Assembly (NCBI RefSeq): GCF_000025625.1
Contig: NC_013922.1
Span: 868,001 to 932,000 of the forward strand
DNA: 64,000 bases
Source: Natrialba magadii ATCC 43099
GTDB taxonomy: Archaea; Halobacteriota; Halobacteria; Halobacteriales; Natrialbaceae
Reading direction: 5' to 3'
Part shown: positions 1 to 64,000 of the stretch, piece by piece
Numbering within the stretch: the first letter of the stretch is position 1
Layout: every line of letters begins with the position of its first letter
Notes under the pieces: generated by a model
The model's database searches: none
What the model saw: only the letters and a program-made list of their open reading frames with translations
What the model was told of the DNA's origin: nothing
Made by a program: the position numbers and the translations under genes

Positions 1-831
1 TGCGGGGCCTTCCTCGAGGATCTGGTCGGCCGCGGCGTCGAGAGCACGGATGTTTGCGGCCATGTGGGTGTAGGGGAACCACTCCTCGTCCTCGTCGGCG
101 GCGGTGCGCCAGGGCGTGAGGTTGGTGTAGTGGGCGCGGTTTTCGACGGTCTCGATGCGCTCCCAGGCGCGCTCGCTGATCGTTGCGGTCGAGAGGCCAG
201 GTGGTGCGCTGAAGCACTTCTGGCTCGCCCCAAGACAGACGTCGATCCGATCCGTTGGGACCGGCGTGCCGCCGAGCGAGGAGACGGCGTCGACGACGCT
301 GATGATGCCGTGTTCGTTGAGCACGTCCAGAACCGGACGGAGGTCGTTCAGCGTCCCGGTGGGGGTCTCGCAGTGGACCATCGTCGCCACGTCGAACGGC
401 TCGTCAGCGTCCTCGATGGCTGCCTCGACCGTATCGCGGTCGAGGGTCTCGTCCCAGGGGACGGAGCACGTGACCGGGTCGCCGTCGTACTGGGTGACGA
501 AGTCGGCGAAGCCGTCGCCGTAGCGGCCGTTCGAGAGACAGAGGACGCGGTCGCCCGGCGAGACGAGCGAGTCGATGGCGGCCTCGAGTCCGAGGATGCC
601 CTCGCCAGCGAGGATGGCGGTGTCGCGGCCGTCCGTGGCGGTGATACCGTCCGAATCAGCCGTGTGAATTCGCGTGAGTTTCTCGGCCAGCGCGCGGTAG
701 CACTCGAAGAACTCGGGTTCGAGGTCGGGGTTGGGAACCGGTTCGGCGAGGCGCTCTCGAACTGCGGGTGGGATCTCGGTGGGTCCCGGCGTCATGCGCA
801 GACGCTCGGGTACGTGGCAGTCGTTGGGCAT
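1..831 (-). CDS. Class V pyridoxal-phosphate aminotransferase (alanine/serine-glyoxylate type), 3' part missing
   Basis: The first 277 codons are in the window; the gene runs off its left edge. The start at 831 gives MPNDCHVPERLRMTPGPTEI; the TPGPTE motif near residue 14 is typical of alanine-glyoxylate/serine-pyruvate aminotransferases. The cofactor aspartate is D181 in SVVDAVSSLGG and the Schiff-base lysine is K205 in GASQKCFSAPPG. The family moves an amino group between alanine or serine and glyoxylate or pyruvate in the cytoplasm; the exact substrate cannot be read from the sequence. No same-strand neighbour lies close upstream, so it is probably transcribed alone. Confidence 0.9.
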   Translation of the reverse strand, partial: MPNDCHVPERLRMTPGPTEIPPAVRERLAEPVPNPDLEPEFFECYRALAEKLTRIHTADSDGITATDGRDTAILAGEGILGLEAAIDSLVSPGDRVLCLSNGRYGDGFADFVTQYDGDPVTCSVPWDETLDRDTVEAAIEDADEPFDVATMVHCETPTGTLNDLRPVLDVLNEHGIISVVDAVSSLGGTPVPTDRIDVCLGASQKCFSAPPGLSTATISERAWERIETVENRAHYTNLTPWRTAADEDEEWFPYTHMAANIRALDAAADQILEEGPA

Positions 832-1148
832 TGGTTTCTACCCGCGTCTACCGGCGGTGCGGACTAAAGTCGTCGGTATCCGGCACTCCCGGCCACCGGA
901 TCGGAACCGTAACAGTAGATAGTAGCACGGCTTTTATTCAGGACCTGAATTGGAAATTAATCGGAGCAATTCGGTCACTTCACGTGCATATTGACCGTTA
1001 GAAGATCTCTCACCTCAAATAAACTCCCTTAACAGTTCACCAGACCTTGGAGAAAACATAATGACTGGAAGCTAAATTCTATTGGGTAATGTTTAGTCAG
1101 TATGAGAGAATCATTCGGCAGAAAGACAAGTGTGATATGAGAATTCAA
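832..1148. other. AT-rich intergenic region, left edge of island
   Basis: No coding region is supported. Base composition falls sharply from about 930 onward compared with the GC-rich aminotransferase gene, marking the left edge of an atypical stretch that continues to the IS element at 3470. Confidence 0.6.
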
Positions 1149-1724
1149 CTATATATTCTGGTCATCGCGATAGAGATCAAATTCGACAGCTACCGGTTCA
1201 GTTGTTCCAAAATACACAAACCGATACCGTCCAGATGAAAGTGAGGGACACACAGTGAGTACGTCATCATCATCAACGAGTCCACTATCAGTCAATTCGA
1301 ACGTCCATTCGTATACTGTGCCAGGTCGATGACGACGTTCGACATCTATGTAATCCATGTTCCCTTCGATCACACCACGTACTTCTTCCCATCCTGCATC
1401 TGTATATACAAGAAAATTATAGTGGTCTCGGGTCGCGGTGTATTCTGAAGTGAAGGATGTGTTTCTGAGAGTAATCTCTACAGTATCACCATATCTGAAG
1501 GATGTGTCATTCACACGCAACGAGAACGATCCTGCATCACCTACTTCTCCTGTACCTCGGTTTGAGAGCCTATCAAAATCGTTGTCGTTACAATCAAGTG
1601 ATGATGGGACACTTTCCGGTTCACGACTCGGTGAGATTTCACCACTAGCCAATATTTGTAGGCAACCACTAAGACCTACAATAGCAACTCCAGTTGCACT
1701 CGCAAGATATTGTCGCCTATTCAT
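1149..1724 (-). CDS. Tat-exported lipoprotein of unknown function
   Basis: 191 residues starting MNRRQYLASATGVAIVGLSGC: a twin-arginine motif, a hydrophobic stretch and a lipobox (LSGC) ending at Cys21, so the product is probably exported folded and lipid-anchored outside the cell. I chose the start at 1724 because a TATA-like element (1747-1752) lies about 25 bp upstream, as expected for a leaderless haloarchaeal mRNA. The mature part looks like an all-beta Ig-like domain (YGDTVEITLRNTS, TVYEWTFELTDSG), a form seen in small haloarchaeal surface lipoproteins. Codon use is AT-rich, unlike neighbours to the right. The function is unknown. Confidence 0.75.
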   Translation of the reverse strand: MNRRQYLASATGVAIVGLSGCLQILASGEISPSREPESVPSSLDCNDNDFDRLSNRGTGEVGDAGSFSLRVNDTSFRYGDTVEITLRNTSFTSEYTATRDHYNFLVYTDAGWEEVRGVIEGNMDYIDVERRHRPGTVYEWTFELTDSGLVDDDDVLTVCPSLSSGRYRFVYFGTTEPVAVEFDLYRDDQNI

Positions 1725-1813
1725 GCATAATACATGTATTCCAGAGGATAAATGTTTATCCCCTGTTGGGGAACTATATGTATGGCTGTAAAATTGTCTG
1801 TGGAACAATTTAA

Positions 1814-3178
1814 TTAAACAATTGTATAATCCATTTCCTCTTCAATATCACCAATATAGTTACCGACTGATCTAGGGTGGGTACCCTGCGTAAGCGATGC
1901 TCTATGAAGTCCGACAACACGCATATTGTCAATGTCTCCATCATTATAAAAATAGGGTCCTCCTGAATCGCCATCACCATCTTCTTGGTCATTCGCTCTT
2001 ATCAGTTCAATCCTCATTGGTGTAACATTATCATTAATTTGACCCACTGAGTGTTCACATCGACCAGTGCGTCGTCCTTGTTGACAAATGTTTCCTGTAT
2101 ATTCCTGATCCTTGAGCCAGTCCTCTCCGACAATTTCAGATCCTAATGCTCCAGAAAACCCACCACCAATGTCAGATAGTTGGCTCCCAGCATTTACCCC
2201 ATCTTCCATTTCAATAAATGCGATATCCCAATCGCCATCGTGTTTAATTTCACCCACTTCGCCAATTTTATCATCGTCATATTGATATACAGATCGGCCT
2301 TCACCATCACTTGATGATTCATCATCAGTATCATATGTGATGTGACCATTTGTCAGAAAACCAACATCCTCTTCACTGTCCCGTTGGATACGAGGCCCGA
2401 GCGAACCACTACTGCTGTATCCGAACCAACCGGACTCCTCAATCGAAATACTACAACCAGTTCCCCGTAAACTATATCCATAATCATAACTCTCTTCGTA
2501 AAACCGTTCGTCAGAACCGTCTGTATTGTGACAGTCTTCATCAGAACATGCATCATTTGCTACAATATTGCTTTCGAATCTAACTGGAATGTCATCACGA
2601 GAAGCATTTTCAACAGATTCATGACCAATACTTCCTTCAGTAGTTTCAGGTACTTTCCTCATTATTTCGCTTAAATCAATATCGGGGGATCTAACACCGT
2701 CCAAAGTTTTGATTTCATCTATTTCTGATGGGTCCATATCCTTCTCTCCATCAATCGAACCAGGAACAGATATATCATAATTTACAACTACACTATATTC
2801 TTCGTTCTTACCTCTCCCATTGACATCCACACTAGATGAAATTAATTTACTATCCTCAATAGCATCAATCTTCTTCTGAATCCGTTCTGCTGCATCAAAT
2901 GCTGTTTCAACAACAATCCACTTGTCCCGTGGAATTGTATAATAGTTAGCCACCCGTTCGCCCGGCCTGTCTGGGAAAGGTGGATTATTGTATTCCTCTG
3001 CGTTCGATAAGTTGTAGTATTCCACTCTCGGAACTCTATCAGTGGGATCATCCGTCAATTCTTTGAGTTCTTCTTTCGAAATGTTCGCTGCAACACCTCC
3101 AGACATTCCCAACTTTGCAAGCGTGTCCATGAACCGTCGGCGTCCCATCAGCGATAATTTATTAGATTTTCCTCTCAT
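1814..3178 (-). CDS. Trypsin-fold (S1-like) serine protease
   Basis: 454 residues. The C-terminal half carries a readable catalytic triad: His279 in FLTNGHITY, Asp318 in GDWDIAFIE and Ser405 in GDGDSGGPYF, in the usual order. The N-terminus has RRRFMDTLAKLGMSGG at residues 13-28, a Tat-like segment but with a weak hydrophobic core, so export is uncertain. Residues about 30-200 are an unassigned acidic region that could be a propeptide or regulatory domain. Cysteine pairs near 211/216 and 365/374 may form disulfides, which would suit an extracellular enzyme. A TATA-like ATTTAAA about 25 bp upstream supports the start. It is AT-rich like the adjacent lipoprotein and is probably horizontally acquired with it. 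Confidence 0.8.
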   Translation of the reverse strand: MRGKSNKLSLMGRRRFMDTLAKLGMSGGVAANISKEELKELTDDPTDRVPRVEYYNLSNAEEYNNPPFPDRPGERVANYYTIPRDKWIVVETAFDAAERIQKKIDAIEDSKLISSSVDVNGRGKNEEYSVVVNYDISVPGSIDGEKDMDPSEIDEIKTLDGVRSPDIDLSEIMRKVPETTEGSIGHESVENASRDDIPVRFESNIVANDACSDEDCHNTDGSDERFYEESYDYGYSLRGTGCSISIEESGWFGYSSSGSLGPRIQRDSEEDVGFLTNGHITYDTDDESSSDGEGRSVYQYDDDKIGEVGEIKHDGDWDIAFIEMEDGVNAGSQLSDIGGGFSGALGSEIVGEDWLKDQEYTGNICQQGRRTGRCEHSVGQINDNVTPMRIELIRANDQEDGDGDSGGPYFYNDGDIDNMRVVGLHRASLTQGTHPRSVGNYIGDIEEEMDYTIV

Positions 3179-3469
3179 ACTATAGCTTCAGTATACTAAT
3201 ATTTAAACTCTTTTATTCAATATTACTTTTTTGATAATGCTGTTACATACAGTAAGGGTTTAAAATAATTTCTCGGGTGAATAATGAGGTTGTGTCGGTA
3301 AAAAGCCAAAAACAAGATCACAACCAATTAGTGATTTTGACACTGACTAGTTTCGGTACTTCCCGACCGGTGTGAGAGCCGAAGATAAAGCGTTGTTCTG
3401 GTTGGGAAAACGTCCGGTTGAGAGGATGTGTTCATCATACCTCAACCACATGGTGTTCTTTCGGATTCG
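3179..3469. other. AT-rich intergenic region, promoter of the protease
   Basis: It holds the protease promoter near 3199-3208 (read on the minus strand) and otherwise no supported gene. Composition returns to GC-rich near 3350. The arms ttcgg (3352) and ccgaa (3379) form a short imperfect inverted repeat that may be the end of an older insertion. Confidence 0.5.
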
Positions 3470-4212
3470 GCACTGTCTAGTTCAGCACCTTCTCAGCTGG
3501 CGTTCGGCCATTGAGCGCTTGATTCGGCCGATTGTGGTTATAGTGGTGCCTGAAGCGTCTCAGCCAGCGTCTTGCGCTGGTCGGACTGTCCCGCCAGAAG
3601 GAGTGAAAGCGGTCGATCCGCATCGAGACAGTCTGAAACCACTTTTCAACGTGGTTTCGCTCGCTGTAGTTGAGCTGACCGCTCAAGTCGTGACGCGCGA
3701 GGGCAATCAGATAGCCGCCAGCATCGACGAGAAACTCCGACTCGTTGAGATCGTGTTTCTCCGTAAGACGGTGCAGGAACGCCGCCGCGGGGTCAGTCCC
3801 GCGGCGGCTGTAGACGTCAATTTCGAGCAGTAGCTTTGATTCTGTGTCGATCGCGGTGTACAGCCACTTTTTCTCGCCGTCTACCTCGATTTGTTTCTCA
3901 TCAACCGCGACCCGCGACGGCTGCGCCGTCGGCGGGTCACTCTGCACTTCCGAGAGTTTGTGTGTCCAGTTCCAGATTGCGCCGTGAGAACGGTCAATGC
4001 CGAGTAATTCAAGAACTACGACGACTTCCCGAACCGACAAGCCCATCGAATGGAGACGCACCCCGAACACCCTGACGGGTGTCGGGGTGCGCTTGTTCTC
4101 CCAAACCTCATCACAATCCACGTCTAAGGTCTCTCTGAGCAGGTTGGCGAGTTGCATTGGACACTTCTCGCCACTACCTGTTCGTTCCTCAAACTCACAT
4201 CTAGACAGTGCC
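3470..4212 (-). mobile_element. IS6-family insertion sequence, complete, 743 bp
   Basis: The ends are perfect 12-bp inverted repeats: GGCACTGTCTAG at 3470-3481 and its complement at 4201-4212. They enclose one transposase gene whose stop codon falls inside the left repeat, a compact layout usual for haloarchaeal IS6 elements. The flanking 8-mers (3462-3469 and 4213-4220) do not match, so there is no target duplication; this fits an old insertion or one followed by recombination. The right end lies 31 bp upstream of the TATA box of the hydrolase gene at 4272. Confidence 0.85.
3477..4157 (-). CDS. IS6-family DDE transposase
   Basis: 226 residues from ATG 4157 (MQLANLLRETL), the usual start for this family; an upstream in-frame start at 4277 would lie outside the IS. 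It has an N-terminal helix-turn-helix region and a DDE catalytic core: D86 in VAVDEKQIEVDGEKKW, D145 in FLVDAGGY and E171 in NHVEKWFQ. The C-terminus HHYNHNRPNQALNGRTPAE is characteristic. The frame is intact, so the element may still be active. Confidence 0.93.
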   Translation of the reverse strand: MQLANLLRETLDVDCDEVWENKRTPTPVRVFGVRLHSMGLSVREVVVVLELLGIDRSHGAIWNWTHKLSEVQSDPPTAQPSRVAVDEKQIEVDGEKKWLYTAIDTESKLLLEIDVYSRRGTDPAAAFLHRLTEKHDLNESEFLVDAGGYLIALARHDLSGQLNYSERNHVEKWFQTVSMRIDRFHSFWRDSPTSARRWLRRFRHHYNHNRPNQALNGRTPAEKVLN

Positions 4213-4271
4213 CTGCAGATCACCGGTTCAAAGGGACTACCCTTATCGGTCGGGCCGTCACACACTCGCGT

Positions 4272-5006
4272 ATGCACGTCACGTTCCTCGGGACCGGGAG
4301 CGCGATGCCGACCGGTGAGCGCTTCCAGACCGGCATTCTCGTCCAGAACGACGGCCGACAGCTACTGATCGACTGTGGCTCCGGTGTCCTCCATCGCCTC
4401 CAGCAGTCCGGCGTCGGCTACGAGAACGTCTCAACGGTGTTGCTCACTCACCACCACTTGGACCACGTCGCCGACCTCCTCCCGTTGATGAAAGCCCGCT
4501 GGCTCGCCGGCGAGGAACACCTGGAAGTCGTCGGTCCGCAGGGGACCAAGGGGCTCCTTGACGACCTCCTCGACGTCCACGAATACATGCAGGACAAACT
4601 CGATCTGCAGGTACGGGAGGTCGTTCCCGGCGAGTTCACCGTCGCAGGCTTTGATGTCTCTGCCTACGAGACACGTCACTCGCTGCCGTGTCTGGCCTAT
4701 CGGTTCGACGACCGCTTCGTCTTCAGCGGCGACAGTGAGGCCTTCGCCGGGCTGGCGAACTTCGCCGAAGGCGCTGCAATCCTGGCTCACGATTGCTCGT
4801 TCCCCGACGACGTCGACGTGTCCAACCATCCGACACCGGAGACGCTCGGGCGTGAACTTGCGGGTCGAGAAATCGGCCGCGTTTACCTGACACACCTCTA
4901 TCCGCACACCGAGGGCCGTCACGAGGAGATGCTCGAATCGATCGGGCGACAGTACGACGGCGACGTTCGATTCGCCGAAGACCTCAAAACGATTTCAATC
5001 GAGTGA
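4272..5006 (+). CDS. MBL-fold hydrolase, ribonuclease Z-like
   Basis: 244 residues. It opens with MHVTFLGTGSAMPT and has LIDCGSG, the metal motif THHHLDH (residues about 57-63), FSGDSEAF, ILAHDCSF and a late THLYPH, the normal spacing for tRNase Z/arylsulfatase-type metallo-beta-lactamase proteins. At this length it lacks room for the long exosite of full RNase Z enzymes, so substrate assignment stays open. The start is fixed by the motif order and a TATA-like TTATC at 4243-4247, 25 bp upstream. The IS element inserted just outside this core promoter, so expression may be kept but upstream control lost. Confidence 0.85.
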   Translation: MHVTFLGTGSAMPTGERFQTGILVQNDGRQLLIDCGSGVLHRLQQSGVGYENVSTVLLTHHHLDHVADLLPLMKARWLAGEEHLEVVGPQGTKGLLDDLLDVHEYMQDKLDLQVREVVPGEFTVAGFDVSAYETRHSLPCLAYRFDDRFVFSGDSEAFAGLANFAEGAAILAHDCSFPDDVDVSNHPTPETLGRELAGREIGRVYLTHLYPHTEGRHEEMLESIGRQYDGDVRFAEDLKTISIE

Positions 5007-5130
5007 CAGGCTGAATACGCCCTGTGGTTCTTTTCGTGCTGGTGCAACGCATCTGATTTCGTGACAGTCAGAAATATGTAACTCTCCAAACACGTATAAG
5101 CGACCGCGTTTGTAGGATCATAACAACAGC

Positions 5131-5270
5131 ATGGTCCCCAGCGACGCATCACCGGCCTTGACCGCAACGGACCGACCAAGGACAAACCCGCAAACGGTTG
5201 CAAGCACCCGCAACAGGGTCCACAGCGGCCGGGCGCACTACCTACCGTCTGTCGAGACGGAGGAGACCAG

Positions 5271-5274
<4 letters not shown>
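5131..5274 (+). CDS. Possible small leaderless ORF translationally coupled to the RND exporter
   Basis: A 47-codon frame starts MVPSDASPALTATDRP and ends EETR, its TGA overlapping the ATG of the exporter (ATGA at 5271-5274). A TATA-like GTATAAGC (5095-5102) lies about 30 bp before its ATG, so the mRNA would begin roughly at this codon and the exporter would be read by coupling. The peptide has no recognisable domain. The alternative is an untranslated leader; a good Shine-Dalgarno-like GGAGGAG just before 5271 would serve the exporter on its own. Confidence 0.35.
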
Positions 5275-8662
<3,388 letters not shown>

Positions 8663-8666
<4 letters not shown>

Positions 8667-9412
8667 CCAGCGACGAGAGCGCCGCCATCGACGCCTTCGA
8701 ACGCCTCGGCCTCACCAGCTACGAGGCCAAGGTCTTCATCGCCCTCCAGCAACTCGGTTCCGGCACGGCCCGGGACGTCGCCCGAACGACCGATGTCCCG
8801 CGCTCACAGGTCTACAGCGTCGCCGAGAGCTTGGAGGAACGTGGTCTCCTCGCTGTTCAGCAGGCGAGTCCGATCCGCTATCGCCCGGTCAGCATCGACG
8901 AAGCCCAGACGACCCTCCAGAACCGTTTCGAGCGCGAACAGGAACGCGCGTTCGAGTACGTCGAGCAGGTCAAACGCGACTCCGCCGAGGAGGAAACCCA
9001 GGAGGACATCTGGACGGTTCGCGGCCGCGAACGCGTCGATGACCGCGTCGTCGATCTGGTCTCGAACGCCGACGACCGGGTCCTGTTCGGCACTCGACTC
9101 CCCGACCTCGTCACCCCCGCGCTGGGCGACGCACTCGAGAGCAGTGCCGCGGTCGGCGTCGCCGTCACCGTCGTCAGCCGTGACGAGGGCGTCCGAGACA
9201 GACTCGGCTCCCTCGAGGGAGTCACGACGGATCTCCCGCCGACACACCGCGAGGACGACGAGCGGTCGGGACGAATCCTCATCGTCGACGACGACGCGTT
9301 GTTGCTGAGCGTCGTCGACGACAGCGGCGGCGAAACCGCGATCTGGAGTTCAGGCTCGCTGTTCGCGTCCGTGCTGATTCAGCTGATCGAGGCGAGTGAG
9401 GAGCTTCGCTGA
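8663..9412 (+). CDS. TrmB-family transcriptional regulator
   Basis: 249 residues. The N-terminal winged helix-turn-helix (about 8-75: LGLTSYEAKVFIALQQLGSG, DVPRSQVYSVAESLEERGLL) is the TrmB signature. A predicted coiled region (85-110) and a C-terminal domain resembling the PLD-like half of TrmB proteins follow. Its ATG overlaps the stop of the exporter gene (ATGA), so the two are co-transcribed and it probably controls the exporter operon. The ligand is unknown. Confidence 0.85.
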
Positions 9413-9436
9413 CGGGCCGCAAACACCAGAATCATC

Positions 9437-9802
9437 TCAGCGGTGGCGACGGCGACCACGACCACGACCACGACCACGAACCTGCCGAATCACTCGCACA
9501 TTGTTCCCCACCGCAGCCACACCGACCACCGTAATCGCCAGCGGCACGAGCAGGTCGACTCGAGTACCCGGCGCGAACCGAGCCATCGCCACCGCGCCGA
9601 GGTAGAACGCCGCGAACAGCACGATCTTGAACAGCCCGAAGCGGACGACCCCCCACGCCGACGGTGGCTCACCGAGTAGCTGCCGTGCGAACGGCATTCC
9701 TTCCTCGATCTGGGTGTGTCTGAGGCCGACCGCGGTCGTCACGAGGTCGCCGATACCATAGGTAAGCACGGCGGCAAGCCAGAGCGTCGAACTGAGGGGC
9801 AT
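9437..9802 (-). CDS. Small membrane protein, haloarchaeal, unknown function
   Basis: 121 residues from ATG 9802 (MPLSSTLWLAAVLTYGIGDLVTTAVGL). Hydrophobic segments at about 5-27, 52-74 and 80-100 give three or four membrane helices. The last residues are an Arg/Gly run (RGRGRGRG) encoded by a GACCAC simple repeat, so the C-terminus may vary. The GDLVTT motif in the first helix recurs in a conserved haloarchaeal membrane family, but I cannot assign a role. It lies 70 bp downstream of pelA on the same strand. Confidence 0.7.
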   Translation of the reverse strand: MPLSSTLWLAAVLTYGIGDLVTTAVGLRHTQIEEGMPFARQLLGEPPSAWGVVRFGLFKIVLFAAFYLGAVAMARFAPGTRVDLLVPLAITVVGVAAVGNNVRVIRQVRGRGRGRGRRRHR

Positions 9803-9814
9803 GGCACGTGGCGG

Positions 9815-9857
9815 GGGGTGAGGGGTGAGAGGTGAGGGGTGAGGGGTGAGGGGTGAG
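9815..9857. repeat. GAGGGGTG tandem repeat
   Basis: Five or more imperfect 8-bp units (gaggggtg) fill the gap between the pelA stop and the following membrane-protein gene. On the plus strand the tract is G-rich and might fold as a quadruplex; no function is shown. Confidence 0.8.
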
Positions 9858-9872
9858 TACTCGAACTGCGGG

Positions 9873-10940
9873 CTACTCGAGTCGGTATCGTAACAGCGCC
9901 GCAATGCCACCGAGGTTCGAGAGCTGTTGGCCAGGCGGGAACTCACTCGAGAAGACGGTGACCTCGCCGCCTTTCTGTTCGGCCGTGCGCACGACCTGGT
10001 CGACGTCGATGGCCCACTCGCCGTCGGGGCCGCGCTCCTTGCGCAGGCGGTCGTCGAGGATGAGCAGGCGCTCGATCGCGCCGAACTCGGCGGCCTGCTG
10101 GACCTCCTCGGGGCCATACGCTGCCTTCGCACCCTGTGCGATGCGTTCGGTGAGTTCGTCGATGTACTCGGCCTCGCTCTCGATGCGCGTCTCCTGTTGG
10201 ACGTCTGCGACGGCACCGCGCTTCAGGACTTCGTGGACGCCCCGGTCACCGACGCTCGCCGTGTCGACCATCGTGATCTTCTCGGCGACTTCGGGCTCGT
10301 TGTCCTCGAGGTACGATCTGGCGTCCTGTTTCGTAAAGCCCGGTCCGGCGAGGATGATCGCGTCCGCGTCCTGTCGCCTGAGTACGTCGCCGAGTTCGGC
10401 GAACAGCTCTGAGCGTTCGCGGGCGTACTCCCCCTTTCCGGTGGGGCCGGTGATCGTGGCTCGTTCCTCGGTGCCGTACTGGGCGACCGTGTGCACGTGG
10501 GCCTGTCCTTCCTCGACGGTGGCGATGGCGACATCCGGGTTCTCGGTTGCCTCCTCGGCTTCCTCGAGACGGGCTTCCTGGTCGGGTTTGAAGCGCTTCT
10601 CGATCGAGAGCTCTTCGCGTTCCTCGACGTTCAGGGTGTGGTGAAAGCCGAGTTGGTCCTCGCGCGAACAGGCGACGATCTCGCCGCCGACGCGCAGTCG
10701 GTTCGCGAACTTGTGGAACTCGATGTCCTCGACGGCGATGGCGACCCACATGTGCTCGCGTTCGCCACCGGTATCTCGCATCTGATCGTCGTTACGCTGG
10801 ATCCGTCGGGTCGTATCGCCGGCAACGCGGTCGCCGGGCTCTAGCACGTACTGGAGGTGCCAGAGGTCGTCGACGCTCTCGGGGACGACGGTAACCCGCT
10901 CGCGTCCGCCGTCGAGCGGTTCCCGGTCTTTGATTTGCAT
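9873..10940 (-). CDS. pelA: mRNA surveillance protein pelota (aPelota)
   Basis: 355 residues, the normal archaeal length. The N-terminal Sm-like domain is recognised by the [15 protein letters not shown] and [10 protein letters not shown]-like blocks (here [10 protein letters not shown]). The central domain (about 135-265) and C-terminal L7Ae-like domain (about 270-355, [14 protein letters not shown]) follow the eRF1 fold. As in other pelota proteins there is no GGQ hydrolysis motif. It binds stalled ribosomes with an empty A site and, with aEF1-alpha and ABCE1, splits them. The rqcH gene 2.1 kb away acts in the next step of the same process. Confidence 0.95.
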
Positions 10941-11143
10941 ACGGTGCTGTTCTCGGGGTCACGGTAAGTGCGTGACGGATCGGCCGGTGCAACGATAGTC
11001 ACGCACCGTCCAGGAGAGAAATCGGTGACAGGAACTATCTCACCCGAGTCGGTCGGTTCGGTGTAGAGTGGACAAATGTCGGAGTGGTTGCGTCCAACAG
11101 GGTTAGGAAGCGCCGTTATTACTTCTGTAGGCCTATCTCCCGT

Positions 11144-11704
11144 ATGAGTACGGAATATACGACTCGACTCGAAGACTTTGGTACTCGATCGCTGCTGACA
11201 CACGCCATTATGGCTGTGGCGTTCGTGGGCGCGATTTTGGGCGGACTGTTCGTCGATGGACAACTCGGGCTCGTCGCGTTCGTTTCACTCCTTGGCTTTG
11301 CCGCCGGTGCATGGGTCGTGCAGTCGATTCACTCGCTCGGAAACGCCAGAACTGACGATACCTATACTGGGATTCTGTCAGTGTTGCTCGATACGACCGG
11401 CGAGCGGACCTACCGTGGTCTCGATACGGGGAGACTCGCCCGACTACTTACACTCATCGCAGCCGTTACCGCTGTCTCGCTGCTGACTGCCGGACAGGTC
11501 CTGACCGGCATGCTGGCTTCGATCGGTATCGTCGCAATCGGCAGTGTCGCACTGATCACTGCGATGGTTGGTTTTCTGATCGCGCTCGGATCGTCCTACG
11601 ACGCGTCCGAACGAAAGCTGGCTATGGAAATCGACCAAAACCGCGATGAGGGGGGCGCAGAATCATTCGACGACCTGTCCGACACTGAGGACTCCGTCCA
11701 GTAA
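11144..11704 (+). CDS. Haloarchaeal membrane protein of unknown function
   Basis: 186 residues from ATG 11144 (MSTEYTTRLEDFGTRSLL). A TATA-like TTATTA at 11116-11121 lies about 25 bp upstream, so the transcript is probably leaderless. Two hydrophobic pairs (about 20-65 and 102-150) give four membrane helices; the tail is acidic. No motif suggests a function. Confidence 0.75.
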   Translation: MSTEYTTRLEDFGTRSLLTHAIMAVAFVGAILGGLFVDGQLGLVAFVSLLGFAAGAWVVQSIHSLGNARTDDTYTGILSVLLDTTGERTYRGLDTGRLARLLTLIAAVTAVSLLTAGQVLTGMLASIGIVAIGSVALITAMVGFLIALGSSYDASERKLAMEIDQNRDEGGAESFDDLSDTEDSVQ

Positions 11705-11766
11705 GCAGTCGTTCGGTGAGTGGATAGCGGGCGTCTCCGGTATCCACACCGTTCCGCATGACGCAC

Positions 11767-12732
11767 TCAGGCGTGAGCCAGATAGTTTTCCGAACACCAG
11801 ACCCACTCGTTCTCCGATGGAACGTACAGCCCCCACCAGGTGATGTCATCACACTCCTCGGGGCCGTTCATCACCTCGGCCTGGGTTCCCTCGGGCAGCG
11901 TCAACACGACATCGTCGTTGAGACACGGCTGTTCGCGCCCGTTCAGATCCGTCGTCGTGACGACCTGGTCGCCGTCCTGGAACTCGTCGCCGCCACCACC
12001 ACCGCCACCGCCACCGTCCTCCTCTTTCACCAGACTCTCGAAGTGATCCATATCCCAGTCCGGATACGGACAGGTACGACCACCGTGGTGGAAGCTACTG
12101 CAGTCGCCATCCGGCACGTGCGTGTGGCCGATGATCCCTCCCGACTCGTTCTGGATGCAGGTGTTGCTCGTATAGAACTCGAGTGGGATGTCGTGCATGT
12201 CCGCAATGCAGCGTACGAGTTCGGCGGAAGACTCGTAGCAGGCGTCGGAGATGCCGTTGTCGTCGAACCACTCGTGTTCGATACCGATTGAGCGATGATT
12301 CGCGATGGATCGGGCGTGCCAGGCCGCGCGGTCGTGGTGAACCAGCTGGTCGACGTGACCTGCCTCGGGGCCGTCGGTCCAGTCGTAGTTCTTCACGAGG
12401 TAGTGAGAACTGACGCCCGAGTCCGAACTGGTGAGGGTGTTGAGCGCGCCCTGATATGCGCCGGCAGTGACGTGGATGACAATCCAGTCGATGCTATGGT
12501 CGCGCGCGCTGTGGTTCGCCGCCTCGACCCAGCGGTCCGCGGCGTCGCACTCGGTGTGTGAGGCTGCTGTCCGATCTACCTGGGTTCCGAGTATCGTCCC
12601 GGTCCCGGCGGCAACACCGGTCGCCTGGAGAAACGATCGCCGCTTCCAGTTGCTATGGCTGGTCGTCTCTCGGTCGTCGGTACTCGAGTGCTGTTCGCCG
12701 TCCGGATCGTGTGTGGTGCAATCAAGGCACAT
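11767..12732 (-). CDS. Tat-exported N-acetylmuramoyl-L-alanine amidase-like protein with SH3 tail
   Basis: 321 residues from ATG 12732; a GTG 21 bp upstream is the other choice, but a TATA-like element near 12762-12768 favours 12732. A Tat motif (KRRSFLQATGVAAG, 30-43) lies in a long polar leader. Residues about 82-232 resemble amidase_2 / T7-lysozyme-type domains: IVIHVTAG (H87), IEHEW, GHTHVPDG (H203) and RTCPYPDWD (C221), consistent with a His-His-Cys zinc site. A nine-glycine linker (about 240-248) leads to a C-terminal SH3-like domain (about 252-321). Haloarchaea have no peptidoglycan, so the substrate may be another organism's wall or a different amide. Confidence 0.8.
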   Translation of the reverse strand: MCLDCTTHDPDGEQHSSTDDRETTSHSNWKRRSFLQATGVAAGTGTILGTQVDRTAASHTECDAADRWVEAANHSARDHSIDWIVIHVTAGAYQGALNTLTSSDSGVSSHYLVKNYDWTDGPEAGHVDQLVHHDRAAWHARSIANHRSIGIEHEWFDDNGISDACYESSAELVRCIADMHDIPLEFYTSNTCIQNESGGIIGHTHVPDGDCSSFHHGGRTCPYPDWDMDHFESLVKEEDGGGGGGGGGDEFQDGDQVVTTTDLNGREQPCLNDDVVLTLPEGTQAEVMNGPEECDDITWWGLYVPSENEWVWCSENYLAHA

Positions 12733-13032
12733 AGAAAGACTATCACACAACACAGATACTAATAACTATTGGATATTTGGGTGTCGAATTTCGGTTACGG
12801 CCGCTAGCACAGGTAGCGAAACAGAAGTCGAAAGTCGGAGGGAAGGTCGCCAGTGCGTGCAGACACCTCCATACGCTCCGGCTGATCGAACAGGTCACCG
12901 GCACAGTCGGAGATAGAGCGTGGGCACACCAGAACTGACCAGAACTGACTGGAACAACCGCATCAGAAACAGTCTCGACGACAGTTCAGGGCCGTCTTGT
13001 GTCGCTGTGTCTCGAGCGGACGGCAGAGCGGT

Positions 13033-15216
13033 CTATTCCTCTGCAATCCGGCTCCCGCCCGGCGGCATGAAGTGCTGAATACGGTCAGGGCTGGCGATCT
13101 TCCGCACGAACGTCTCGTCTTCGAAGCGGTCACGGAAGCGACGGTACAGTCGTTTGGCCGCGTCGGCCTGCGCGTACCGACCCGGCTCGAGTTCGATCGT
13201 CGTCTCCGCGGTGCCCTCGATGGCCGACGGCGGGCCGCCGATGACGCGAGTGTAGGGCTCACACTGGATGCCGACTGCGGCACCGACGGGGGTGTCGCGG
13301 TAGTAGGTTCGGTCGCCGCGGATGGCGAACCCGCCTTTCTCCAGGTACTCGCCGCTCTCCGGTGTCTTGGTCACCTGATCGGAGTCGACAGCGTAGACGT
13401 CACCCGCATAGCGGCCGTCCTTCCAGACCGAGGAGTACGAGACTGCGAACTGTGCGGCCTCCTCGATGCTCGACTCCGGCAGTTCGATGTCCGAAGAGGA
13501 GGCCTCGCTCGGATCGGTCGCCTTCAGCACCGTGACCGGACCGCCGTGTGCCTGAGTGTGAAGTACCTTGTCGCCGGGTTCGAGATACTTCTTCACCAGT
13601 TCCTCGTTCTGGTCTGCGTCCCGGCCGCCGATCACGAGGTAGCCGTCGCTGGTGTGGAACCAGCGGAACCGGTCGAACCAGGGCTCGTTCTCTCGAATCG
13701 GAATGGAGGACTCGGCGAGCCAGTCGCGGTCGTCGTCCTCGTCGTCTTCGTCCTCGTCGCCCGCGCCCGGTTTGCCGTCCTGTTCTTCCCACTCGTCGCG
13801 GCGCCGCTTCGCATCTTTCAGGTCCTCTCTGGTGTCTTCGATAGCCGCGAGCGCACCCTCTTTTTTCTCCGCGACGCGTTTCGCCTCGGTGTAGAGGCGG
13901 TCCGCGTTCTGCTCGACGCCGTCGTGTGCGACGAGTTCGATGTACTCGCCGTCGACGTCGACGGTGACGATTCCCTCGCTGCCGTCGACGTCGATGACTG
14001 CCTCGGCGGCTTCGATGCCCTGCTCGGCACCGTCCTCGAATCGCGCCTCGATTTCGTCCCAGGGCCGGTCCTGCGCGCGAGCCTCCTGTATCGTCGAGAG
14101 GATGTCGTCGACGAGGCCGTAGTTGGCGTAGAGCAACTCGGCGTTCTCGCGCAGGTTCTCGGCCTCCTGCTCGAAGCCTTCGATCGCACCCTGCTGTTGC
14201 TCGATGATCCGCTCGTGTTTGGCGATCTCTTCCCCGAAATCGGGGCGCTGGCTCGTCGGATCCGGCTCCTCCTCGTCTTCCAGTTCGAGGTGGAAGAAGT
14301 AGTCGTCGAGCGCGTCGAGGAAGGTGTCGTACGGCTCGCCGTCGAAGCCGGCTTCGTCGTGCTCCTCGAGTGGGAACGGCGTGACGTCGACGACGCGGCC
14401 GGTGTCGCCATCGTCGTTGGCGCGGTCCTCGTTGTTGTCGTCGTCCGCACTCTCGCTTTCGTCCGCCGACTCCCGATACAGTCGCGAATTGAAGTTCCCG
14501 TTCCGGATATCCAATGCGAGCCGTTCGATCGCCTCGTAGAGCCTGTCGTAGGTCTCCTCGTCGGCGTCGCCGATATCCATCGCCTTCTCGACGCCAGCGC
14601 GGGTACAGATCTCCTCGGCGTACAGCCCACCGAAGTTGAGCTGTGTCGCGAGGGTTCGCACCACGTCCGTATCCGACTCCTCCATCTCGTGAGCGAAGAC
14701 CTCTCGGGAGACCGTCAGCGGATTCGTCCGCGTGTCCGGGAACTCGTATCGCGATCCCGGCACGACCGTTCGTGACTTGAGCCGCACTGTCTCCAGACAG
14801 TCGATTACCTCGTACTCGCCGTCCGTGACTGCGACGTTTCCTTGTCCGAACAGCTCGACGATAAGCCGGGTCGTCCCGTCGTCGCGCTCGAAGGTGAACT
14901 CGAGTATCCGGTCGAACTCGTACTGTTCGACGCCGGCGAAGTCCGCGCCGGAGAGTCGGTTGCGCAGCATCATCGCGAACTGTGGCGGTCGGCCGGGGGC
15001 GTCCGGCACCCGCTCTTGGGCGACCGTGTGGGCTCGTTTGACCTCGCCGACCTCGAGCAGCAGTTCGATGCGGCCGCGGTCGAAGTCGCGCATTTTGAGG
15101 CGGACGAGGTCGTCGCCGTAGCGATAGGCTTTGTCGACCTTCGCGCCCTCGTAGGTGCCGAACTCGCGGACGAGGGCGGCGAGATCGACGCTCGTCAGCT
15201 CCCGCTTTGGATCCAT
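13033..15216 (-). CDS. rqcH: Ribosome quality control protein RqcH (NFACT family)
   Basis: 727 residues. NFACT-N is seen in MDPKRELTSVDLAALVREF, KVDKAYRYGDDLVRLKMRD, MMLRNRLSGA and VELFGQGNVAVTD. A coiled-coil region (about 340-480) carries the middle segment. The NFACT-R domain starts near 510 with WFDRFRWFHTSDGYLVIGGRDA and includes HGGPVTVLK. The family binds the 50S subunit carrying a stalled peptidyl-tRNA and, in bacteria, adds C-terminal alanine tails; archaeal members are thought to act alike. Its nearness to pelA groups two ribosome-rescue factors. Acidic insertions (e.g. DEDEDDEDDD) are haloadaptations. Confidence 0.93.
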   Translation of the reverse strand: MDPKRELTSVDLAALVREFGTYEGAKVDKAYRYGDDLVRLKMRDFDRGRIELLLEVGEVKRAHTVAQERVPDAPGRPPQFAMMLRNRLSGADFAGVEQYEFDRILEFTFERDDGTTRLIVELFGQGNVAVTDGEYEVIDCLETVRLKSRTVVPGSRYEFPDTRTNPLTVSREVFAHEMEESDTDVVRTLATQLNFGGLYAEEICTRAGVEKAMDIGDADEETYDRLYEAIERLALDIRNGNFNSRLYRESADESESADDDNNEDRANDDGDTGRVVDVTPFPLEEHDEAGFDGEPYDTFLDALDDYFFHLELEDEEEPDPTSQRPDFGEEIAKHERIIEQQQGAIEGFEQEAENLRENAELLYANYGLVDDILSTIQEARAQDRPWDEIEARFEDGAEQGIEAAEAVIDVDGSEGIVTVDVDGEYIELVAHDGVEQNADRLYTEAKRVAEKKEGALAAIEDTREDLKDAKRRRDEWEEQDGKPGAGDEDEDDEDDDRDWLAESSIPIRENEPWFDRFRWFHTSDGYLVIGGRDADQNEELVKKYLEPGDKVLHTQAHGGPVTVLKATDPSEASSSDIELPESSIEEAAQFAVSYSSVWKDGRYAGDVYAVDSDQVTKTPESGEYLEKGGFAIRGDRTYYRDTPVGAAVGIQCEPYTRVIGGPPSAIEGTAETTIELEPGRYAQADAAKRLYRRFRDRFEDETFVRKIASPDRIQHFMPPGGSRIAEE

Positions 15217-15455
15217 ACAACAGAGTGCCCCGCGCGGTCAAAAAGGCGTGTCGCTCCGTGGCGGGCGTCGTCCGCTGGTTTGGTCGCCACTCGTCGCCTT
15301 CGCAGCACACGTCCGAATGCAACAACCACAGCCCTCAGACGACGCTCTGCTCGACAGTCGGAAAGGCTAATCCCGCCCGACCCACTGCATACCGGTATGA
15401 ACGCTGTGAGCGAGTCGACGAACCGCACCGACGCACACGGGGGCGATCGACAGCC

Positions 15456-16112
15456 ATGAGCGCACCACAGGACAACGCCTCCTGGCAGGCCCTCCTCGAG
15501 TTACCTCCAATTCTGGAGCGACTCGAGGACACCGGTGGTATTCCGGTGCTCGAACTGGTCGAGCAGCTTTCAGAACAACACGACCTCGGAATCGAGGCCG
15601 AGGGAATCGCCTACCACGACCGTGGAATTCGCGTTCCCGGCTACGACGCAACCTTCGTCCACGAGCCGACGGGGTCACGCGGCCGGCCCGCCTTCAGCGT
15701 CGAGGTGAACTCCGTCGGCTCACGAAACACCTGGGGCATCTTCGACAAGACCAACTCCTGGGACGTCTACCTCGTGCAGGCACCCGGTATCGCGGCGCTC
15801 GCCTGGATCAGCGACGAGGAGTACCGCGTCGAGGAGGCCGAGCAGTTCGAGACCAAACAGGATGCCGTCGCCGCTGGCCGGTTCTCGTTCGGCATCTTCC
15901 TCTACGGCGGCGACGCCTGGCAGGAACAACTCGAGTACATGCGCCGGACGAACGCGCCGGCGTACCTCCAGCGCGAGGACGGGTCGACGATGCATCCCTC
16001 GACGCAGTCTGAGTTCTTCCAGCTCGTCGATTCCTCGCCGACTGAGTTCCGAACGAGCGGCAACGCGCCCTCGTATCTGGGGCTGCTGGAGCTCGAAGTG
16101 ACGATCGACTGA
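15456..16112 (+). CDS. Conserved hypothetical protein
   Basis: 218 residues from ATG 15456 (MSAPQDNASWQALLELPPILERL). It is soluble, acidic and without a signal or membrane segment. Segments such as FSVEVNSVGSRNTWGIFDKTN and WDVYLVQAPGIAALAWIS suggest an alpha/beta fold. It is divergent from rqcH across a 239-bp gap that should hold both promoters. I do not recognise the family. Confidence 0.7.
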   Translation: MSAPQDNASWQALLELPPILERLEDTGGIPVLELVEQLSEQHDLGIEAEGIAYHDRGIRVPGYDATFVHEPTGSRGRPAFSVEVNSVGSRNTWGIFDKTNSWDVYLVQAPGIAALAWISDEEYRVEEAEQFETKQDAVAAGRFSFGIFLYGGDAWQEQLEYMRRTNAPAYLQREDGSTMHPSTQSEFFQLVDSSPTEFRTSGNAPSYLGLLELEVTID

Positions 16113-16129
16113 GAAAGAGGGACGCGCTC

Positions 16130-16789
16130 TCACGCACTCAGAGCCAACAACACGAGCGGGACGGTGTTGACCGCGACGTGTGCTCCCACGACCACGAAGA
16201 GGGTTCGCCGCCAGACGTAGGCCACGGTCAACAGAATGGCTGCTGGCACGAAGACGAGCATTCCGACAACCCCGTCACCGATATGGATGAGAACGAACAC
16301 GGTCGCCGTCACGATCCCGGCGACCCACGTCGACGCCGTGACCGCCTCGAGTCGTTCGAGTGCGTATCCCCGGTACAGCACTTCTTCGGTGACGCCGGCG
16401 GTGGCGGCGATGAACAGCGTCCAGTACAGTTCGGTGCCCTCAGGGGGTGTTCCGTTGCCGCTGGCCGTCTCGAGTAGCCCGAACTGGCCGAGCAGCGATT
16501 GCATGACCCCAACCGAGAGCATGATGGCGAGCCAGAGCCCGACGGTAATGGCGAGGTCCCACCGGTCGGGCCGTCGAAACCCGATCGACGACAGCGAGCG
16601 GTTCTCGATCCCAACGACGAATAGACAGAGTCCCACAGCGAGAACCCACTTGTAGACAGCCACGTCGACGCCGGAGAGCGACCAGCCGGTCACAGTCTCG
16701 AACGGAATCGTCAGAAGGAGCCCGAAAAGCGCCAGCACGATGGCAACGAGCGTGAGACGGGAGTGTTCGTGCGTGGCAATCGAACGCAT
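16130..16789 (-). CDS. CPBP-family intramembrane metalloprotease
   Basis: 219 residues from ATG 16789 with about seven membrane helices. The ABI/CPBP motifs are present: E135-E136 and R140 in TEEVLYRGY, H169 in FVLIHIGDG, and H204 plus N208 in GAHVAVN. These form the intramembrane metal site of Rce1-like proteases. In prokaryotes such proteins take part in peptide maturation, immunity or protein sorting; the substrate here is unknown. It converges on the hypothetical gene ending at 16112, with only 17 bp between. Confidence 0.87.
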   Translation of the reverse strand: MRSIATHEHSRLTLVAIVLALFGLLLTIPFETVTGWSLSGVDVAVYKWVLAVGLCLFVVGIENRSLSSIGFRRPDRWDLAITVGLWLAIMLSVGVMQSLLGQFGLLETASGNGTPPEGTELYWTLFIAATAGVTEEVLYRGYALERLEAVTASTWVAGIVTATVFVLIHIGDGVVGMLVFVPAAILLTVAYVWRRTLFVVVGAHVAVNTVPLVLLALSA

Positions 16790-16952
16790 GGGGTAGCCAA
16801 CTGAACGATACACCTTAGGTGTTCTGACTGATGGCTCCTTTGACAGATGGCGCAACAAACGGACGATTTCCGGATGTCTCCCGAGCCGCGACGCAGAACC
16901 GACTCAAAGCCGAACCAGAACGACCGTCAAAATCAGAACCGCGCCACCGACC

Positions 16953-17612
16953 TCACAGCTCCCATCCTTCCTGCGTGTATGCCATCTCCCAGAACCGGTA
17001 CTCGAGTTTCGCGCTCGTCAGGAACGCCTCGCGCATCGCGTCGTGCTCACCTGGGTAGCGCTCGCCGCAGTCGTCGACAAAGTCGCGACACCACGCTGTG
17101 GCGTCGCGGAACTCGTCGCTCGTGTACATCTCGATGAAGGGAGTGTACTGGTGCTCTTCGGTGGCGAGGTCGGCCATGTGCTCGCCGACGTCGAGGTAGC
17201 CCTGCATGCACGGGTAGAGCGCACCCGCAATTTCGGCGAGCGAGCCCTCGTGGGCCGTTCGAACGAGGAAACTTGTGTAGGCGATGCAGGTCGGTGCTTT
17301 CTCGGTGGACTCGAGTTCGGCCTGTGAAATGCCGTAGTCCGCGGCGAACTCGCGGTGGAGATCCATCTCGTAGTCGAGCACCTCGTGAGCGACGCCGAGC
17401 AGGTGAGTCATCGTCGCCTCGTCGCGTGCCTTCGCGCCAGCGATGGAGAACAGGCGCGCGTAGTCGAGCAGGTACCGGTAGTCCTGTTTCACCCAGTGCT
17501 TGAAGGCAGCCTCGTCGAGCGTGCCGGCGGCGAGTTCGGTGACGAACGGGTGGCTCTTCTGTGCGTCCCAGATGTGGGTCCCTTCCTCGAGAAGCTGGTC
17601 ACTGAATGCCAT
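16953..17612 (-). CDS. tenA: TenA-family aminopyrimidine aminohydrolase (thiaminase II)
   Basis: 219 residues, standard length, all helical. Key residues are in place: D44 in WVKQDYRYL, the nucleophile C135 in ALYPCMQGY, and the acid pair around E204/E209 in LEYRFWEM. TenA hydrolyses amino-HMP precursors to salvage the thiamine pyrimidine. A TATA-like TATAAG lies upstream near 17658-17664. No other thiamine gene is adjacent, and no riboswitch is visible upstream. Confidence 0.92.
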   Translation of the reverse strand: MAFSDQLLEEGTHIWDAQKSHPFVTELAAGTLDEAAFKHWVKQDYRYLLDYARLFSIAGAKARDEATMTHLLGVAHEVLDYEMDLHREFAADYGISQAELESTEKAPTCIAYTSFLVRTAHEGSLAEIAGALYPCMQGYLDVGEHMADLATEEHQYTPFIEMYTSDEFRDATAWCRDFVDDCGERYPGEHDAMREAFLTSAKLEYRFWEMAYTQEGWEL

Positions 17613-17714
17613 ACGCTATCGACGGCGCTGCACAGTAATATAAGCTAGTGCTATAATCTGCTTATACTCGAGAACGCCAGGGACGCCTTTCCCGACCGTC
17701 GGTGAACGGCTGGT

Positions 17715-18587
17715 ATGGTTTCGCTCGCGGAGGTCGTCCTCGTCGCCGCCGTCGCGGGCGGGGTGACGGGACTCGGTGCGCTCCCGCTCTTTCTCACCGA
17801 CCGCATCAGCCACCGCGTCTACGACGGTGCACTCGGACTCGCTGCTGGGATCATGGTCGTCGCGGTCGTCTTCGCGCTCATCGTGCCCGGACTCGAGTTG
17901 GGTTCGCCACTCGAGGTCGTCGCTGGCGTGCTCGCGGGCGGTGCGGTCTTGCTGATCGGGAACGCGGTGTTGCCCCATCTTCACCTCCGGTTCCGGGCGG
18001 ATCGGGTCGAGGGGACGGCAATCGTCGAGCCGTCGGTCGATCCCGTTGGTGAGGCTGGTGCGAATGGAATCCATGGCATCGAAGCCGACAGCGACGACAA
18101 CAGCGACAGAACTGGCGACGACGACACAGTCGGCGACGACCTCCGTCGCGCCACCCTCGTCGGCAGCGCCGTCACGATCCACAACGTGCCCGAGAGGTTC
18201 GCGGTCGGCATCGCGTTCGCCAGCGGCGAGTCCGCGGTCGGGTTCGCCATTGCGACCGCGATTGCCGTCCAGAACGTCCCCGACGGGTTCGCGATGGCCG
18301 TTCCCGCTGTCCGGGCGGGCGTCTCCCGGCAGAAAACGCTGGTCTATACGACCCTCTCCGGCGGTGTCCCGGAGCCGCTCGCCGCGGCGGCCGGCTTCGC
18401 ACTCGTCACCGTGGTCACCGGGCTCTTACCGGTGGCCGCCGGCTTCGCCGCGGGCGCGATGATCGCCGTCGTCTTCCGCGAACTCGTCCCCTCGAGTCAC
18501 GGCCACGGCTACGCCGACACCGCGACGGCAGCGTTCATCCTCGGCTTCGCGCTGATGTTGGTCGTGGATACGGTGCTCGCAGTGTGA
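17715..18587 (+). CDS. ZIP-family divalent metal transporter
   Basis: 290 residues with about eight membrane helices and a variable acidic loop (about 95-145). The transport-site motifs of ZIP proteins appear as HNVPERFAVG (about 156-165) and QNVPDGFAMA (about 193-202), then GGVPEPLAA. The second His of the usual HNxPEG pair is Gln here and the first Gly is Arg, changes seen in some prokaryotic members that may alter metal choice. The family moves Zn2+, Fe2+ or Mn2+ into the cytoplasm. No metal regulator lies beside it. Confidence 0.87.
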   Translation: MVSLAEVVLVAAVAGGVTGLGALPLFLTDRISHRVYDGALGLAAGIMVVAVVFALIVPGLELGSPLEVVAGVLAGGAVLLIGNAVLPHLHLRFRADRVEGTAIVEPSVDPVGEAGANGIHGIEADSDDNSDRTGDDDTVGDDLRRATLVGSAVTIHNVPERFAVGIAFASGESAVGFAIATAIAVQNVPDGFAMAVPAVRAGVSRQKTLVYTTLSGGVPEPLAAAAGFALVTVVTGLLPVAAGFAAGAMIAVVFRELVPSSHGHGYADTATAAFILGFALMLVVDTVLAV

Positions 18588-18688
18588 CGGGGCGGGTCCG
18601 AAGCGAAGTTGGAGCTGCCACGCCGGGCGTTGTCGTATTCAGGCCGGTCCTTGTTTGGAACCGCCTTCCTGCTGTTCCCGGAGCAATG

Positions 18689-18774
18689 CTATAGTAACAA
18701 CTGCAACTAGTTACACACTGATCGCCGAGCAGGCTGGCGATCAGGTGTGTATTGACTTGCAGTGGCTACTATAG
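18689..18774. repeat. 86-bp near-palindromic repeat (MITE-like), copy 1
   Basis: One of three 86-bp copies (others at 22748 and 60126). Its outer arms are CTATAGTA and TACTATAG, the inner arms contain CAACTGCAA and TTGCAGTGG, and the centre is TGATCGCC...GGCGATCA. The whole element can fold into one long imperfect hairpin. No ORF is inside. It lies in the gap between the ZIP gene and the aldolase gene. Confidence 0.9.
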
Positions 18775-18921
18775 CCGACTGCGACCGTGACGACACTCGA
18801 GTCGGTCGGCAACCAACTCGGATTTTGAGCTGGCTGGAATCGACTACTGGATGCTCTTTGTATCTCGTCTGGAGACGACGGCAACGGTGACTTTTTTTCT
18901 CGCACCAGGGAAGTCACCGCC

Positions 18922-19722
18922 ATGACGTTCGTTTCCGCCCTTCGGAACCGCGAGCCGCTCGTCGGCAACTGGCTCGCGCTGGGCGACCCGGCAGTTGCAG
19001 AAATGAGCGCGCAACTCGCATTCGACGCCGTCGTGATCGACATCGAACACACGCCACAGTCACTCGAGACGGTGACCGAAATGATTCGGGCGGTCGAAGC
19101 GGCGGGTGGCGCTCCCGAATCACCAGCCGCCGACACCGGTTCGATCGTCCGCGTCTCCGAGAACGACCCCACCGAAATCAAGCGCGTACTGGATGCCGGT
19201 GCTGACGGCGTCATGGCACCGATGGTCGACACCGCGGCCGAGGCGCGTGACCTCGTCGAGGCGACCCGCTATCCGCCGGAGGGCGTGCGCGGAATCGGCC
19301 TGGGCCGCGCGACGACGTACGGCGCGACGTTCCCCGAGGCCGTCCGGAATCCAGAGACAGCGCCCATCACTATTGCGCAGATCGAAACCGAAACTGGACT
19401 CGAACACATCGCCGACATCGCCGCCGTCGACGGTCTCGACGGCCTCTTCGTCGGCCCGGCGGATCTCTCGGCCGCGCTCGGTATCGTGGGGGAACTCGAG
19501 TCCGACCGATTCCTCGACGCGGTCGACCGGGTACTCGAGGCGGGCCACGCCGAAGACAAGCCGGTGGCGACGCTCGCGCTCGGTGGGGACGATGTGGAGC
19601 GCTGGCTGGATCGCGGGTTTGATTTTGTGGTAGCGGGTGTCGACGTGAGTTACGTGTGGACGGGGAGTGAGCGGGCGCTGGCGGCGTTCAAGCGCGTCGT
19701 CGACGAGCAAAGCGAGGTGTGA
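18922..19722 (+). CDS. HpcH/HpaI-type aldolase
   Basis: 266 residues forming a TIM barrel. Family motifs in order: GNWLALGDPAVAEM (13-26), VVIDIEHTPQS, GADGVMAPMVDTAAEAR, VRGIGLGRATTYG, IAQIETETGLEHI (metal-ligand Glu) and FVGPADLSAALG (metal-ligand Asp). Members split 2-keto-3-deoxy acids or related beta-hydroxy acids into pyruvate or glyoxylate plus an aldehyde, using a divalent metal. The exact substrate is not readable. A T7 run at 18892-18898 sits just upstream. Confidence 0.9.
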   Translation: MTFVSALRNREPLVGNWLALGDPAVAEMSAQLAFDAVVIDIEHTPQSLETVTEMIRAVEAAGGAPESPAADTGSIVRVSENDPTEIKRVLDAGADGVMAPMVDTAAEARDLVEATRYPPEGVRGIGLGRATTYGATFPEAVRNPETAPITIAQIETETGLEHIADIAAVDGLDGLFVGPADLSAALGIVGELESDRFLDAVDRVLEAGHAEDKPVATLALGGDDVERWLDRGFDFVVAGVDVSYVWTGSERALAAFKRVVDEQSEV

Positions 19723-19904
19723 GCAGTAGGGTTGTCCTTCTGTGGCTGACGCCAATTGCGGACGATTGATCGCAGTGGATGTGGTGTGAGGCGTAAGTGG
19801 ATTATGCGACGTGAGTGGGCTGCTACCCCACCCCAACGGAGCGAAGATCAACGATACGATTCAGTTATACCCCGCTCCGTCACCTGTCGCCTGCGTCGTT
19901 GGTA

Positions 19905-20177
19905 TCAGTCCCACCGACAGCGTCGATGCTGCCTCCGTCTGTGGTCACGTCCGTAGGGGGCACTCGAGACGGATTCTGCGTCGACGAGCAGGACCTCTGG
20001 TGGTGCACGACAGCCACAGGGTGCTGCGGTCGCTGTCGTGGGACCGTGGATCGTCACGGTTGTCACTGACTGTCCGCAGATCGGGCAGTCGGGGAGGGGT
20101 GGTGGAGATGAGGGTGAGGGAGAGTGTGACGGCTGGTCGTCGGCTGCGTCTCCGGCGGTGTCACCGGTATCGCTCAT
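19905..20177 (-). CDS. Small CPxC/PCGC zinc-finger protein, cassette copy 1
   Basis: 90 residues (a second ATG at 20180 would add one Met). A low-complexity acidic/Pro-Ser N-terminus leads to LPDCPICGQSVT then, 17 residues on, TAAPCGCRAPPEV: four or five cysteines able to bind one zinc. The C-terminal tail is basic (DHRRRQHRRCR). It shares the core LPxCPxC...PTxAxAxPCGCRxxP with the gene at 43819-44211, and both are divergent from the same RNA-like unit. Such small zinc fingers in haloarchaea often bind nucleic acid or partner proteins; the role here is unknown. Confidence 0.65.
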   Translation of the reverse strand: MSDTGDTAGDAADDQPSHSPSPSSPPPLPDCPICGQSVTTVTIHGPTTATAAPCGCRAPPEVLLVDAESVSSAPYGRDHRRRQHRRCRWD

Positions 20178-20253
20178 CATTGCCTCCGAACACTGCCTGT
20201 ACGGACCACCGTGGGGAAGCTAGCGGTGATACTCGAAGTGGACGATACGTCGG

Positions 20254-20278
20254 TCGTGCGGGATGTTTATGTCCCGGT
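20254..20278 (+). promoter_or_regulatory. Conserved promoter with palindrome over the TATA box, copy 1
   Basis: The 25 bp match the block at 44270-44294 at 23 positions. Arms CGGGA (20259-20263) and TCCCG (20272-20276) flank GTTTAT, a TATA box 25-28 bp upstream of the structured unit at 20294. A dyad placed directly on the TATA box would suit an operator that blocks TBP binding. The bound factor is unknown. Confidence 0.65.
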
Positions 20279-20293
20279 AGAATGAACGGAATC

Positions 20294-20391
20294 ATGGCTA
20301 CAAACCCTCCCTGGGGTTTGGAAGCCACGTCTCGGGTGTCTTCAGCACCCGGGGCAGTTCGCATATGCCCGTTGTGGCTTCCGTTCTAATA
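20294..20391 (+). ncRNA. Structured RNA of unknown family, cassette copy 1
   Basis: Starts where the promoter predicts. Helices: AAACCC (20302-20307) with GGGTTT (20314-20319); closing helix GGAAGCCAC (20320-20328) with GTGGCTTCC (20374-20382). Inside the closing helix are CGGGTG/CACCCG (20333-20338 with 20346-20351) and GGGCA/TGCCC (20352-20356 with 20366-20370). Copy 2 at 44310 keeps all of these with compensating changes. An ATG-to-TAA frame of 31 codons spans the unit, but its middle is in a different frame from that of copy 2, so RNA rather than a peptide is conserved. The 3' end is not fixed; similarity continues past TTCTAAT to about 20438 (GTTGAC, CTTATA). Confidence 0.6.
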
Positions 20392-20506
20392 GTTGACGTA
20401 AACAGACTTATATCTACTGCTAAGAAACCGATAAAGATGGGCGCACGCCACTCTCGTCAGTAGCGAGTTGAAGCAACTGGGTTACAGAACTGGGTCCAAC
20501 CGATCG

Positions 20507-22177
20507 TTAGAGCCGCTTGCTCACGTACGGCCCGTCCTGATGATAGCCGAGCTTGTTCCGGTAGTACTCCCGCGCGCCGATACCCGAGATGACGCTAACC
20601 TTGTCGTAGCCTGCGTCGGCTGCGAGCTCCTCTGCTTGCTCCATCAGGCGGCGGCCGTAGCCCTGATGCTGGTGCTGTCCTGACTCGCCCTCCTCGCCCA
20701 TCGTAACCTCAGACCCGTAGACGTGAAGTTCGCGAATGAGCGCGGTGTTCTCGAGTTCCGGTCGCACAGGATCGTGCGGAAACCGGAGTCGGCAGAAGCC
20801 GATCAGGAGGTCCTGCTCGAAGTCCTCGAAGGAAATGAAGTGTTCCGTGCCGCCGCAAGCGTCGTAGGTCATGACGTCGAGTTCGACCTCGTTCGGTTCG
20901 GCGTCGTTCATCCCGACCTCGCGACAGCGGATGCACTCGCAAGTCCAGTCGTGTTCGTCCATGCGCTTGCGCGCGAGCTGGCGGAGGTTCGACTTCCAGA
21001 CGCCGGCGTCGATGAAGTCCGCCGGAATGTCGCGCTGGACCCGCTGGAGGCGCGTGTAGCGCGGAATCATGTCCTTGATTTCAGCGACCAGGTCGGCGGC
21101 TTCGTCGTTGTCGAGGGGATCGTACTCGCCCTTGTGCCACCAGTCGTACGTTGCGGTGCCGCGGACGATGAGCGTCGGGTAAATCTTCAGGTAGTCGGGC
21201 TTCCACTGCTCTTCTTCGAAGATGCGCCGGAAGTCTTCGAGACACATCTCCTTGCTCATCCCTGGCTGGCCGGGCATCATGTGGAAGCCGACCTTGAACG
21301 CCGAGTCACGGAGTCGCTGGTTGGCGTCGATCGACGCCTGCGCGCCGTGGCCGCGGTGCATCTCCCGATTGATCCGCTCGTAGGTGGTCTGGACCCCGAC
21401 CTCGACTTTCGTGCCACCGAGGTCGAGCATCCGGTCGATCTGCTCGGGGTCACACCAGTCGGGCTTGGTCTCGAACGTCGTGCCGATGTTACGGACGTCT
21501 CCGGTCTCGTTCTCCGCGATCACGTCTTCGAGATATTTGAACTCGTACTCCTCGGGGTCCTCTGCGAAGCTGATGCCCTCCGCCGGCTCGGGCTCCTTGT
21601 CGACGTCGTAGTCGTTCATCGCCTCCAGGGCGCGCTTGACGAACCACTCCTGGTAGTCGTGGCTCCGGGCGGTCATCGTCCCACCCATCAGGATGAGTTC
21701 GACCTTGTCGATCGGGTGACCGATCTCCCGGAGCTGCTCGAGTCGCAGCGTCACCTGGCCGTACGGGTCGTAGTCGTTCTGGACGCCGCGGGCGGCGGCG
21801 GGTTCGTTTCCGGTGTAGCTCTGGGAGGAGGAAAACTCCGAGTCGGGGCCGCCGGGACAGTAGAGACACTTCCCGTGAGGACACCGCTCGGGCGAGGTCA
21901 TGATCGCAACCGGTGAGACACCCGAGGCGGTGCGGACGGGCTTGCGCTGGAGCACCGCTTCCAGATCCTCACGGTGTTCCTGTGGCGCATAATCAAGCAG
22001 CTCCGAGTTCTTCGGCACCTTCGGCGCGGAGTGCTCCGAACAGGCCTCGAGTTTGGCCTTCTCGACCTCGTCGCGCTCGATTTCGCCCGCGAGGATCCGG
22101 TCGACGAGCGTCTCACAGACCCGTCGGAAGGCTTTCGTCTCGGTTGGATCGTCGGAATCGGGCGTCTCGGTACTCAC
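20507..22177 (-). CDS. elp3: tRNA uridine-34 carboxymethyl synthase Elp3 (radical SAM/GNAT)
   Basis: 556 residues, normal archaeal length. The radical-SAM cluster motif is C99-x4-C104-x2-C107 (CPHGKCLYCPGG). Elp3 blocks VELILMGGTMTAR, VEVGVQTTYERIN and FHMMPGQPGM follow. The C-terminal GNAT acetyltransferase domain (about 400-556) has RELHVYGSEV and QHQGYGRRLMEQAEELA, the acetyl-CoA loop. It makes cm5U at the wobble position of tRNAs. It converges with the structured RNA of copy 1, about 115 bp away. Confidence 0.96.
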   Translation of the reverse strand: MSTETPDSDDPTETKAFRRVCETLVDRILAGEIERDEVEKAKLEACSEHSAPKVPKNSELLDYAPQEHREDLEAVLQRKPVRTASGVSPVAIMTSPERCPHGKCLYCPGGPDSEFSSSQSYTGNEPAAARGVQNDYDPYGQVTLRLEQLREIGHPIDKVELILMGGTMTARSHDYQEWFVKRALEAMNDYDVDKEPEPAEGISFAEDPEEYEFKYLEDVIAENETGDVRNIGTTFETKPDWCDPEQIDRMLDLGGTKVEVGVQTTYERINREMHRGHGAQASIDANQRLRDSAFKVGFHMMPGQPGMSKEMCLEDFRRIFEEEQWKPDYLKIYPTLIVRGTATYDWWHKGEYDPLDNDEAADLVAEIKDMIPRYTRLQRVQRDIPADFIDAGVWKSNLRQLARKRMDEHDWTCECIRCREVGMNDAEPNEVELDVMTYDACGGTEHFISFEDFEQDLLIGFCRLRFPHDPVRPELENTALIRELHVYGSEVTMGEEGESGQHQHQGYGRRLMEQAEELAADAGYDKVSVISGIGAREYYRNKLGYHQDGPYVSKRL

Positions 22178-22252
22178 TACAGGACGTTCATCGTGCAGCG
22201 CGAATAAGCGTGTCGGACTCGCTACTGCTTGCTCGCAGTCTCCAATCGGCGT

Positions 22253-22603
22253 TCACTCGTCAATCTCGTTGAACTTCGTCGAACCGCACTGACAGCCCGC
22301 CGGCCGTCCGATCAGGCGCGTCGTCCCATCCGGCCACTTCTCGGCCGCGTACGCCGTCTGACAGTCAGCACAGATGACTGCGACTTTCCGCTTTTCCGCA
22401 CCCGTCTTGTTTTCCGTTTGCACCGCAACTCCCGGCGCCGATTCCACAGGTGACTCGTTCACACCCTCTTTCGTCGTACTCTCTCGCCCCGCTGAGTTTG
22501 TCTGCTCCGCATCCTGTTGCTCCGACTCGGTCGCGGATGCGGACTCCGATGGCGATCTAGATGGCACACCAAAAGAAGTGGTCCGAACGGACATCCGACT
22601 CAC
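22253..22603 (-). CDS. Small zinc-ribbon protein
   Basis: 116 residues (ATG at 22594 is an equal alternative start). The N-terminal 70 residues are Ser/Glu-rich and probably disordered. The C-terminal part has CADCQTAYAAEKWPDG and GCQCGSTKF, two cysteine pairs that should bind one zinc. No further domain is visible. Upstream of it, elp3 begins on the same strand's downstream side; no operon link is evident. Function unknown. Confidence 0.6.
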   Translation of the reverse strand: MSRMSVRTTSFGVPSRSPSESASATESEQQDAEQTNSAGRESTTKEGVNESPVESAPGVAVQTENKTGAEKRKVAVICADCQTAYAAEKWPDGTTRLIGRPAGCQCGSTKFNEIDE

Positions 22604-22747
22604 CCTTTGAACGTGAGTCCCTTTATGACAGTCGGCTGGCTCTCGGTGCGGTTACGTCCCGTTTGTCAGGATAGGGAAGGACAGGAAAGGACAGGACTGA
22701 CTCACGAAAACACGAAAACTGCCATCACCGTTCTCCACCCTGCTCTC

Positions 22748-22833
22748 CTATAGTAACAACTGCAACTAGTTACACACTGATCGCCGAGCAGGCTGGCGAT
22801 CAAGTGTGCAGTGACTTGCAGTGGCTACTATAT
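22748..22833. repeat. 86-bp near-palindromic repeat (MITE-like), copy 2
   Basis: Nearly identical to the copy at 18689 (both arms and loop match); the last base of the right arm differs (TACTATAT instead of TACTATAG). It ends 5 bp beyond the stop codon of the Bat-type regulator gene, so its hairpin could also act as that gene's terminator. Confidence 0.9.
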
Positions 22834-22838
22834 TGGCC

Positions 22839-23522
22839 TCACCCATCGCTCTCGCCGGACGCTGTCTCAGCACGCTCACTCGAGACGACCAGCGTATTCT
22901 GCGTGAGATTCGCCGTCGCTCGGCGCAATCGTTGTGAGACCGCGTTCGTCGAGATGCCGAGTTCGTCAGCCAGATCGCTAATCTGTGCGTTGCGGGGGAT
23001 GGCGAAGTAGCCCAACTCGAGTCCGACGACGAGCGCCTCCCGTTGTTCGGTGGTGAGTTCGTACTCACGTTCTCTCGGGGCGGTGCCGTCGTAGATGCGC
23101 TGGAGTTCGAAGGTGTACTCTTTCTCCTGAAAGTAGCGCTGGAACCCCTTGACTGCGGTCTGGCTCACGAATTTGAGTTTGAGAAACCAGCGGCCATCGG
23201 TCGCCTGCGCCTCCTGTATGATCCCGTGTTGATTGACGATCTCGTCGACCAGTTGCTGTACCGGTTCGGTCCAGTGGACGTTGAGGTAGGCGATGTCTTC
23301 TTTCTGGTCGAGGAGTTCGAATTCCTCGATGCTCGAGTCGGACTCGAGTGCAGCAGCCATCGCGTCGATGTCACAGTCAGAGACCCACAGGAAGGGCATG
23401 ATCCACTCCCGGCTGTGGGTGGCGAGTCGTTCGACCTCGATGGTTGCCTCGCCGATGCGGTCGAACGTGTCTCCGAGAGCGAATGCGTCGGCGGGAAGCG
23501 TGAACTCGGCGATGACGCTCAT
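22839..23522 (-). CDS. Bat-type (HTH-10) transcriptional regulator
   Basis: 227 residues from ATG 23522 (MSVIAEFTLPADAFALGDTF). The N-terminal two thirds match the bacterio-opsin-activator-like sensor region common in haloarchaea. The C-terminal HTH (about 165-215: LTTEQREALVVGLELGYF, LADELGISTNAVSQRLRRA) is the HTH-10 DNA-binding domain. It has no PAS or GAF domain, so it belongs to the short subgroup. Target genes are unknown. Confidence 0.87.
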   Translation of the reverse strand: MSVIAEFTLPADAFALGDTFDRIGEATIEVERLATHSREWIMPFLWVSDCDIDAMAAALESDSSIEEFELLDQKEDIAYLNVHWTEPVQQLVDEIVNQHGIIQEAQATDGRWFLKLKFVSQTAVKGFQRYFQEKEYTFELQRIYDGTAPREREYELTTEQREALVVGLELGYFAIPRNAQISDLADELGISTNAVSQRLRRATANLTQNTLVVSSERAETASGESDG

Positions 23523-23672
23523 AGGGGACAAAACAGCCGACCGAGGATAAGTTGGCGGGGTGGCTGTCAACGGCGTGGCTAGTCGGTAACCAGCTGGTAC
23601 AGTACTCGGATGAGTCGGTAGCCTGGATGAGAAATCCCGTCTGCGGCGTTCCTGAACTGGCCGTTACGTCGC

Positions 23673-24275
23673 TTACGTCCGCTCGCGTTCGCGCTCCCAC
23701 TCCGATCCACGGTCTCCGTCATCACTGTCGACACGCCGCTGTCGCTCCTCGTTCACTCGGTTCCTATCCCGACTCGGCTCACGCTGCCACCGATCCGCCG
23801 CTTCGATTGTTTCCGTCTCGAGTAGCCGCTCGAGTTTCGCCTCGAACTGGGCGTCGGTGAGTTTGCCGGCGGCGTATCGCTGGCGGAGTGTCTCGAGTGC
23901 GTCGCTGGCCGAGTCGTCGCTGGCGGTGTCGCCGCTGGCGGTCGTGGTCGTGTGGGTGTGGGTGTGTGGCTCGGAGTGGCGAGCTGTCGAGTGCCGTGAG
24001 TGACGTGAGGTGTGGGACGATTCTGGTGCCGAGTCTGTCGTGCTATCGGCCCTCGCTGACTCCTCGGCTGTCGACTCGTCCCACCACTCTGCGCGATCAT
24101 CGTCATCGCCGAACAGCAGCGCGATGATCGGAATCACGGCAATGTAGCTCACGAGCAACACGGGAAGCCACCACGACGCACCGATGAACAGTCCGAACAA
24201 CCAGAGCCCGGTAAGCCCCAGCGTTACCACTTCGACGACGTGTTCTCGAAGTCGCCCGACGGCGTCGTCGGCCAT
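23673..24275 (-). CDS. Membrane protein with C-terminal SHOCT motif
   Basis: 200 residues. Two hydrophobic segments (about 15-33 and 35-55) are followed by a long Ser/His/Thr-rich linker with a HTHTHTTTT run, then a short SHOCT-like helix pair (ALETLRQRYAAGKLTDAQFEAKLERLLE, about 131-158). SHOCT segments usually end proteins and mediate oligomer contacts. The last 40 residues are charged. Function unknown; the architecture is common in haloarchaea. Confidence 0.75.
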   Translation of the reverse strand: MADDAVGRLREHVVEVVTLGLTGLWLFGLFIGASWWLPVLLVSYIAVIPIIALLFGDDDDRAEWWDESTAEESARADSTTDSAPESSHTSRHSRHSTARHSEPHTHTHTTTTASGDTASDDSASDALETLRQRYAAGKLTDAQFEAKLERLLETETIEAADRWQREPSRDRNRVNEERQRRVDSDDGDRGSEWERERERT

Positions 24276-24409
24276 AGGTTGGTGTACAGGTTATGCTCCC
24301 GGCCAGAAAGCTGTTTCTGCACTCACATGCCCGAGGGATTTCGGTTTCGATTCGTGACCGCTGCTGTGAGCTCACGCCGAGAGCGAACAGCCTCCAGCGT
24401 TGCCACTTC

Positions 24410-24451
24410 GGTATCCGGTATCGGGTATCGGGTATCGGGTATCGGGTCCGG
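24410..24451. repeat. 7-bp tandem repeat (GGTATCG)
   Basis: Six units, the first and last imperfect, lie in the gap between two minus-strand genes just beyond the DHH gene stop. No coding or promoter role is evident. Confidence 0.85.
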
Positions 24452-24495
24452 AGTGGTCGGAGAACGAGGCAGCGTTGTGTCGCGGCGCGCGGGCT

Positions 24496-26694
24496 CTATG
24501 CGAGCGTGTCGTCGAGCGCCTCGAGTGCAGCCTGGCGCACGGCATCGCGTTCACCGGGCAGGAACTCGACATGGCCGTCCTCGCCGCCGACGACGTGGAC
24601 GCCTGCGTCGGGAACTGCCTCGGCGATCGCGTCGCCAAGGTCGCGGACGTTCAGCGATTCGGTCGCACGGACGTGGAGTTCGTCGTCACCGAGGCCGATG
24701 GTGACGAACGAGTCGTCCTCGCGTTCACGACGGTGCAGCGCGTCGAGCAGGAGCGTCGTCGTCGGGAAGTTGTAGCGGTGGGTGAACGCCGCCGTATCGA
24801 GCACGGCGACGGTGTTCCCGTCGACGTCTTCGGTCGTCAGGTTCTCCCGTGCCGTCTCAAGTCCGGTATCGAGCTTCGAGCGGAACTGCTCGGAGACGTG
24901 GGCTGCGAGGTCGCCATCGTGATCGAACAGCAGGTCGGCGACGAGTTCACGCTTGTCCTTGTAGGACTGGTAGTAGGACTCGAGTGCGACGGCTTCGCGA
25001 CGCTCCGAGAGCGCCGTCTCGTCGAAGCCGGCCTCGGTTGCGAGGTCGGTGTAGGCCTCGGGGGTGTCCTCCCAGTAGCTGATCGCCGGAAGGTGTTCGA
25101 CGTCCTCGCGTACGTCGTTGTTGACCAGCGCGGCGATGTTCGCCGAGAGCGCGGTCGACGTAACGTCCGAGACGTCTTCGCTGGCGAGCGACGGCGCGAC
25201 GGCGACGGAGACTGCGTCGGCAACCTCCTCGTCGGCGTTGCTGTCGTCGACGACGAGCGCGTCGGCGTCGTACAGCGAGAGCAGGTCGTAGCCGTCGACG
25301 GATTCGACGGTCGAACCGGCGTCGACGAGGACGACGAGCGGCAACTGCTCGCCGTGGCGCTCGCGCGCCTCGAGCATCGAAGTCACGTCGTCGGTTGCGG
25401 CGTCCATGTCGTAGACGCGGCCGTCGAGCGGTCGGCGCTCGAAGTAGTGGTACTCGGCGTCGTCGCGGGTGTGCTTCTCGCGGATCAGCGGGAGCACGGC
25501 GCGCTCGATGGCGGCACCGGCGACGTAGCCGTCCGCAGTCGCGCCGTGACGAACGACGACCGGGCGCGCCTCCATAACGGCACGACGAATCTCGGTCGCG
25601 GCGTCGACGAGGCCGTCCTCGACGGCGGCCACTGCGTCGTGCTCGGCGAGCAGGGATGCGTCGTCAGGGCTCGCCTCGCGCTCGAGTGCGTTCTCGAGTC
25701 GGTCGACGACGGTCTGGCGCTCTTCGTCTGCGAGCTGGTCGAGCATTTCGGTCTCGACTTGCAGGTCGCCGTAGTGGCGTTCGACCTCGCCCTCGAGTGC
25801 GACGACGTCGTCGACGTCGACATCGGGGTAGGCGCGGACGCCGGCTTCCTCGAATGCGGCGCACTCGACGGTACCGGTCTCGTCGCGCAGTTCGAAGACG
25901 GTCGGGCCGCTGGTCTGGCGGACACCGGTAATCTCGCCCTCGAGGCGGACGACGCTGCCGACCTGATTTTCGATGGCGTCGACGGTGGTGCGCTTGAGGG
26001 CGGGTCCCTCGTCGGCGTCGGCATCGACGTCAGTGTCTGCGTCTACGTCTGCGGTAGCGGTGTCAGCGCTTGCGTCGGCCTCTGCAGCGCCGGTCGACGT
26101 GCTGGCCGCCGCGGACTCGGTTGCAACGGAGCCGCTGCCGTTCGTGACGGGTTCGGTTGCGTTCGATGCGTCGGGTGCCGACTGGCTGCCACTCGAATCG
26201 ACTGATTCGTCGGCGGCGGAATCGGTGGTCTCTACGCTGGAGTCAGCGCTGGACTCCGAATCGGAGTCAGAACCAGCATCCGACGACTCGTCGCCAGATC
26301 CGTCCTCACCGTAGTCTTCGGGACGGAACTCGTCGTCTGCCGTCTCGATCAGTTTGCCGCGGAACTCGCGTTCGCGCTGGCGGATCGACCAGCCGAGGTC
26401 GACGTTACCGTTATCTCGAACGTCGAGCACCTGGACGTAGACGTCGTCGCCAGGTTCCCAGTCGAGACTTTCGAGTCGTTGGTCGAGTTCGCTTCTGTGC
26501 AACAGGCCTGTAACGTGTGATCCGATGTCGATGAAGACACCGAAATCGGCGTAGCCGTCGACGGTGCCCCGGTAGTATCGGCCGGGGGAGAGCTGCGAGG
26601 CGGACGTGCCCTCGAATTCGAAGACCGCGTCCTCCTCGTGACTCTCGCAGATTTCGCCGTCAACGGGTATGCCGCAGATGATACAATTACCCAT
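24496..26694 (-). CDS. DHH-family phosphoesterase with zinc finger and S1/OB domains (RecJ-like)
   Basis: 732 residues. The N-terminus has a small zinc finger (CIICGIPVDGEICESH). Then an S1 RNA-binding domain (about 38-110: YYRGTVDGYADFGVFIDIGSHVTGLLHRSEL), a disordered Ser/Asp/Ala linker (about 130-225), a second OB fold (about 230-310: VVRLEGEITGVRQTSGPTVFEL), and a DHH/DHHA1-like core (about 360-732). In the core, LVVLVDAGSTVESV and DALVVDDSNAD are the metal-binding region. Archaeal proteins of this type are RecJ/Cdc45-related nucleases or GAN partners. The canonical DHH triplet is degenerate here, so activity is uncertain. Confidence 0.82.
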   Translation of the reverse strand: MGNCIICGIPVDGEICESHEEDAVFEFEGTSASQLSPGRYYRGTVDGYADFGVFIDIGSHVTGLLHRSELDQRLESLDWEPGDDVYVQVLDVRDNGNVDLGWSIRQREREFRGKLIETADDEFRPEDYGEDGSGDESSDAGSDSDSESSADSSVETTDSAADESVDSSGSQSAPDASNATEPVTNGSGSVATESAAASTSTGAAEADASADTATADVDADTDVDADADEGPALKRTTVDAIENQVGSVVRLEGEITGVRQTSGPTVFELRDETGTVECAAFEEAGVRAYPDVDVDDVVALEGEVERHYGDLQVETEMLDQLADEERQTVVDRLENALEREASPDDASLLAEHDAVAAVEDGLVDAATEIRRAVMEARPVVVRHGATADGYVAGAAIERAVLPLIREKHTRDDAEYHYFERRPLDGRVYDMDAATDDVTSMLEARERHGEQLPLVVLVDAGSTVESVDGYDLLSLYDADALVVDDSNADEEVADAVSVAVAPSLASEDVSDVTSTALSANIAALVNNDVREDVEHLPAISYWEDTPEAYTDLATEAGFDETALSERREAVALESYYQSYKDKRELVADLLFDHDGDLAAHVSEQFRSKLDTGLETARENLTTEDVDGNTVAVLDTAAFTHRYNFPTTTLLLDALHRREREDDSFVTIGLGDDELHVRATESLNVRDLGDAIAEAVPDAGVHVVGGEDGHVEFLPGERDAVRQAALEALDDTLA

Positions 26695-26878
26695 CTACCC
26701 CTAGCAAGCAGTTTCGTCCTAAAACGGTTGTCGAAATGCGTCCGGGTTGTCACGGTCCGGAACGGTCCGGTAAACGCGACGGTAGGACCGGTCACGACCG
26801 GGAGTAGCTTACTCTCCCTCGCCCGAGGGGCACAGTCGCTTGTCGTTGGCGATACGCTCCGGAAACAGCTTGGGACCG

Positions 26879-27142
26879 TTACTCGAACACCGCGGAGTTC
26901 TCCTGGAGGTCCTCGATATCTTCGACGAGTTTCTCTATGTCTTCCGGGAACAGCGAGACCTGTACCTCGTTGCCGTCCTCGTCGTCGAAGACGAGTTTGA
27001 CGCGTTTGTCCCCGAATTCGCGGGCTTCGGCACCGTCGACATCGAACAGTTTGACGGTGGCTTCCTTGTTGTTTGGACCGATGTTCTTGATCGCGCCGTC
27101 GTTCAACTCGAGCATGAACTCCTCGAGAGTCAGTGCGAGCAT
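26879..27142 (-). CDS. Conserved small acidic protein
   Basis: 87 residues from ATG 27142 (MLALTLEEFMLELNDGAIKNIG). It is mostly beta strand with strong acidity (KLVFDDEDGNEVQVSLFPEDIEKL). No motif or signal. It looks like a conserved haloarchaeal protein; function unknown. Confidence 0.65.
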   Translation of the reverse strand: MLALTLEEFMLELNDGAIKNIGPNNKEATVKLFDVDGAEAREFGDKRVKLVFDDEDGNEVQVSLFPEDIEKLVEDIEDLQENSAVFE

Positions 27143-27489
27143 ACACCTCGTACGAACGCCGGGTAAAAAACGCCACGGCATTCGCCGCCGTGACGGTAAC
27201 CACATCGGACCCCAGGTCAGAAAGACAGGGTCAGACCGTTGCACGGTGTGTCAGCGTGCAGACGGTAGACAGTTGTTCTGCTAGCGACTGAATAAATAGT
27301 GGGGATCGTTTATTCGCCAGATAGCGTGGCCTTCGATCCGAAACACGATTCGATATCGTGCGACTCGGCACACAGCATTGTAAAGTCGGAATCCCCACCG
27401 GCCGTCGCCGGTGAATTGAATCGTCTCACCATCCTCGACCGAGGCACGCACCCAATTTTAAGTCGTACAGGACGAACAGTTCGAGTGGT
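27143..27489. promoter_or_regulatory. Divergent intergenic region with a GAATAAA/TTTATTC inverted repeat
   Basis: The 347 bp between divergent genes hold a perfect 7-bp inverted repeat (27290-27296 and 27309-27315) that could be an operator. A TATA-like TTTTAA (27456-27461) fits the hydrolase gene at 27490. No other gene is visible. Confidence 0.5.
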
Positions 27490-28224
27490 ATGGCTATGGA
27501 ACTCACCTGGCACGGCCACTCGACCTGGCACGTCACCGTTGGCGACACCGACCTGCTGATCGACCCGTTCTTCGACAACCCGAAGACGGATCTCGATCCG
27601 TCGGACATCGAGACACCCGACTACGTCCTGCTTACGCACGGGCATGCAGACCATATCGCCCACGCGGGCGAGTTTTCTGAGGCAACGCTCGTCGCGACGC
27701 CCGAACTCGTCTCCTACTGTGAGGAGGAGTTCGGCTTCGAGGACGCCGTCGGCGGGATGGGCATGAACCTCGGCGGCACCGTCGAGTGTGGCGACGCCTT
27801 CGTCACGATGGTCCGCGCCGACCACACGAACGGCATTATGACCGAGAACGACACGAGCGGCGGCATGCCTGCCGGCTTTGTCATCTCGGATACGAATCCA
27901 ACACAGGTGGCGGACGAAGAGTCGACGACGTTCTACCACGCTGGCGACACCTCACTCATGAGCGAGATGCGCGACGTTATCGGGCCGTACCTCGAGCCCG
28001 ACGGCGCCGCCGTGCCGATCGGCGACCACTTCACCATGGGCCCCTGGCAGGCTGCCGTCGCCATCGACTGGCTCGACGTCGACCACGCCTTCCCACAGCA
28101 CTACGACACGTTCCCACCGATCGAACAGGATACCGACGACTTCGAGGACGAAGTGCAGGCAACCGGCAGCGACGCCGAGGTTCACGCGCTCGCTGCTGAC
28201 GAACCGTTCACGCTCGAGTCCTGA
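27490..28224 (+). CDS. UPF0173-type metallo-beta-lactamase hydrolase
   Basis: 244 residues (a second ATG at 27496 is possible). The metal motif is H50-x-H52-x-D54-H55 in [12 protein letters not shown]. Other ligands lie in [17 protein letters not shown] and the late QHYDTFPPI, the typical UPF0173 end. These are cytoplasmic hydrolases of unknown substrate found across archaea and bacteria. Monocistronic by spacing. Confidence 0.9.
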
Positions 28225-28363
28225 GCAGGCTGTCGGGCTGTTCGTCCTCTCCTGACTCTCGGAGACGGGACCTGCCCCGTCTCCGACACTCGTATCACCA
28301 TCCCGAACGCTTTTGCTCCCGAGAACAACGTTTACAGCACCGGCTGTGGACGTCACGACTGCC

Positions 28364-28759
28364 ATGTCGAAACAGGCGACCACCATCTCCGAAGAGGGGT
28401 TCAGCGCGACCAACGAAATCCGTGACTTCGAGACGACGATCGACTCGAACGGCGAGGAGGGCCCGGACACACTCGAGACGCTGCTCGCAGCGTATGGGTC
28501 GTGCTACGTGCCCGCGCTGCGTGTCGGCGGACAACAGCGAGGCGTCGACGAACTCGGAAAGATTCAGATCGACACCGACGGCGAACTCAACGACGACGAC
28601 AAACTCGAGTCCATCTCGTTCGACATTCAGGTCGAAGCGGACGTCGACGACGAGACGGGCGAGGAGATTCTCGAGCGTGCGTTCGAACTGTGTAAGGTGC
28701 ACGACGCGCTGAAGGACAGTCTGCACGCGGACGCGAGTATCGACGGCGACGCGTTCTGA
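28364..28759 (+). CDS. OsmC-family peroxide-reducing protein
   Basis: 131 residues from ATG 28364. The two redox cysteines of the family are C47 (AAYGSCYVPAL) and C110 (ELCKVHDAL). OsmC/Ohr proteins reduce organic hydroperoxides in the cytoplasm. It lies 139 bp after the hydrolase gene with its own promoter-like region, so probably separate. Confidence 0.88.
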   Translation: MSKQATTISEEGFSATNEIRDFETTIDSNGEEGPDTLETLLAAYGSCYVPALRVGGQQRGVDELGKIQIDTDGELNDDDKLESISFDIQVEADVDDETGEEILERAFELCKVHDALKDSLHADASIDGDAF

Positions 28760-29357
28760 GTGACACCGTCGTGCTCTGGGCGATTTCGAGACGCACACGT
28801 CCGAGCCAGATAACACGGACGGGCGACAAGAAACGGCTCAGAATCGATTCGATCAGTTGTGGGGTGGCTTTCAGACTGTGAGTGGCGGGGTGTAAGCGGA
28901 GTAGTATTGTATTCTTATCGTCAATGGTTGTTCACTACTGACCACTCACTAGTGTGTCGTTTCTCACGGAGTGCGTTTACACTGAAAAACTCGCTCACCG
29001 CAGTGGTGAGCGGTGCCGGGGTGGAAGTGGGGTGGATGTGGGTTGGATGTGGGTTGGATGTGGGGTGGAACCGTCGGGTGCAGTGGGGAACACCCTGGTT
29101 CCAGTGGATGGCTGCAGTGGGATGGGGTGGAGTGAAGTGGGGTGGGTAGGGGGTGGGGTGGGTAGGGGGTGGGGTGGATGTGGGATGGTGGGTCGGATGA
29201 CCTGTGGATGACACGTCAGCGGAACGCTGGCCGGGGAAGCCAACTCGCCCGCTGTATTCACACATTCCTGCGCTTGTGTATTAGCCGTAGTGCCAAATTG
29301 TGTTGGAGACCATGAGAGTAAGACACATTCAATACGACTCGCGAGACAGCACCAGCC
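28760..29357. repeat. Gene-free 600 bp with G-rich tandem repeats
   Basis: No gene is supported. It holds a CTCACC/GGTGAG hairpin (28994-29010), an 11-bp repeat GGATGTGGGTT (about 29033-29063) and a GGGTGGGTAGGGG repeat (about 29139-29176). The many G-runs on the plus strand could fold as quadruplexes. The promoter of the carbonic-anhydrase-like gene should lie near its right end. Confidence 0.7.
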
Positions 29358-29858
29358 ATGTTACGGTCGTTCGACGGAACCGAACCCCAGGTCGCCGACT
29401 CCGCGTACGTCGATGACGCCGCCGTCGTCATCGGCGACGTTCGTATCGACGCCGACGCAAGCATCTGGCCGAACACCACCCTCCGCGGCGATCACGGCAC
29501 GATCGTCGTCGGCGAGCGAGCCAACGTCCAGGACAACGCCGTCCTCCACGAGCACGCGACACTCGAGTCCGAGGCCACCGTCGGTCACAGCGCCATCGTC
29601 CACAACGCCACCGTCGCCGAGGGCGCGCTTGTCGGCATGAACGCGGTCGTTCTCGACGGCGCTCATATCGGCGAGGGGGCTGTCGTCGCGGCCGGCAGCG
29701 TCGTCACCGAGGGAACGGAGGTCCCACCCTCGACGCTGGTCGTCGGCACGCCTGCGGAGCCGAAAACCGAAATCGACGACGCGCGCCTCGCGGGGACGGC
29801 CGACCGATACGTCGAACTCTCGAAGCGCCACGCCGAAACCTCGACCCGTCTCGAGTAA
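29358..29858 (+). CDS. Gamma-class carbonic anhydrase-like protein
   Basis: 166 residues forming a left-handed beta-helix of hexapeptide repeats. The three metal histidines fit H64 (VLHEHATL), H77 (TVGHSAI) and H82 (IVHNAT). R43/D45 (LRGDHGT) and Q58/D59 (NVQDNAV) match the structural and proton-shuttle neighbourhood of the family. It may hydrate CO2, though many members of this short class lack measured activity. Active as a trimer in the family. Confidence 0.88.
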   Translation: MLRSFDGTEPQVADSAYVDDAAVVIGDVRIDADASIWPNTTLRGDHGTIVVGERANVQDNAVLHEHATLESEATVGHSAIVHNATVAEGALVGMNAVVLDGAHIGEGAVVAAGSVVTEGTEVPPSTLVVGTPAEPKTEIDDARLAGTADRYVELSKRHAETSTRLE

Positions 29859-29968
29859 GTGGCTGGCTGGTACTCGAGTGTGCCCGCCGACGAGTGTGCC
29901 CGCCGAGAGTGGCGTTTCGGGGAGCAACGAGGGAAACGCTGATACAGCCACCAGCCGAAGCCACGCGC

Positions 29969-30529
29969 ATGAGCAAGTCATCGTGGACGGACCAGATCGT
30001 CGGGGAGCGGATGACCGTCGATCAGGAGTTCTCCTCGCGGGTCGCGAGTTCCCAGTTTTCGAACCAGCAGTGGAGTCTGATCATGACCGCGACGGAGTTC
30101 GAGATCGAGGATGCCGACGATCCGGAACAGGCGCAACTGATCGCGGATACGTCGAAACTCGAGCAGATCATCCCCGAACTCGAGAACGTCGACGCGGGCA
30201 TGGGTGCGATGGGGGGTGCAGGCGGCGCAGGCGGCGCAGGCGGCGCAGGCGGCAGTTCGGGCTCCGGTGGCTCGGGTGGACTCGTCGATTCCATCAAGGG
30301 CGCACTCGGCATGAGTGGCGGTGGGAACGACCACGAGGAAAAGCGCGAGGCAGCCGAACAGCTCACTCAGGAGTACGCCGACGAGTTACAGACCCATCTC
30401 GAGTCGAGTGGCCGCTGGGAGTCGGTTCGTGAGGCTGCTGCGGCCGAGACTGAGGCCGAAGCTGACACCGAGACCGAGACCGAGTCCGGGGCTCAGACGG
30501 GCGGCGACGAGACTGATGCGACGAACTGA
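29969..30529 (+). CDS. Haloarchaeal conserved protein with glycine-rich linker
   Basis: 186 residues from ATG 29969 (MSKSSWTDQIVGERMTVDQEF). A conserved N-terminal part (1-70) is followed by a GGAGGAGG run (about 80-95), encoded by GGCGCA repeats, then a helical C-terminal part and an acidic Glu/Thr tail. The pattern is that of a conserved haloarchaeal family of unknown role. A duplicated GAGTGTGCCCGCCGA (29876-29905) lies upstream. Confidence 0.72.
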   Translation: MSKSSWTDQIVGERMTVDQEFSSRVASSQFSNQQWSLIMTATEFEIEDADDPEQAQLIADTSKLEQIIPELENVDAGMGAMGGAGGAGGAGGAGGSSGSGGSGGLVDSIKGALGMSGGGNDHEEKREAAEQLTQEYADELQTHLESSGRWESVREAAAAETEAEADTETETESGAQTGGDETDATN

Positions 30530-30625
30530 CGCGACGAACGGACGCGGCGAGCCGACCGGCCGACTGTGGTAACGGGTTGGCCCAGACTGGCACTCCGCCA
30601 GCGATCAGCAGGTGAGTAGTAGCGC

Positions 30626-30769
30626 TCAATCGCCCGCGTGAAACAGCGTCAACTCGCTGGCCTCGTAGATGTTTATCAGTTCCATCACCAACTCGTCGTA
30701 GGACTCGTCCTCGACGCGAATGCCGTCGAGCCGCTCGATCGTTTCCTCGTCTAGCTCTATCTGTGGCAT
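30626..30769 (-). CDS. Very small acidic protein, possible antitoxin-like
   Basis: 47 residues: MPQIELDEETIERLDGIR then VEDESYDELVMELINIYEA. The beta-helix-helix layout resembles the short DNA-binding antitoxin-like proteins common in haloarchaea (IxLDxxTxxRLDxxR). No toxin gene is next to it. Divergent from the gene at 30894. Confidence 0.7.
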   Translation of the reverse strand: MPQIELDEETIERLDGIRVEDESYDELVMELINIYEASELTLFHAGD

Positions 30770-30893
30770 GTGTGTACACACGACATCGAAGGGTAAAAAC
30801 CCGCGGGCGGCTCGCGGCCGGGCAGTCGTGTCACCCCCTCCGACGGCACCGAAACCCACAGCACCTTTAGGCACGCTCCACGACCGTAGTGGT

Positions 30894-31190
30894 ATGGCAG
30901 ACTCCGACGACGTCGAAACCACGACCATCACGATTAGCGCTGACGACGACACCACGGACGAGGTCACAGTTCCCACCGGTCTCCTCGATCTCGTCGCTGA
31001 GGGCGACCAGACCGCAGCCGAAACCGTCGGCGACGTGACACTCCTCTCACTCGCCAGCCGCGCTCATCACATCGTCCACCACGGACACGAGGCCGACGAG
31101 GACCTCGAGGCACAGGAAGCGCGCATCATGGACCTCTTCGAGGAGCGCTTCGGCGTGACGTTCGGCGAGGCGACTGGTCACCAGCACTAG
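30894..31190 (+). CDS. Conserved small haloarchaeal protein
   Basis: 98 residues from ATG 30894 (MADSDDVETTTITISADDD). Acidic N-terminus, helical C-terminus with HHIVHHGHEADEDLE and ERFGVTFGEATGHQH; the clustered histidines could bind metal, but that is inference. No known motif. Confidence 0.68.
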   Translation: MADSDDVETTTITISADDDTTDEVTVPTGLLDLVAEGDQTAAETVGDVTLLSLASRAHHIVHHGHEADEDLEAQEARIMDLFEERFGVTFGEATGHQH

Positions 31191-31204
31191 CACCGGCACA
31201 ACCG

Positions 31205-31227
31205 CTACTACTACTACTACTACTACC
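31205..31227. repeat. CTA trinucleotide repeat
   Basis: About seven CTA units just after the small gene stop, inside a 245-bp gap between convergent genes that otherwise shows nothing. Confidence 0.85.
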
Positions 31228-31435
31228 ACTATCAGGAAGACGAAGACTACCACTCGTACTGAACCAAATCCTGTCTCGGCTCTTCAAACCGTTCTCGAAC
31301 GACCGCGCAGCCGCTGCACTTTGCGTCGGGCACTCGAGTCGACCCGACGAACGCACACCCAGACGGTACTCGAGTGGATACCTCCTGTGTGTCGATTACC
31401 GATTCTGAGTGTGTTGATTGCTGAGTCTGGTAGCG

Positions 31436-34400
31436 TTACGCCGTCACTGCCGCAGCCGGTTCTGAGGTAGTGTCCGTGGTGTCGGCTGTGTTCTCGTCGC
31501 CGTCATTCTCTTCGGTATCGGGACCGTTGTCGGCGGCGGTAGCGTCCTCGCCGCCAGCGTCGTCGCCGCCGTTGGTTCCGAGCGTCTCGTCACCGTCGTC
31601 GGCTGCACCGTCGTCGGCTGCACCGTCATCGGTTTCGACTCCGTTCGGCTCCTGTTCCTGTTCCTGTTCCTGCTCTTGTCCATCCGTCTCAGCGCCATTT
31701 TGCTCTTGATTCTCCGCATCCGCACCGGCCTGGTCGCCGTTTGCCGGCGGCTCAGTAGGCATCTCCTCGTCCGGCGAGCCGTCATCCGGTGATTCCCCGT
31801 CAGGTTCCGGTTCGGCTGGCTGCTCTTCGCCAGCGATTCCATCATCTGCCTCTTCGCCCGGCAACACCGCAAGCCCCTCGATCGTCACCGTCTGCTCCGC
31901 ATCCTCGGTTGCGACCGTGTGGTCCGACTCGCCCTCCGGCAGCGTCGGCGAGAACTGCTCGACCGTCGTGTCGCCCGGTTCGAGCGAGACGCTCCGCTCT
32001 TCGATTACCTCTCCGTCTACGCTGTACGTAACCGTCTGCGTGTCGCCGTCGTCGCCCGTATTCATAATCGTCGCGACAACAGTCGTCGGCTGGCCGGCCA
32101 CGTCAGACGGCGGTGCCGAGAGATCCACCAGCGAGAACTCCGCGGCTGCCGGCTCGGTCACCGTCACAACCGCCTCGTCGGTCTCGTTCTCGCTCGCGAC
32201 CGTTGCCGTGTACTCACCAGGTGCGAGCTCGTCGGTCGGCGTACTGAACGCAACCGTCTCGCTCGCATCGGACTCGAGTGCCACCGGCTCCGAATCGACC
32301 AGCGTCTCGTCGAGGGCGAACTCGAGTTCCTGCTCGCCGGCCTCGTCGCCGACGTTCTCGACGAGTGCCTCGACCTCGAGATCGTCGCCCTGTTCGACGG
32401 GCGAGTTGGTGTCAGTGATTTCGACCTCGAACTCGGCGGGGTCGGCTGGCTCCTCGATCGTGACCGGCGTCTCGTCGGTGTCGTTCTCGCTTTCGACCGT
32501 CGCGGTGTACTCGCCGGGCTCGAACTCAGTGGTGTCCGCTTCGAGCGTGACCGTTTCGTTCGGGTTCGTCCCGAGTTCGAGCGTCTCCGCGTCGACCGCG
32601 GTGTCGTCGAGTGTGAGTTCAATCTCTTGCTCGCCGGGTTCGTCGCCGACGTTCTCGACGAGCGCCTCGACCTCGAGGTCGTCGCCCTGTGTGACCGGCG
32701 AGTTGGTGTCAGTGATTTCGACCTCGAACTCGGCGGGGTCGTCCGGCTCGGGGATGTCGACGACTTCGCCGGCGGGATCCGTCTCGGCGAGCAGCGGCTC
32801 CTCGTAGCCGAACGACTGGAGGCCGAACTCCCAGACGAGCCGCTCGTCTTCGTCTGCGGGCGTCCACTCGACGGTGAACGTCTCGTTGCCGGGCTCGAGT
32901 GCACCGACCGGTTCGTCTTCGGTCGTTCCCTCGACGAACTCGCTCACGCCGGGCAGTGCCTCTTCGTTCGGGTTCTCGGAGCTAAAGGTGACATCGATCG
33001 TGTCCTCACCCCACGCCCACTCGCCGTCGTCGCCGGTCGGCTCACCCGGCTCCGTCTCTGCGACGGAGATCGACGGCTCCTCGGGCCGTGCGTCCTCGTT
33101 GCACTCCTGTCCCTGCGGATTCGGATGGTCGATACTGGCGAACGGAATCGCTTCGTCCGAGCTAATGCCGGAGATGTAGGTCCCGAACGTGCCGTAGTCG
33201 GGCACACCGACCGTGATGGTGCCCTCACCATCTTCAGCTCCCTCGAAGTCGTCTTCCGCACCGATCTCGAAGACAATCGTCCCCGTGAACGGTGCCTCGA
33301 CCTGGTCACCGACGGTCACGAAGTCTTCGATAATCGTATTGCCAAACCCACTGGCCGCGTAGAAGCCCGTGCTCGCGGCGACCGTCTCACCTTCCTCGAA
33401 CGAGCCCGTCACCTCCGCGCGCGTACAGTTGACGAATTCGACCTGGAACTCCTCGTCGACGGTGTACTCGAGTGACGCCGTCTCGAGCGTCTGGTTTTCC
33501 TCGGTGGCGACGAGTGAGACCTCGAGGAGTGCGTTCTCCTCGAGTGGCGTTTCGAGGTCGATCGATTCGTTTTCGATGGCCTCGCCGGCGGGGAAGGGTT
33601 CGGTTTCGGTGAGCGGCTCGCCGTCACCGTCGCCGTCGGTCACGGTGAGCGCGTACTCGACAGAGGCGTTGGCTTCGTCGATGGTGACGCTGGTGCCGTC
33701 GCCGGTCTGGTCGCTCACGCTGAGCGTCGACTCGGGGTCGAACGGGTCATCGAGCGTGTACTCGATGGTGTCACTCGCGAGCACCTCGTCGTCCGCGCCA
33801 GCGCGGACGGCAACTGAGACCGGTCCGTCCGATTCGATCGGCGGCTCGAGGTCGAGTTCGAGTTCGGAGACGGTCTCGTTGGCTTCGATAGTCTCGCTGT
33901 CGACCCGCTGGTCGTCGTAGACGGCGCTCACGACGTAGTCGACGGTTGCGTTGGCTTCGTCGACCGTGAGCGTCTCGCCGTCGCCGGTCTGGTCGCTCAC
34001 CGAAAGCTCGGCCTCGGCCTCGGGCTCGTCAGGCTCCTCGGGGTCGACCATGATGAAGGCCATATCGAGCACCGGTGCGCCGCCCTCCGTGACGTACGGC
34101 TCGTCGTCGCCGCCGTCGCGTTCGACGTACCGGAACGTCTCGTCGTCGGTCGTGTCGTGGTGGACCGCCGCGACGAGCGAGCGGTCGTCTTCGAGGGGCT
34201 CCTCGAGTTCGATTTCCACGTCTCCGTGTTCGCCGGGTTCGAGGTAGCCGGAGACGCCAATCACGTCCTCGGGATCGAGCGCCGCGGTCGTGTCGTCGTA
34301 GACCGCGACGAAGCCGCCTTCGGAGAGGTCGACGCTAGCGATATTGACCGTCTCGCCGGTCGTGTTCTGATCGGGGAACGAGAGCGAGGCGGTGCCCTCG

Positions 34401-36196
34401 AGTTCGTCGATCAGTTCGATGCGCTGGACGAGTTCGATTTCGACGTACTGGACGAGCTGTGCGCCGTCGTCGATGCCCTGGTCGACGGCGTACCCCGTCG
34501 CGTCGGCCGCGGTCTCTGCGGTCAGCAACTGGAGTTGCGTGACGCTGATCCGCTGTTCCTGGATCGCCCGCGCCGTCTCCTGGCTCGCGGTCGACGCCGC
34601 GACCTGAAGCTGTGTGACGGTCGCCTCCTGGTGTTGCGTGAGCGCGCCCTCTGCGCTTCCCATCGCGAGGTGCTGGACCTGCGTGATGTCGACGACCTGC
34701 TTCTGGATCACCGCGCCCTCGCCAGCGCCGAACGCGACGGACTGAATCTGCTCGATTTCGACGACCTGGTACTGGATCGCCGACGCGACTGCCCCCTTCG
34801 AGGCACCCGTCGCGGCCGACTGGATCTGCGTGACCGACACGTCCTGGCGCTGGACGAGCACACCCTGTGCGCCGCCATCAGCCGCCGCCTGGATCTGTTC
34901 GACAGTCGCCTCTTGGGACTGCGTGATCGCCCCCGTCGCCGCCCCCTTCGCAGCCTCCTCGATCTTCGGCGTCGTGATCTGCTGGACCTGCTCGACGTGG
35001 ACCGACTGGACCTGCTTGAGCGCACCCGCGCTCGCGCCCCACGCCGCGGACTGGGTCTGCTCGACCGTCACCGTCTGCTTCTGGACCAGCGCACCCTTGG
35101 CCGCTCCCTTCGCGGCAGTCTGGATCTCCTTGATCGTCACCGCCTGGCGCTGCTCCATCTCGATGTCGATCTGCTGTTCCTGCTCGAGTGCAATCTCCGA
35201 GCTGCCCTCGAGTGCACCCGAGGCGGCACCGATGGCTGCGTGCTGGACGTGCTCGATCGTAACCGTCTGGCGCTGTTCGGCCGTCAGTTTCTGGTACTGC
35301 GTCAGGACGCCGTAGGCCGCGCCCTGTGCTGCCTCCTGAATCTTCGGCTGCTCCTCGACCTCGTACTCCGCGGCCTCACTCGCAGCACCTGCCGCCGCGC
35401 CGAAGGTAGCAACCTGTAACTGCTCGACGGTAACGCGCTGTTCCTGCGCAATCGCGCCATGGGTCGCACCCCAGGTCGCACTCTGGAGTTGGCTCGCGGT
35501 CGCCGTCTGGTGCTGGGCGAGCGCGCCGTCCGTCGCGCCGCCGACGGCGTGTTGAATCTGGGTTACGTTCACGCGCTGCTCCTGAATGAGCGTCCCGTGA
35601 ACTGCCCCAGCCGTCGCCTCCTGCACCTGCTCGACCTCTGCTTCCTGGTGCTGTTCGGCCGACTCGCTGGCCGCCTCGACTGCGGCCGCGCGCTGTTCCT
35701 GGCTCACCTCGACGCCCTGGGCCTGTACGAGTTCGATTCCCTGGTCGACGCCAGTTTCGACTGCGTCCTCGTGTTCCTGGAGCGTCTGTGCCTGTGCCTG
35801 TGCCTGTGGCTGCGCTGGCGACTCAGCGTCTGCAGCTGCATCGCCCACCGCCGCTCCGTCGGCCACCGCACCACCGTCCGCCACCGCTCCACCGTCCGCC
35901 CCATCAACCTGGGCTTGAGCAGGGCCAGGGTACTCGAGTGGCGCAAGCGGCGCAGTGTGCTCACCCATCCCGGCAGGGCTGGCGGTTGCCGTCTCGTCGG
36001 CGGCTGCGACCGGCGGTGACGCCTGTGTCTGCTCGCCGGGCTGGTCTCCCTGTGCCGAGTCGTCACCGAGTCCCGACAGGCCGCCGTCGAGCAGCGGCAG
36101 TGCGATCAGGCTCGTGACGAGCAAGCCGGCGACGAGCGCGACGACGAGTGCGCCGCGTGTGCGTGGTCCCATGCGACGTGGACGGCGACGAGTCAT
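31436..36196 (-). CDS. Giant glutamine-repeat surface protein with CARDB-like domains
   Basis: 1586 residues. A basic N-terminus (RRRPRRMGPRTRG) and one hydrophobic segment (about 15-37) anchor it with the body outside. After Ala/Gly/Gln linkers comes a long array (about 160-590) of degenerate units, roughly 30-40 residues each, with the pattern VTVxQxQxAAxGAAxGALxQ, predicted as amphipathic helix or coiled coil. Several beta domains follow (about 610-1140, including two DQTGDG-type ones), then three CARDB-like domains (about 1150-1430; two nearly identical) and an acidic Gln/Glu/Asp tail. No PGF-type C-terminus is present. It is probably an adhesin or cell-surface scaffold; function inferred from architecture only. 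Confidence 0.8.
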   Translation of the reverse strand: MTRRRPRRMGPRTRGALVVALVAGLLVTSLIALPLLDGGLSGLGDDSAQGDQPGEQTQASPPVAAADETATASPAGMGEHTAPLAPLEYPGPAQAQVDGADGGAVADGGAVADGAAVGDAAADAESPAQPQAQAQAQTLQEHEDAVETGVDQGIELVQAQGVEVSQEQRAAAVEAASESAEQHQEAEVEQVQEATAGAVHGTLIQEQRVNVTQIQHAVGGATDGALAQHQTATASQLQSATWGATHGAIAQEQRVTVEQLQVATFGAAAGAASEAAEYEVEEQPKIQEAAQGAAYGVLTQYQKLTAEQRQTVTIEHVQHAAIGAASGALEGSSEIALEQEQQIDIEMEQRQAVTIKEIQTAAKGAAKGALVQKQTVTVEQTQSAAWGASAGALKQVQSVHVEQVQQITTPKIEEAAKGAATGAITQSQEATVEQIQAAADGGAQGVLVQRQDVSVTQIQSAATGASKGAVASAIQYQVVEIEQIQSVAFGAGEGAVIQKQVVDITQVQHLAMGSAEGALTQHQEATVTQLQVAASTASQETARAIQEQRISVTQLQLLTAETAADATGYAVDQGIDDGAQLVQYVEIELVQRIELIDELEGTASLSFPDQNTTGETVNIASVDLSEGGFVAVYDDTTAALDPEDVIGVSGYLEPGEHGDVEIELEEPLEDDRSLVAAVHHDTTDDETFRYVERDGGDDEPYVTEGGAPVLDMAFIMVDPEEPDEPEAEAELSVSDQTGDGETLTVDEANATVDYVVSAVYDDQRVDSETIEANETVSELELDLEPPIESDGPVSVAVRAGADDEVLASDTIEYTLDDPFDPESTLSVSDQTGDGTSVTIDEANASVEYALTVTDGDGDGEPLTETEPFPAGEAIENESIDLETPLEENALLEVSLVATEENQTLETASLEYTVDEEFQVEFVNCTRAEVTGSFEEGETVAASTGFYAASGFGNTIIEDFVTVGDQVEAPFTGTIVFEIGAEDDFEGAEDGEGTITVGVPDYGTFGTYISGISSDEAIPFASIDHPNPQGQECNEDARPEEPSISVAETEPGEPTGDDGEWAWGEDTIDVTFSSENPNEEALPGVSEFVEGTTEDEPVGALEPGNETFTVEWTPADEDERLVWEFGLQSFGYEEPLLAETDPAGEVVDIPEPDDPAEFEVEITDTNSPVTQGDDLEVEALVENVGDEPGEQEIELTLDDTAVDAETLELGTNPNETVTLEADTTEFEPGEYTATVESENDTDETPVTIEEPADPAEFEVEITDTNSPVEQGDDLEVEALVENVGDEAGEQELEFALDETLVDSEPVALESDASETVAFSTPTDELAPGEYTATVASENETDEAVVTVTEPAAAEFSLVDLSAPPSDVAGQPTTVVATIMNTGDDGDTQTVTYSVDGEVIEERSVSLEPGDTTVEQFSPTLPEGESDHTVATEDAEQTVTIEGLAVLPGEEADDGIAGEEQPAEPEPDGESPDDGSPDEEMPTEPPANGDQAGADAENQEQNGAETDGQEQEQEQEQEPNGVETDDGAADDGAADDGDETLGTNGGDDAGGEDATAADNGPDTEENDGDENTADTTDTTSEPAAAVTA

Positions 36197-36250
36197 CGCC
36201 GATCACCGTCGCGGTGTTGCTGGCTGTAGGCACGGTCGGTGCTAGTGGTA

Positions 36251-36420
36251 CTGGTGTCGGTGGCGCTGGTGTCGGTGGCGCTGGTGTCGGTGGCGCTGGT
36301 GTCGGTAGCGCTGGTGTCGGTAGCGCTGGTGTCGGTAGCGCTGGTGTCGGTAGCGCTGGTGTCGGTAGCGCTGGTGTCGGTAGCGCTGGTGTCGGTGGCG
36401 CTGGTGTCGGTAGCGCTGGT
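36251..36420. repeat. 15-bp tandem repeat, about 11 units
   Basis: Units of CTGGTGTCGGTGGCG or ...TAGCG run from 36251 for 11 full copies plus 5 bp. All frames are open through it, giving peptides such as (GAGVG)n or (DTSAT)n, so long ORFs here are repeat artefacts. It lies upstream of the giant surface-protein gene, where copy number might affect expression. The rest of 36197-36913 shows no gene. Confidence 0.9.
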
Positions 36421-36913
36421 ATCAATGACACTGAAACCAGTGCTCCTGACAACCCAACCGCAACCGTCGGGCGCGCCACCAGCCACCGGTATCTGTTCCC
36501 CTCCTATACGCGTCAACGGTTGCCATACGGACCGATTCCGGATCCAATACCTGCTCCTCACCCCATCCGCGATACTCACTCCCATTCGTTTTCCTCACCC
36601 GTCCGAATCGGCGCATAAGCACGCCGCCCGTTTCGCTGCTCGTGCTGACACAATCACCCGTTACGACGGGCACAGCACGGAGTCAATCGACTGATAATGG
36701 CCTGCCGACTGGACTGTCGGGTCGGCCGTCGCAGCCGGGTTCGAACAGTCACCAGCGTCGACAGGAAGCGATTCGTTTCGCCTCCCGGTCGGTCGGTGAT
36801 GACCGATTTCGGCAATGCTCCGTCCGTTCTGCCGGTGGCTCGACCACGCTATCGTCCGGCCACAGATCTCGGAAACCGAAGTTTTGATCACGGTTTACGA
36901 GAGAGCGGGTGGC

Positions 36914-37522
36914 ATGGAAACAGACCAGCGGCAGGTCGAGCTCGTCGACGCCACCGTCGCGAGCCAGTTCGCTCGCGCGGCGCTGCTCACCGTCTTGCTC
37001 GGCGCGGCCGCACAGATCGCCATCCCAATCCCGGGCCCATCACCACCGATCACCCTTCAGGTGCTATTCGTCTTCCTTGCTGGCCTCATCCTCGGCCCGG
37101 TCTGGGGATCGTTCTCCATGATCCTCTACCTCACCGCCGGCGCAATCGGCGTCCCGATCTTCGCCAACTTCGGGAGCGGAATCGGCATCCTGTTCGGCCA
37201 GAGCGGCGGCTTCCTCTGGTCGTACCCCCTCGCCGCAGCCCTGATCGGTCTCTTCGTTCACCGCGGCTACCGCAGCCACGGGCTTCGTGACCCCGCCGCC
37301 GTCTCGCTCCCGCTCGTCGTCGCCGCCCTCGTCACCGGCACCATACTCATCTACGGGATGGGTGCCGCCTACATAGCGATGCTACTCGAGTTGACCGCGT
37401 GGCAGGCGATTACGGCTGCCGTCATTCCGTACATCCCGGGTGAAATCCTGAAGATAGCTGCGGCGATCGCAATCGTCAGGAGTGGCCGATTACCGACCCC
37501 AGGATACCAGTCGGGTCGGTGA
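36914..37522 (+). CDS. bioY: Biotin ECF transporter substrate-binding subunit BioY
   Basis: 202 residues with about six membrane helices from ATG 36914. The BioY pattern is clear: IPIPGPSPPITLQVLFVFLAG (about 37-57), LTAGAIGVPIFANFGSG and GFLWSYPLAAALIG. It binds biotin at the membrane and works with the ATPase and T subunits encoded next. Its stop overlaps the GTG of the next gene, so the three form an operon. Confidence 0.93.
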   Translation: METDQRQVELVDATVASQFARAALLTVLLGAAAQIAIPIPGPSPPITLQVLFVFLAGLILGPVWGSFSMILYLTAGAIGVPIFANFGSGIGILFGQSGGFLWSYPLAAALIGLFVHRGYRSHGLRDPAAVSLPLVVAALVTGTILIYGMGAAYIAMLLELTAWQAITAAVIPYIPGEILKIAAAIAIVRSGRLPTPGYQSGR

Positions 37523-38256
37523 CCGAGTCGATGATCGAATTCGACGACGTCACCTACGGGTTCGACGACGTGCCGGTACTCGAAGACCTCTCACTGACGA
37601 TCGACGACGGCGAGTTCGTCGTTCTCGCGGGGGCCAACGGGAGCGGCAAGACCACGCTGTTGCGCCACTGCAACGGACTGCTCTCTCCCGACAGCGGGAC
37701 CGTTCGGGTCGACGACACACCGGTTTCGGAAAACCTGATCGCCGCCCGCTCGCGGGTCGGCATGGTTTTCCAGCACCCGCGGGATCAGTTCGTGGCCGCC
37801 ACGGTCGGTGCCGACGTCGCCTTCGGCCCCGAAAACCTCGGACTCGACCGCGACGAGATCGACCAGCGCGTGACGGATGCGCTGGCAGCCGTGAACCTCG
37901 AGGGCCGAACAGACGAGCGCATCGACACACTTTCCGGCGGAGAGCAGGCTCGCGTCGCCATCGCGGGCGCGCTCGCGATGAACCCTATACACCTCGTCCT
38001 CGACGAACCGTTTACCGGTCTCGACGCCCCCGCCCGCCGCTCAGTACTCGACCGACTCGCGTCGCTCTCCGACTCGGGGACGGGCATCTGCCTCGCAACG
38101 CACGACCTGCGCGACGTCTGTGAACTTGCAGACCGGTTGATCGCGATGCAGGACGGACGGGTCGTCGTGGACGACGCGCCCGAGGGTGCACTCGAGTCAT
38201 TCTCGGAACTCCCGATTGCGGTTCCGGATTCGGTCCGCCGGCAGCCCGCGGACTGA
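37519..38256 (+). CDS. bioM: Biotin ECF transporter ATPase BioM
   Basis: 245 residues from GTG 37519 (overlapping the bioY stop as GTGA); ATG 37531 is the other possible start. ABC motifs in order: Walker A GANGSGKTT (about 39-47), Q-loop VFQHPRDQF, signature LSGGEQARV, Walker B LVLDEPFTG and H-loop ATHDLRD. It energises biotin uptake through the T subunit. Confidence 0.92.
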   Translation: MTESMIEFDDVTYGFDDVPVLEDLSLTIDDGEFVVLAGANGSGKTTLLRHCNGLLSPDSGTVRVDDTPVSENLIAARSRVGMVFQHPRDQFVAATVGADVAFGPENLGLDRDEIDQRVTDALAAVNLEGRTDERIDTLSGGEQARVAIAGALAMNPIHLVLDEPFTGLDAPARRSVLDRLASLSDSGTGICLATHDLRDVCELADRLIAMQDGRVVVDDAPEGALESFSELPIAVPDSVRRQPAD

Positions 38257-38304
38257 CGCTGGCAGCCGGTCCACGCTACGAGCCGAGCACACCCTTACCG
38301 CTAC

Positions 38305-39009
38305 ATGCTTACCTACGAACCAGACGACACGCTCGCCCACCGACTCGATCCGCGCTCGAAGCTCGCGATTCAGATCGGGTTCGCAGCGACGGCACTCTCC
38401 CATACCGCTCCGCGCGCACTCGCCGTGCTCACGCTGGTCACGCTCGCGATCCTGGCAACTGCTCGTGTGCGACTCTTGCAGACGCTCTACGCGTATCGCT
38501 TCGCGTTCGTGTTCCTCGGCGGTGCACCCCTGCTCGCGTCCATCACACTCGGGCCGCCGTGGGTCGACCCCTCCGCTGGTGTGGACTCGCTGCTCGCGAG
38601 CTATCGCGTGCTCCTCATCTTACTCGTCAGTGCTGCCTACGTTCGTTCGACGCGGGTCCGGGACTCACGAGCGGCGATTCAGCGGACGATTCCCGGCAAG
38701 CCGGGGCAGTTGCTCGGCATCGGCGTCGCGCTGGTCTTCCGGTTCCTGCCGGTCCTTCGTGCAGACGTGAAGACGATCAGGGATGCGATGGCGGCCCGAC
38801 TGGGAACCGAGCGGGCAGCCCACGAGCGCGCTGGGACGATCGCACTGCTCGGACTCGAGCGCGCGTTCGACCGGGCGGATCGGCTGTCGCTCGCGCTCCA
38901 AGCGCGGTGTTTCGCGTGGAATCCGACGCTGCCGCGGCTGTCGTTTTCGCGACTCGACGCGCCCGCGCTTGGGATTGCACTCGTTCTGGCACTCTCCGCG
39001 TTGCTCTGA
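38305..39009 (+). CDS. bioN: Biotin ECF transporter transmembrane subunit BioN
   Basis: 234 residues, about five membrane helices. The coupling helices carry the Ala-Arg motifs of T proteins as MAARLGTER and LQARCFAW. N-terminal YEPDDTLAHRLDPRSKL is the usual EcfT/BioN opening. It is last in the bioY-bioM-bioN operon, followed by a T7 run. Confidence 0.9.
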   Translation: MLTYEPDDTLAHRLDPRSKLAIQIGFAATALSHTAPRALAVLTLVTLAILATARVRLLQTLYAYRFAFVFLGGAPLLASITLGPPWVDPSAGVDSLLASYRVLLILLVSAAYVRSTRVRDSRAAIQRTIPGKPGQLLGIGVALVFRFLPVLRADVKTIRDAMAARLGTERAAHERAGTIALLGLERAFDRADRLSLALQARCFAWNPTLPRLSFSRLDAPALGIALVLALSALL

Positions 39010-39043
39010 TTCCGTTGGCCACTAGCAGTTGTTGCAAATACAC

Positions 39044-39050
39044 TTTTTTT
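39044..39050 (+). terminator. Poly-T terminator after the biotin operon
   Basis: Seven T residues 35 bp beyond the bioN stop; archaeal RNA polymerase stops at such runs without needing a hairpin. Confidence 0.55.
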
Positions 39051-39193
39051 CATTCACCAGTTAGAGTGAATTTTCCACGAGCGATTTCGAATACCTCTCG
39101 GGGTCAGGAGGATAGATGCGCTGGAATCGGTCCTCGAAGCTGAAGACTGAGCCGAGCAACAGTTCTATCAGTACCACCCGCGTACCACGATGT

Positions 39194-39472
39194 ATGAGTA
39201 CGGACGCGGGCGACAACGGTGACATGGTGAAACTTAACGTCAAGGTTCCGAAGCGGCTTCTGGAGGAACTCGACGAACTGGCTGCGGAACTGAACTACAC
39301 CAACCGCTCGGAGTTCATCCGTGAGGTCCTGCGCGATACGACGGAGCCGATTCTGACGCCCGGTGCACAGGAGGGTGTCTCCCAAGGGTACGCGGACGTG
39401 GCAGCGGGACGCACGATGTCAATCTCGGAAGCGAAGGACCGACTCGGCATCGAAGACGACAGCGAGGAGTGA
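39194..39472 (+). CDS. Ribbon-helix-helix antitoxin (CopG-like)
   Basis: 92 residues from ATG 39194 (ATG 39224 is also possible). MVKLNVKVPKRLLEELDELA and YTNRSEFIREVLRDTTE form a ribbon-helix-helix DNA-binding domain. The C-terminal tail (SISEAKDRLGIEDDSEE) should wrap the toxin encoded 10 bp downstream. Such antitoxins also repress their own promoter. Confidence 0.85.
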   Translation: MSTDAGDNGDMVKLNVKVPKRLLEELDELAAELNYTNRSEFIREVLRDTTEPILTPGAQEGVSQGYADVAAGRTMSISEAKDRLGIEDDSEE

Positions 39473-39482
39473 GGGCTGTCGT

Positions 39483-39782
39483 GTGGCGCACGAAGTCGTT
39501 CTAACGGAGACGGTTGTTTCGGCACTCGAACAGTACGAAACGCAGGACGCCGAACGTATCCTCAACACATTGGAGGACATCGGAGACTTCCCCGATCACT
39601 TTCTCGACCGGTTGAAGAATTACCCTGGATATAAGCTCCGAGTCGGCGATTTTCGCGTCCTGATCGACTGGGACAAAGATAACGAGGTGATCTATGCGAT
39701 TGACGCGTTCGAGCGGAAGACGGAGTATCGGGAACTGGGGAAGTACCGCGAAGTGTGGGGGTCTTGGCGCGACGACGACTGA
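39483..39782 (+). CDS. RelE/ParE-family toxin
   Basis: 99 residues from GTG 39483. The short alpha/beta pattern is RelE/ParE: helix EYETQDAERILNTLEDIG, then YPGYKLRVGDFRVLIDWDKDNEVIYAIDAFERK. LRVGDFRVL is the family core. RelE types cut mRNA on the ribosome and ParE types poison gyrase; the sequence does not decide which. It pairs with the antitoxin just upstream. Confidence 0.85.
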   Translation: MAHEVVLTETVVSALEQYETQDAERILNTLEDIGDFPDHFLDRLKNYPGYKLRVGDFRVLIDWDKDNEVIYAIDAFERKTEYRELGKYREVWGSWRDDD

Positions 39783-40467
39783 CAGACACAACGGCAGACG
39801 ATTCCGAGGGCTCTTGGGAACTCACCATCGGCTCCGAGCGTGACCAGGGTGACGATCTTGGTGAAGCGGTCGGCAACTGCTGCTTGTTCTAGACGAAAAT
39901 CGGGGCGAGTACCCCGCGCCACAGCGCGCGGGGGTGAAGCCCGATAGCTACCCTGGGTCACTATTTTTTGCAACAACTGCGAGGGCGGCGCTACCCGACT
40001 GCTGTCCGGACACGGTCTAGGCATGCCACTCTCGGGTGGTGCCAGAAGGGGGAGACGCGAGAGTGGGTTGTGCCTCTCGCAGATCGCGAATCCACCCGCA
40101 TGCAGTCTCACTGGATGGGGGGATGGAGTGACAGCGGGTGGGGGATGGAATGCCGCCAGACGAACTCGTCTGGATGGGCATACTATTGTTATTGGTGATA
40201 ACTAATAACCCTTTGGCAGACGTTCGTCTGACGAGATCCGCGTGGGCGTTCCCAGTAGCCTGACTTCGGAAGATGAAGCCCAGATACGGAATCCAGAATA
40301 TAAAACAGTGGGCGAGAGTTCACCGATGTGGACCGAGTAGGTGCTGATAGCAATTTTCAGAGACTGCCATAGAACGGATCTATGGTCGCCTACCGCAGTC
40401 AGTGCACAGTTTCACGCTTGATAAGACACCCCTTCCGACGGGTCATTCGAGGGGATAGTCAACAAGA
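39783..40467. other. Non-coding region with a strong hairpin, possible IS remnant
   Basis: No intact gene. A frame ending SEGSWELTIGSERDQGD...CCLF at 39893 looks like the end of a lost protein. Just after it a hairpin CCCCGCGC/GCGCGGGG (39911-39934) flanked by GGGGCGAG and TGAAGCCC resembles haloarchaeal IS200/IS605-type ends; this is a guess. A T6 run follows at about 39963-39968. Confidence 0.35.
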
Positions 40468-40607
40468 AAGCTTATTACAGATCCTCTAAAAGTCCTGCTT
40501 ACCCCTACCCGGAGGCTGAGTGAACGCAGTGGCAGGCCGTGCCGGGCGGCGTGATACTGCTAAACCTGCCCCGGCGAATCGCACGCTAAGCAACTTACAA
40601 GACAACA
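40468..40607 (+). promoter_or_regulatory. S-layer gene promoter and long 5' leader
   Basis: A TATA-like CTTATTA at 40471-40477 predicts a start near 40500, leaving a leader of about 107 nt, unusual in haloarchaea but known for S-layer genes. The leader has complementary segments GGCAGG (40530-40535) and CCTGCC (40565-40570) that can pair, perhaps giving mRNA stability. Confidence 0.6.
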
Positions 40608-42995
40608 ATGACAAACGAAAATTCATTCCGCGAAAAGGGACGCGCAGTGTTCCTGGCCGCACTTATGGTCATGTCGGTTGTCGCTATGTCCGCTGCCTTC
40701 ACGGGCGCGGTCGCAGCGACCAACCACGATGACCTTGACGAACAGGGTGCTGATGACTACCTCGATTCAGCCAGCACCTTCTGGGAAGGACAGCACCTCC
40801 TCGTCCACTATGATGACGATGACTACGCGGACGACGATGAGTTCGAACTCCGCGATGTAGATGACAACTCGGCTGGCTCGCTCGTCGACCAGTTCTCGCT
40901 CGATGACGGCGCGTACGTTATCGACACCGAGGGCCTTGATGGTAACTACGTCATCGAGGACGACGATGGTAACATCGCTAATATCAACGATGGAGAACTG
41001 ACTGACTCTGAATCGAGTGATGTTGACAACAACGACTTCGAGATCGCTCAGCAGGACTTCGACGCTGAGTTCGAATCCGACGAAGTCGCTGACAGTAACT
41101 CCGACTTCGAAGTCGAGTTCGACTCCATCCGTAACCAGTACGATGTCAACGTCTCGTCTGACGACCTCGACGAGGACGACCTCGACGAACTCCTCGACGA
41201 GATCGGCCTGTCCAACGAGGTTGACGACGAGAACGAAGTTGCAACTCTCAAAGACGTCTCTGACGGTGCTTACTCGCTGAACTTCACCGACATTGACGCC
41301 GGCGAATACGAGTTCAACTTCGATGTTACGGACACGGCCGCTGAATCCAGCGCCACCGTGAACGTGACTGAGTCTGCTGCTGCAGACCTGAGCTTCGCCG
41401 AATCTGACTTCACTGAAGAGCGCAGCAACATCGCTGCAATCGACATCGAACTGCAGGAGACGTCCGATGCCCACGTCCAGATCGGTGAAGAGGACGAAGT
41501 CAACTACGAGGTCCAGCTCCAGGTTGAGGACGGCAGCGACGACGGTAACGTCACGCTCCTCGTTGACACCACTGAAATGCACACCGCTGACGACAGTGCA
41601 TTCTGGGCGGCTCACGAGGAAGATGATGTCTCCGTTGAAGATTACGAAGCCACATCCGACGTTCTCGAGGGAGGCGACTACACGCTCTCGCTCGCGAACG
41701 ACGCTAGCTTCGACGACGAGCACGACACGGCGTTCTTCACGCTGAACGACCGCACTGAGCTCGCTGACGATGCCGTCTCGATCTACACGGCACCAGATGA
41801 CGTCGAAGACTTCAGCGATTACAACGACACGACGGTCACCTCGACCGACTACATCGCACAGAACGACACGCTCCTGGCAACTGTCGACACCACCAGCCTC
41901 TTCGCGTACTTCGACGACGCTGACGAGTTCAGCGACGTCGACGACACGCTCGAGCTGGCGATCGTCGAACAGGACCCAGGTCCAAACGCTGACCCAGTCG
42001 TCTTCAACGCAACTGACAATGACTTCGATGTTGACGTTGTCGACGCCAACCAGTCCGCAGGCCAGCTGATCTTCGCTGTCGACTACAGCGAGGCTTACGA
42101 TGGCTCGGACGAATTCGAGCTGGAGACTGACTACGATCTCGAGTTCACTGTGAGCGACGAGAACGCCTTCGCAGAGGACAACGAGTCCGCTGCAAGCGAA
42201 TTCGTCGTTGAAGAGCGCGAACTCGAATGGGACGACACTGCTGAAGAAGTTCCGAACAGCGACAGTGCAATCGTGACGGGTGAGACTAACGTCGCACCAG
42301 GTACGGAAGTCACGACCCGCGCTCGCTCGACCGGCAACTTCACCACTACCAGCGACACTGTTGTCGAAATCGACGACGACGGTGACCGGTACTTCGAAGC
42401 TGAGTACGACCTCAGCGACTACGCAGCAGGTACCGAGTTCACGCTCACCGCAAACGAGGACGAAGAGTCGGCAGAGATCGACTCCGTGCTCGTTGACGCT
42501 GACGAGGCAATCATCACGGTCGACGCTGACGCACCATCCGACGCTGAAGTCGGTGAGGACGTCACGCTGGACGTGACTATCAGCAACACTGGTGGCACCT
42601 CTGACGAGGTTGACATCGGTGTTGTCATCGCCGGCGAAAACGTCGATGAAGTGACCACTGAACTCGAATCTGAGGGCACCTGGTCCAACAGCTACGAGTT
42701 CACGGCTGATAGCGAAGGTGACGTCGAGTGGAGTGTCACGGCAGGCGACTACGACGAGGAGTCTGGTGTGACCACCTTCTCCGACGACGACAAGTCTGAC
42801 GACGACAAGTCCGACGACGACAAGTCCGACGACGACGGTGCTGACGACGACGGCGCAGCCGACGACGGCGCTGACGACGACGGCGAAACCGACGACGGCG
42901 AAACCGACGACGACGGTTCGCCTGGCTTCGGTGTCGCAGTCGCACTCGCAGCACTCCTCGGCGCTGCAATGCTGGCTCTGCGCAAGCAGAACTAA
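40608..42995 (+). CDS. csg: S-layer (cell-surface) glycoprotein
   Basis: 795 residues, extremely acidic. The signal peptide KGRAVFLAALMVMSVVAMS followed by AAFTGAVAA resembles other haloarchaeal csg proteins. The body has beta-sandwich modules and many Asn-x-Ser/Thr sites for N-glycosylation. Near the C-terminus is a (DDDKS)n/(DDGAD)n spacer, then SPGFGVAVALAALLGAAMLALRKQN-type ending: a PGF motif, a hydrophobic helix and basic residues, recognised by archaeosortase A, which swaps the helix for a lipid. It should form the cell envelope lattice. It is shorter than some csg proteins, and which of several S-layer paralogues dominates cannot be told here. Confidence 0.88.
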   Translation: MTNENSFREKGRAVFLAALMVMSVVAMSAAFTGAVAATNHDDLDEQGADDYLDSASTFWEGQHLLVHYDDDDYADDDEFELRDVDDNSAGSLVDQFSLDDGAYVIDTEGLDGNYVIEDDDGNIANINDGELTDSESSDVDNNDFEIAQQDFDAEFESDEVADSNSDFEVEFDSIRNQYDVNVSSDDLDEDDLDELLDEIGLSNEVDDENEVATLKDVSDGAYSLNFTDIDAGEYEFNFDVTDTAAESSATVNVTESAAADLSFAESDFTEERSNIAAIDIELQETSDAHVQIGEEDEVNYEVQLQVEDGSDDGNVTLLVDTTEMHTADDSAFWAAHEEDDVSVEDYEATSDVLEGGDYTLSLANDASFDDEHDTAFFTLNDRTELADDAVSIYTAPDDVEDFSDYNDTTVTSTDYIAQNDTLLATVDTTSLFAYFDDADEFSDVDDTLELAIVEQDPGPNADPVVFNATDNDFDVDVVDANQSAGQLIFAVDYSEAYDGSDEFELETDYDLEFTVSDENAFAEDNESAASEFVVEERELEWDDTAEEVPNSDSAIVTGETNVAPGTEVTTRARSTGNFTTTSDTVVEIDDDGDRYFEAEYDLSDYAAGTEFTLTANEDEESAEIDSVLVDADEAIITVDADAPSDAEVGEDVTLDVTISNTGGTSDEVDIGVVIAGENVDEVTTELESEGTWSNSYEFTADSEGDVEWSVTAGDYDEESGVTTFSDDDKSDDDKSDDDKSDDDGADDDGAADDGADDDGETDDGETDDDGSPGFGVAVALAALLGAAMLALRKQN

Positions 42996-43020
42996 GCTGA
43001 GCAGCTCCCCACACTAACTA

Positions 43021-43058
43021 CCGGACTTCGTCCGGCTTTGCCGCACCTCGATTTTCTT
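43021..43058 (+). terminator. S-layer gene terminator hairpin
   Basis: A perfect hairpin CCGGAC-TTC-GTCCGG (43021-43035) lies 25 bp after the stop, followed by a T-rich stretch (GATTTTCTTTC). Strong terminators fit a highly expressed gene. Confidence 0.65.
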
Positions 43059-43818
43059 TCGACCGCTACACCAACCAGCGACAGCTATCGCTCGATTGCG
43101 TTGATTTTCATACCCGTGACGTCCTCGTCTTCCCGAACTACTGCTGCTCCGGTGCCTGAACGAATACCCGCCGTGGGCGGACAGCCGGTAGTGAAATCAC
43201 TGCACACTCACTCTCGTAACACTACAAGACGGAATCGGTTCTCGAGATCAGCTCCTCGAGTTGCGAGTTCGGCCTGGGTGGGCTGTGGGTGATGTGGGGG
43301 AAGTGTGAGTGCGCGGAGTGGCTGGTAGCGCGGTGGAGTGCTAGGGTGCTGGCGGGACTGAGAGCCGTCGATCGGCGACTGACAGTCGGTGGTCGAGTGG
43401 CTTCGATGGCTTCGATGGCTTCGATTGTGGTGACACCGTGATCGACAGCGAGTCACCACGGTGGGTTCGAGCTGTCAGTGGGAGCCGGCCGACGGCAACG
43501 AGGCGAAGAACGCCACCCCCAGGGTAACGCCACCCCCGTTGCCAGCACCAGCACACCAACACCATATCGCTACCACACCAGCCCAGCACTCACTCCCACA
43601 CCCACCCAGTGTTCCGCCGCAACTCGAGTTGGTTGAGACGGTTTGGGTTGGGTTGGGTTGGGTTCGGTTCAGTTCGGTTCGGGTCGGCTTGGTTCGGTTT
43701 GAGTCGAACCCAAGTGGGCCAACTCGAGTTGAGCCGAACCGAACCACCTGCTTCCCTGCGGCCGTCACTGGGGGGTCGACGGGAGCGGGAGGGTACTCGA
43801 GTGGTGGTGTGATGGTGG
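43059..43818. other. Gene-free 760 bp with GGTTC/GGGTT repeats
   Basis: No credible gene. Between 43630 and 43750 are runs of GGGTT and GGTTC followed by the complementary CCGAACCGAACC, able to form an imperfect hairpin. Shorter (CTTCGATGG)n repeats lie at 43401-43424. Confidence 0.6.
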
Positions 43819-44211
43819 TTACTGAGTGTGTGAGTTGTTTTGGGTGTCAGTTTGCGTGTCGGGTTGAGTGGCGGGTGCAGTAGCGTGGCCGCGGTCGGTA
43901 TCGTGACCAGTCGCGGATGACGAACCGTCCCGTCCGTTGCGTCGGCGGTTGCGCGCCCGCCGAGCGAATCCTGGGGCGACACGACAGCCGCAGGGGCCGG
44001 CGATGGCTTCCGTGGGGCTGGTCATGCTGGTGCGTGTGACAGGGTGATCACAGCGGGGACAGTTGGGGAGCGAGGTGGTGTCGGGGTCGGGGGTGTAGTC
44101 GGGGTCGAGCCCGAGGGCAGCTTTGAGATCTCGAGTGGTGGTGTACTTGCTGTCAGCGTCAGCGTTCGAGTCCGAGCCCGAGCCCGAGTCGGTATCGGTG
44201 TCGTCACTCAT
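43819..44211 (-). CDS. Small CPxC/PCGC zinc-finger protein, cassette copy 2
   Basis: 130 residues from ATG 44211 (MSDDTDTDSGSGSDSNAD); ATG 44220 would add three residues. Acidic N-terminus, then KYTTTRDLKAALGLDPDY, the zinc core LPNCPRCDHPVT ... IAGPCGCRVAPGF, a basic stretch ARRARNRRRNGR and a Thr/Gln-rich tail. The core matches the gene at 19905 and the promoter side faces the same RNA-like unit. The basic region next to the zinc knuckle suggests nucleic-acid binding. Confidence 0.68.
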   Translation of the reverse strand: MSDDTDTDSGSGSDSNADADSKYTTTRDLKAALGLDPDYTPDPDTTSLPNCPRCDHPVTRTSMTSPTEAIAGPCGCRVAPGFARRARNRRRNGRDGSSSATGHDTDRGHATAPATQPDTQTDTQNNSHTQ

Positions 44212-44269
44212 GGCGACCACCGAGGAAAAATCGCAGTCCTACGGGTAGTTGGGTGCTGTTCGGTGGGTA

Positions 44270-44294
44270 TCGTGCGGGACGTTTATATCCCGGT
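44270..44294 (+). promoter_or_regulatory. Conserved promoter with palindrome over the TATA box, copy 2
   Basis: Same block as 20254-20278: arms CGGGA (44275-44279) and TCCCG (44288-44292) around CGTTTATA. TATA centre at 44285 predicts transcription from about 44310, the first base of the structured unit. Confidence 0.65.
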
Positions 44295-44309
44295 CGGATG
44301 TATGTAATC

Positions 44310-44405
44310 ATGGCTTCAACGCGAGTCGCGTTTTGGAAGCCACGTCTCGGGTGCTGCAACACCCGGGGCACTTTCGTACCCACGTTGTGGCTTCCGTTCT
44401 AATTG
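44310..44405 (+). ncRNA. Structured RNA of unknown family, cassette copy 2
   Basis: Helices: AACGCG (44318-44323) with CGCGTT (44327-44332), which replaces AAACCC/GGGTTT of copy 1 with pairing kept; closing helix GGAAGCCAC (44335-44343) with GTGGCTTCC (44387-44395). Inside it are CGGGTG (44348-44353) with CACCCG (44360-44365), and GGGCAC (44366-44371) with GTACCC (44376-44381), one mismatch. GGCTTC at 44312-44317 can also pair with GAAGCC (44336-44341), competing with the closing helix: a possible switch. Similarity to copy 1 continues to about 44451. The VapB gene lies 245 bp downstream. Confidence 0.6.
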
Positions 44406-44648
44406 TTGACTGGTATTGTCTTATAACTATCGCTGAGGTATCGAATATGATCGCTCGGTTCGTGTTTCGTTTGGGTTGTACTCCGTAGGAACTGTTCTCC
44501 GAGTAGTACGCCACTACGAGCACCGTCGAGGTGAGTGCCGCCGCGTTCCCCAGGCGACGAGAACAGGTTCGTCGAGCACTGGCCCACACCGACCTTGTTA
44601 AACCCTGATGGAACATTTTTGTAATACTGTCTCGTAATACTCGCACGT

Positions 44649-44873
44649 ATGACCACGGTCTCGGCAAAAATTCCAGATGAGATGAAGGAGGAACTCGAAA
44701 AGGAAGATATCAACGTTAGCGAGGTTATCCGTAACGCGCTCGAGGAGGAAATCACCAAGCGCCGGCGCGAGAAACTTCGACGGGATGTCGATTCCCTTCG
44801 AGAGAAGATAGATGACGGTGTTGAAACTGACGAGATCGTTGGAGCGGTTCGTGAAACCCGCCAGGAGAATTAA
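44649..44873 (+). CDS. vapB: VapB-type antitoxin
   Basis: 74 residues: MTTVSAKIPDEMKEELEKE, NVSEVIRNALEEEITKRRRE. A ribbon-helix-helix-like N-terminus with a charged helical tail. The stop overlaps the toxin start (TAATG), a typical VapBC layout, so both are translated from one mRNA. Confidence 0.87.
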   Translation: MTTVSAKIPDEMKEELEKEDINVSEVIRNALEEEITKRRREKLRRDVDSLREKIDDGVETDEIVGAVRETRQEN

Positions 44874-45298
44874 TGTCTGACTATCTCTTTGACGCAAGCT
44901 CGGTGGTAGAACTTCTCATTGGAGAACGCGGCGTCAATGTGGATATTAGTATCCTGTTCGATGAGTATCTGCTCGATTTGACGATGTACGAGGCGGCGAA
45001 TGCACTCTGGAAAACCGGCCTTGCTCACGATAATCTAACTGAGTCTGAATTAGAAGACGCTGTTACTATTCTCTCACGACTTGGTACAGAGGTTCGACTC
45101 GAGACCGTGAGTAACGAAACCCTCACTTCAACGATGGATGTCGCCCAATCAAACGGACTTACGTTCTATGATGCGGCGTATCTTGCAACCGCAGAGCGTA
45201 CTGACCTCACCCTGGTAACTGAAGATAGCGCGCTTCGAACGGCCGCACGTGAGCAAGAGATTCGAGTAGAGAGCGTGCGTACGGATGGCTCACTCTAG
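44873..45298 (+). CDS. vapC: VapC-type PIN-domain toxin
   Basis: 141 residues. PIN acidic residues: D7 (YLFDASS), E40 (TMYEAANAL), D100 (TFYDAAYLA) and D118 (LVTEDSAL), all four present, so a working Mg2+-dependent RNase is likely. VapC toxins cut tRNA or rRNA; the antitoxin just upstream neutralises it. Confidence 0.9.
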   Translation: MSDYLFDASSVVELLIGERGVNVDISILFDEYLLDLTMYEAANALWKTGLAHDNLTESELEDAVTILSRLGTEVRLETVSNETLTSTMDVAQSNGLTFYDAAYLATAERTDLTLVTEDSALRTAAREQEIRVESVRTDGSL

Positions 45299-45380
45299 CT
45301 CTCACGTTCCACTCTGACAGCTGAAAGTCAGGATACAAAGCGGAGTTGCGTGGTGATTTACTGCACACCCTGCGAAGCAG

Positions 45381-45557
45381 GCCGGTGGAGTGGATTGTGA
45401 ACTACGCCGAGACTGCTCGCTTCGCTGTGCGTCTCGTCTCGTTCAAATCCTCCAGAACAGACATTCGGCTCGCGAACTTGCTCACCGAAACGTAACCGGT
45501 GGAGGGATTGTGAACCACGGTCGCAGCGAAGCTGTTCCCTGATTCAAATCCCTCCAC
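45381..45557. repeat. Decayed copies of the tRNA-Thr 3' end
   Basis: GCCGGTGGAGTGGATTGTGAAC (45381-45402) and CCGGTGGAGGGATTGTGAAC (45496-45515) each repeat the last 20 bases of the tRNA with one inserted base or small changes, in the tRNA's orientation. Opposite-strand echoes GTTCAAATCCTCC (45441-45453) and GATTCAAATCCCTCCAC (45541-45557) pair with them as imperfect hairpins. The layout suggests scars of integration at the tRNA 3' end. Confidence 0.7.
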
Positions 45558-45598
45558 TGCTTGCTTTGCTCCTCACGTAGTGTTCGTCGCAAAAGGCA

Positions 45599-45672
45599 AG
45601 CCGGTGGAGGGATTTGAACCCTCGACCTAATCCTTACGAAGGATTCGCTCTGCCAGTCTGAGCTACACCGGC
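45599..45672 (-). tRNA. tRNA-Thr (CGU anticodon)
   Basis: Read on the minus strand: acceptor GCCGGTG pairs with CACCGGC, D-arm GCTCAGACTGGCAGAGC, anticodon stem AATCC/GGATT with loop TTCGTAA (anticodon CGT, reading ACG), T-arm GAGGGTTCAAATCCCTC. Discriminator T at 45599; CCA is not encoded. No intron. Confidence 0.95.
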
Positions 45673-45761
45673 GCGGTTCGAGTGCGTTTACTCATAGGTT
45701 CGATAGCAGGCATAAGGATTGCGAATCGTCGTGGTCGTGCCAGTCTGTTTCGTGGAACGGC

Positions 45762-46862
45762 CTATCGCTCGAGTCGAACGTCCAGACAGACGTTGAGCTC
45801 GTGCGGAGCATAGGAACGAACCACTCGCTGCGTTTCCACAGTCACCTCGTACTCCGGTTCCGCTACCTCTCGAATCGCGCGCTCACCCGGCCCGAACGGG
45901 TCGTCTTCGGGCTGAATATCGTAGTAGTGAATCACGCAGTCGTCGCCCGCGGTCGCGACAGCAGACTCCACGAACTCGTCTGCGCTGTGGGGTAAATTCA
46001 TCACGATGCGGTCTGCCCAGCCGTCGTACTCGCTGGAAACGTCGCGCACGTCGTCACAGATCGCCGTCACGCGGTCCGCGACGCCGTTGCGGCGCGCGTT
46101 CTCGCGCAGGTATTCGATGGCATCCGGATTCACGTCGACGCCGACACACTCCGCGCCGCGGTTTGCGAACGGGATGACGAACGGGCCGACGCCGGCGAAC
46201 ATGTCGAACACCTGTTCGTCAGGTGCTGCCTGCTCGGTGACCCGGTGGCGCTCCGTCGCGAGCCGTGGCGAGAAGTAGACCGCGGCGAGGTCGAGTACGA
46301 ACTCACAGCCGTACTCGCGGTGGACGACCTCGGTATCGTCGCCCGCGAGGAGGTCCCAGTCGCGAACGCGGGTCTCGCCTTTCACCTTCGAGGCTTTGTT
46401 CAGCACGGTGTCGACGGGGAGGTCGGACTCGAGTACGGCCGCAGAAATGTCCCGCGCTCGCTCGGCGTCGTCCTCGTCGAGGAGGACGGCGGTGCCGAGG
46501 CGTTCGTAGGACGGATCGAACCCCAGTAGTTCGGCGGGTGTGGTCTGGGTGTCGCGTTCGCCGACGGTTTTGGTGACGAGTTGGGGGGAGTGGCTGGGGC
46601 TGTCGGTGTTGGAGTCGGGATCGAAATCGGAGTCAGAGTCGGAACCGGCGTCGTCTTGCGTCTCGTGCTCCGGCACAGCGCCCTCGGGTGCGAGTTCGAG
46701 CACCTCGCGAACGGCGTCGACATCGCTGATCGGGATGTAGAGCCAGCCGTCTTCGACGGTGATCTCGTAGTCGTCGGCAATCAGGTCCGCGTCGGCGAGT
46801 GTGCGACGTGTGGCTTCGCCGTGTTCGCGGGCGACGCGAACGCACGGCACTTCCCCGGACAT
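45762..46862 (-). CDS. trm5: tRNA (guanine-37-N1) methyltransferase Trm5
   Basis: 366 residues from ATG 46862 (MSGEVPCVRVAREHGEATRR). A small N-terminal domain, a disordered Ser/Asp insertion (about 70-95), then the class I methyltransferase core: VFDMFAGVGPFVIPFA (SAM loop), ECVGVDVNPDAIEYL and the catalytic NLPHSADEF. It methylates G37 next to the anticodon, preventing frameshifts; wyosine enzymes may use its product. It sits 89 bp upstream of the tRNA-Thr gene on the same strand. Confidence 0.92.
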   Translation of the reverse strand: MSGEVPCVRVAREHGEATRRTLADADLIADDYEITVEDGWLYIPISDVDAVREVLELAPEGAVPEHETQDDAGSDSDSDFDPDSNTDSPSHSPQLVTKTVGERDTQTTPAELLGFDPSYERLGTAVLLDEDDAERARDISAAVLESDLPVDTVLNKASKVKGETRVRDWDLLAGDDTEVVHREYGCEFVLDLAAVYFSPRLATERHRVTEQAAPDEQVFDMFAGVGPFVIPFANRGAECVGVDVNPDAIEYLRENARRNGVADRVTAICDDVRDVSSEYDGWADRIVMNLPHSADEFVESAVATAGDDCVIHYYDIQPEDDPFGPGERAIREVAEPEYEVTVETQRVVRSYAPHELNVCLDVRLER

Positions 46863-46923
46863 ACCGGTAGTCACCGGTCGGTCGCCGTAACGCTGACGTT
46901 TCCACTCGAGTAGAATCGTACGT

Positions 46924-47415
46924 ATGGGCGTTCGAATGCGGTTGACGTCGGTGGAGACGGTGTACGAGGAGCGGTCGTGGCTGTTTACGGTTCGTGATCG
47001 GCACGGCGACCCGGAAGAGGTGATTCTCGTGCCGTGTACAGGCGAGCGGGGTGAGACAGCATCCGCCTCGGAAGCAGCGGTAGAGCAAGCAGCAGAGGAG
47101 AAAACGACGGCTGAGAATCGCGGCGTCGAGGCCTGGGTGAACCAGTGTACGCACGAGTTCCAGCGCCTCGACACGGGACGCGGCGTGGCGATGCGCGATG
47201 GGCAGATCATCTGTCCGAAACACGGCTCGATGTTCGACTCCTGCTCGGGCTACTGCGACAACGGCGAGGCCGCGGACACGACGCTGCCCTCGGTCGAAAT
47301 CACCGTCGACCGCGGCGACGTTTATCTGACTGACGACGACGTGACGTTCATGCACCAGGGCGGAATCGACGGTGGGGACGACGACCCGTCCTCGAGCTCG
47401 CACCTGTCGCTGTGA
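46924..47415 (+). CDS. Rieske [2Fe-2S] protein
   Basis: 163 residues. The cluster ligands are C75-x-H77 (NQCTHEFQ) and C97-x2-H100 (IICPKHGSMFDSCSG), the two Rieske boxes. The N-terminal part carries a Glu/Ala-rich insertion (about 44-66). No oxygenase domain or membrane helix is present, so it is a stand-alone ferredoxin-like electron carrier. Start at 46924; ATG 46936 is also possible. Confidence 0.88.
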   Translation: MGVRMRLTSVETVYEERSWLFTVRDRHGDPEEVILVPCTGERGETASASEAAVEQAAEEKTTAENRGVEAWVNQCTHEFQRLDTGRGVAMRDGQIICPKHGSMFDSCSGYCDNGEAADTTLPSVEITVDRGDVYLTDDDVTFMHQGGIDGGDDDPSSSSHLSL

Positions 47416-47488
47416 GGTCCGCAGCAGAGCCACTCGAGGAAACAGCCAAATCCGGTCGCTGAAGTACGACCGCAGCGCAGTCACTGCT

Positions 47489-48277
47489 ATGCTCACCTTC
47501 ATCGGCCTCGGCCTCTACGACGACCGCTCGATCACCGTCGAGGGCCAGGAGGCCCTGCGCAGCGCCGACCGCGTCTACGCCGAGTTCTACACCAGCAAAC
47601 TGATCGGCGCAACTGTCGAGGAACTCGAGTCCGCCCACGAGATCGAGATCGAGGTCCGGGACCGTGCGGGCGTCGAGCAACACCCCGAAGACATGCTCGA
47701 CGCCGCCGAGAGCGAGGATGTGGCCTTCCTGACGGCCGGCGATACGATGATCTCGACGACGCACGTCGACCTCCGACTACGGGCACACGACCGTGGGATC
47801 GACACCCACGTCATTCACGGCGTGACGGCCCAGACGGCGACGAGTTCGCTCACGGGACTCCAGAACTACCGCTTCGGCAAGGCGACGACGCTGCCGTTTC
47901 CCTATGCCCACGGCGCGGACGGCTTGCCCGCGAGCGTCACCGACACCATCGACGAGAATCGTGCAGACGGCCTCCATACCGTCGTCTACCTCGACATCAA
48001 GGTAGGCCACGAGCGAACCGACGAAGACGAGTACATGACCGCGGACGTCGGTGCGGACCTGCTCGCCGAGGAGTACCCTGACCTCGTCGGCGTCGTCGTC
48101 GCCCGCGCGGGCAGTCCGGAGCCGCTCGTCGAGGCCGGGACGATGACCGAACTCGCGGATCAGGAGTTCGGCGAGCCACTCCATCTGCTCGTGGTCCCCG
48201 GCGACTGTCACCTGCTCGAGGCTGACGCGCTGGTCGAACTCGCTGACGCGGACCGCGAGACGCTGGATATCGTGTGA
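47489..48277 (+). CDS. dphB: Diphthine synthase
   Basis: 262 residues from ATG 47489 (MLTFIGLGLYDDRSITVEG). Tetrapyrrole-methylase-like fold: LTFIGLGLYD opening, AFLTAGDTMISTTHVDL, VIHGVTAQTATSSLTGLQNYRFG and a C-terminal LHLLVVPGDCHLLEADAL. It methylates the diphthamide precursor on aEF2 using S-adenosylmethionine. The archaeal gene is often named dph5 or dphB. Confidence 0.95.
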   Translation: MLTFIGLGLYDDRSITVEGQEALRSADRVYAEFYTSKLIGATVEELESAHEIEIEVRDRAGVEQHPEDMLDAAESEDVAFLTAGDTMISTTHVDLRLRAHDRGIDTHVIHGVTAQTATSSLTGLQNYRFGKATTLPFPYAHGADGLPASVTDTIDENRADGLHTVVYLDIKVGHERTDEDEYMTADVGADLLAEEYPDLVGVVVARAGSPEPLVEAGTMTELADQEFGEPLHLLVVPGDCHLLEADALVELADADRETLDIV

Positions 48278-48409
48278 GCTGCCGTCGTTGTACCGCTCGA
48301 ACTGAGCGCTGTCTCGAAGCGAAGTCCGTACTCGAGTACACCACATCGTCCAGCACCACGAAAACTGAGAGTTCGATCCGCACCACCTGATCGAAAGAAG
48401 ACAGAACAG

Positions 48410-49393
48410 CTACAGCCGCTCGATAACCGCCGCCGTCACGTCCGCCGTCGACGCGTTGCCGCCCAGGTCCGGCGTTCGCGGCCCATCCGCGAGCGTCTCT
48501 TCGACTGCCGCATGAACCGCCGCCGCCTCCTCGTCGTAGTCTAGGTACTCGAGTAGCATCGCTGCGGAGATGATCGTCGCGGCGGGGTTGGCGACGCCCT
48601 CGCCGGCGATGTCGGGGGCGGTGCCGTGGACGGGTTCGAACAGGCCGCGGTCGGGGCCGATGTTCGCGCTTGGGAGGAGGCCGAGACCGCCGACGAGGCC
48701 GGCGGCGAGGTCAGAGAGCACGTCGCCCGCGAGGTTCGGGCAGACGATGACGTCGAACTGCGTGGGGTCGAGACAGACTTTCGTCGCGAAGGCGTCGATG
48801 AGCACCTCGTCGGTGTCGACGCCGTTGTCGGCGGCGACTTCGGCGACGGTGTCCCGGAAGAGGCCGTCGGTTTCGCGCATGACGTTCGCCTTGTGCGCGA
48901 TGGTGAAGCCGTCGTGCTCGCTCTCCGGGCCGGCGTACTCGCAGGCGAATTCAGCCAACTGTTCGGAGGCGGACTGCGTGGTCACGCGGGTCAGCGTCGC
49001 CACGTCCTCGGTTAGCCGGTCCTCGTGGCCCGAGTAGACGCCCTCGGTGTTCTCCCGGAGGAAGACCAGGTCGGTCTCGGGACGAACGGCGTCGATGCCC
49101 GGGTACGCCTTCGCCGGGCGGATATTGACGAACGAGCCGACGGCCTCCCGCAGCGGGAGGATGACGTCCGCAGCGGTCTCTCCCGCCGCACCGAACAGCG
49201 TGGCGTCGGCCGTCGCCGCGAGTTCGTACGTCTCCTCTGGCAGTGCTTCGCCGGTCTCCGCTTTGACTGCGTCGCCAGCCTCGGCTTCGGTGAACGAAAA
49301 GTCCACGTCCAGCGCCTCGAGCACCTCGACTGCGGCGGGTGTAACCTCCTGTCCGATTCCGTCGCCGGGGATGACGGCGATCTCGTGAGTCAT
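48410..49393 (-). CDS. leuB: 3-isopropylmalate dehydrogenase
   Basis: 327 residues from ATG 49393. Signature [25 protein letters not shown], and [27 protein letters not shown] (Mg-binding Asp pair), then [13 protein letters not shown]. It oxidises and decarboxylates 3-isopropylmalate in leucine synthesis. The family also covers isocitrate and homoisocitrate enzymes, but its place in the leu cluster favours leuB. Confidence 0.92.
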
Positions 49394-49495
49394 GTCGACA
49401 CCTCTCTCGGGCGGCGAAAAGAGGGTATCGATAGCGTCAACGTTGCTCCCTCGAGTTGCCACCTCGAGTTGCCCCCGCTCTCGTAGCGTCGACTC

Positions 49496-51061
49496 TCAGC
49501 AGGCGGACTCGATTCGCTCCTGTCGATCCGGCTCATCGAGCGGGCCGTCCGGCCCGACTGGTTGTTCGACGTGGACGACGGTCACCGACTCGACCGGCTG
49601 GTCGAACTGCCCGCCGACCTGCTCGCAACTGAACGCAGCCACCGGTTCGTAGTAGACGTCCCCGACGTACCGTACGTTCACCCCGTAGCGTTTCCAGAGT
49701 GTCGACGGATAGGCCGTCGTCCCGTCCGGTGGCCGGTCAGCGCGGACGGTGGTTCCGTCCACGTGCGTTTCGACTGTCTCACCGGACTCGAGTGTCGCGT
49801 CGATAGCGTACCAGCTGTAGGCGTCGGGTGGATTCGGCGCGAAGAACGACCAGCTACCGAGGTCCTCGTCAGCGTCGGTGATTGCAGCGGGGCCGCCAAC
49901 GCCGACGGCCGCAGCGTGCCAGAACAGCAGTGTCGCGAACAGACACACGACGAGGGCGGTGCTGAGAACACCCACCCCGCGGCTCGCGTTCAGCGTGGCC
50001 CACAAGCCCTGCGGTGAGTCAGATGGCGTGGACGCCACATCATCAGCACCGCGTCCCGCTGTTCCACCGTCACCACGCGCCGGTCGGCCAGCCACCAGCC
50101 GCTCCGGCGTCCGCGTTTCGACGACGGACTCGAGTTCCCGCCAGACTGGCGACGGCACGAACAACAGCAGACCCGAGATCATGACGAGCGGGAAGACGCC
50201 GAGTCGCATCGTCGCGGCCATCCCTAGATGCGTTCCGACGAAGCCCGCCACGAGTGCGAGTCGGAGTCGACCGGTGACGACGAGCAGCACGACGCTACTC
50301 GAGAGCAGCGCGATCCAGAACCAGTTGGCTGCGGTAAGGGCCAGCGAGAGCTCCGAGAGGGCGGAGCCGATCGGCGTCATGTACTGTTCGAGGTGGAGTA
50401 TCCGCTGGACGGCGATGCCGCTGAGCCAGGCGTCGCTCTGGAATTTGAGGATCGCGTTGGTACCGTAGATGAGCGTGAAGTGGACGAGCATCGTCGCGGT
50501 TGCGAGCGAACAGGTGCGACTGTGACTGTCGAGTCCCGTCCGTTTCTGGCTCGCCGAGTCGTTCGCGCGCCGACGTGCGTCGATCGACCATCGAGCGCTG
50601 AGCGGGAGAAAAAGCCCGAGTGCGAGAAACGAGAGGAGGATCGTATCGCCGCCGTTGAGCACCAACGGATTGCGGGCGTGGAGCGACGCGGTGAGAGCGA
50701 GCGCGCCGACCGTCGCGAGCCGGGTTCGGTAGCCGACGAGCAGCGAGGCTGCGAACAGGCCGGCGAGCGCGAGAAGCAGTGCCTGGAACCACGCAGCGCC
50801 CGAGAGGGCGTGGATCGAGACCACTTCGAAGAGGGGGTACGTTTCCGCGAGCGTTTCCCTGGGAAACACGCCCTGATCGGTGTAGAACGTCCGCAGCCCG
50901 GGCAGTCGCAACGTAAGGAGATCGATCAGTAGTACGAGACCGAGTCCGATCCGAAACGCAGCCAGCGCTCGCAGGTCGATTCCCAGCCGGGACTCGAGTG
51001 CGTCGGTCCAGAAATCGGGCGCTGCGACCAGTGAACGGGGTGTAGACGGACGGGATGTCAT
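49496..51061 (-). CDS. HTTM-domain membrane protein (gamma-carboxylase-like)
   Basis: 521 residues with about seven or eight membrane helices. ALAAFRIGLGLVLLIDLLTLRLPGL and FYTDQGVFPRETL are HTTM hallmarks (horizontally transferred transmembrane domain, related to vitamin-K-dependent carboxylases). The C-terminal part (about 400-521) is soluble with YSWYAIDATLESG and SCEQVGGQF. Substrate unknown. It lies between leuD and leuB on the same strand but has no evident role in leucine synthesis. Confidence 0.82.
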   Translation of the reverse strand: MTSRPSTPRSLVAAPDFWTDALESRLGIDLRALAAFRIGLGLVLLIDLLTLRLPGLRTFYTDQGVFPRETLAETYPLFEVVSIHALSGAAWFQALLLALAGLFAASLLVGYRTRLATVGALALTASLHARNPLVLNGGDTILLSFLALGLFLPLSARWSIDARRRANDSASQKRTGLDSHSRTCSLATATMLVHFTLIYGTNAILKFQSDAWLSGIAVQRILHLEQYMTPIGSALSELSLALTAANWFWIALLSSSVVLLVVTGRLRLALVAGFVGTHLGMAATMRLGVFPLVMISGLLLFVPSPVWRELESVVETRTPERLVAGRPARGDGGTAGRGADDVASTPSDSPQGLWATLNASRGVGVLSTALVVCLFATLLFWHAAAVGVGGPAAITDADEDLGSWSFFAPNPPDAYSWYAIDATLESGETVETHVDGTTVRADRPPDGTTAYPSTLWKRYGVNVRYVGDVYYEPVAAFSCEQVGGQFDQPVESVTVVHVEQPVGPDGPLDEPDRQERIESAC

Positions 51062-51241
51062 CGGGGACCAGCCAGTCGAATACCCAGAGTTTCAGTCAAG
51101 ACAACAAGTGCTTTGTCCTCTGGTGGCCGGCGAGAGAGGTCGCTTTCAGACGCAGATCGTCACGAGAGGACAGTATCGGAACCAGACAGGCAGCTGAAAA
51201 CAGGAACCGGCAACCGACGCGGACGTCCCTCAGTCTCAGTC

Positions 51242-51913
51242 TCAGTCGGCGCTCGAACTGGATTCGGATTCAGACCCGGACCCGTTCGCTTCCGCGTCTG
51301 AAACGTAGGGAAGCTCGGCTGCAGTCTCCTGCACCGCACCGGCGTTCGACTTCATCAACGCCGTCGTATCCCAGACGCCCTCGACGAGCGCCTTGCGCTG
51401 GGCGTCGTCGACGGTGACGTCGACGGTGGTGTCACCGTACCTGACCTGTTCTGCTTCGACGTCGATCTCGAGTTCCCCGTCGGGATTCGCGTCGACCCAG
51501 TCCTGGATCTCCTGGATCGTCTCGCTGTCAGCCGTGACGGTCGGAATGCCGAGCGCCAGGCAGTTGCCCGCGAAAATCTCGGCGAAGCTCTCGCCGATGA
51601 TGGCGTCGATTCCCCAGCGCATCAGCGCCTGGGGTGCGTGCTCGCGCGAGGAGCCACAGCCGAAGTTGGAGTTGACGACCATCACCGAGGAGTCCTGGAA
51701 CTGGTCCTCGTTGAACGGGTGGTCTTTGAGGTCGTCGTCCTCGGTAAACCGCTGGTCGAAGAACGCGAACTCGCCGAGGCCGTCGAAGGTGACGACCTTC
51801 ATAAAGCGCGCGGGGATGATCTGGTCGGTGTCGATGTCGTTGCCGCGGACCGGGAGGCCCGACCCCGAGACGTAGTTGACTTCCGGGATCTCGACTTCAT
51901 CTGTGTCGGTCAT
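51242..51913 (-). CDS. leuD: 3-isopropylmalate dehydratase small subunit
   Basis: 223 residues. Family blocks: GSGLPVRGNDIDTDQIIPARFMK, SSVMVVNSNFGCGSSREHAPQAL and ESFAEIFAGNCLALGIP. It forms the swivel domain and works with LeuC to isomerise 2-isopropylmalate. Its ATG overlaps the leuC stop by one base (TAATG). The C-terminal Ser/Glu tail is a haloarchaeal addition. Confidence 0.95.
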   Translation of the reverse strand: MTDTDEVEIPEVNYVSGSGLPVRGNDIDTDQIIPARFMKVVTFDGLGEFAFFDQRFTEDDDLKDHPFNEDQFQDSSVMVVNSNFGCGSSREHAPQALMRWGIDAIIGESFAEIFAGNCLALGIPTVTADSETIQEIQDWVDANPDGELEIDVEAEQVRYGDTTVDVTVDDAQRKALVEGVWDTTALMKSNAGAVQETAAELPYVSDAEANGSGSESESSSSAD

Positions 51914-53337
51914 TAGGCAGTCACCTCCGCTTCCGGCAGTTCACGAACGTCCGTCACTTCCCCAGTAATCGCCGCTGCGGCGACCATCCGCGGGTTCATC
52001 AGGACGGTGCGTCCGTCCTTGCTCCCCTGGCGACCCACGAAGTTCCGGTTCGAGGAGGAGGCGCAGGCCTCGTCGCCCTCGAGTTGGTCTTCGTTCATGC
52101 CGAGACACATCGAGCAGCCGGCGTTGCGCCAGTCGAAGCCGGCGTCCTCGAAGATATCCTTCAGGCCTTCTTCCTCGGCGGCCTCCTGTACGCGCTGGCT
52201 GCCGGGGACGACCATCGCGCGAACGTCGTCTGCGACCTGACGGCCCTCGACGATCCGCGCTGCGCGACGGAGGTCAGGCAGGCGCGCATTGGTACAGGAG
52301 CCGAGGAAGGCCACGTCGATTTCGTAGCCGTCCATCGTTTCGCCGGGCTCGACGCGCATGTGTTCCTGTGCGCGTCGGGCGGTGTCCTGCTTGTCTTCGG
52401 GCAGGTCCTCGGGTGCCGGAATCGGGTCCGTGATACCGATCCCCTGACCCGGGGTCGTCCCCCAGGTGACGACCGGCTCGAGTTCGTCCGCGTCGATGTG
52501 GACGACGTCGTCGTACTCGGCGTCGTCGTCCGACCGGATCGACTCCCAGTATGGCTTCAGTTCCTCGAACTTCTCCGGATTCTCCTGGAAGTAGTCGGTC
52601 TCTTCGAGCCACTCGTAGGTGGTCTCGTCGGGGTTGACGTAGCCCGCGCGAGCGCCGCCCTCGATGGACATGTTACAGATCGACATCCGACCCTCCATAC
52701 CCAGGTTCTCGATGGCCTCGCCGGCGTACTCGTAGACGTAGCCGACGCCGCCCTCGGTGCCGAGGCGGCTGATGATCTCCAGAATGACGTCCTTTGCCTC
52801 GACGCCGTCGCCGAGTTCGCCATCGATCTGGATCTTGCGGACCTTCTGTTTCTCCATGGCGACTGTGCCCGTCGCGAGCACGTCGCGGATCTGGCTGGTC
52901 CCGATCCCGAACGCGAGCGCGCCGAACGCACCGTGCGTCGAGGTGTGGGAGTCGCCACAGACGATCGTCTTGCCGGGCTGGGTGAGTCCCTGCTCCGGGC
53001 CGACGACGTGGACGATTCCCTGGTCGCCAGAGTCCGGATCGGAGAACTCGATGCCAGCCTCGCGAACGTTCTCCTCGAGTTCGCGCATCATTTCCTCGGC
53101 GGCGTCCTCCTCGTAGGGACGGGACTGGTCCGCGGTCGGGATGATGTGATCGACGGTCGCGTGGGTGAGTTCGGGATAGGCGACCTCGAGGTCGCGTTCC
53201 TCGAGCATGCCGAACGCCTGCGGGCTCGTGACCTCGTGGATGAGGTGAAGACCGATGAACAGCTGATCCTGTCCGGTCGGTAGGGTTGTCACCTTGTGGT
53301 GGTCCCAGACCTTGTCGTAGAGCGTTCCCTCGCTCAT
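51913..53337 (-). CDS. leuC: 3-isopropylmalate dehydratase large subunit
   Basis: 474 residues. The 4Fe-4S cysteines lie in [16 protein letters not shown] and [39 protein letters not shown] is the aconitase-type substrate loop. It catalyses the dehydration/rehydration step with LeuD. Its ATG overlaps the stop of the small gene upstream (ATGA). Confidence 0.96.
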
Positions 53338-53645
53338 TCCTCTGCTACACCCGTGTCCGTGTCTGTGTCTGCGCGGCCGGCGCCCTCGGTCTGGGTCGTT
53401 CGGCCGCGCTCGAAGACGCGGTTCGCGTCGTCGGTTCCGTTCGGTGGCGTGTGGGACACGTCTCGCATCGTGTCTGCGTTCGCGTTTGCCTCTGCTGGCG
53501 CATCGGCTGCCGAGTCATCAGCACGGCGCGACTTGGGATCCGTCGCGGCCGGACGCCCACCGTCCGTCGCGACGATCGGGCCGCGGTTGAACAGGTTGCC
53601 CGCCGTCTCGCCGGTATAGGGGTTGGTGTGGCTGACTTCGCCCAT
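53334..53645 (-). CDS. Small conserved protein of the leu operon
   Basis: 103 residues from ATG 53645 ([23 protein letters not shown]). An ATG at 53723 would add 26 residues, but that stretch is TTCG simple repeat, so I prefer 53645. A conserved N-terminal part (1-35) precedes a low-complexity Asp/Ala/Thr tail. Its stop overlaps the leuC ATG, so translation is coupled. I do not recognise a function; its fixed place between ilvC and leuC suggests a link with branched-chain synthesis. Confidence 0.65.
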
Positions 53646-53815
53646 TTTTTGTGCCGCGTTCGTTCGATTCGTTCGATTTCGGTTCCGTTTCATTTCGGTC
53701 GACTGTGATTCGTTCGTGGTCATCGGTTCGTAGGTCGTCGGTTCCTGGTTCCTGTTTCGGGTTGCAGTGCGTGCTGACTCAGTTTCGGGTCGCAGTCCCG
53801 GTCTCGGACTCTGCC

Positions 53816-54871
53816 TCAGTCGTCAGCCGGCACTTCTGCTTTCTCTGATTCGCTCTCGCTCGATTCCTCGTCTGCCCACGCGAAGAGGTCACGCAGCCGC
53901 TCGCCGACCTCCTCGATCTCGTGGTCCTTCTCGGCCTGGCGAAGCTGGTTGTAGCTCGGTCGGCCAGCCTGGTTCTCGAGAATCCACTCGCGAGTGAACT
54001 CGCCGTTCTGGACCTCCTCGAGTACCTCCTCCATATTCTCGCGGACGGAGTCATCGAGGATGCGCTCGCCGCGGGTGAGGCCGCCGTATTCGGCGGTGTC
54101 GGAAACGGAATCCCACATGCCGCCGTTCCCACCTTCGTACATCAGGTCGACGATCAGCTTGAGCTCGTTCAGGCACTCGAAATAGGCGATCTCAGGGGAG
54201 TAGCCCGCGTCGACGAGCGTCTCGTAGCCGTGCTTGACCAGCGCGGTGACACCGCCACAGAGGACGGCTTGCTCGCCGAAGAGGTCGGACTCGACTTCCT
54301 CCTGGAAGTCGGTCTCGATGACGCCGGCGCGGGCGCAGCCGATCGCCTTCGCATAGGCGAGCGCGCGGTCGTGAGCGTCACCGGTCGCGTCCTGGTCGAT
54401 CGCGAGCAGCCCGGGGGTCCCCTCGTCGTTCTCGTAGTTCCGGCGCACGAGGTGGCCCGGGCTCTTCGGGGCGACCATCGTCACGTCGATGTCTTTCGGT
54501 GGCTGGATCTGTCCGTAGTGGATGTTTAGTCCGTGGGCGAACTGCAGCGTGTCGCCGGCTTCCAGGTTCGGCTCGATCGCGTTCTCGTAGACCGCCGACT
54601 GGACGGTGTCGGGAACGAGCACGGACACGTAGGACGCCTGTGAGACGGCGTCTGCCGGCGTTTCGACCGTCAGGCCGTCCGCTTCGGCTGCGGAGCGCGA
54701 GGACGAATCCTCGCGGAGGCCGACGACCACGTCGACCCCGCTCTCGTGGAGGTTCTGCGCGTGTGCGTGGCCCTGGCTGCCGTAGCCGAGCACGGCCACG
54801 GTGTCGTTGTCGAGGGTCGATACGTCTGCGTCATCGTCGTAGTAAATCTCGGTGGTGAATTCGTCAGTCAT
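53816..54871 (-). CDS. ilvC: Ketol-acid reductoisomerase
   Basis: 351 residues from ATG 54871. The cofactor loop is [17 protein letters not shown] (about 27-43); catalytic-domain blocks are [26 protein letters not shown] and [27 protein letters not shown]. It converts acetolactate to dihydroxyisovalerate using NAD(P)H. It is the class I short form. Its ATG overlaps the end of ilvN by 8 nt. Confidence 0.96.
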
Positions 54872-55592
54872 CGTCTGCTGGTGCGTATTGATTCTGCGGG
54901 TGGCTCGCCGCTTCGGCGGTCGATTCTGTCGTGCTCGCGGGTGCAGCGGTGCTCTGGGTGCCACGGGCGAGCGCCGTGGTTCCCGTCCGGTCGATCTCGC
55001 GGATGCCGAACTGCTCGAACGTCTCGATTGCAGCATCGATCTTCTGGCGCGAGCCGGTGATCTGGATCGTCGCCGTCTCGGGGCAGGAATCGACGGTCTT
55101 GCCGTCGTACATGTCCGCGACGGCCGCAACCTCCGATGGTTGATCCGCGTCGATCTTCACGAGCGCGAGTTCGCGTCGCATCGCATCGGACTCGAGTTCG
55201 CGCACGGAGATGACGGGGACCAGTTTGCGCAGTTGCTTTTTGATCTGGTCGATGCCGGGGTCGGGTTCCTCGACGACCAGCGTGATCCGCGCGCGGTCGT
55301 CGTCGGTGGTCGGACCGACGGTGAGGCTCTCGATGTTGAACTGCCGTCTCGAGAACAGCCCCGAGACATCAGAGAGCACGCCGGGTTCGTGCTCGACGAG
55401 CGTCGAGATGACGGTCCGGCGCGGCTCTTGCTTGGCCTCGACCTCGGGGTCGATCCGGATGCCCTGTTCGTTGCGCCGCCCTGCTGGGGTCGGCCGCTCC
55501 TCGGGAGCGGGGCCGTCGAGGCCGCGTCGGTATCCGGGCTCGTTCTGCCCGTTCTGTTCGTTCGGTTCGGTTGGCTCGTTCTCGCCGCTCAT
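54864..55592 (-). CDS. ilvN: Acetolactate synthase small (regulatory) subunit
   Basis: 242 residues. A Glu/Asn/Pro-rich N-terminus (1-55) precedes the ACT domain (about 58-130: [21 protein letters not shown]), the valine-binding part, and the C-terminal ALS_ss domain (to about 205). It controls and activates the large subunit IlvB. Its ATG overlaps the ilvB stop (ATGA). Confidence 0.93.
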
Positions 55593-57436
55593 AGCTGATC
55601 CTCCGCCAGCGCGAACTGGCCGTTGTCGCCACCGCTTGGAACCATCGGGTAGACGTTCGCCTGCGGGTCGATGTGGACGTCGATCACCGAAGGGCCGTCC
55701 TCGGCGAGTGCGGCCTCGATCGTGTCGGCGACGTCGTCGTATTCGTCGATTCGGAAGCCGTTCGCGCCGAAGGCCTCGGCGAGTTTGTCGAACTCGGGCA
55801 TCCAGCCGTAGTCCGAAGCGGAGTGACGGCCCTCGAAGAAGGCGTCCTGCCACTGTCGGACCATGCCGATGTACTCGTTGTTGAGCACGGCAACGGTGAT
55901 GTCCAGGTTCTCGCGGACGGCGACGGAGAGGCCCTGCAGCGTCATCAGGAACGAGCCGTCGCCGTCGATGCAGACGACCTCCTGGTCGTCGTCGGCGGCG
56001 AGACGCGCGCCGATGGCCGCGGGCAGGCCGTAGCCCATCGTCCCGAGACCGTGACTCGAGACCCACGTCCGAGGCTCGGTGAACGTCCAGTACTGGCAGG
56101 CCCACATCTGGTGCTGGCCGACGCCGGTCGTGACGATCGCACGGTCGCTCGTGGCTTCGTCAAGCGCCTCGACGACGAACTCCGGCTGAATCGGTTCGTC
56201 CGCAGGCACGTCGTAGGCCATCGAGTAGTCCGACTTCCACTGCTGGCACTGCGCGCGCCACTTGGTCGCCTTCGGCGAGGTTTCGACGGCGCGTGCGAGC
56301 TGGGAGACGACGGTGTCGGCGTCGCCAACCAGCGGATAGTCCGCGTGGATGTTCTTCGAGATTTCCGCGGGGTCGATATCGACGTGGATGATCTCCGCGT
56401 CGGGCGCGAAGGTTTCGATGCCGCCCGTGAGGCGGTCGTCGAACCGGGTGCCGACAGCGATCATCGTGTCGCAGTGCGTGATCGCCATGTTGGCGTAGCC
56501 GGTGCCGTGCATGCCGGCCATCTCCATCGAGAGCTCGTGATCCTCCGGGAACGCGCCGATACCGGGCATCGTCGTGACGACCGGAATCTCGTGCTCGATG
56601 GCGAACTCTTGGCAGGCCTCGCTGGCCTCGCCCTTGATGACGCCGCCGCCGAGCAGCATGATCGGTCGGGTCGCGTTCTCGATTCGCTCGGCTGCGGACG
56701 CGACGATCGTCGGATCGGCTTCCTCCGTGACCTCGTACGTGTCAGGCGTCGTCGGCTCGTCGGGTTCGCGGTTCGTCTCGGCGTTCGTGACGTCCTTCGG
56801 CAGGTCGACCAGCGTCGGTCCTGGGCGGCCCTCACGGGCGAGCGCGAAGGCTTCGCTGACGTCGGTACCGACGCGGTCCGGATCGGCAGCGAACGTGTTA
56901 TCCTTCGTGACCGGCGTCGTGACACCCGTCGTGTCCGTCTCCTGGAACGCGTCGTTGCCGACGAAGTCCGTCGGAACCTGGCCCGTCAGCGCGAGCATCG
57001 GGTCCGAGTCCATGTCGGCGTCCGCGATGCCCGTGACGAGATTTGTCGCGCCCGGCCCCGAGGTCGCCAGACAGACGCCCGGCTCGCCAGAGACGATGCC
57101 GTAGGCGTCGGCCGCGTGCGATGCGCCCTGTTCGTGGGCCATCGTCACGTGCGTAATATCCGAATCGTAGAGTGCGTCGTAGACGGGCATGATCGCCCCG
57201 CCCTGCACGCCGAAGGCGTACTCGACGCCGGCGTTCTCGAGTGCGCGGACGACGGATTCGGCACCCGTCGTGACTGGGTCAGGCTGCGCGTCGTCACCTG
57301 TGGCTGCCGTATCAGTGCTGGTTGCGCCTGCGGTGGTGTCGTTTCCGTCCGCGTTGGCTGTTGCGTCTGCGTTCTGGTCTTGGTCCTGGTCGTCGTGCTG
57401 TTCCTCCGGTGGGATCGAGGTTGCGCGTTCGCTCAT
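55589..57436 (-). CDS. ilvB: Acetolactate synthase large subunit
   Basis: 615 residues. A disordered acidic N-terminus (1-55) is followed by the TPP enzyme core: FGVQGGAIMPVYDAL, catalytic-site Glu in MAHEQGASHAADAYG, LATSGPGATNLVTG, and the TPP/Mg motif GDGSFLMTLQGLSVAVREN ... NNEYIGMVRQWQ. It condenses pyruvate to acetolactate, or with 2-oxobutyrate. A 5' leader with a hairpin lies upstream. Confidence 0.95.
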   Translation of the reverse strand: MSERATSIPPEEQHDDQDQDQNADATANADGNDTTAGATSTDTAATGDDAQPDPVTTGAESVVRALENAGVEYAFGVQGGAIMPVYDALYDSDITHVTMAHEQGASHAADAYGIVSGEPGVCLATSGPGATNLVTGIADADMDSDPMLALTGQVPTDFVGNDAFQETDTTGVTTPVTKDNTFAADPDRVGTDVSEAFALAREGRPGPTLVDLPKDVTNAETNREPDEPTTPDTYEVTEEADPTIVASAAERIENATRPIMLLGGGVIKGEASEACQEFAIEHEIPVVTTMPGIGAFPEDHELSMEMAGMHGTGYANMAITHCDTMIAVGTRFDDRLTGGIETFAPDAEIIHVDIDPAEISKNIHADYPLVGDADTVVSQLARAVETSPKATKWRAQCQQWKSDYSMAYDVPADEPIQPEFVVEALDEATSDRAIVTTGVGQHQMWACQYWTFTEPRTWVSSHGLGTMGYGLPAAIGARLAADDDQEVVCIDGDGSFLMTLQGLSVAVRENLDITVAVLNNEYIGMVRQWQDAFFEGRHSASDYGWMPEFDKLAEAFGANGFRIDEYDDVADTIEAALAEDGPSVIDVHIDPQANVYPMVPSGGDNGQFALAEDQL

Positions 57437-57789
57437 CGGTTCCCTCCCGCCGTCGTGCGGCGATTCGGTTGGGTGAATCGCTGTGAACGATACCGTTGTG
57501 TCCGTGTTGTCATCTGTGTCGTGACTGCTGGCTCTGAAGGCGATGCGGCAAATTCGGGTCGGCGATAAGGAGTGATGTGAGGGGCTAGTAGGCCCCTACA
57601 ATACGAATCGAAGCGAACGCGCTGCTGTCGCCCGACTGGCGAGCCGACAGCGAAGCGCGGACCGTCATTGCTGGTAACGTAGGTCCGCCGACCGACATAA
57701 CTGTTGGGGGTGGGGTAATCGTTGCCTTTCGCCACGGGCGAGCGAGAGAGCAGGGGCTCAGGAGTGGGTGCAAACGAGGCGGCCATTGC
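57437..57789 (-). promoter_or_regulatory. ilvB upstream region with a hairpin
   Basis: 353 bp without a gene. A GGGGC/GCCCC stem with a 6-nt loop (57581-57596) can form, either as leuA terminator or as part of an ilvB leader. A TATA-like TTATC (read on the minus strand near 57565-57569) lies inside. A leader of about 100 nt before ilvB is possible; no leader peptide rich in Leu/Val/Ile is seen. Confidence 0.5.
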
Positions 57790-59080
57790 TCAGATGCGCA
57801 CCTCCTCGTGCTCCTCGTAATCGCGGTCGTCGCGGTCTCGCTCCGTCGATTCGTGTGCTTGCTCTCGGTCTTGCTGACGGTCGACGTCAGCGTCCTCGGC
57901 GAAGCGCTCCAGATCGCTGACCGTGACGCGGCGCTTTTCTGCGCCGTAGTCCTTGACGCGACGGGTTACCGCTCGTACCTCGTCGTCGGTTGGATCGTAG
58001 CCGCGCTCGTCCAGTCGCTCCCGTACCGAGTGGGTGCCCGTGTGCTTGCCCATGACCAGTCGGCGCTCGGCACCGACCATCTCGGGAGTCATCACACCTG
58101 GTTCGAAGGTATCGGAGTTCTCGATGACGCCGGCGGCGTGGATGCCGCTCTCGTGGGAGAAGGCGTTATCGCCGACGATGGGCTTGTTGCCCGGCGTCGC
58201 CATCCCGCTCTTCTCCTCGACGATTTCCGAGAGCTCGGTGATGCGGGTCGTGTCGATACCGGTGTCACACTGGTAGAGCGACTCGACGGACATGACGAAC
58301 TCCTCGTAGGCGGCGTTGCCGGCCCGCTCGCCGATCGAGTTGACCGAAACCTGTGCCTGATCGGCACCGGCTTCGATGCCGGCCAGCGCGTTCGCGGTGG
58401 CCAGCCCGAAGTCGTCGTGGGTGTGGACGTCGATCCGGGCGTCAGTGTGGGCGCTGACCTTCTCGATCATGTCGCCGAACCGGCCCGGCGTCGCGACGCC
58501 GCAGGTGTCGGGAACGTTGATCCAGTCGACGTCGGCCTCGCTGACCGCTTCGACGACGTCGATCAGGAACGCCTCGTCGGTTCGCGTTGCATCCATCGGC
58601 GAGAACATGCAGGTCACGCCCGCCTCTTTGATGCGTTCGACCGAGTCGACTGCGCGCTGTGCGACCTCCTCCCGCGTGGCGTGCATCGAATCCTCGATCT
58701 GGACGTCGCTGGTGCTTACGAACGTGTGCACCATCTCGACGCCAGAATCGAGCGCCGCTTCGATGTCGCCGTCGACGACACGGGCCAACCCGCAGGTTGT
58801 CGTCGACGTCGAGGAAGCAATATCACGAACGGCCTCGAACTCCGCGTCGGAATTGACCGGGAAACCAGCCTCGATGACGTGGGTTCCCATGTCGTCCAGA
58901 ATCGCGGCGATCTGCCGTTTATCGTCGTAGGAAAACGACGTTCCGGGTGACTGTTCACCATCCCGGAGGGTGGTATCGAAGACACGTGCTGACTCAATTT
59001 CGTCAGTGGAATCTAACGTGCCCTGGAAGAACTCGACCCCCCTGATTGGTATCAGAGGATGGGCTGTCTTGGTGAGACAT
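57790..59080 (-). CDS. leuA: 2-isopropylmalate synthase (LeuA) with apparent frameshift near the start
   Basis: From ATG 59080 the frame reads MSHQDSPSSDTNQGG, then enters the wrong frame at a run of six G (59037-59042) and stops after 25 codons. With five G it would continue NQGVEFFQGTLDSTDEIESARVFDTTLRDGEQSPG, the catalytic opening. The long frame itself has no ATG, GTG or TTG between the TATA box and the catalytic core; its only upstream GTG (59130) overlaps the TATA box. The rest is intact: HTHDDFGLATANAL metal motif, SVNSIGERAGNAA. A citramalate synthase is an alternative role. The run may be a sequencing error, a real mutation or a slippage site. Confidence 0.85.
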
Positions 59081-59106
59081 TGTATCCGTTCCCAGGGAGG
59101 AAGTGG

Positions 59107-59114
59107 TATATAAA
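59107..59114 (-). promoter_or_regulatory. leuA TATA box
   Basis: TTTATATA on the minus strand, 27-34 bp before ATG 59080. It supports a leaderless or near-leaderless leuA transcript and argues against a start at 59130. Confidence 0.75.
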
Positions 59115-59317
59115 CCTGGCGCAGAAACACCCGATTCAGTGTATCGTGATGAATGATGAGGGATTCTTGCTGTTCAAAACCGCCAGACAGCGACGCCTAT
59201 TGTGTGTTTATATGCCCTAATAGAATACAACGTCGACCGGCCGACGCGTTCGCTCGACGGGGAAACCATGGCCAAATTTGCCTCGACTCCACCCTCGACT
59301 CGCTGGCGCGCGCATCG

Positions 59318-59488
59318 CAATGGACGTTCGGTCACTGACATCCAAGTCGAAAGCCACGCAGTAGTCCTTCGTCCAATAATTGGGGTTTCTGAGAACGCTT
59401 GTCCAACAAGCTCTCCGAGAAACAGATGAACGCATGCCCGGCGACGATCTGCTTGCCACCCTGGAAATTCTCACCTGCACATTTCGCC
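59318..59488 (+). pseudogene. Possible transposase N-terminal fragment
   Basis: In the plus strand a broken frame reads MDVRSLTSKSKATQ, stops, then LGFLRTLVQQALRETDERMPGDDLLATLEIL. The shape (KSKATQ, then LVQQALxE...DDLLxxL) resembles the N-terminus of haloarchaeal transposases, but stops interrupt it and no core is present. The rest of 59115-59488 holds no gene. Confidence 0.3.
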
Positions 59489-60088
59489 TCACTCACTCTC
59501 GAGTGACTCTCTGTGCGCTTCGTACTCGTCGACGTACCGACTCTCACAGGAGTGACAGCAGAACGTCTTTCGCTCCCCACCCACCGTCGTCGTCACGCCG
59601 CCATCCGTGATCTCCTTCCCGCAAAGGACACAGTCGAGAGCGAAGCCAGCCGCCGACAGCGCGAGCCGCCGGTCAGAGCGAGTGAGTGGGGTTACGTCGT
59701 ACTCGAGTACACGCGAGAGATCGAGTTCGGTTGCGAGCCAGGACCGAACGTCGCTGCCAGGGATCGCGGCGTGGACGAGGACGTGGCCGTCCATGCCCTC
59801 GAAGACGTGATCGACGCCCTCGAGGGCGGTAACGGTGTCGTAGACGTCGGCGACGGCGTCGGGCCTGGGGTGGAGGTCGACGAGGACGGCGGTTTCCTGG
59901 CGGAGCGTCGAGCGGTCGATGTCGACGGTAAAGCCCTGGATGACGCCCTGCTCCTCGAGCCGCGAGATGCGGTCGGAGACGGCGGGTGGGGTGAGGCCGA
60001 CGTGGTCGGCGATTTCGTTGTACGGCCGGCGGGCGTCCTCGGTGAGCAAGGAGAGGATTTCGAGGTCGGTGTCGTCGAGGTCGCGCAT
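59489..60088 (-). CDS. Lrp/AsnC regulator with TRASH metal-binding domain
   Basis: 199 residues from ATG 60088. N-terminal winged HTH (1-60: DLDDTDLEILSLLTEDARRPYNEIA, GLTPPAVSDRISRLEEQG), AsnC effector domain (about 65-140) and a C-terminal TRASH cysteine cluster: C153-x2-C156 and C177/C178-x2-C181. In haloarchaea such proteins sense copper or other metals and control efflux genes. No metal pump is adjacent; the neighbour across the repeat is a ferritin-like gene. The MITE-like element sits 37 bp upstream of its start. Confidence 0.9.
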   Translation of the reverse strand: MRDLDDTDLEILSLLTEDARRPYNEIADHVGLTPPAVSDRISRLEEQGVIQGFTVDIDRSTLRQETAVLVDLHPRPDAVADVYDTVTALEGVDHVFEGMDGHVLVHAAIPGSDVRSWLATELDLSRVLEYDVTPLTRSDRRLALSAAGFALDCVLCGKEITDGGVTTTVGGERKTFCCHSCESRYVDEYEAHRESLESE

Positions 60089-60125
60089 ACCTGTGATTCG
60101 GGCGGGCGAGTGGGTAAAGACTGTG

Positions 60126-60211
60126 CTATAGTAACAACTGCAACTATTCACACACTGATCGCCGAGTCATCTGGCGAGCAGGTGTGCAGTGACTTGCAGT
60201 GGCTACTATAG
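60126..60211. repeat. 86-bp near-palindromic repeat (MITE-like), copy 3
   Basis: Same ends and length as the copies at 18689 and 22748 but with about seven differences, mainly in the loop (GAGTCATCTGGCGAGC). It lies between the divergent AsnC-TRASH and ferritin-like genes, where it replaces or splits the promoter region of both. Confidence 0.9.
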
Positions 60212-60273
60212 GTACCGACCGTCTCGTGTGCAGGTACCAGCATTTTACGCCCGGTTGTGGGAGCACTGCCCGT

Positions 60274-60729
60274 ATGACGACCGACGAAATAACCGACCTG
60301 CTGACCGAAGCCTACATCGACGAACTCGAGACCGTGATGAACTACCTGACCAACGCCATCGTCCTCGACGGCGTCCACGCCGAGGAGGTCAAAGAGAGCC
60401 TCGAGGACGACGTCCAGGAGGAACTCGAGCACGCCCGTCGGCTCGGCAACAGACTGAAGCAACTCGAGGAGTCCCCGCCAGGCTCAGCCGCGTTCGAGGC
60501 GAGTCAATCGAGTCTGCAGCCGCCCGAGGATACGACCGACGTGCAGTCGGTCATCGAGGGGGTACTCGAGGCAGAAGACGAGGCGATCGAGACGTACCGA
60601 GCGCTGCACGAAGCCGCCTCGGAAGCGAACGATCCGGTCACGGAGGACGTCGCGGTGTCGATTCTCTCCGACGAGGAGGCCCACCGGACGGAGTTCCGTG
60701 GCTTTCAGAAGGAGTTTCCGACGGACTGA
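60274..60729 (+). CDS. Ferritin-like helical-bundle protein
   Basis: 151 residues from ATG 60274. A four-helix bundle is suggested by ELETVMNYLTNAIV, EELEHARRLGNRL (E50-x2-H53), DEAIETYRALHEAA and SILSDEEAHRTEFRGF (ExxH), two ExxH pairs plus further Glu, as in ferritin-like di-iron proteins. It may store or oxidise iron. Paired with the metal-sensing regulator opposite. Confidence 0.8.
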   Translation: MTTDEITDLLTEAYIDELETVMNYLTNAIVLDGVHAEEVKESLEDDVQEELEHARRLGNRLKQLEESPPGSAAFEASQSSLQPPEDTTDVQSVIEGVLEAEDEAIETYRALHEAASEANDPVTEDVAVSILSDEEAHRTEFRGFQKEFPTD

Positions 60730-60849
60730 CGCTGCTAGCTGGCACTTCCGCGGTGCTCGTTTGGCCGACGACGCCAGCCAGAGTGATGCGGCATGCGAAG
60801 ACTCTCTCGCAGAGGAACGTTTTTCTCGTCGCGCTCCCACGAAGCGCAC

Positions 60850-61140
60850 ATGAGCGACTTCGACCTCGATCTGCGGACGGTCGAGGAGCATATCGACGAG
60901 GAACTCGATATCGAAGGGAGCATCGTGCTCGGCGTTCTCGACGGGGAGACGCCGGAAGACGAGTGGGCCGAAGCAATTTCGAAGGGGAACGTCCTCGTTC
61001 TCTGTGTCGAAGGCGACGTCAACGAACTGGCATCTGGCTTCGCCCGCGACGTCAAGGAAGCAGGTGGGAATCTCGTCCACTTCCGTGGGTTCTTGCTCGT
61101 GACGCCGCCGGGCGTCGACGTGAACACGGAGCGGCTGTAG
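60850..61140 (+). CDS. Conserved haloarchaeal protein
   Basis: 96 residues from ATG 60850 (MSDFDLDLRTVEEHIDEELD). Alpha/beta pattern with GSIVLGVLDG, NVLVLCVEGDVNELASGFA, GGNLVHFRGFLLVTPPGV. No motif. Probably soluble. Function unknown. Confidence 0.7.
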   Translation: MSDFDLDLRTVEEHIDEELDIEGSIVLGVLDGETPEDEWAEAISKGNVLVLCVEGDVNELASGFARDVKEAGGNLVHFRGFLLVTPPGVDVNTERL

Positions 61141-61167
61141 GCAACGAGCACGGGTGGTCCTGTTCTG

Positions 61168-61200
61168 TCCTGCCCTGCCCTGCCCTGCCCTGCCCTGTCC
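61168..61200. repeat. 5-bp tandem repeat (CTGCC)
   Basis: About six CTGCC units between the small gene and the convergent VOC gene. No role is evident. Confidence 0.85.
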
Positions 61201-61296
61201 CAGTAGCGACTCGAGTACCCGTTCGCTTCTCGCACTCACTCGCCGCCGAGCAGTGTCCCACCGCTCCCTCATCCGGATACTGCCATACCCTGTGTC

Positions 61297-62034
61297 TCAC
61301 GCAGACGATGAGACAAACGTGAGGACGTGCCCATCCGGATCACGAACGACCACGCGCTCGGCAGACTCCTCGTCTACCTGTCGCACCTGGTCTACCACCG
61401 CATTTAGCGCAGCAGTCGGCTCGTCGGTCTTGAATCCAAGGTCGACGTGAACCCCACCCCGGGCGTCCGCGATGCCCAGGTGTGGCTCCCACAACTCGAG
61501 TGCCATCGGGCCGCTCATCCGGACCCGCTTTCTGTCGTCGCCGACATCGACGGTCTCGAAGCCGAGGTCGCTGTAAAAGGACTCGGCGCGCTCGAGTGAC
61601 TCGACCTCCAGGACGACCTCGAAGATGCCGTCGATTCCCGGCCCGGCGACGTCCTGCTGGCCAAGTTCCACGCAGTTACCGTCAGGATCGTAGAGATAGA
61701 GCGACCGGACGGGGCCGAACTGGGCCTCGTCGAGGTCGTATCCGGCCGTCTCGAGTCGATCCCACCAGTCGTCGTACTCCGCCTCCGGAATCGAGAACGC
61801 GTAGTGGGTGTGCAGGCCGCCGCGGGGCACGCCGTCGGGACGGCGCAGGACGAGGTCCGTGTCGCCGGCCGCGAGCGCGAGTTCGTTCTCGTGGCCGGAC
61901 TCGCCCACGCCGTGTCTCTCGTCGTTGTCGTTCGATGGTCGTCGTACCGACAACTCGAGTACATCCGTATAGAACTCCCGCGCCGACTCGAGGGACTTGA
62001 CCTCGAGTGCGAGCCAGGAGAGGGTAGTGAGCAT
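61297..62034 (-). CDS. VOC-superfamily dioxygenase/glyoxalase-like protein
   Basis: 245 residues, two VOC modules: 1-125 (LTTLSWLALEVKSLESAREFYTDVLEL ... HYAFSIP ... YLYDPDGNCVELGQ) and 130-245 (IFEVVLEVESLERAESFYSDLGF ... VVRDPDGHVLTF). Metal ligands could be H78 (HTHYAF), E-ending ELGQ and H204 area. Related proteins are catechol 2,3-dioxygenases and glyoxalases; substrate unknown. Confidence 0.83.
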   Translation of the reverse strand: MLTTLSWLALEVKSLESAREFYTDVLELSVRRPSNDNDERHGVGESGHENELALAAGDTDLVLRRPDGVPRGGLHTHYAFSIPEAEYDDWWDRLETAGYDLDEAQFGPVRSLYLYDPDGNCVELGQQDVAGPGIDGIFEVVLEVESLERAESFYSDLGFETVDVGDDRKRVRMSGPMALELWEPHLGIADARGGVHVDLGFKTDEPTAALNAVVDQVRQVDEESAERVVVRDPDGHVLTFVSSSA

Positions 62035-62100
62035 AGCGGCCCTTCTTTGGAGAGATGTATAGAGGCATCGCCGAGTTCGGGGATGGGGACGGTGTCACGG

Positions 62101-62228
62101 GAGTGGAGTGCGGGCGGTGGGATTGCGGGAGTGGAGTGCGGGCGGTGGGATTGCAGGAGTGGAGTGCGGGCGGTGGGATTGCAGGAGTGGAGTGCGGGCG
62201 GTGGGATTGCAGGAGTGGAGTGCGGGCG
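62101..62228. repeat. 28-bp tandem repeat, 4.6 units
   Basis: Units of GAGTGGAGTGCGGGCGGTGGG plus ATTGCAG start at 62101, 62129, 62157, 62185 and 62213. They are head to tail without spacers, so this is not a CRISPR array. It lies between the divergent VOC gene and the gene at 62296, in both promoters' path. Confidence 0.92.
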
Positions 62229-62295
62229 ACGAAAGAACAACTGTCCACGGTAGTTGCCTGTCACGTTTATGTGACGACCGCCCGTAGCGACCAGC

Positions 62296-63006
62296 ATGGC
62301 ATTTCGCGTCGACGAACGCGCAAGCGAGTTTCAGGTGATCGACCGCTTCGATGGTGGTGTCGGCTGGATCGCCCATCCCGACGAGCGCATGCAGCGTGCG
62401 AGCCACGCCCTCGTCGTCGACAGCGATCAGACCCGGAGCGCGTCGGGCAAGGATGTCTGGGTTTTCGACCCGGTCGACGCGGAGGGACTCGACCAGTTGC
62501 TCGCCGAGTACGGCGAGGTCGCCGGCGTGGTCGTCCTGCTGGACCGACATACGCGCGACGCAGCAGCGATCGCGAACCGCCACGACGTACCGGTCTACCT
62601 GCCGGCCGCGTACGAGGGCGTCTCGGACGAGATCGATGCCCCGGTCGCACGCTTCTCCAGCGAACTCTCCGATACCGGATTCGAGGCCCATACGGTGGTC
62701 AACAACCGATTCTGGCAGGAAGTTGCGATCTACGATCCCGAACGCGGAACCCTGCTCGTCCCTGAAGCAGTCGGCACGGTCTCGTACTTCCTCGCCGGTG
62801 ACGAACGCCTCGGTGTCCATCCGATGCTCAGACCCGTCCCACCGACGGACGCCCTGAGCGGGTTCGCCCCCGAGCGCGTCTTCGTCGGCCACGGCGCAGG
62901 AGTCACCGAGTCCGCAGCGGTTGCACTCGAGGAGGCACTGTTGAACGCCCGGCGTGGTGCACCGCGGGTGTACGCTGGTGCGGTGTGGCGGTTGTTGCCG
63001 GTGTAG
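62296..63006 (+). CDS. Conserved haloarchaeal protein, degenerate MBL-like
   Basis: 236 residues from ATG 62296. The pattern WIAHPDERMQRASHALVVDS, VVLLDRHTRDAAAIANRH, FLAGDERLGVHPML and VFVGHGAGV recalls metallo-beta-lactamase order, with HTRD in place of the HxHxDH motif, so it is probably not a standard zinc hydrolase. A GTTTATG TATA-like element lies 27 bp upstream. Function unknown. Confidence 0.72.
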   Translation: MAFRVDERASEFQVIDRFDGGVGWIAHPDERMQRASHALVVDSDQTRSASGKDVWVFDPVDAEGLDQLLAEYGEVAGVVVLLDRHTRDAAAIANRHDVPVYLPAAYEGVSDEIDAPVARFSSELSDTGFEAHTVVNNRFWQEVAIYDPERGTLLVPEAVGTVSYFLAGDERLGVHPMLRPVPPTDALSGFAPERVFVGHGAGVTESAAVALEEALLNARRGAPRVYAGAVWRLLPV

Positions 63007-63170
63007 TACGACGGGTGCCCACGGTTCTCGTCGGGGAGTTTTGGGCTGGACTTGGGGTTGGATCTGTGCCTGGGTATAGGCCTGGGTCTGCGCCTGGACT
63101 CGGGTCTGGTTCGGGTCTGGGTTTGCCGGGGCGTACATCTAACTACGCGCTCCACGTAGATGCCGCCGAC

Positions 63171-63599
63171 ATGGTATACATCACCCGCGCGCTCGTTGAC
63201 GTCCTGCTTGATCTCGCCAGTGATGCCGACCCGGACCGCGTGACTACTGGCGTCTCGGTGACGCCCGCGGGCGAGCTTGCGGGTGGCGGTGCGGGCGCGA
63301 TCCCGCCAGACACGCCCGTCTTCACCGATTTTTACCTCCCCGATCCCGGGAACGCGATCAACGCTGTCTTTGGGGTCGATCTCTCGACACCTGCGCGGCA
63401 GGCCCAGGGCCGGTTCGTCTCGCACCCGCTGCGGGAACTCGAGGTGACGAAACGCGACGACCTCGCACAGGTGGTCTTCGTCGCGGTGCCGCCGTGGACG
63501 GACGACGAGGATTCCTTCGGTGCGTTCGACCGGTCGGGGAACCGCAAGCCACTCGAGATTATCGACGCCGAGCCCCCAGAGCAGTCGCTATCCGGCTAA
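63171..63599 (+). CDS. Conserved haloarchaeal protein
   Basis: 142 residues from ATG 63171 (MVYITRALVDVLLDLASDADP). Beta-rich with TGVSVTPAGELAGG, FTDFYLPDPGNAINAVFGVDL and VVFVAVPPWTDDEDSFGAFDR. No catalytic motif is recognised. Upstream (63047-63125) is a CTGGGT-type simple repeat. Confidence 0.7.
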   Translation: MVYITRALVDVLLDLASDADPDRVTTGVSVTPAGELAGGGAGAIPPDTPVFTDFYLPDPGNAINAVFGVDLSTPARQAQGRFVSHPLRELEVTKRDDLAQVVFVAVPPWTDDEDSFGAFDRSGNRKPLEIIDAEPPEQSLSG

Positions 63600-63743
63600 C
63601 CGCAGGCGCTGACCGCAGAAGTTGACGGGTCGAAGATGCAAACGCGTCCGCCGAGACGGTAAGCAGACCAACGATCTGTGTCTCCGACAACACTCATACT
63701 CCGTAAAATAGTCGATTTGTGGCCGCAGTGGTGAGAACGACAC

Positions 63744-63800
63744 CAGCAGCAGCAGCAGCGGCAGCGAAAGCAACAGCAACAACAACAACAACAGCAACGA
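63744..63800. repeat. CAG/CAA trinucleotide repeats
   Basis: (AGC)n followed by (CAA)n with small interruptions. No coding frame is supported in 63600-63854, which otherwise shows nothing. Confidence 0.8.
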
Positions 63801-63854
63801 CGACGACCGCCATCAGCCGCTGTACAGCAGTCTCACCAGCCGCTGGCGACAACG

Positions 63855-64000
63855 TCAACCGCCACTCGGCACGCCGCCGCCGATAATTCGGTCGATGATA
63901 CCCCGACGTCCCGTCTCGCTGCGTTCGTCCTCCTCATCACGGTCTGACGATGGGAAGCTCGGAACGTGTGGCATGATTCGGTCGACCTCCGTGTGGGAAT
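63855..64000 (-). CDS. Possible 3' end of a gene running off the right edge
   Basis: A minus-strand frame open to the window end reads HTEVDRIMPHVPSFPSSDRD, EEDERSETGRRGIIDRIIGG and GVPSGG then stop. Acidic composition and repeat-free sequence suit a haloarchaeal protein terminus, but only 48 codons are visible. Confidence 0.4.
   Translation of the reverse strand, partial: SHTEVDRIMPHVPSFPSSDRDEEDERSETGRRGIIDRIIGGGVPSGG

Follow-up and report, generated by a model that had tools for sequence, protein, structure and literature searches.

A predicted Tat-exported, SH3b-tailed amidase of the haloarchaeon Natrialba magadii and the hydrolases that share its tail module

A single-copy gene in the 4.44-Mb genome of Natrialba magadii very probably encodes a secreted amidase acting on bacterial peptidoglycan, judging from the sequence and modelled structure of its product. 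The gene lies in a 64,000-nucleotide stretch of DNA, which was analysed as a whole and is called the window here (Table 1). In the mechanism that we propose, the folded protein would exit the cell via the Tat route, its SH3b tail would anchor it on the bacterial wall, and a zinc centre of H87, H203 and C221, together with E152, would cleave the amide between N-acetylmuramic acid and the stem peptide, as in a zinc N-acetylmuramoyl-L-alanine amidase. An archaeon without peptidoglycan would be immune to such an enzyme, making an immunity protein unnecessary. The likeliest use would be the lysis of bacteria in brine, either as competitors or as food.

The premise that the host lacks peptidoglycan was upheld: its closest named relatives are Natrialba (94% identity to Natrialba sp. 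SSL1 and 81–83% to three other Natrialba species), a family search of the genome found no peptidoglycan transpeptidase PF00905, and the window encodes an S-layer-type protein whose DUF7827 and PGF-CTERM, typical of haloarchaeal S-layer glycoproteins, support an S-layer envelope. N. magadii, a haloalkaliphile, comes from Lake Magadi, and the main text of its genome paper mentions neither amidases nor peptidoglycan (PMC3403918). The initial annotation of this stretch regarded a peptidoglycan amidase in such a host as an oddity; its view of the host stands, although the surprise is reduced by a 2025 report that archaea encode peptidoglycan hydrolases, among them Tat-exported haloarchaeal enzymes with which bacteria are killed (Strock et al., PMC12352652).

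The open reading frame (ORF) lies at the coordinates first assigned to it, with an in-frame GTG at 12753 as a possible alternative start, and its product consists of a Tat signal, an Amidase_2 domain, a glycine linker and an SH3b tail. The position of the TATA-like element suggests that the gene has its own promoter and a near-leaderless transcript. The protein is acidic (pI 4.4; Asp and Glu together 17.8%), as expected of a protein secreted by a halophile. A Tat signal had been read from the sequence at the outset, and the motif RRSFL is indeed present at residues 31–35 with a hydrophobic stretch, its arginine pair being kept in every relative with an aligned N-terminus (51/51), although Tat profiles score slightly below cut-off (NCBIfam TIGR01409, E 0.02). 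Cleavage probably takes place near residue 58 (RTAAS), and because the N-terminal region holds no lipobox Cys, a free secreted protein is likely. The protein is thereby predicted to carry the signal peptide expected of archaeal modular peptidoglycan hydrolases. The cytoplasmic stub ahead of the Tat signal starts, at residues 1–5 (12718–12732), with the pattern M-C-L-[DEN]-C, and so with a conserved CxxC, in all Natrialba-type copies.

Table 1. Positions in the window of the amidase gene, its predicted domains and residues, and neighbouring or related features
Feature	Position	Strand	Basis or remark
Amidase ORF	11767..12732	−	ATG 12732 to stop 11767; 321 aa
N-terminal region and Tat signal peptide, residues 1–58	12559..12732	−	Sequence; RR conserved
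Twin-arginine pair R31-R32	12637..12642	−	RR in 51/51 aligned N-termini
Amidase_2 catalytic domain, residues 64–235	12028..12543	−	Pfam profile, PDB profile, model matches
H87, zinc ligand 1	12472..12474	−	Invariant 56/56
E152, catalytic Glu of AmpD/AmiD type	12277..12279	−	Invariant 56/56; aligns with IGIE of AmpD/AmpDh2
H203, zinc ligand 2	12124..12126	−	Invariant 56/56
C221, zinc ligand 3	12070..12072	−	Cys 26 / Asp 30 among 56 relatives
Poly-Gly linker, residues 240–248	11989..12015	−	Sequence; species differ in length
SH3b domain, residues 249–321, likely cell-wall-binding module (predicted)	11770..11988	−	Homologous tails, profile, model
TATA-like TTATTAGT	12758..12765	−	33 bases upstream of ATG
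eRF1-domain protein gene	9873..10940	−	Conserved flank of amidase site
Small membrane-type protein gene	11141..11704	+	Present at empty sites too
NFACT (Rqc2-like) protein gene	13033..15216	−	Conserved other flank of amidase site
S-layer-type glycoprotein, DUF7827 + PGF-CTERM	40608..42995	+	Domain matches

Amidase_2 (PF01510) is the sole Pfam family recognised in the ORF (residues 79–223, E 1.6e-20; 74.2 bits against a cut-off of 26), confirming the amidase_2-like domain first noted. Profile searches of the PDB returned AmpD (1e-13), AmpDh2, AmiD, XlyA and further endolysin amidases, PHROG matches were mostly to endolysins, and an NCBIfam search gave a weak match to AmpD. Structural comparison, which the initial annotation had proposed as a check, was run on an AlphaFold2 model of residues 58–238 and gave Z scores of 18.2 for AmpD (rmsd 2.3, 151 aligned), 17.1 for the endolysin PlyP100 and 12.1 for T7 lysozyme. 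In a profile alignment, H87, H203 and C221 fall on the metal ligands of AmpD/AmpDh2-type amidases, in line with the suggested His-His-Cys centre of the T7 lysozyme kind; R219, a basic residue two ahead of the third ligand, replaces the Lys of AmpD and T7 lysozyme, which counts against the proposed activity. By fold, ligands and profile, the product is predicted to be an exported zinc amidase of the Amidase_2 type.

Conservation bears on whether the domain is a working enzyme. In 56 distinct amidase cores from haloarchaea, H87, H203, E152 and P222 never vary, and position 221 holds Cys in 26 and Asp in 30, both being known third metal ligands in the Amidase_2 superfamily; a loss of zinc ligands in homologues, named beforehand as the observation that would speak against a hydrolase, was sought, and ligands and catalytic Glu were intact throughout. 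Between Natrialba-type species, dN/dS was 0.03–0.06 for the amidase domain and 0.06–0.21 for the SH3b tail, a strong purifying selection that points to a functional gene. PGRP folds are also among the structural matches of the model, as might be expected of a pseudo-enzyme or a peptidoglycan sensor resembling the non-catalytic PGRPs, an option raised at first; given the intact ligands and the selection on the gene, however, we regard it as very improbable. Non-catalytic PGRPs have lost the Cys ligand.

The AlphaFold2 model of the whole protein was middling (mean pLDDT 66.1, with low confidence in residues 1–59 and the linkers), so the tail was modelled separately, which gave an SH3b fold at pLDDT 96.5. 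The SH3 tail of the initial annotation thus gained support even though it is invisible to Pfam: a search with the last 73 residues gave no SH3_3 match even at E=10, but the homologous tails of relatives match SH3_3 (PF08239). Against the PDB, a tail profile matched the lysozyme of phage phiSM101 (E 2.4e-7) and, more weakly, other cell-wall hydrolases, and among the top structural matches of the tail model are the phiSM101 endolysin (Z 10.7) and several wall peptidases of the NlpC/P60 type. Eukaryotic SH3 domains match the model too, at lower Z, so that an SH3b fold by itself is no proof of wall binding. On homologous tails, profile and model together, we class the tail as a predicted module of the wall-binding type (SH3b).

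The same module accompanies other hydrolases in haloarchaea. A search with the tail profile gave matches in 46/391 Halobacteria genomes; the profile was seeded from the SH3 domains of these enzymes, and the survey therefore leans towards them. Among the best 15 candidates per genome, at least 35 proteins besides the amidases carry the module, with M23 (22), lytic transglycosylase (7), glucosaminidase (3) or GH18 (1) domains as partners and none recognised in four, two proteins holding two partner domains; all 35 keep the twin arginine. Another SH3-type hydrolase was present in 19/50 genomes with the amidase versus 4/341 without it (Fisher p 2e-15, kinship ignored). Some of these genes stand in tandem clusters (glucosaminidase, M23 and amidase in L060; transglycosylase, M23 and amidase in L057) or in pairs (transglycosylase with M23 in L183 and L186; amidase with M23 in L009), and in two lineages (L015/L016 and L030) amidase and glucosaminidase are parts of a single chain. 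Six distinct relatives have the amidase fused to PG_binding_1, and the tree of the amidase clade holds at least four changes in which the SH3 module was exchanged for PG_binding_1 or lost.

Enzymes for four peptidoglycan bonds that use one binding module and one export route point to peptidoglycan as the substrate, as does PG_binding_1, which amidase relatives have in common with Woldo and Danwoldo, the Tat-exported M23 and glucosaminidase enzymes of the haloarchaeon Halogranum salarium B-1 (PMC12352652). Peptidoglycan would be the one substrate accounting for all these associations together, and the initial reading of a secreted cell-wall hydrolase is strengthened by these domain partners. 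We lean, with some reserve, towards a haloarchaeal peptidoglycan-degrading arsenal built on a shared SH3b module, in which domains for four bonds are swapped onto a Tat-exported chassis and of which the N. magadii gene is a member. If true, the tandem clusters could allow some species to dismantle a bacterial wall fully. Family searches of the N. magadii genome itself found no companion M23, PG_binding_1 or glucosaminidase enzymes, and an amidase on its own counts against the proposed role.

Several proteins with the SH3 module have unusual partners. Two (L002:889-3414 and L065:7699-10314) join a DUF900 alpha/beta hydrolase, Amidase_2 and four SH3 copies in one protein. The GH18 chitinase-type domain, found with two SH3 copies in L199:1094-2797, stands alone among the recognised partners in not being a typical cutter of peptidoglycan. 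Two SH3-type Tat proteins (L196:1997-2755 and L197:1576-2379) have a common C-terminal domain (DDLARVITSEASISETPARTAVGF...) without a Pfam match, which by association is a candidate for a new wall-cutting domain; their assignment as SleB-like hydrolases was dropped, Pfam support being absent at any threshold.

The amidase itself is patchily distributed. Amidase_2 was detected in 50/391 Halobacteria genomes, representing 20/86 genera, and in 10/393 genomes drawn phylum-wide, seven of the ten being haloarchaea; so patchy an occurrence speaks against a function in the cell's own envelope. In the tree, the 70 haloarchaeal amidases all fall on one side of a branch with an SH-aLRT of 99, with the bacterial sequences, mostly from Actinomycetota, opposite, and the nearest bacterial catalytic-domain relatives found are secreted Amidase_2 proteins of Actinomycetota (35–40% identity). 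The tree comes from a quick search, with midpoint rooting for drawing only and a bacterial sample drawn by one sequence pattern, and for these reasons does not fix the donor. A search of plasmid records turned up nothing closer than distant relatives from haloarchaea and from bacteria, mostly Streptomyces. Two amidase copies look broken, L011:1453-2095 and L050:8465-9184 (split over two frames; truncated), which suggests that the gene is being lost in some species. Amidase_2 matches of other kinds in L062 (G103) and L063 (G351) (partial; inside a 1369-aa frame) were not recovered by the family profile used here.

The 15-member clade that includes the N. magadii amidase has a long stem (1.06 changes per site), and its specificity may therefore have shifted. 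Together with the lack of peptidoglycan in haloarchaea and a fold that alone leaves the substrate unfixed, this stem is what would favour the initial alternative of a different amide bond, for example in the cell's own envelope, extracellular polymers or glycoproteins. We consider that alternative improbable: nearly all haloarchaea have S-layers but only 50/391 Halobacteria genomes carry the gene, the amidase is missing from otherwise equivalent sites in sister species, and the partner domains (enzymes for three other peptidoglycan bonds on the SH3 module, PG_binding_1 on the amidase) lead back to peptidoglycan.

Those sites lie between the eRF1-domain and NFACT genes, where the amidase gene sits in Natrialba and some other genera of the family. 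In four sister species (G370, G386, G149 and G076) the same neighbours stand 771–861 bases apart with no amidase between them, and the locus thus differs by the clean gain or loss of this one gene, with the neighbours conserved. No phage or mobile genes were seen adjoining the site, the loci of relatives included. Matches to PHROG endolysin families (1.2e-10 for the best named one) raise the thought of a phage endolysin gene left over in the archaeal chromosome, but the flanks are housekeeping genes conserved across genera, endolysins do not characteristically have a Tat signal, archaeal viruses do not meet peptidoglycan, and tblastn gave no match in 50,697 phage records. An alignment-based scan of IMG/VR gave only seven distant matches (25–40% identity), and a single-protein scan of it found no relative of the amidase. 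With viral relatives so few and distant and the phage records without a match, a viral origin was set aside as hardly credible.

Elsewhere in the window, GC falls to 0.39–0.43 at 1000–3500, versus about 0.63 for the window, and this stretch looks recently acquired; it holds two minus-strand ORFs without a Pfam match, one (1149–1724) with a lipobox-like SGCL after a Tat-like start and the other (1814–3178) with a Tat-like MGRRRFMDTLAKLG. A PIN-domain (VapC-like) ORF lies near tRNA-Thr in a region of lowered GC (44873–45672), and an RND-type transporter has a run of TETETDTDETT repeats at its end (8449–8666).

If peptidoglycan is the substrate, the enzyme could serve either to lyse live bacteria or to digest the walls of already dead ones for amino acids and sugars. 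Scavenging, which we hold to be a tentative second possibility, fits the use of other secreted amidases and the presence of an LD-carboxypeptidase (S66) in the genome; however, the control species Haloferax volcanii also encodes an LD-carboxypeptidase, which is thus not specific. According to Strock et al. (PMC12352652), genomes with archaeal peptidoglycan hydrolases more often have the OppBCDF-MppA uptake set, and scavenging is kept as a possibility there. Against it stand Woldo and Danwoldo, two enzymes of the same kind that kill live bacteria, namely Halalkalibacterium halodurans; a catalytic mutant of Woldo no longer had this effect (PMC12352652). On balance we mildly favour the lysis of live cells, leaving the remainder to scavenging.

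According to Strock et al., about 5% of 3,706 archaeal genomes encode modular peptidoglycan hydrolases, as selected with a filter that requires a Pfam wall-binding domain (PMC12352652). The N. magadii amidase has a Pfam catalytic domain but no Pfam-recognised wall-binding domain, and with its divergent SH3b tail it would fail this filter, although it probably works like the modular hydrolases. Since haloarchaeal SH3b tails can lie below the detection limit, Pfam-based surveys can miss such enzymes. The main text of that survey names neither Natrialba, SH3-type haloarchaeal enzymes nor Amidase_2 (PMC12352652); the SH3b branch would extend beyond what that text covers. Our literature search on haloarchaeal lytic transglycosylases and haloarchaeal predation returned nothing relevant. 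The general concept was thus published in 2025, the year in which bacterial killing by such an archaeal enzyme was first demonstrated for haloarchaea; the N. magadii amidase is likely an added member, and the SH3b arsenal likely an extension. Very surprising before 2025, the finding is now of interest mainly for its breadth, clustering and soda-lake setting, and it brings a tractable and fairly widespread type of enzyme onto a very short list of archaeal antibacterial weapons or feeding enzymes. If active, such enzymes operate in saturated, alkaline brine, conditions under which ordinary lysins would not be expected to function, and sister species with and without the gene offer a natural pair for asking whether archaea hunt bacteria.

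Among known systems, AmpD, AmpDh2 and AmiD share the fold, two His ligands and the catalytic Glu with the N. magadii protein, which differs in having Cys in place of Asp as third ligand, in its predicted secretion and in its SH3b tail; AmpD is cytoplasmic and recycles anhydro-muropeptides. T7 lysozyme and the PGRPs have the H-H-C zinc centre and the fold, but neither a Tat signal nor an SH3b tail, and the N. magadii protein has the Glu of the AmpD branch in addition. The secreted Amidase_2 proteins of Actinomycetota (Phytoactinopolyspora, Streptomyces, Nonomuraea and Micromonospora) resemble it in the catalytic domain, whereas their N- and C-terminal regions are different and the haloarchaeal sequences group separately. 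In contrast to phage endolysins, the gene is not in a virus or provirus. The GH25 lysozyme of Aciduliprofundum boonei is an antibacterial wall hydrolase acquired from bacteria (Metcalf et al. 2014, PMC4241558), but with an unrelated fold, for another bond and in another archaeal lineage. Woldo and Danwoldo are likewise Tat-exported haloarchaeal hydrolases with a separate wall-binding module, bacterial-type domains and a patchy distribution, although they are M23 and glucosaminidase enzymes with two PG_binding_1 domains, whereas the N. magadii protein combines Amidase_2 with one SH3b.

Follow-up and report, generated by a model that had tools for sequence, protein, structure and literature searches.

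A structured 5' leader with competing folds precedes small zinc-finger genes in Natrialba magadii and its relatives and is probably a translational switch

Two loci in the 64,000-nucleotide stretch of the Natrialba magadii ATCC 43099 genome analysed here (the window) combine a small zinc-finger gene with a set of inverted repeats, which raises the question of which strand carries the corresponding RNA and what it does for the gene beside it. An earlier reading of the letters alone (the original prediction) had described a duplicated cassette in which the gene diverges from a conserved structured RNA with its own TATA box, the protein and the RNA forming a functional pair. Indeed, both cassettes are present, and the small ORFs with CPxC and PCGC motifs were found on the minus strand of both. 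The 9-bp helix said to be invariant, GGAAGCCAC/GTGGCTTCC, is identical across the two copies, and the hairpins AAACCC/GGGTTT and AACGCG/CGCGTT differ between them while both pair. Our analysis indicates that the element probably forms a structured 5' leader on an mRNA with two ORFs and acts as a translational switch for a small zinc-binding protein. The order of parts in each copy is a TATA box, a leader with a three-way junction (P2, P3 and P4), hairpin P1, the AUG of a short ORF, hairpin P5 and the zinc-finger gene (Table 1).

Table 1 Features of the two copies of the element in the window (positions counted from the first letter of the window)
Feature	Positions	Strand	Remarks
Copy 1, predicted promoter: TATA box CAGTAGATATAAGTC before P2	20407-20412	-	predicted; box conserved in 115 distinct copies
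Copy 1, P2 5' strand GGAAGCCAC	20374-20382	-	helix comparison
Copy 1, P4 hairpin GGGCA...UGCCC	20352-20373	-	all 7 P4 pairs of the model change on both sides
Copy 1, P3 hairpin CGGGUG...CACCCG	20333-20351	-	helix comparison
Copy 1, P2 3' strand GUGGCUUCC	20320-20328	-	possible partners: P2 5' strand or AUG-adjacent repeat
Copy 1, P1 hairpin AAACCC...GGGUUU	20296-20319	-	followed by AUG-adjacent GUAGCC
Copy 1, short ORF, 44 aa, MIPFILPGHKHPARPTYR...	20161-20295	-	end overlaps the zinc-finger start
Copy 1, P5 hairpin CCGGGACAUAAACAUCCCG	20259-20277	-	within the short ORF; 'TATA box' of the original prediction
Copy 1, type A zinc-finger gene	19905-20180	-	CPICG...PCGCR
Copy 2, predicted promoter: TATA box	44420-44425	-	predicted
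Copy 2, P2 5' strand GGAAGCCAC	44387-44395	-	
Copy 2, P4 hairpin GGGUAC-GAAA-GUGCCC	44366-44386	-	GNRA tetraloop on the minus strand
Copy 2, P3 hairpin	44348-44365	-	
Copy 2, P2 3' strand GUGGCUUCC	44335-44343	-	
Copy 2, P1 hairpin AACGCG...CGCGUU	44312-44334	-	followed by AUG-adjacent repeat GAAGCC
Copy 2, short ORF, 35 aa, MITYIRPGYKRPARYPP...	44204-44311	-	stop overlaps the zinc-finger start (ATGAGTGA, offset -5)
Copy 2, P5 hairpin CCGGGAUAUAAACGUCCCG	44275-44293	-	
Copy 2, type A zinc-finger gene	about 43819-44211/44220	-	CPRCD...PCGCR

Right next to copy 2, the plus strand has what looks by eye like a VapBC-type arrangement (44649-45298), with a PIN-like toxin ORF beside a small ORF of antitoxin type, and near-repeats of the type GGTT(C/G)GG lie just past its zinc-finger gene (43640-43745).

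The N. magadii genome (4,443,643 bases) contains eight copies of the element, seven with a zinc-finger ORF of the same kind and one with a different Cys-rich ORF. A first covariance model gave matches mainly within Natrialbaceae. A second model, R2, had matches in 79 of the 391 genomes searched from the class (67 from Natrialbaceae, 12 from other families), and this frequency, like the eight copies in N. magadii, is far above chance; R2 was built from alignment A11, and alignment A12 includes a few weak opposite-strand or secondary matches. In a sample of 295 genomes from the phylum, nine had matches, and all nine belong to the order of N. magadii. Pairing-preserving copies were recorded in most of the Natrialbaceae genomes searched, throughout that family and beyond. 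Among the matches listed, the genera are Natrialba, Natrinema, Halovivax, Halopiger, Halostagnicola, Natronorubrum, Natribaculum, Natrarchaeobius, Salinadaptatus and others, all of which we take to be Natrialbaceae.

The structure itself was evaluated in a model-guided alignment of 109 matches. Here, 94.3% of the cells paired, 22 of 26 pairs changed on both sides and 216 cells were compensated, compared to 85.9%, 11.2 pairs and 51.8 ± 5.5 cells in shuffled controls and at most 49.8%, 10 pairs and 29 cells in controls with slid partners; these figures should not be read as probabilities, since the sequences share ancestry and were aligned by reference to the structure. Hairpin P4, for example, occurs as GGGUAC/GUGCCC, GGACAC/GUGUCC, GGGACGU/ACGUCCC and GGGGCAU/AUGCCCC. 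Covariation of this strength bears out the proposal of a conserved structured RNA. A long-range pairing of the conserved CGAGAC joint with GUCUCG/GUCCCG of the short ORF was also noticed but is not claimed, as a C.A mismatch is kept in most type A copies. The RNA belongs to no named family that we could find, as had been supposed: against Rfam release 15 (4227 families, gathering thresholds) the only match in the window was a tRNA, and 17 loci, including outgroup leaders, gave none. Nothing matching a haloarchaeal leader RNA, upstream ORF or conserved RNA with a zinc finger was found in the open-access journal literature.

Total folding energy favoured neither strand. The base pairs did: on the zinc-finger strand, the P2 cells of the 110 distinct Natrialbaceae cores compared (copies within one genome and among relatives not being independent) comprise 914 Watson-Crick pairs, 54 G.U and 3 A.C, so that a plus-strand reading would turn the 54 G.U pairs into A.C mismatches. 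GNRA and UNCG loops are found on the zinc-finger strand only, with GAAA frequent in P4 and GAGA, GCAA, GCGA or UUCG in P1. Hairpin P5, with the consensus CGGGA[U/C] AUAAAC [G/A]UCCCG inside the start of the ORF, has 64 G.U against 21 A.C cells on the minus strand, and its loop-closing pair is UG (47), UA (32), CG (27) or CA (6). The RNA thus lies on the strand of the zinc-finger gene itself and is not divergent from it.

The supposed TATA box, GTTTATATCCC, is the complement of this covarying hairpin, and in group-B copies the P5 site has lost the TATA letters (CTTTTTG) yet keeps the inverted repeat. A plus-strand TTTATA does stand 22 nt before a conserved ATG in many copies, and convergent transcription is compatible with the sequence alone; given the mismatches that P2 would hold and the identity of the box with P5, however, an RNA transcribed from GTTTATATCCC away from the zinc-finger gene is extremely improbable. 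This G.U/A.C asymmetry, together with P5, led us to reject both model R1, with the RNA on the plus strand, and a TATA promoter on that strand. In 115 distinct copies, the zinc-finger strand carries a conserved TATA-like box (CAGTAGATATAAGTC) between about -37 and -25 from the GGAAG of P2, and its promoter-like character suggests that it serves the leader. Haloarchaeal mRNAs are mostly leaderless, and for this reason the leader promoter and the transcript start are presented as predictions only.

The AUG that follows P1 opens a short ORF, typically of 28-61 aa, which as a rule runs into the zinc-finger start. It is open in every copy in which the anchor was found; the argument that base changes between the copies break the reading frame had been applied to the wrong strand. 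The zinc-finger ORF lies on the same strand as the leader in 108 of 120 copies, and in 104 of these 108, all with a recognised zinc finger, the stop of the short ORF overlaps its start, with offsets of -1 (ATGA, 63 copies), -5 (28 copies) or -7 to -14 (13 copies). The zinc finger is never read in the frame of the short ORF; both remaining frames occur. The same overlap behaviour was observed in a second set from named genomes that partly overlaps the first. Two loci (L059 and L061) retain leader and short ORF with the zinc-finger ORF seemingly partly deleted; in L059 the short ORF is fused to the final part of the zinc finger.

Seen from the genes, 56 of the 62 type A zinc-finger genes in 12 genomes, including all seven in N. 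magadii, have a leader at most 600 nt upstream on the same strand, and none has one on the opposite strand. Hence, tight genetic linkage of the RNA to a zinc-finger gene is supported, whereas a separate RNA transcribed away from the gene is not. A conserved, covarying structure on the coding strand directly upstream of a putatively regulated gene is one hallmark of cis-regulatory leaders. Taken together, the wobble pairs, the GNRA and UNCG loops, the promoter-like TATA box at a fixed distance and the overlap with the zinc-finger ORF assign the RNA to the 5' leader of the zinc-finger operon, where it would most simply act in cis as a switch rather than as a divergent partner RNA.

Such a switch would need two states, and the leader contains a candidate for the second. 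The start codon and the bases just ahead of it (GAAGCCAUG) form a repeat of the P2 5' strand. When the fragment from the P2 3' strand to the AUG was folded, the pairing between the P2 3' strand and the AUG region averaged 7.8 bp, compared to 3.9 bp after the nine bases before the AUG had been shuffled. All but one of the 110 copies reached 4 bp or more in this pairing, and the AUG bases were paired in 91. Folds of the full leader preferred P2 in most copies and the alternative in others; of the two copies in the window, copy 1 has the form with the hidden AUG as its minimum-energy fold and copy 2 the P2 form. By sequence, the two pairings are mutually exclusive and include the start region, as in translational riboswitches.

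The competing pairing is preserved across lineages. Type A-like zinc-finger genes of several other haloarchaeal families are also preceded by structured leaders, and R2 detects further divergent leaders. In these families P2 and the AUG-side repeat differ together, as in CGGAAGCA..UGCUUCCG..CGGAAGCAUG, UACAGGAGC..GCUCCUGUA..UACAGAAGCCAUG, GAGAAC..GGGGUUCUC..AGAACCCAUG and GGAAGA..GGUCUUCC..AAGACCAUG. The matched combinations were equalled by 1 of 20,000 permuted assignments over nine lineages from several families, which were picked after the pattern had been seen and three of which pair weakly (about -6 kcal/mol). Along with the strand, the helices and the operon arrangement, the conserved competing pairing is shown by sequence comparison. 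In another family, three loci (L278, L290 and L295) encode type A-like zinc fingers of about 43 aa (MSRTCPxCG...PCGCTV) with no evident leader.

From these data we infer that the two folds control translation. Transcription from the predicted promoter would produce the three-way junction, in which P2 closes P4 and P3, followed by P1 and the AUG of the short ORF that begins with P5. If the P2 3' strand paired with the P2 5' strand, the start codon would be free; if it paired with the AUG repeat, the start codon would be hidden in an extended P1 hairpin. Anything that stabilises the P2/P3/P4 fold would then leave the AUG accessible, and ribosomes translating the short ORF would be brought to the overlapping zinc-finger start.

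The same domain could also act in trans, as a small RNA or ribonucleoprotein of P2, P3, P4 and P1 that is released or terminated before the short ORF, perhaps with the zinc-finger protein, and works independently of the start codon. It is compact and self-contained, it has the promoter-like TATA box at a fixed distance, and its P1 stems differ among paralogues, as a target-specific part might. The AUG close behind P1, the AUG-side pairing kept across lineages and the P5 hairpin conserved inside the ORF would, however, be unnecessary for a separate RNA, and no obvious terminator was seen between leader and ORF. We therefore consider a trans-acting RNA unlikely.

A further question is whether the short ORF itself is the sensor, with ribosomes stalling at its conserved MIAYILPGYKRPAR region and the leader only setting the initiation rate. 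In favour of this, the copies keep the short ORF open and coupled to the zinc finger, and several of its conserved codons (GGA, TAT, CGT and CTA) rank low in the long ORFs of the window. P5, however, accounts for the same nucleotides, and the divergent leaders L265-L267 keep a P5-like hairpin with an unrelated peptide. Moreover, in several outgroup leaders the short ORF is absent and the AUG is the zinc-finger start itself, which suggests that the short ORF is an added layer. Control by a leader peptide is accordingly very improbable. The short-ORF peptide is probably not the main sensor, given that P5 covers its conserved part and that divergent copies retain the hairpin while encoding another peptide.

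The proteins encoded behind the leader are of several kinds. Type A zinc fingers carry the CPxC and PCGC motifs, and many leader copies in the genus of genome G207 precede a type B protein (CYRCD...YCCxxCAAxMNLS); the two types show no detectable homology (hhalign probability 1.6%). A third small Cys protein and an operon with DUF7344 are also found downstream of leaders, and nearly all of the proteins are small and Cys-rich. Other ORFs follow the four divergent leaders L265-L268; the operon behind L265 encodes a winged-helix-like DUF7344 protein and not a zinc finger. In genome G360 (family f3), nine similar leaders were observed (L331, L336, L338, L341, L343, L345 and L347-L349), several of which precede the third kind of small protein, MIGNEAETCNGVESYQ...RCRNCGRPVR...HRxxCPL. 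The zinc fingers had no Pfam or NCBIfam match above the cut-offs, and a profile search against the PDB returned only short CPxC matches. An AlphaFold model of the zinc finger (mean pLDDT 74.5) had no significant Foldseek match (best E 0.53, mostly ribosomal proteins); therefore, no function was inferred for it.

Two triggers are conceivable: the zinc-finger protein could regulate its own synthesis, or a ligand common to these leaders, for example a metal ion, could act on them. Autoregulation fits the tight linkage. Since a few copies have no recognisable zinc finger or precede other genes such as the DUF7344 operon, autoregulation specific to the zinc finger would not be the whole story. We slightly favour a shared ligand, because seemingly unrelated Cys-rich proteins use one leader class.

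The copy numbers raise the alternative that RNA, short ORF and zinc-finger protein form a selfish, toxin-antitoxin-like addiction or mobile module. There are 8 to 29 copies per genome, the genes overlap, plasmids of Natrialbaceae bear copies, and one genome has four near-tandem copies. The maximum of 29 was found in G207 (3.9 Mb), an unusual expansion (loci L242-L261) in which many copies precede type B proteins; the near-tandem leaders lie in genome G212 (L091:974-5259) at a spacing of 0.9-1.7 kb, and at least two of them are followed by type A zinc fingers. Against a selfish module, searches of phages and viral contigs gave no match to the element, each locus has one RNA unit with no repeat array, and such modules are not known to require a strongly conserved start-codon switch. 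We regard this reading as quite improbable. In type III toxin-antitoxin systems, too, a small protein gene is immediately preceded on its own strand by a structured RNA, but there the antitoxin is a tandem repeat, whereas the element has a single RNA, a start-codon repeat and a coupled short ORF; the protein is a short zinc finger and showed no Pfam or NCBIfam match to a ToxN/AbiQ-like endoribonuclease.

To our knowledge, few cis-regulatory RNAs are known in haloarchaea. The translational switch proposed here resembles translational riboswitches and ribosomal-protein leaders in its structured 5' leader, its alternative pairing that hides the start codon and the adjacent regulated gene. It differs from them in having neither a known ligand or binding protein nor an Rfam match, in its restriction to haloarchaea (in this search) with many copies per genome, and in preceding several families of small Cys-rich proteins, in Natrialbaceae with a short ORF interposed. 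Bacterial leader peptides and conserved upstream ORFs such as ilvB-II (PMC10272879) share the conserved RNA motif and the short ORF ahead of the main gene, but here the short reading frame extends over the start of the main gene, and hairpin P5 coincides with the conserved part of that frame. Small C(P)XCG zinc-finger micro-proteins with CPxC motifs and predicted zinc binding have been described in Haloferax volcanii (PMC11241148, PMC10716476, PMC6562870). Type A proteins are likewise small haloarchaeal proteins with CPxC motifs; unlike those of H. volcanii, they have PCGC as the second motif in place of a second C(P)XCG, often carry long polar tails and have the leader attached. No leader, operon or Natrialba is mentioned in PMC11241148.

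Tentatively, the element may represent an undescribed class of archaeal RNA switch in which the start codon is hidden or exposed and which, many times over in one genome, co-controls small zinc-binding proteins of different families, possibly as a sensor of zinc or another haloarchaeal signal. The competing pairings are specific enough for direct tests by point mutation. The leader gives a functional context to the zinc-finger micro-proteins of haloarchaea and, if our reading is true, these organisms would control a whole set of small proteins by a structured RNA.
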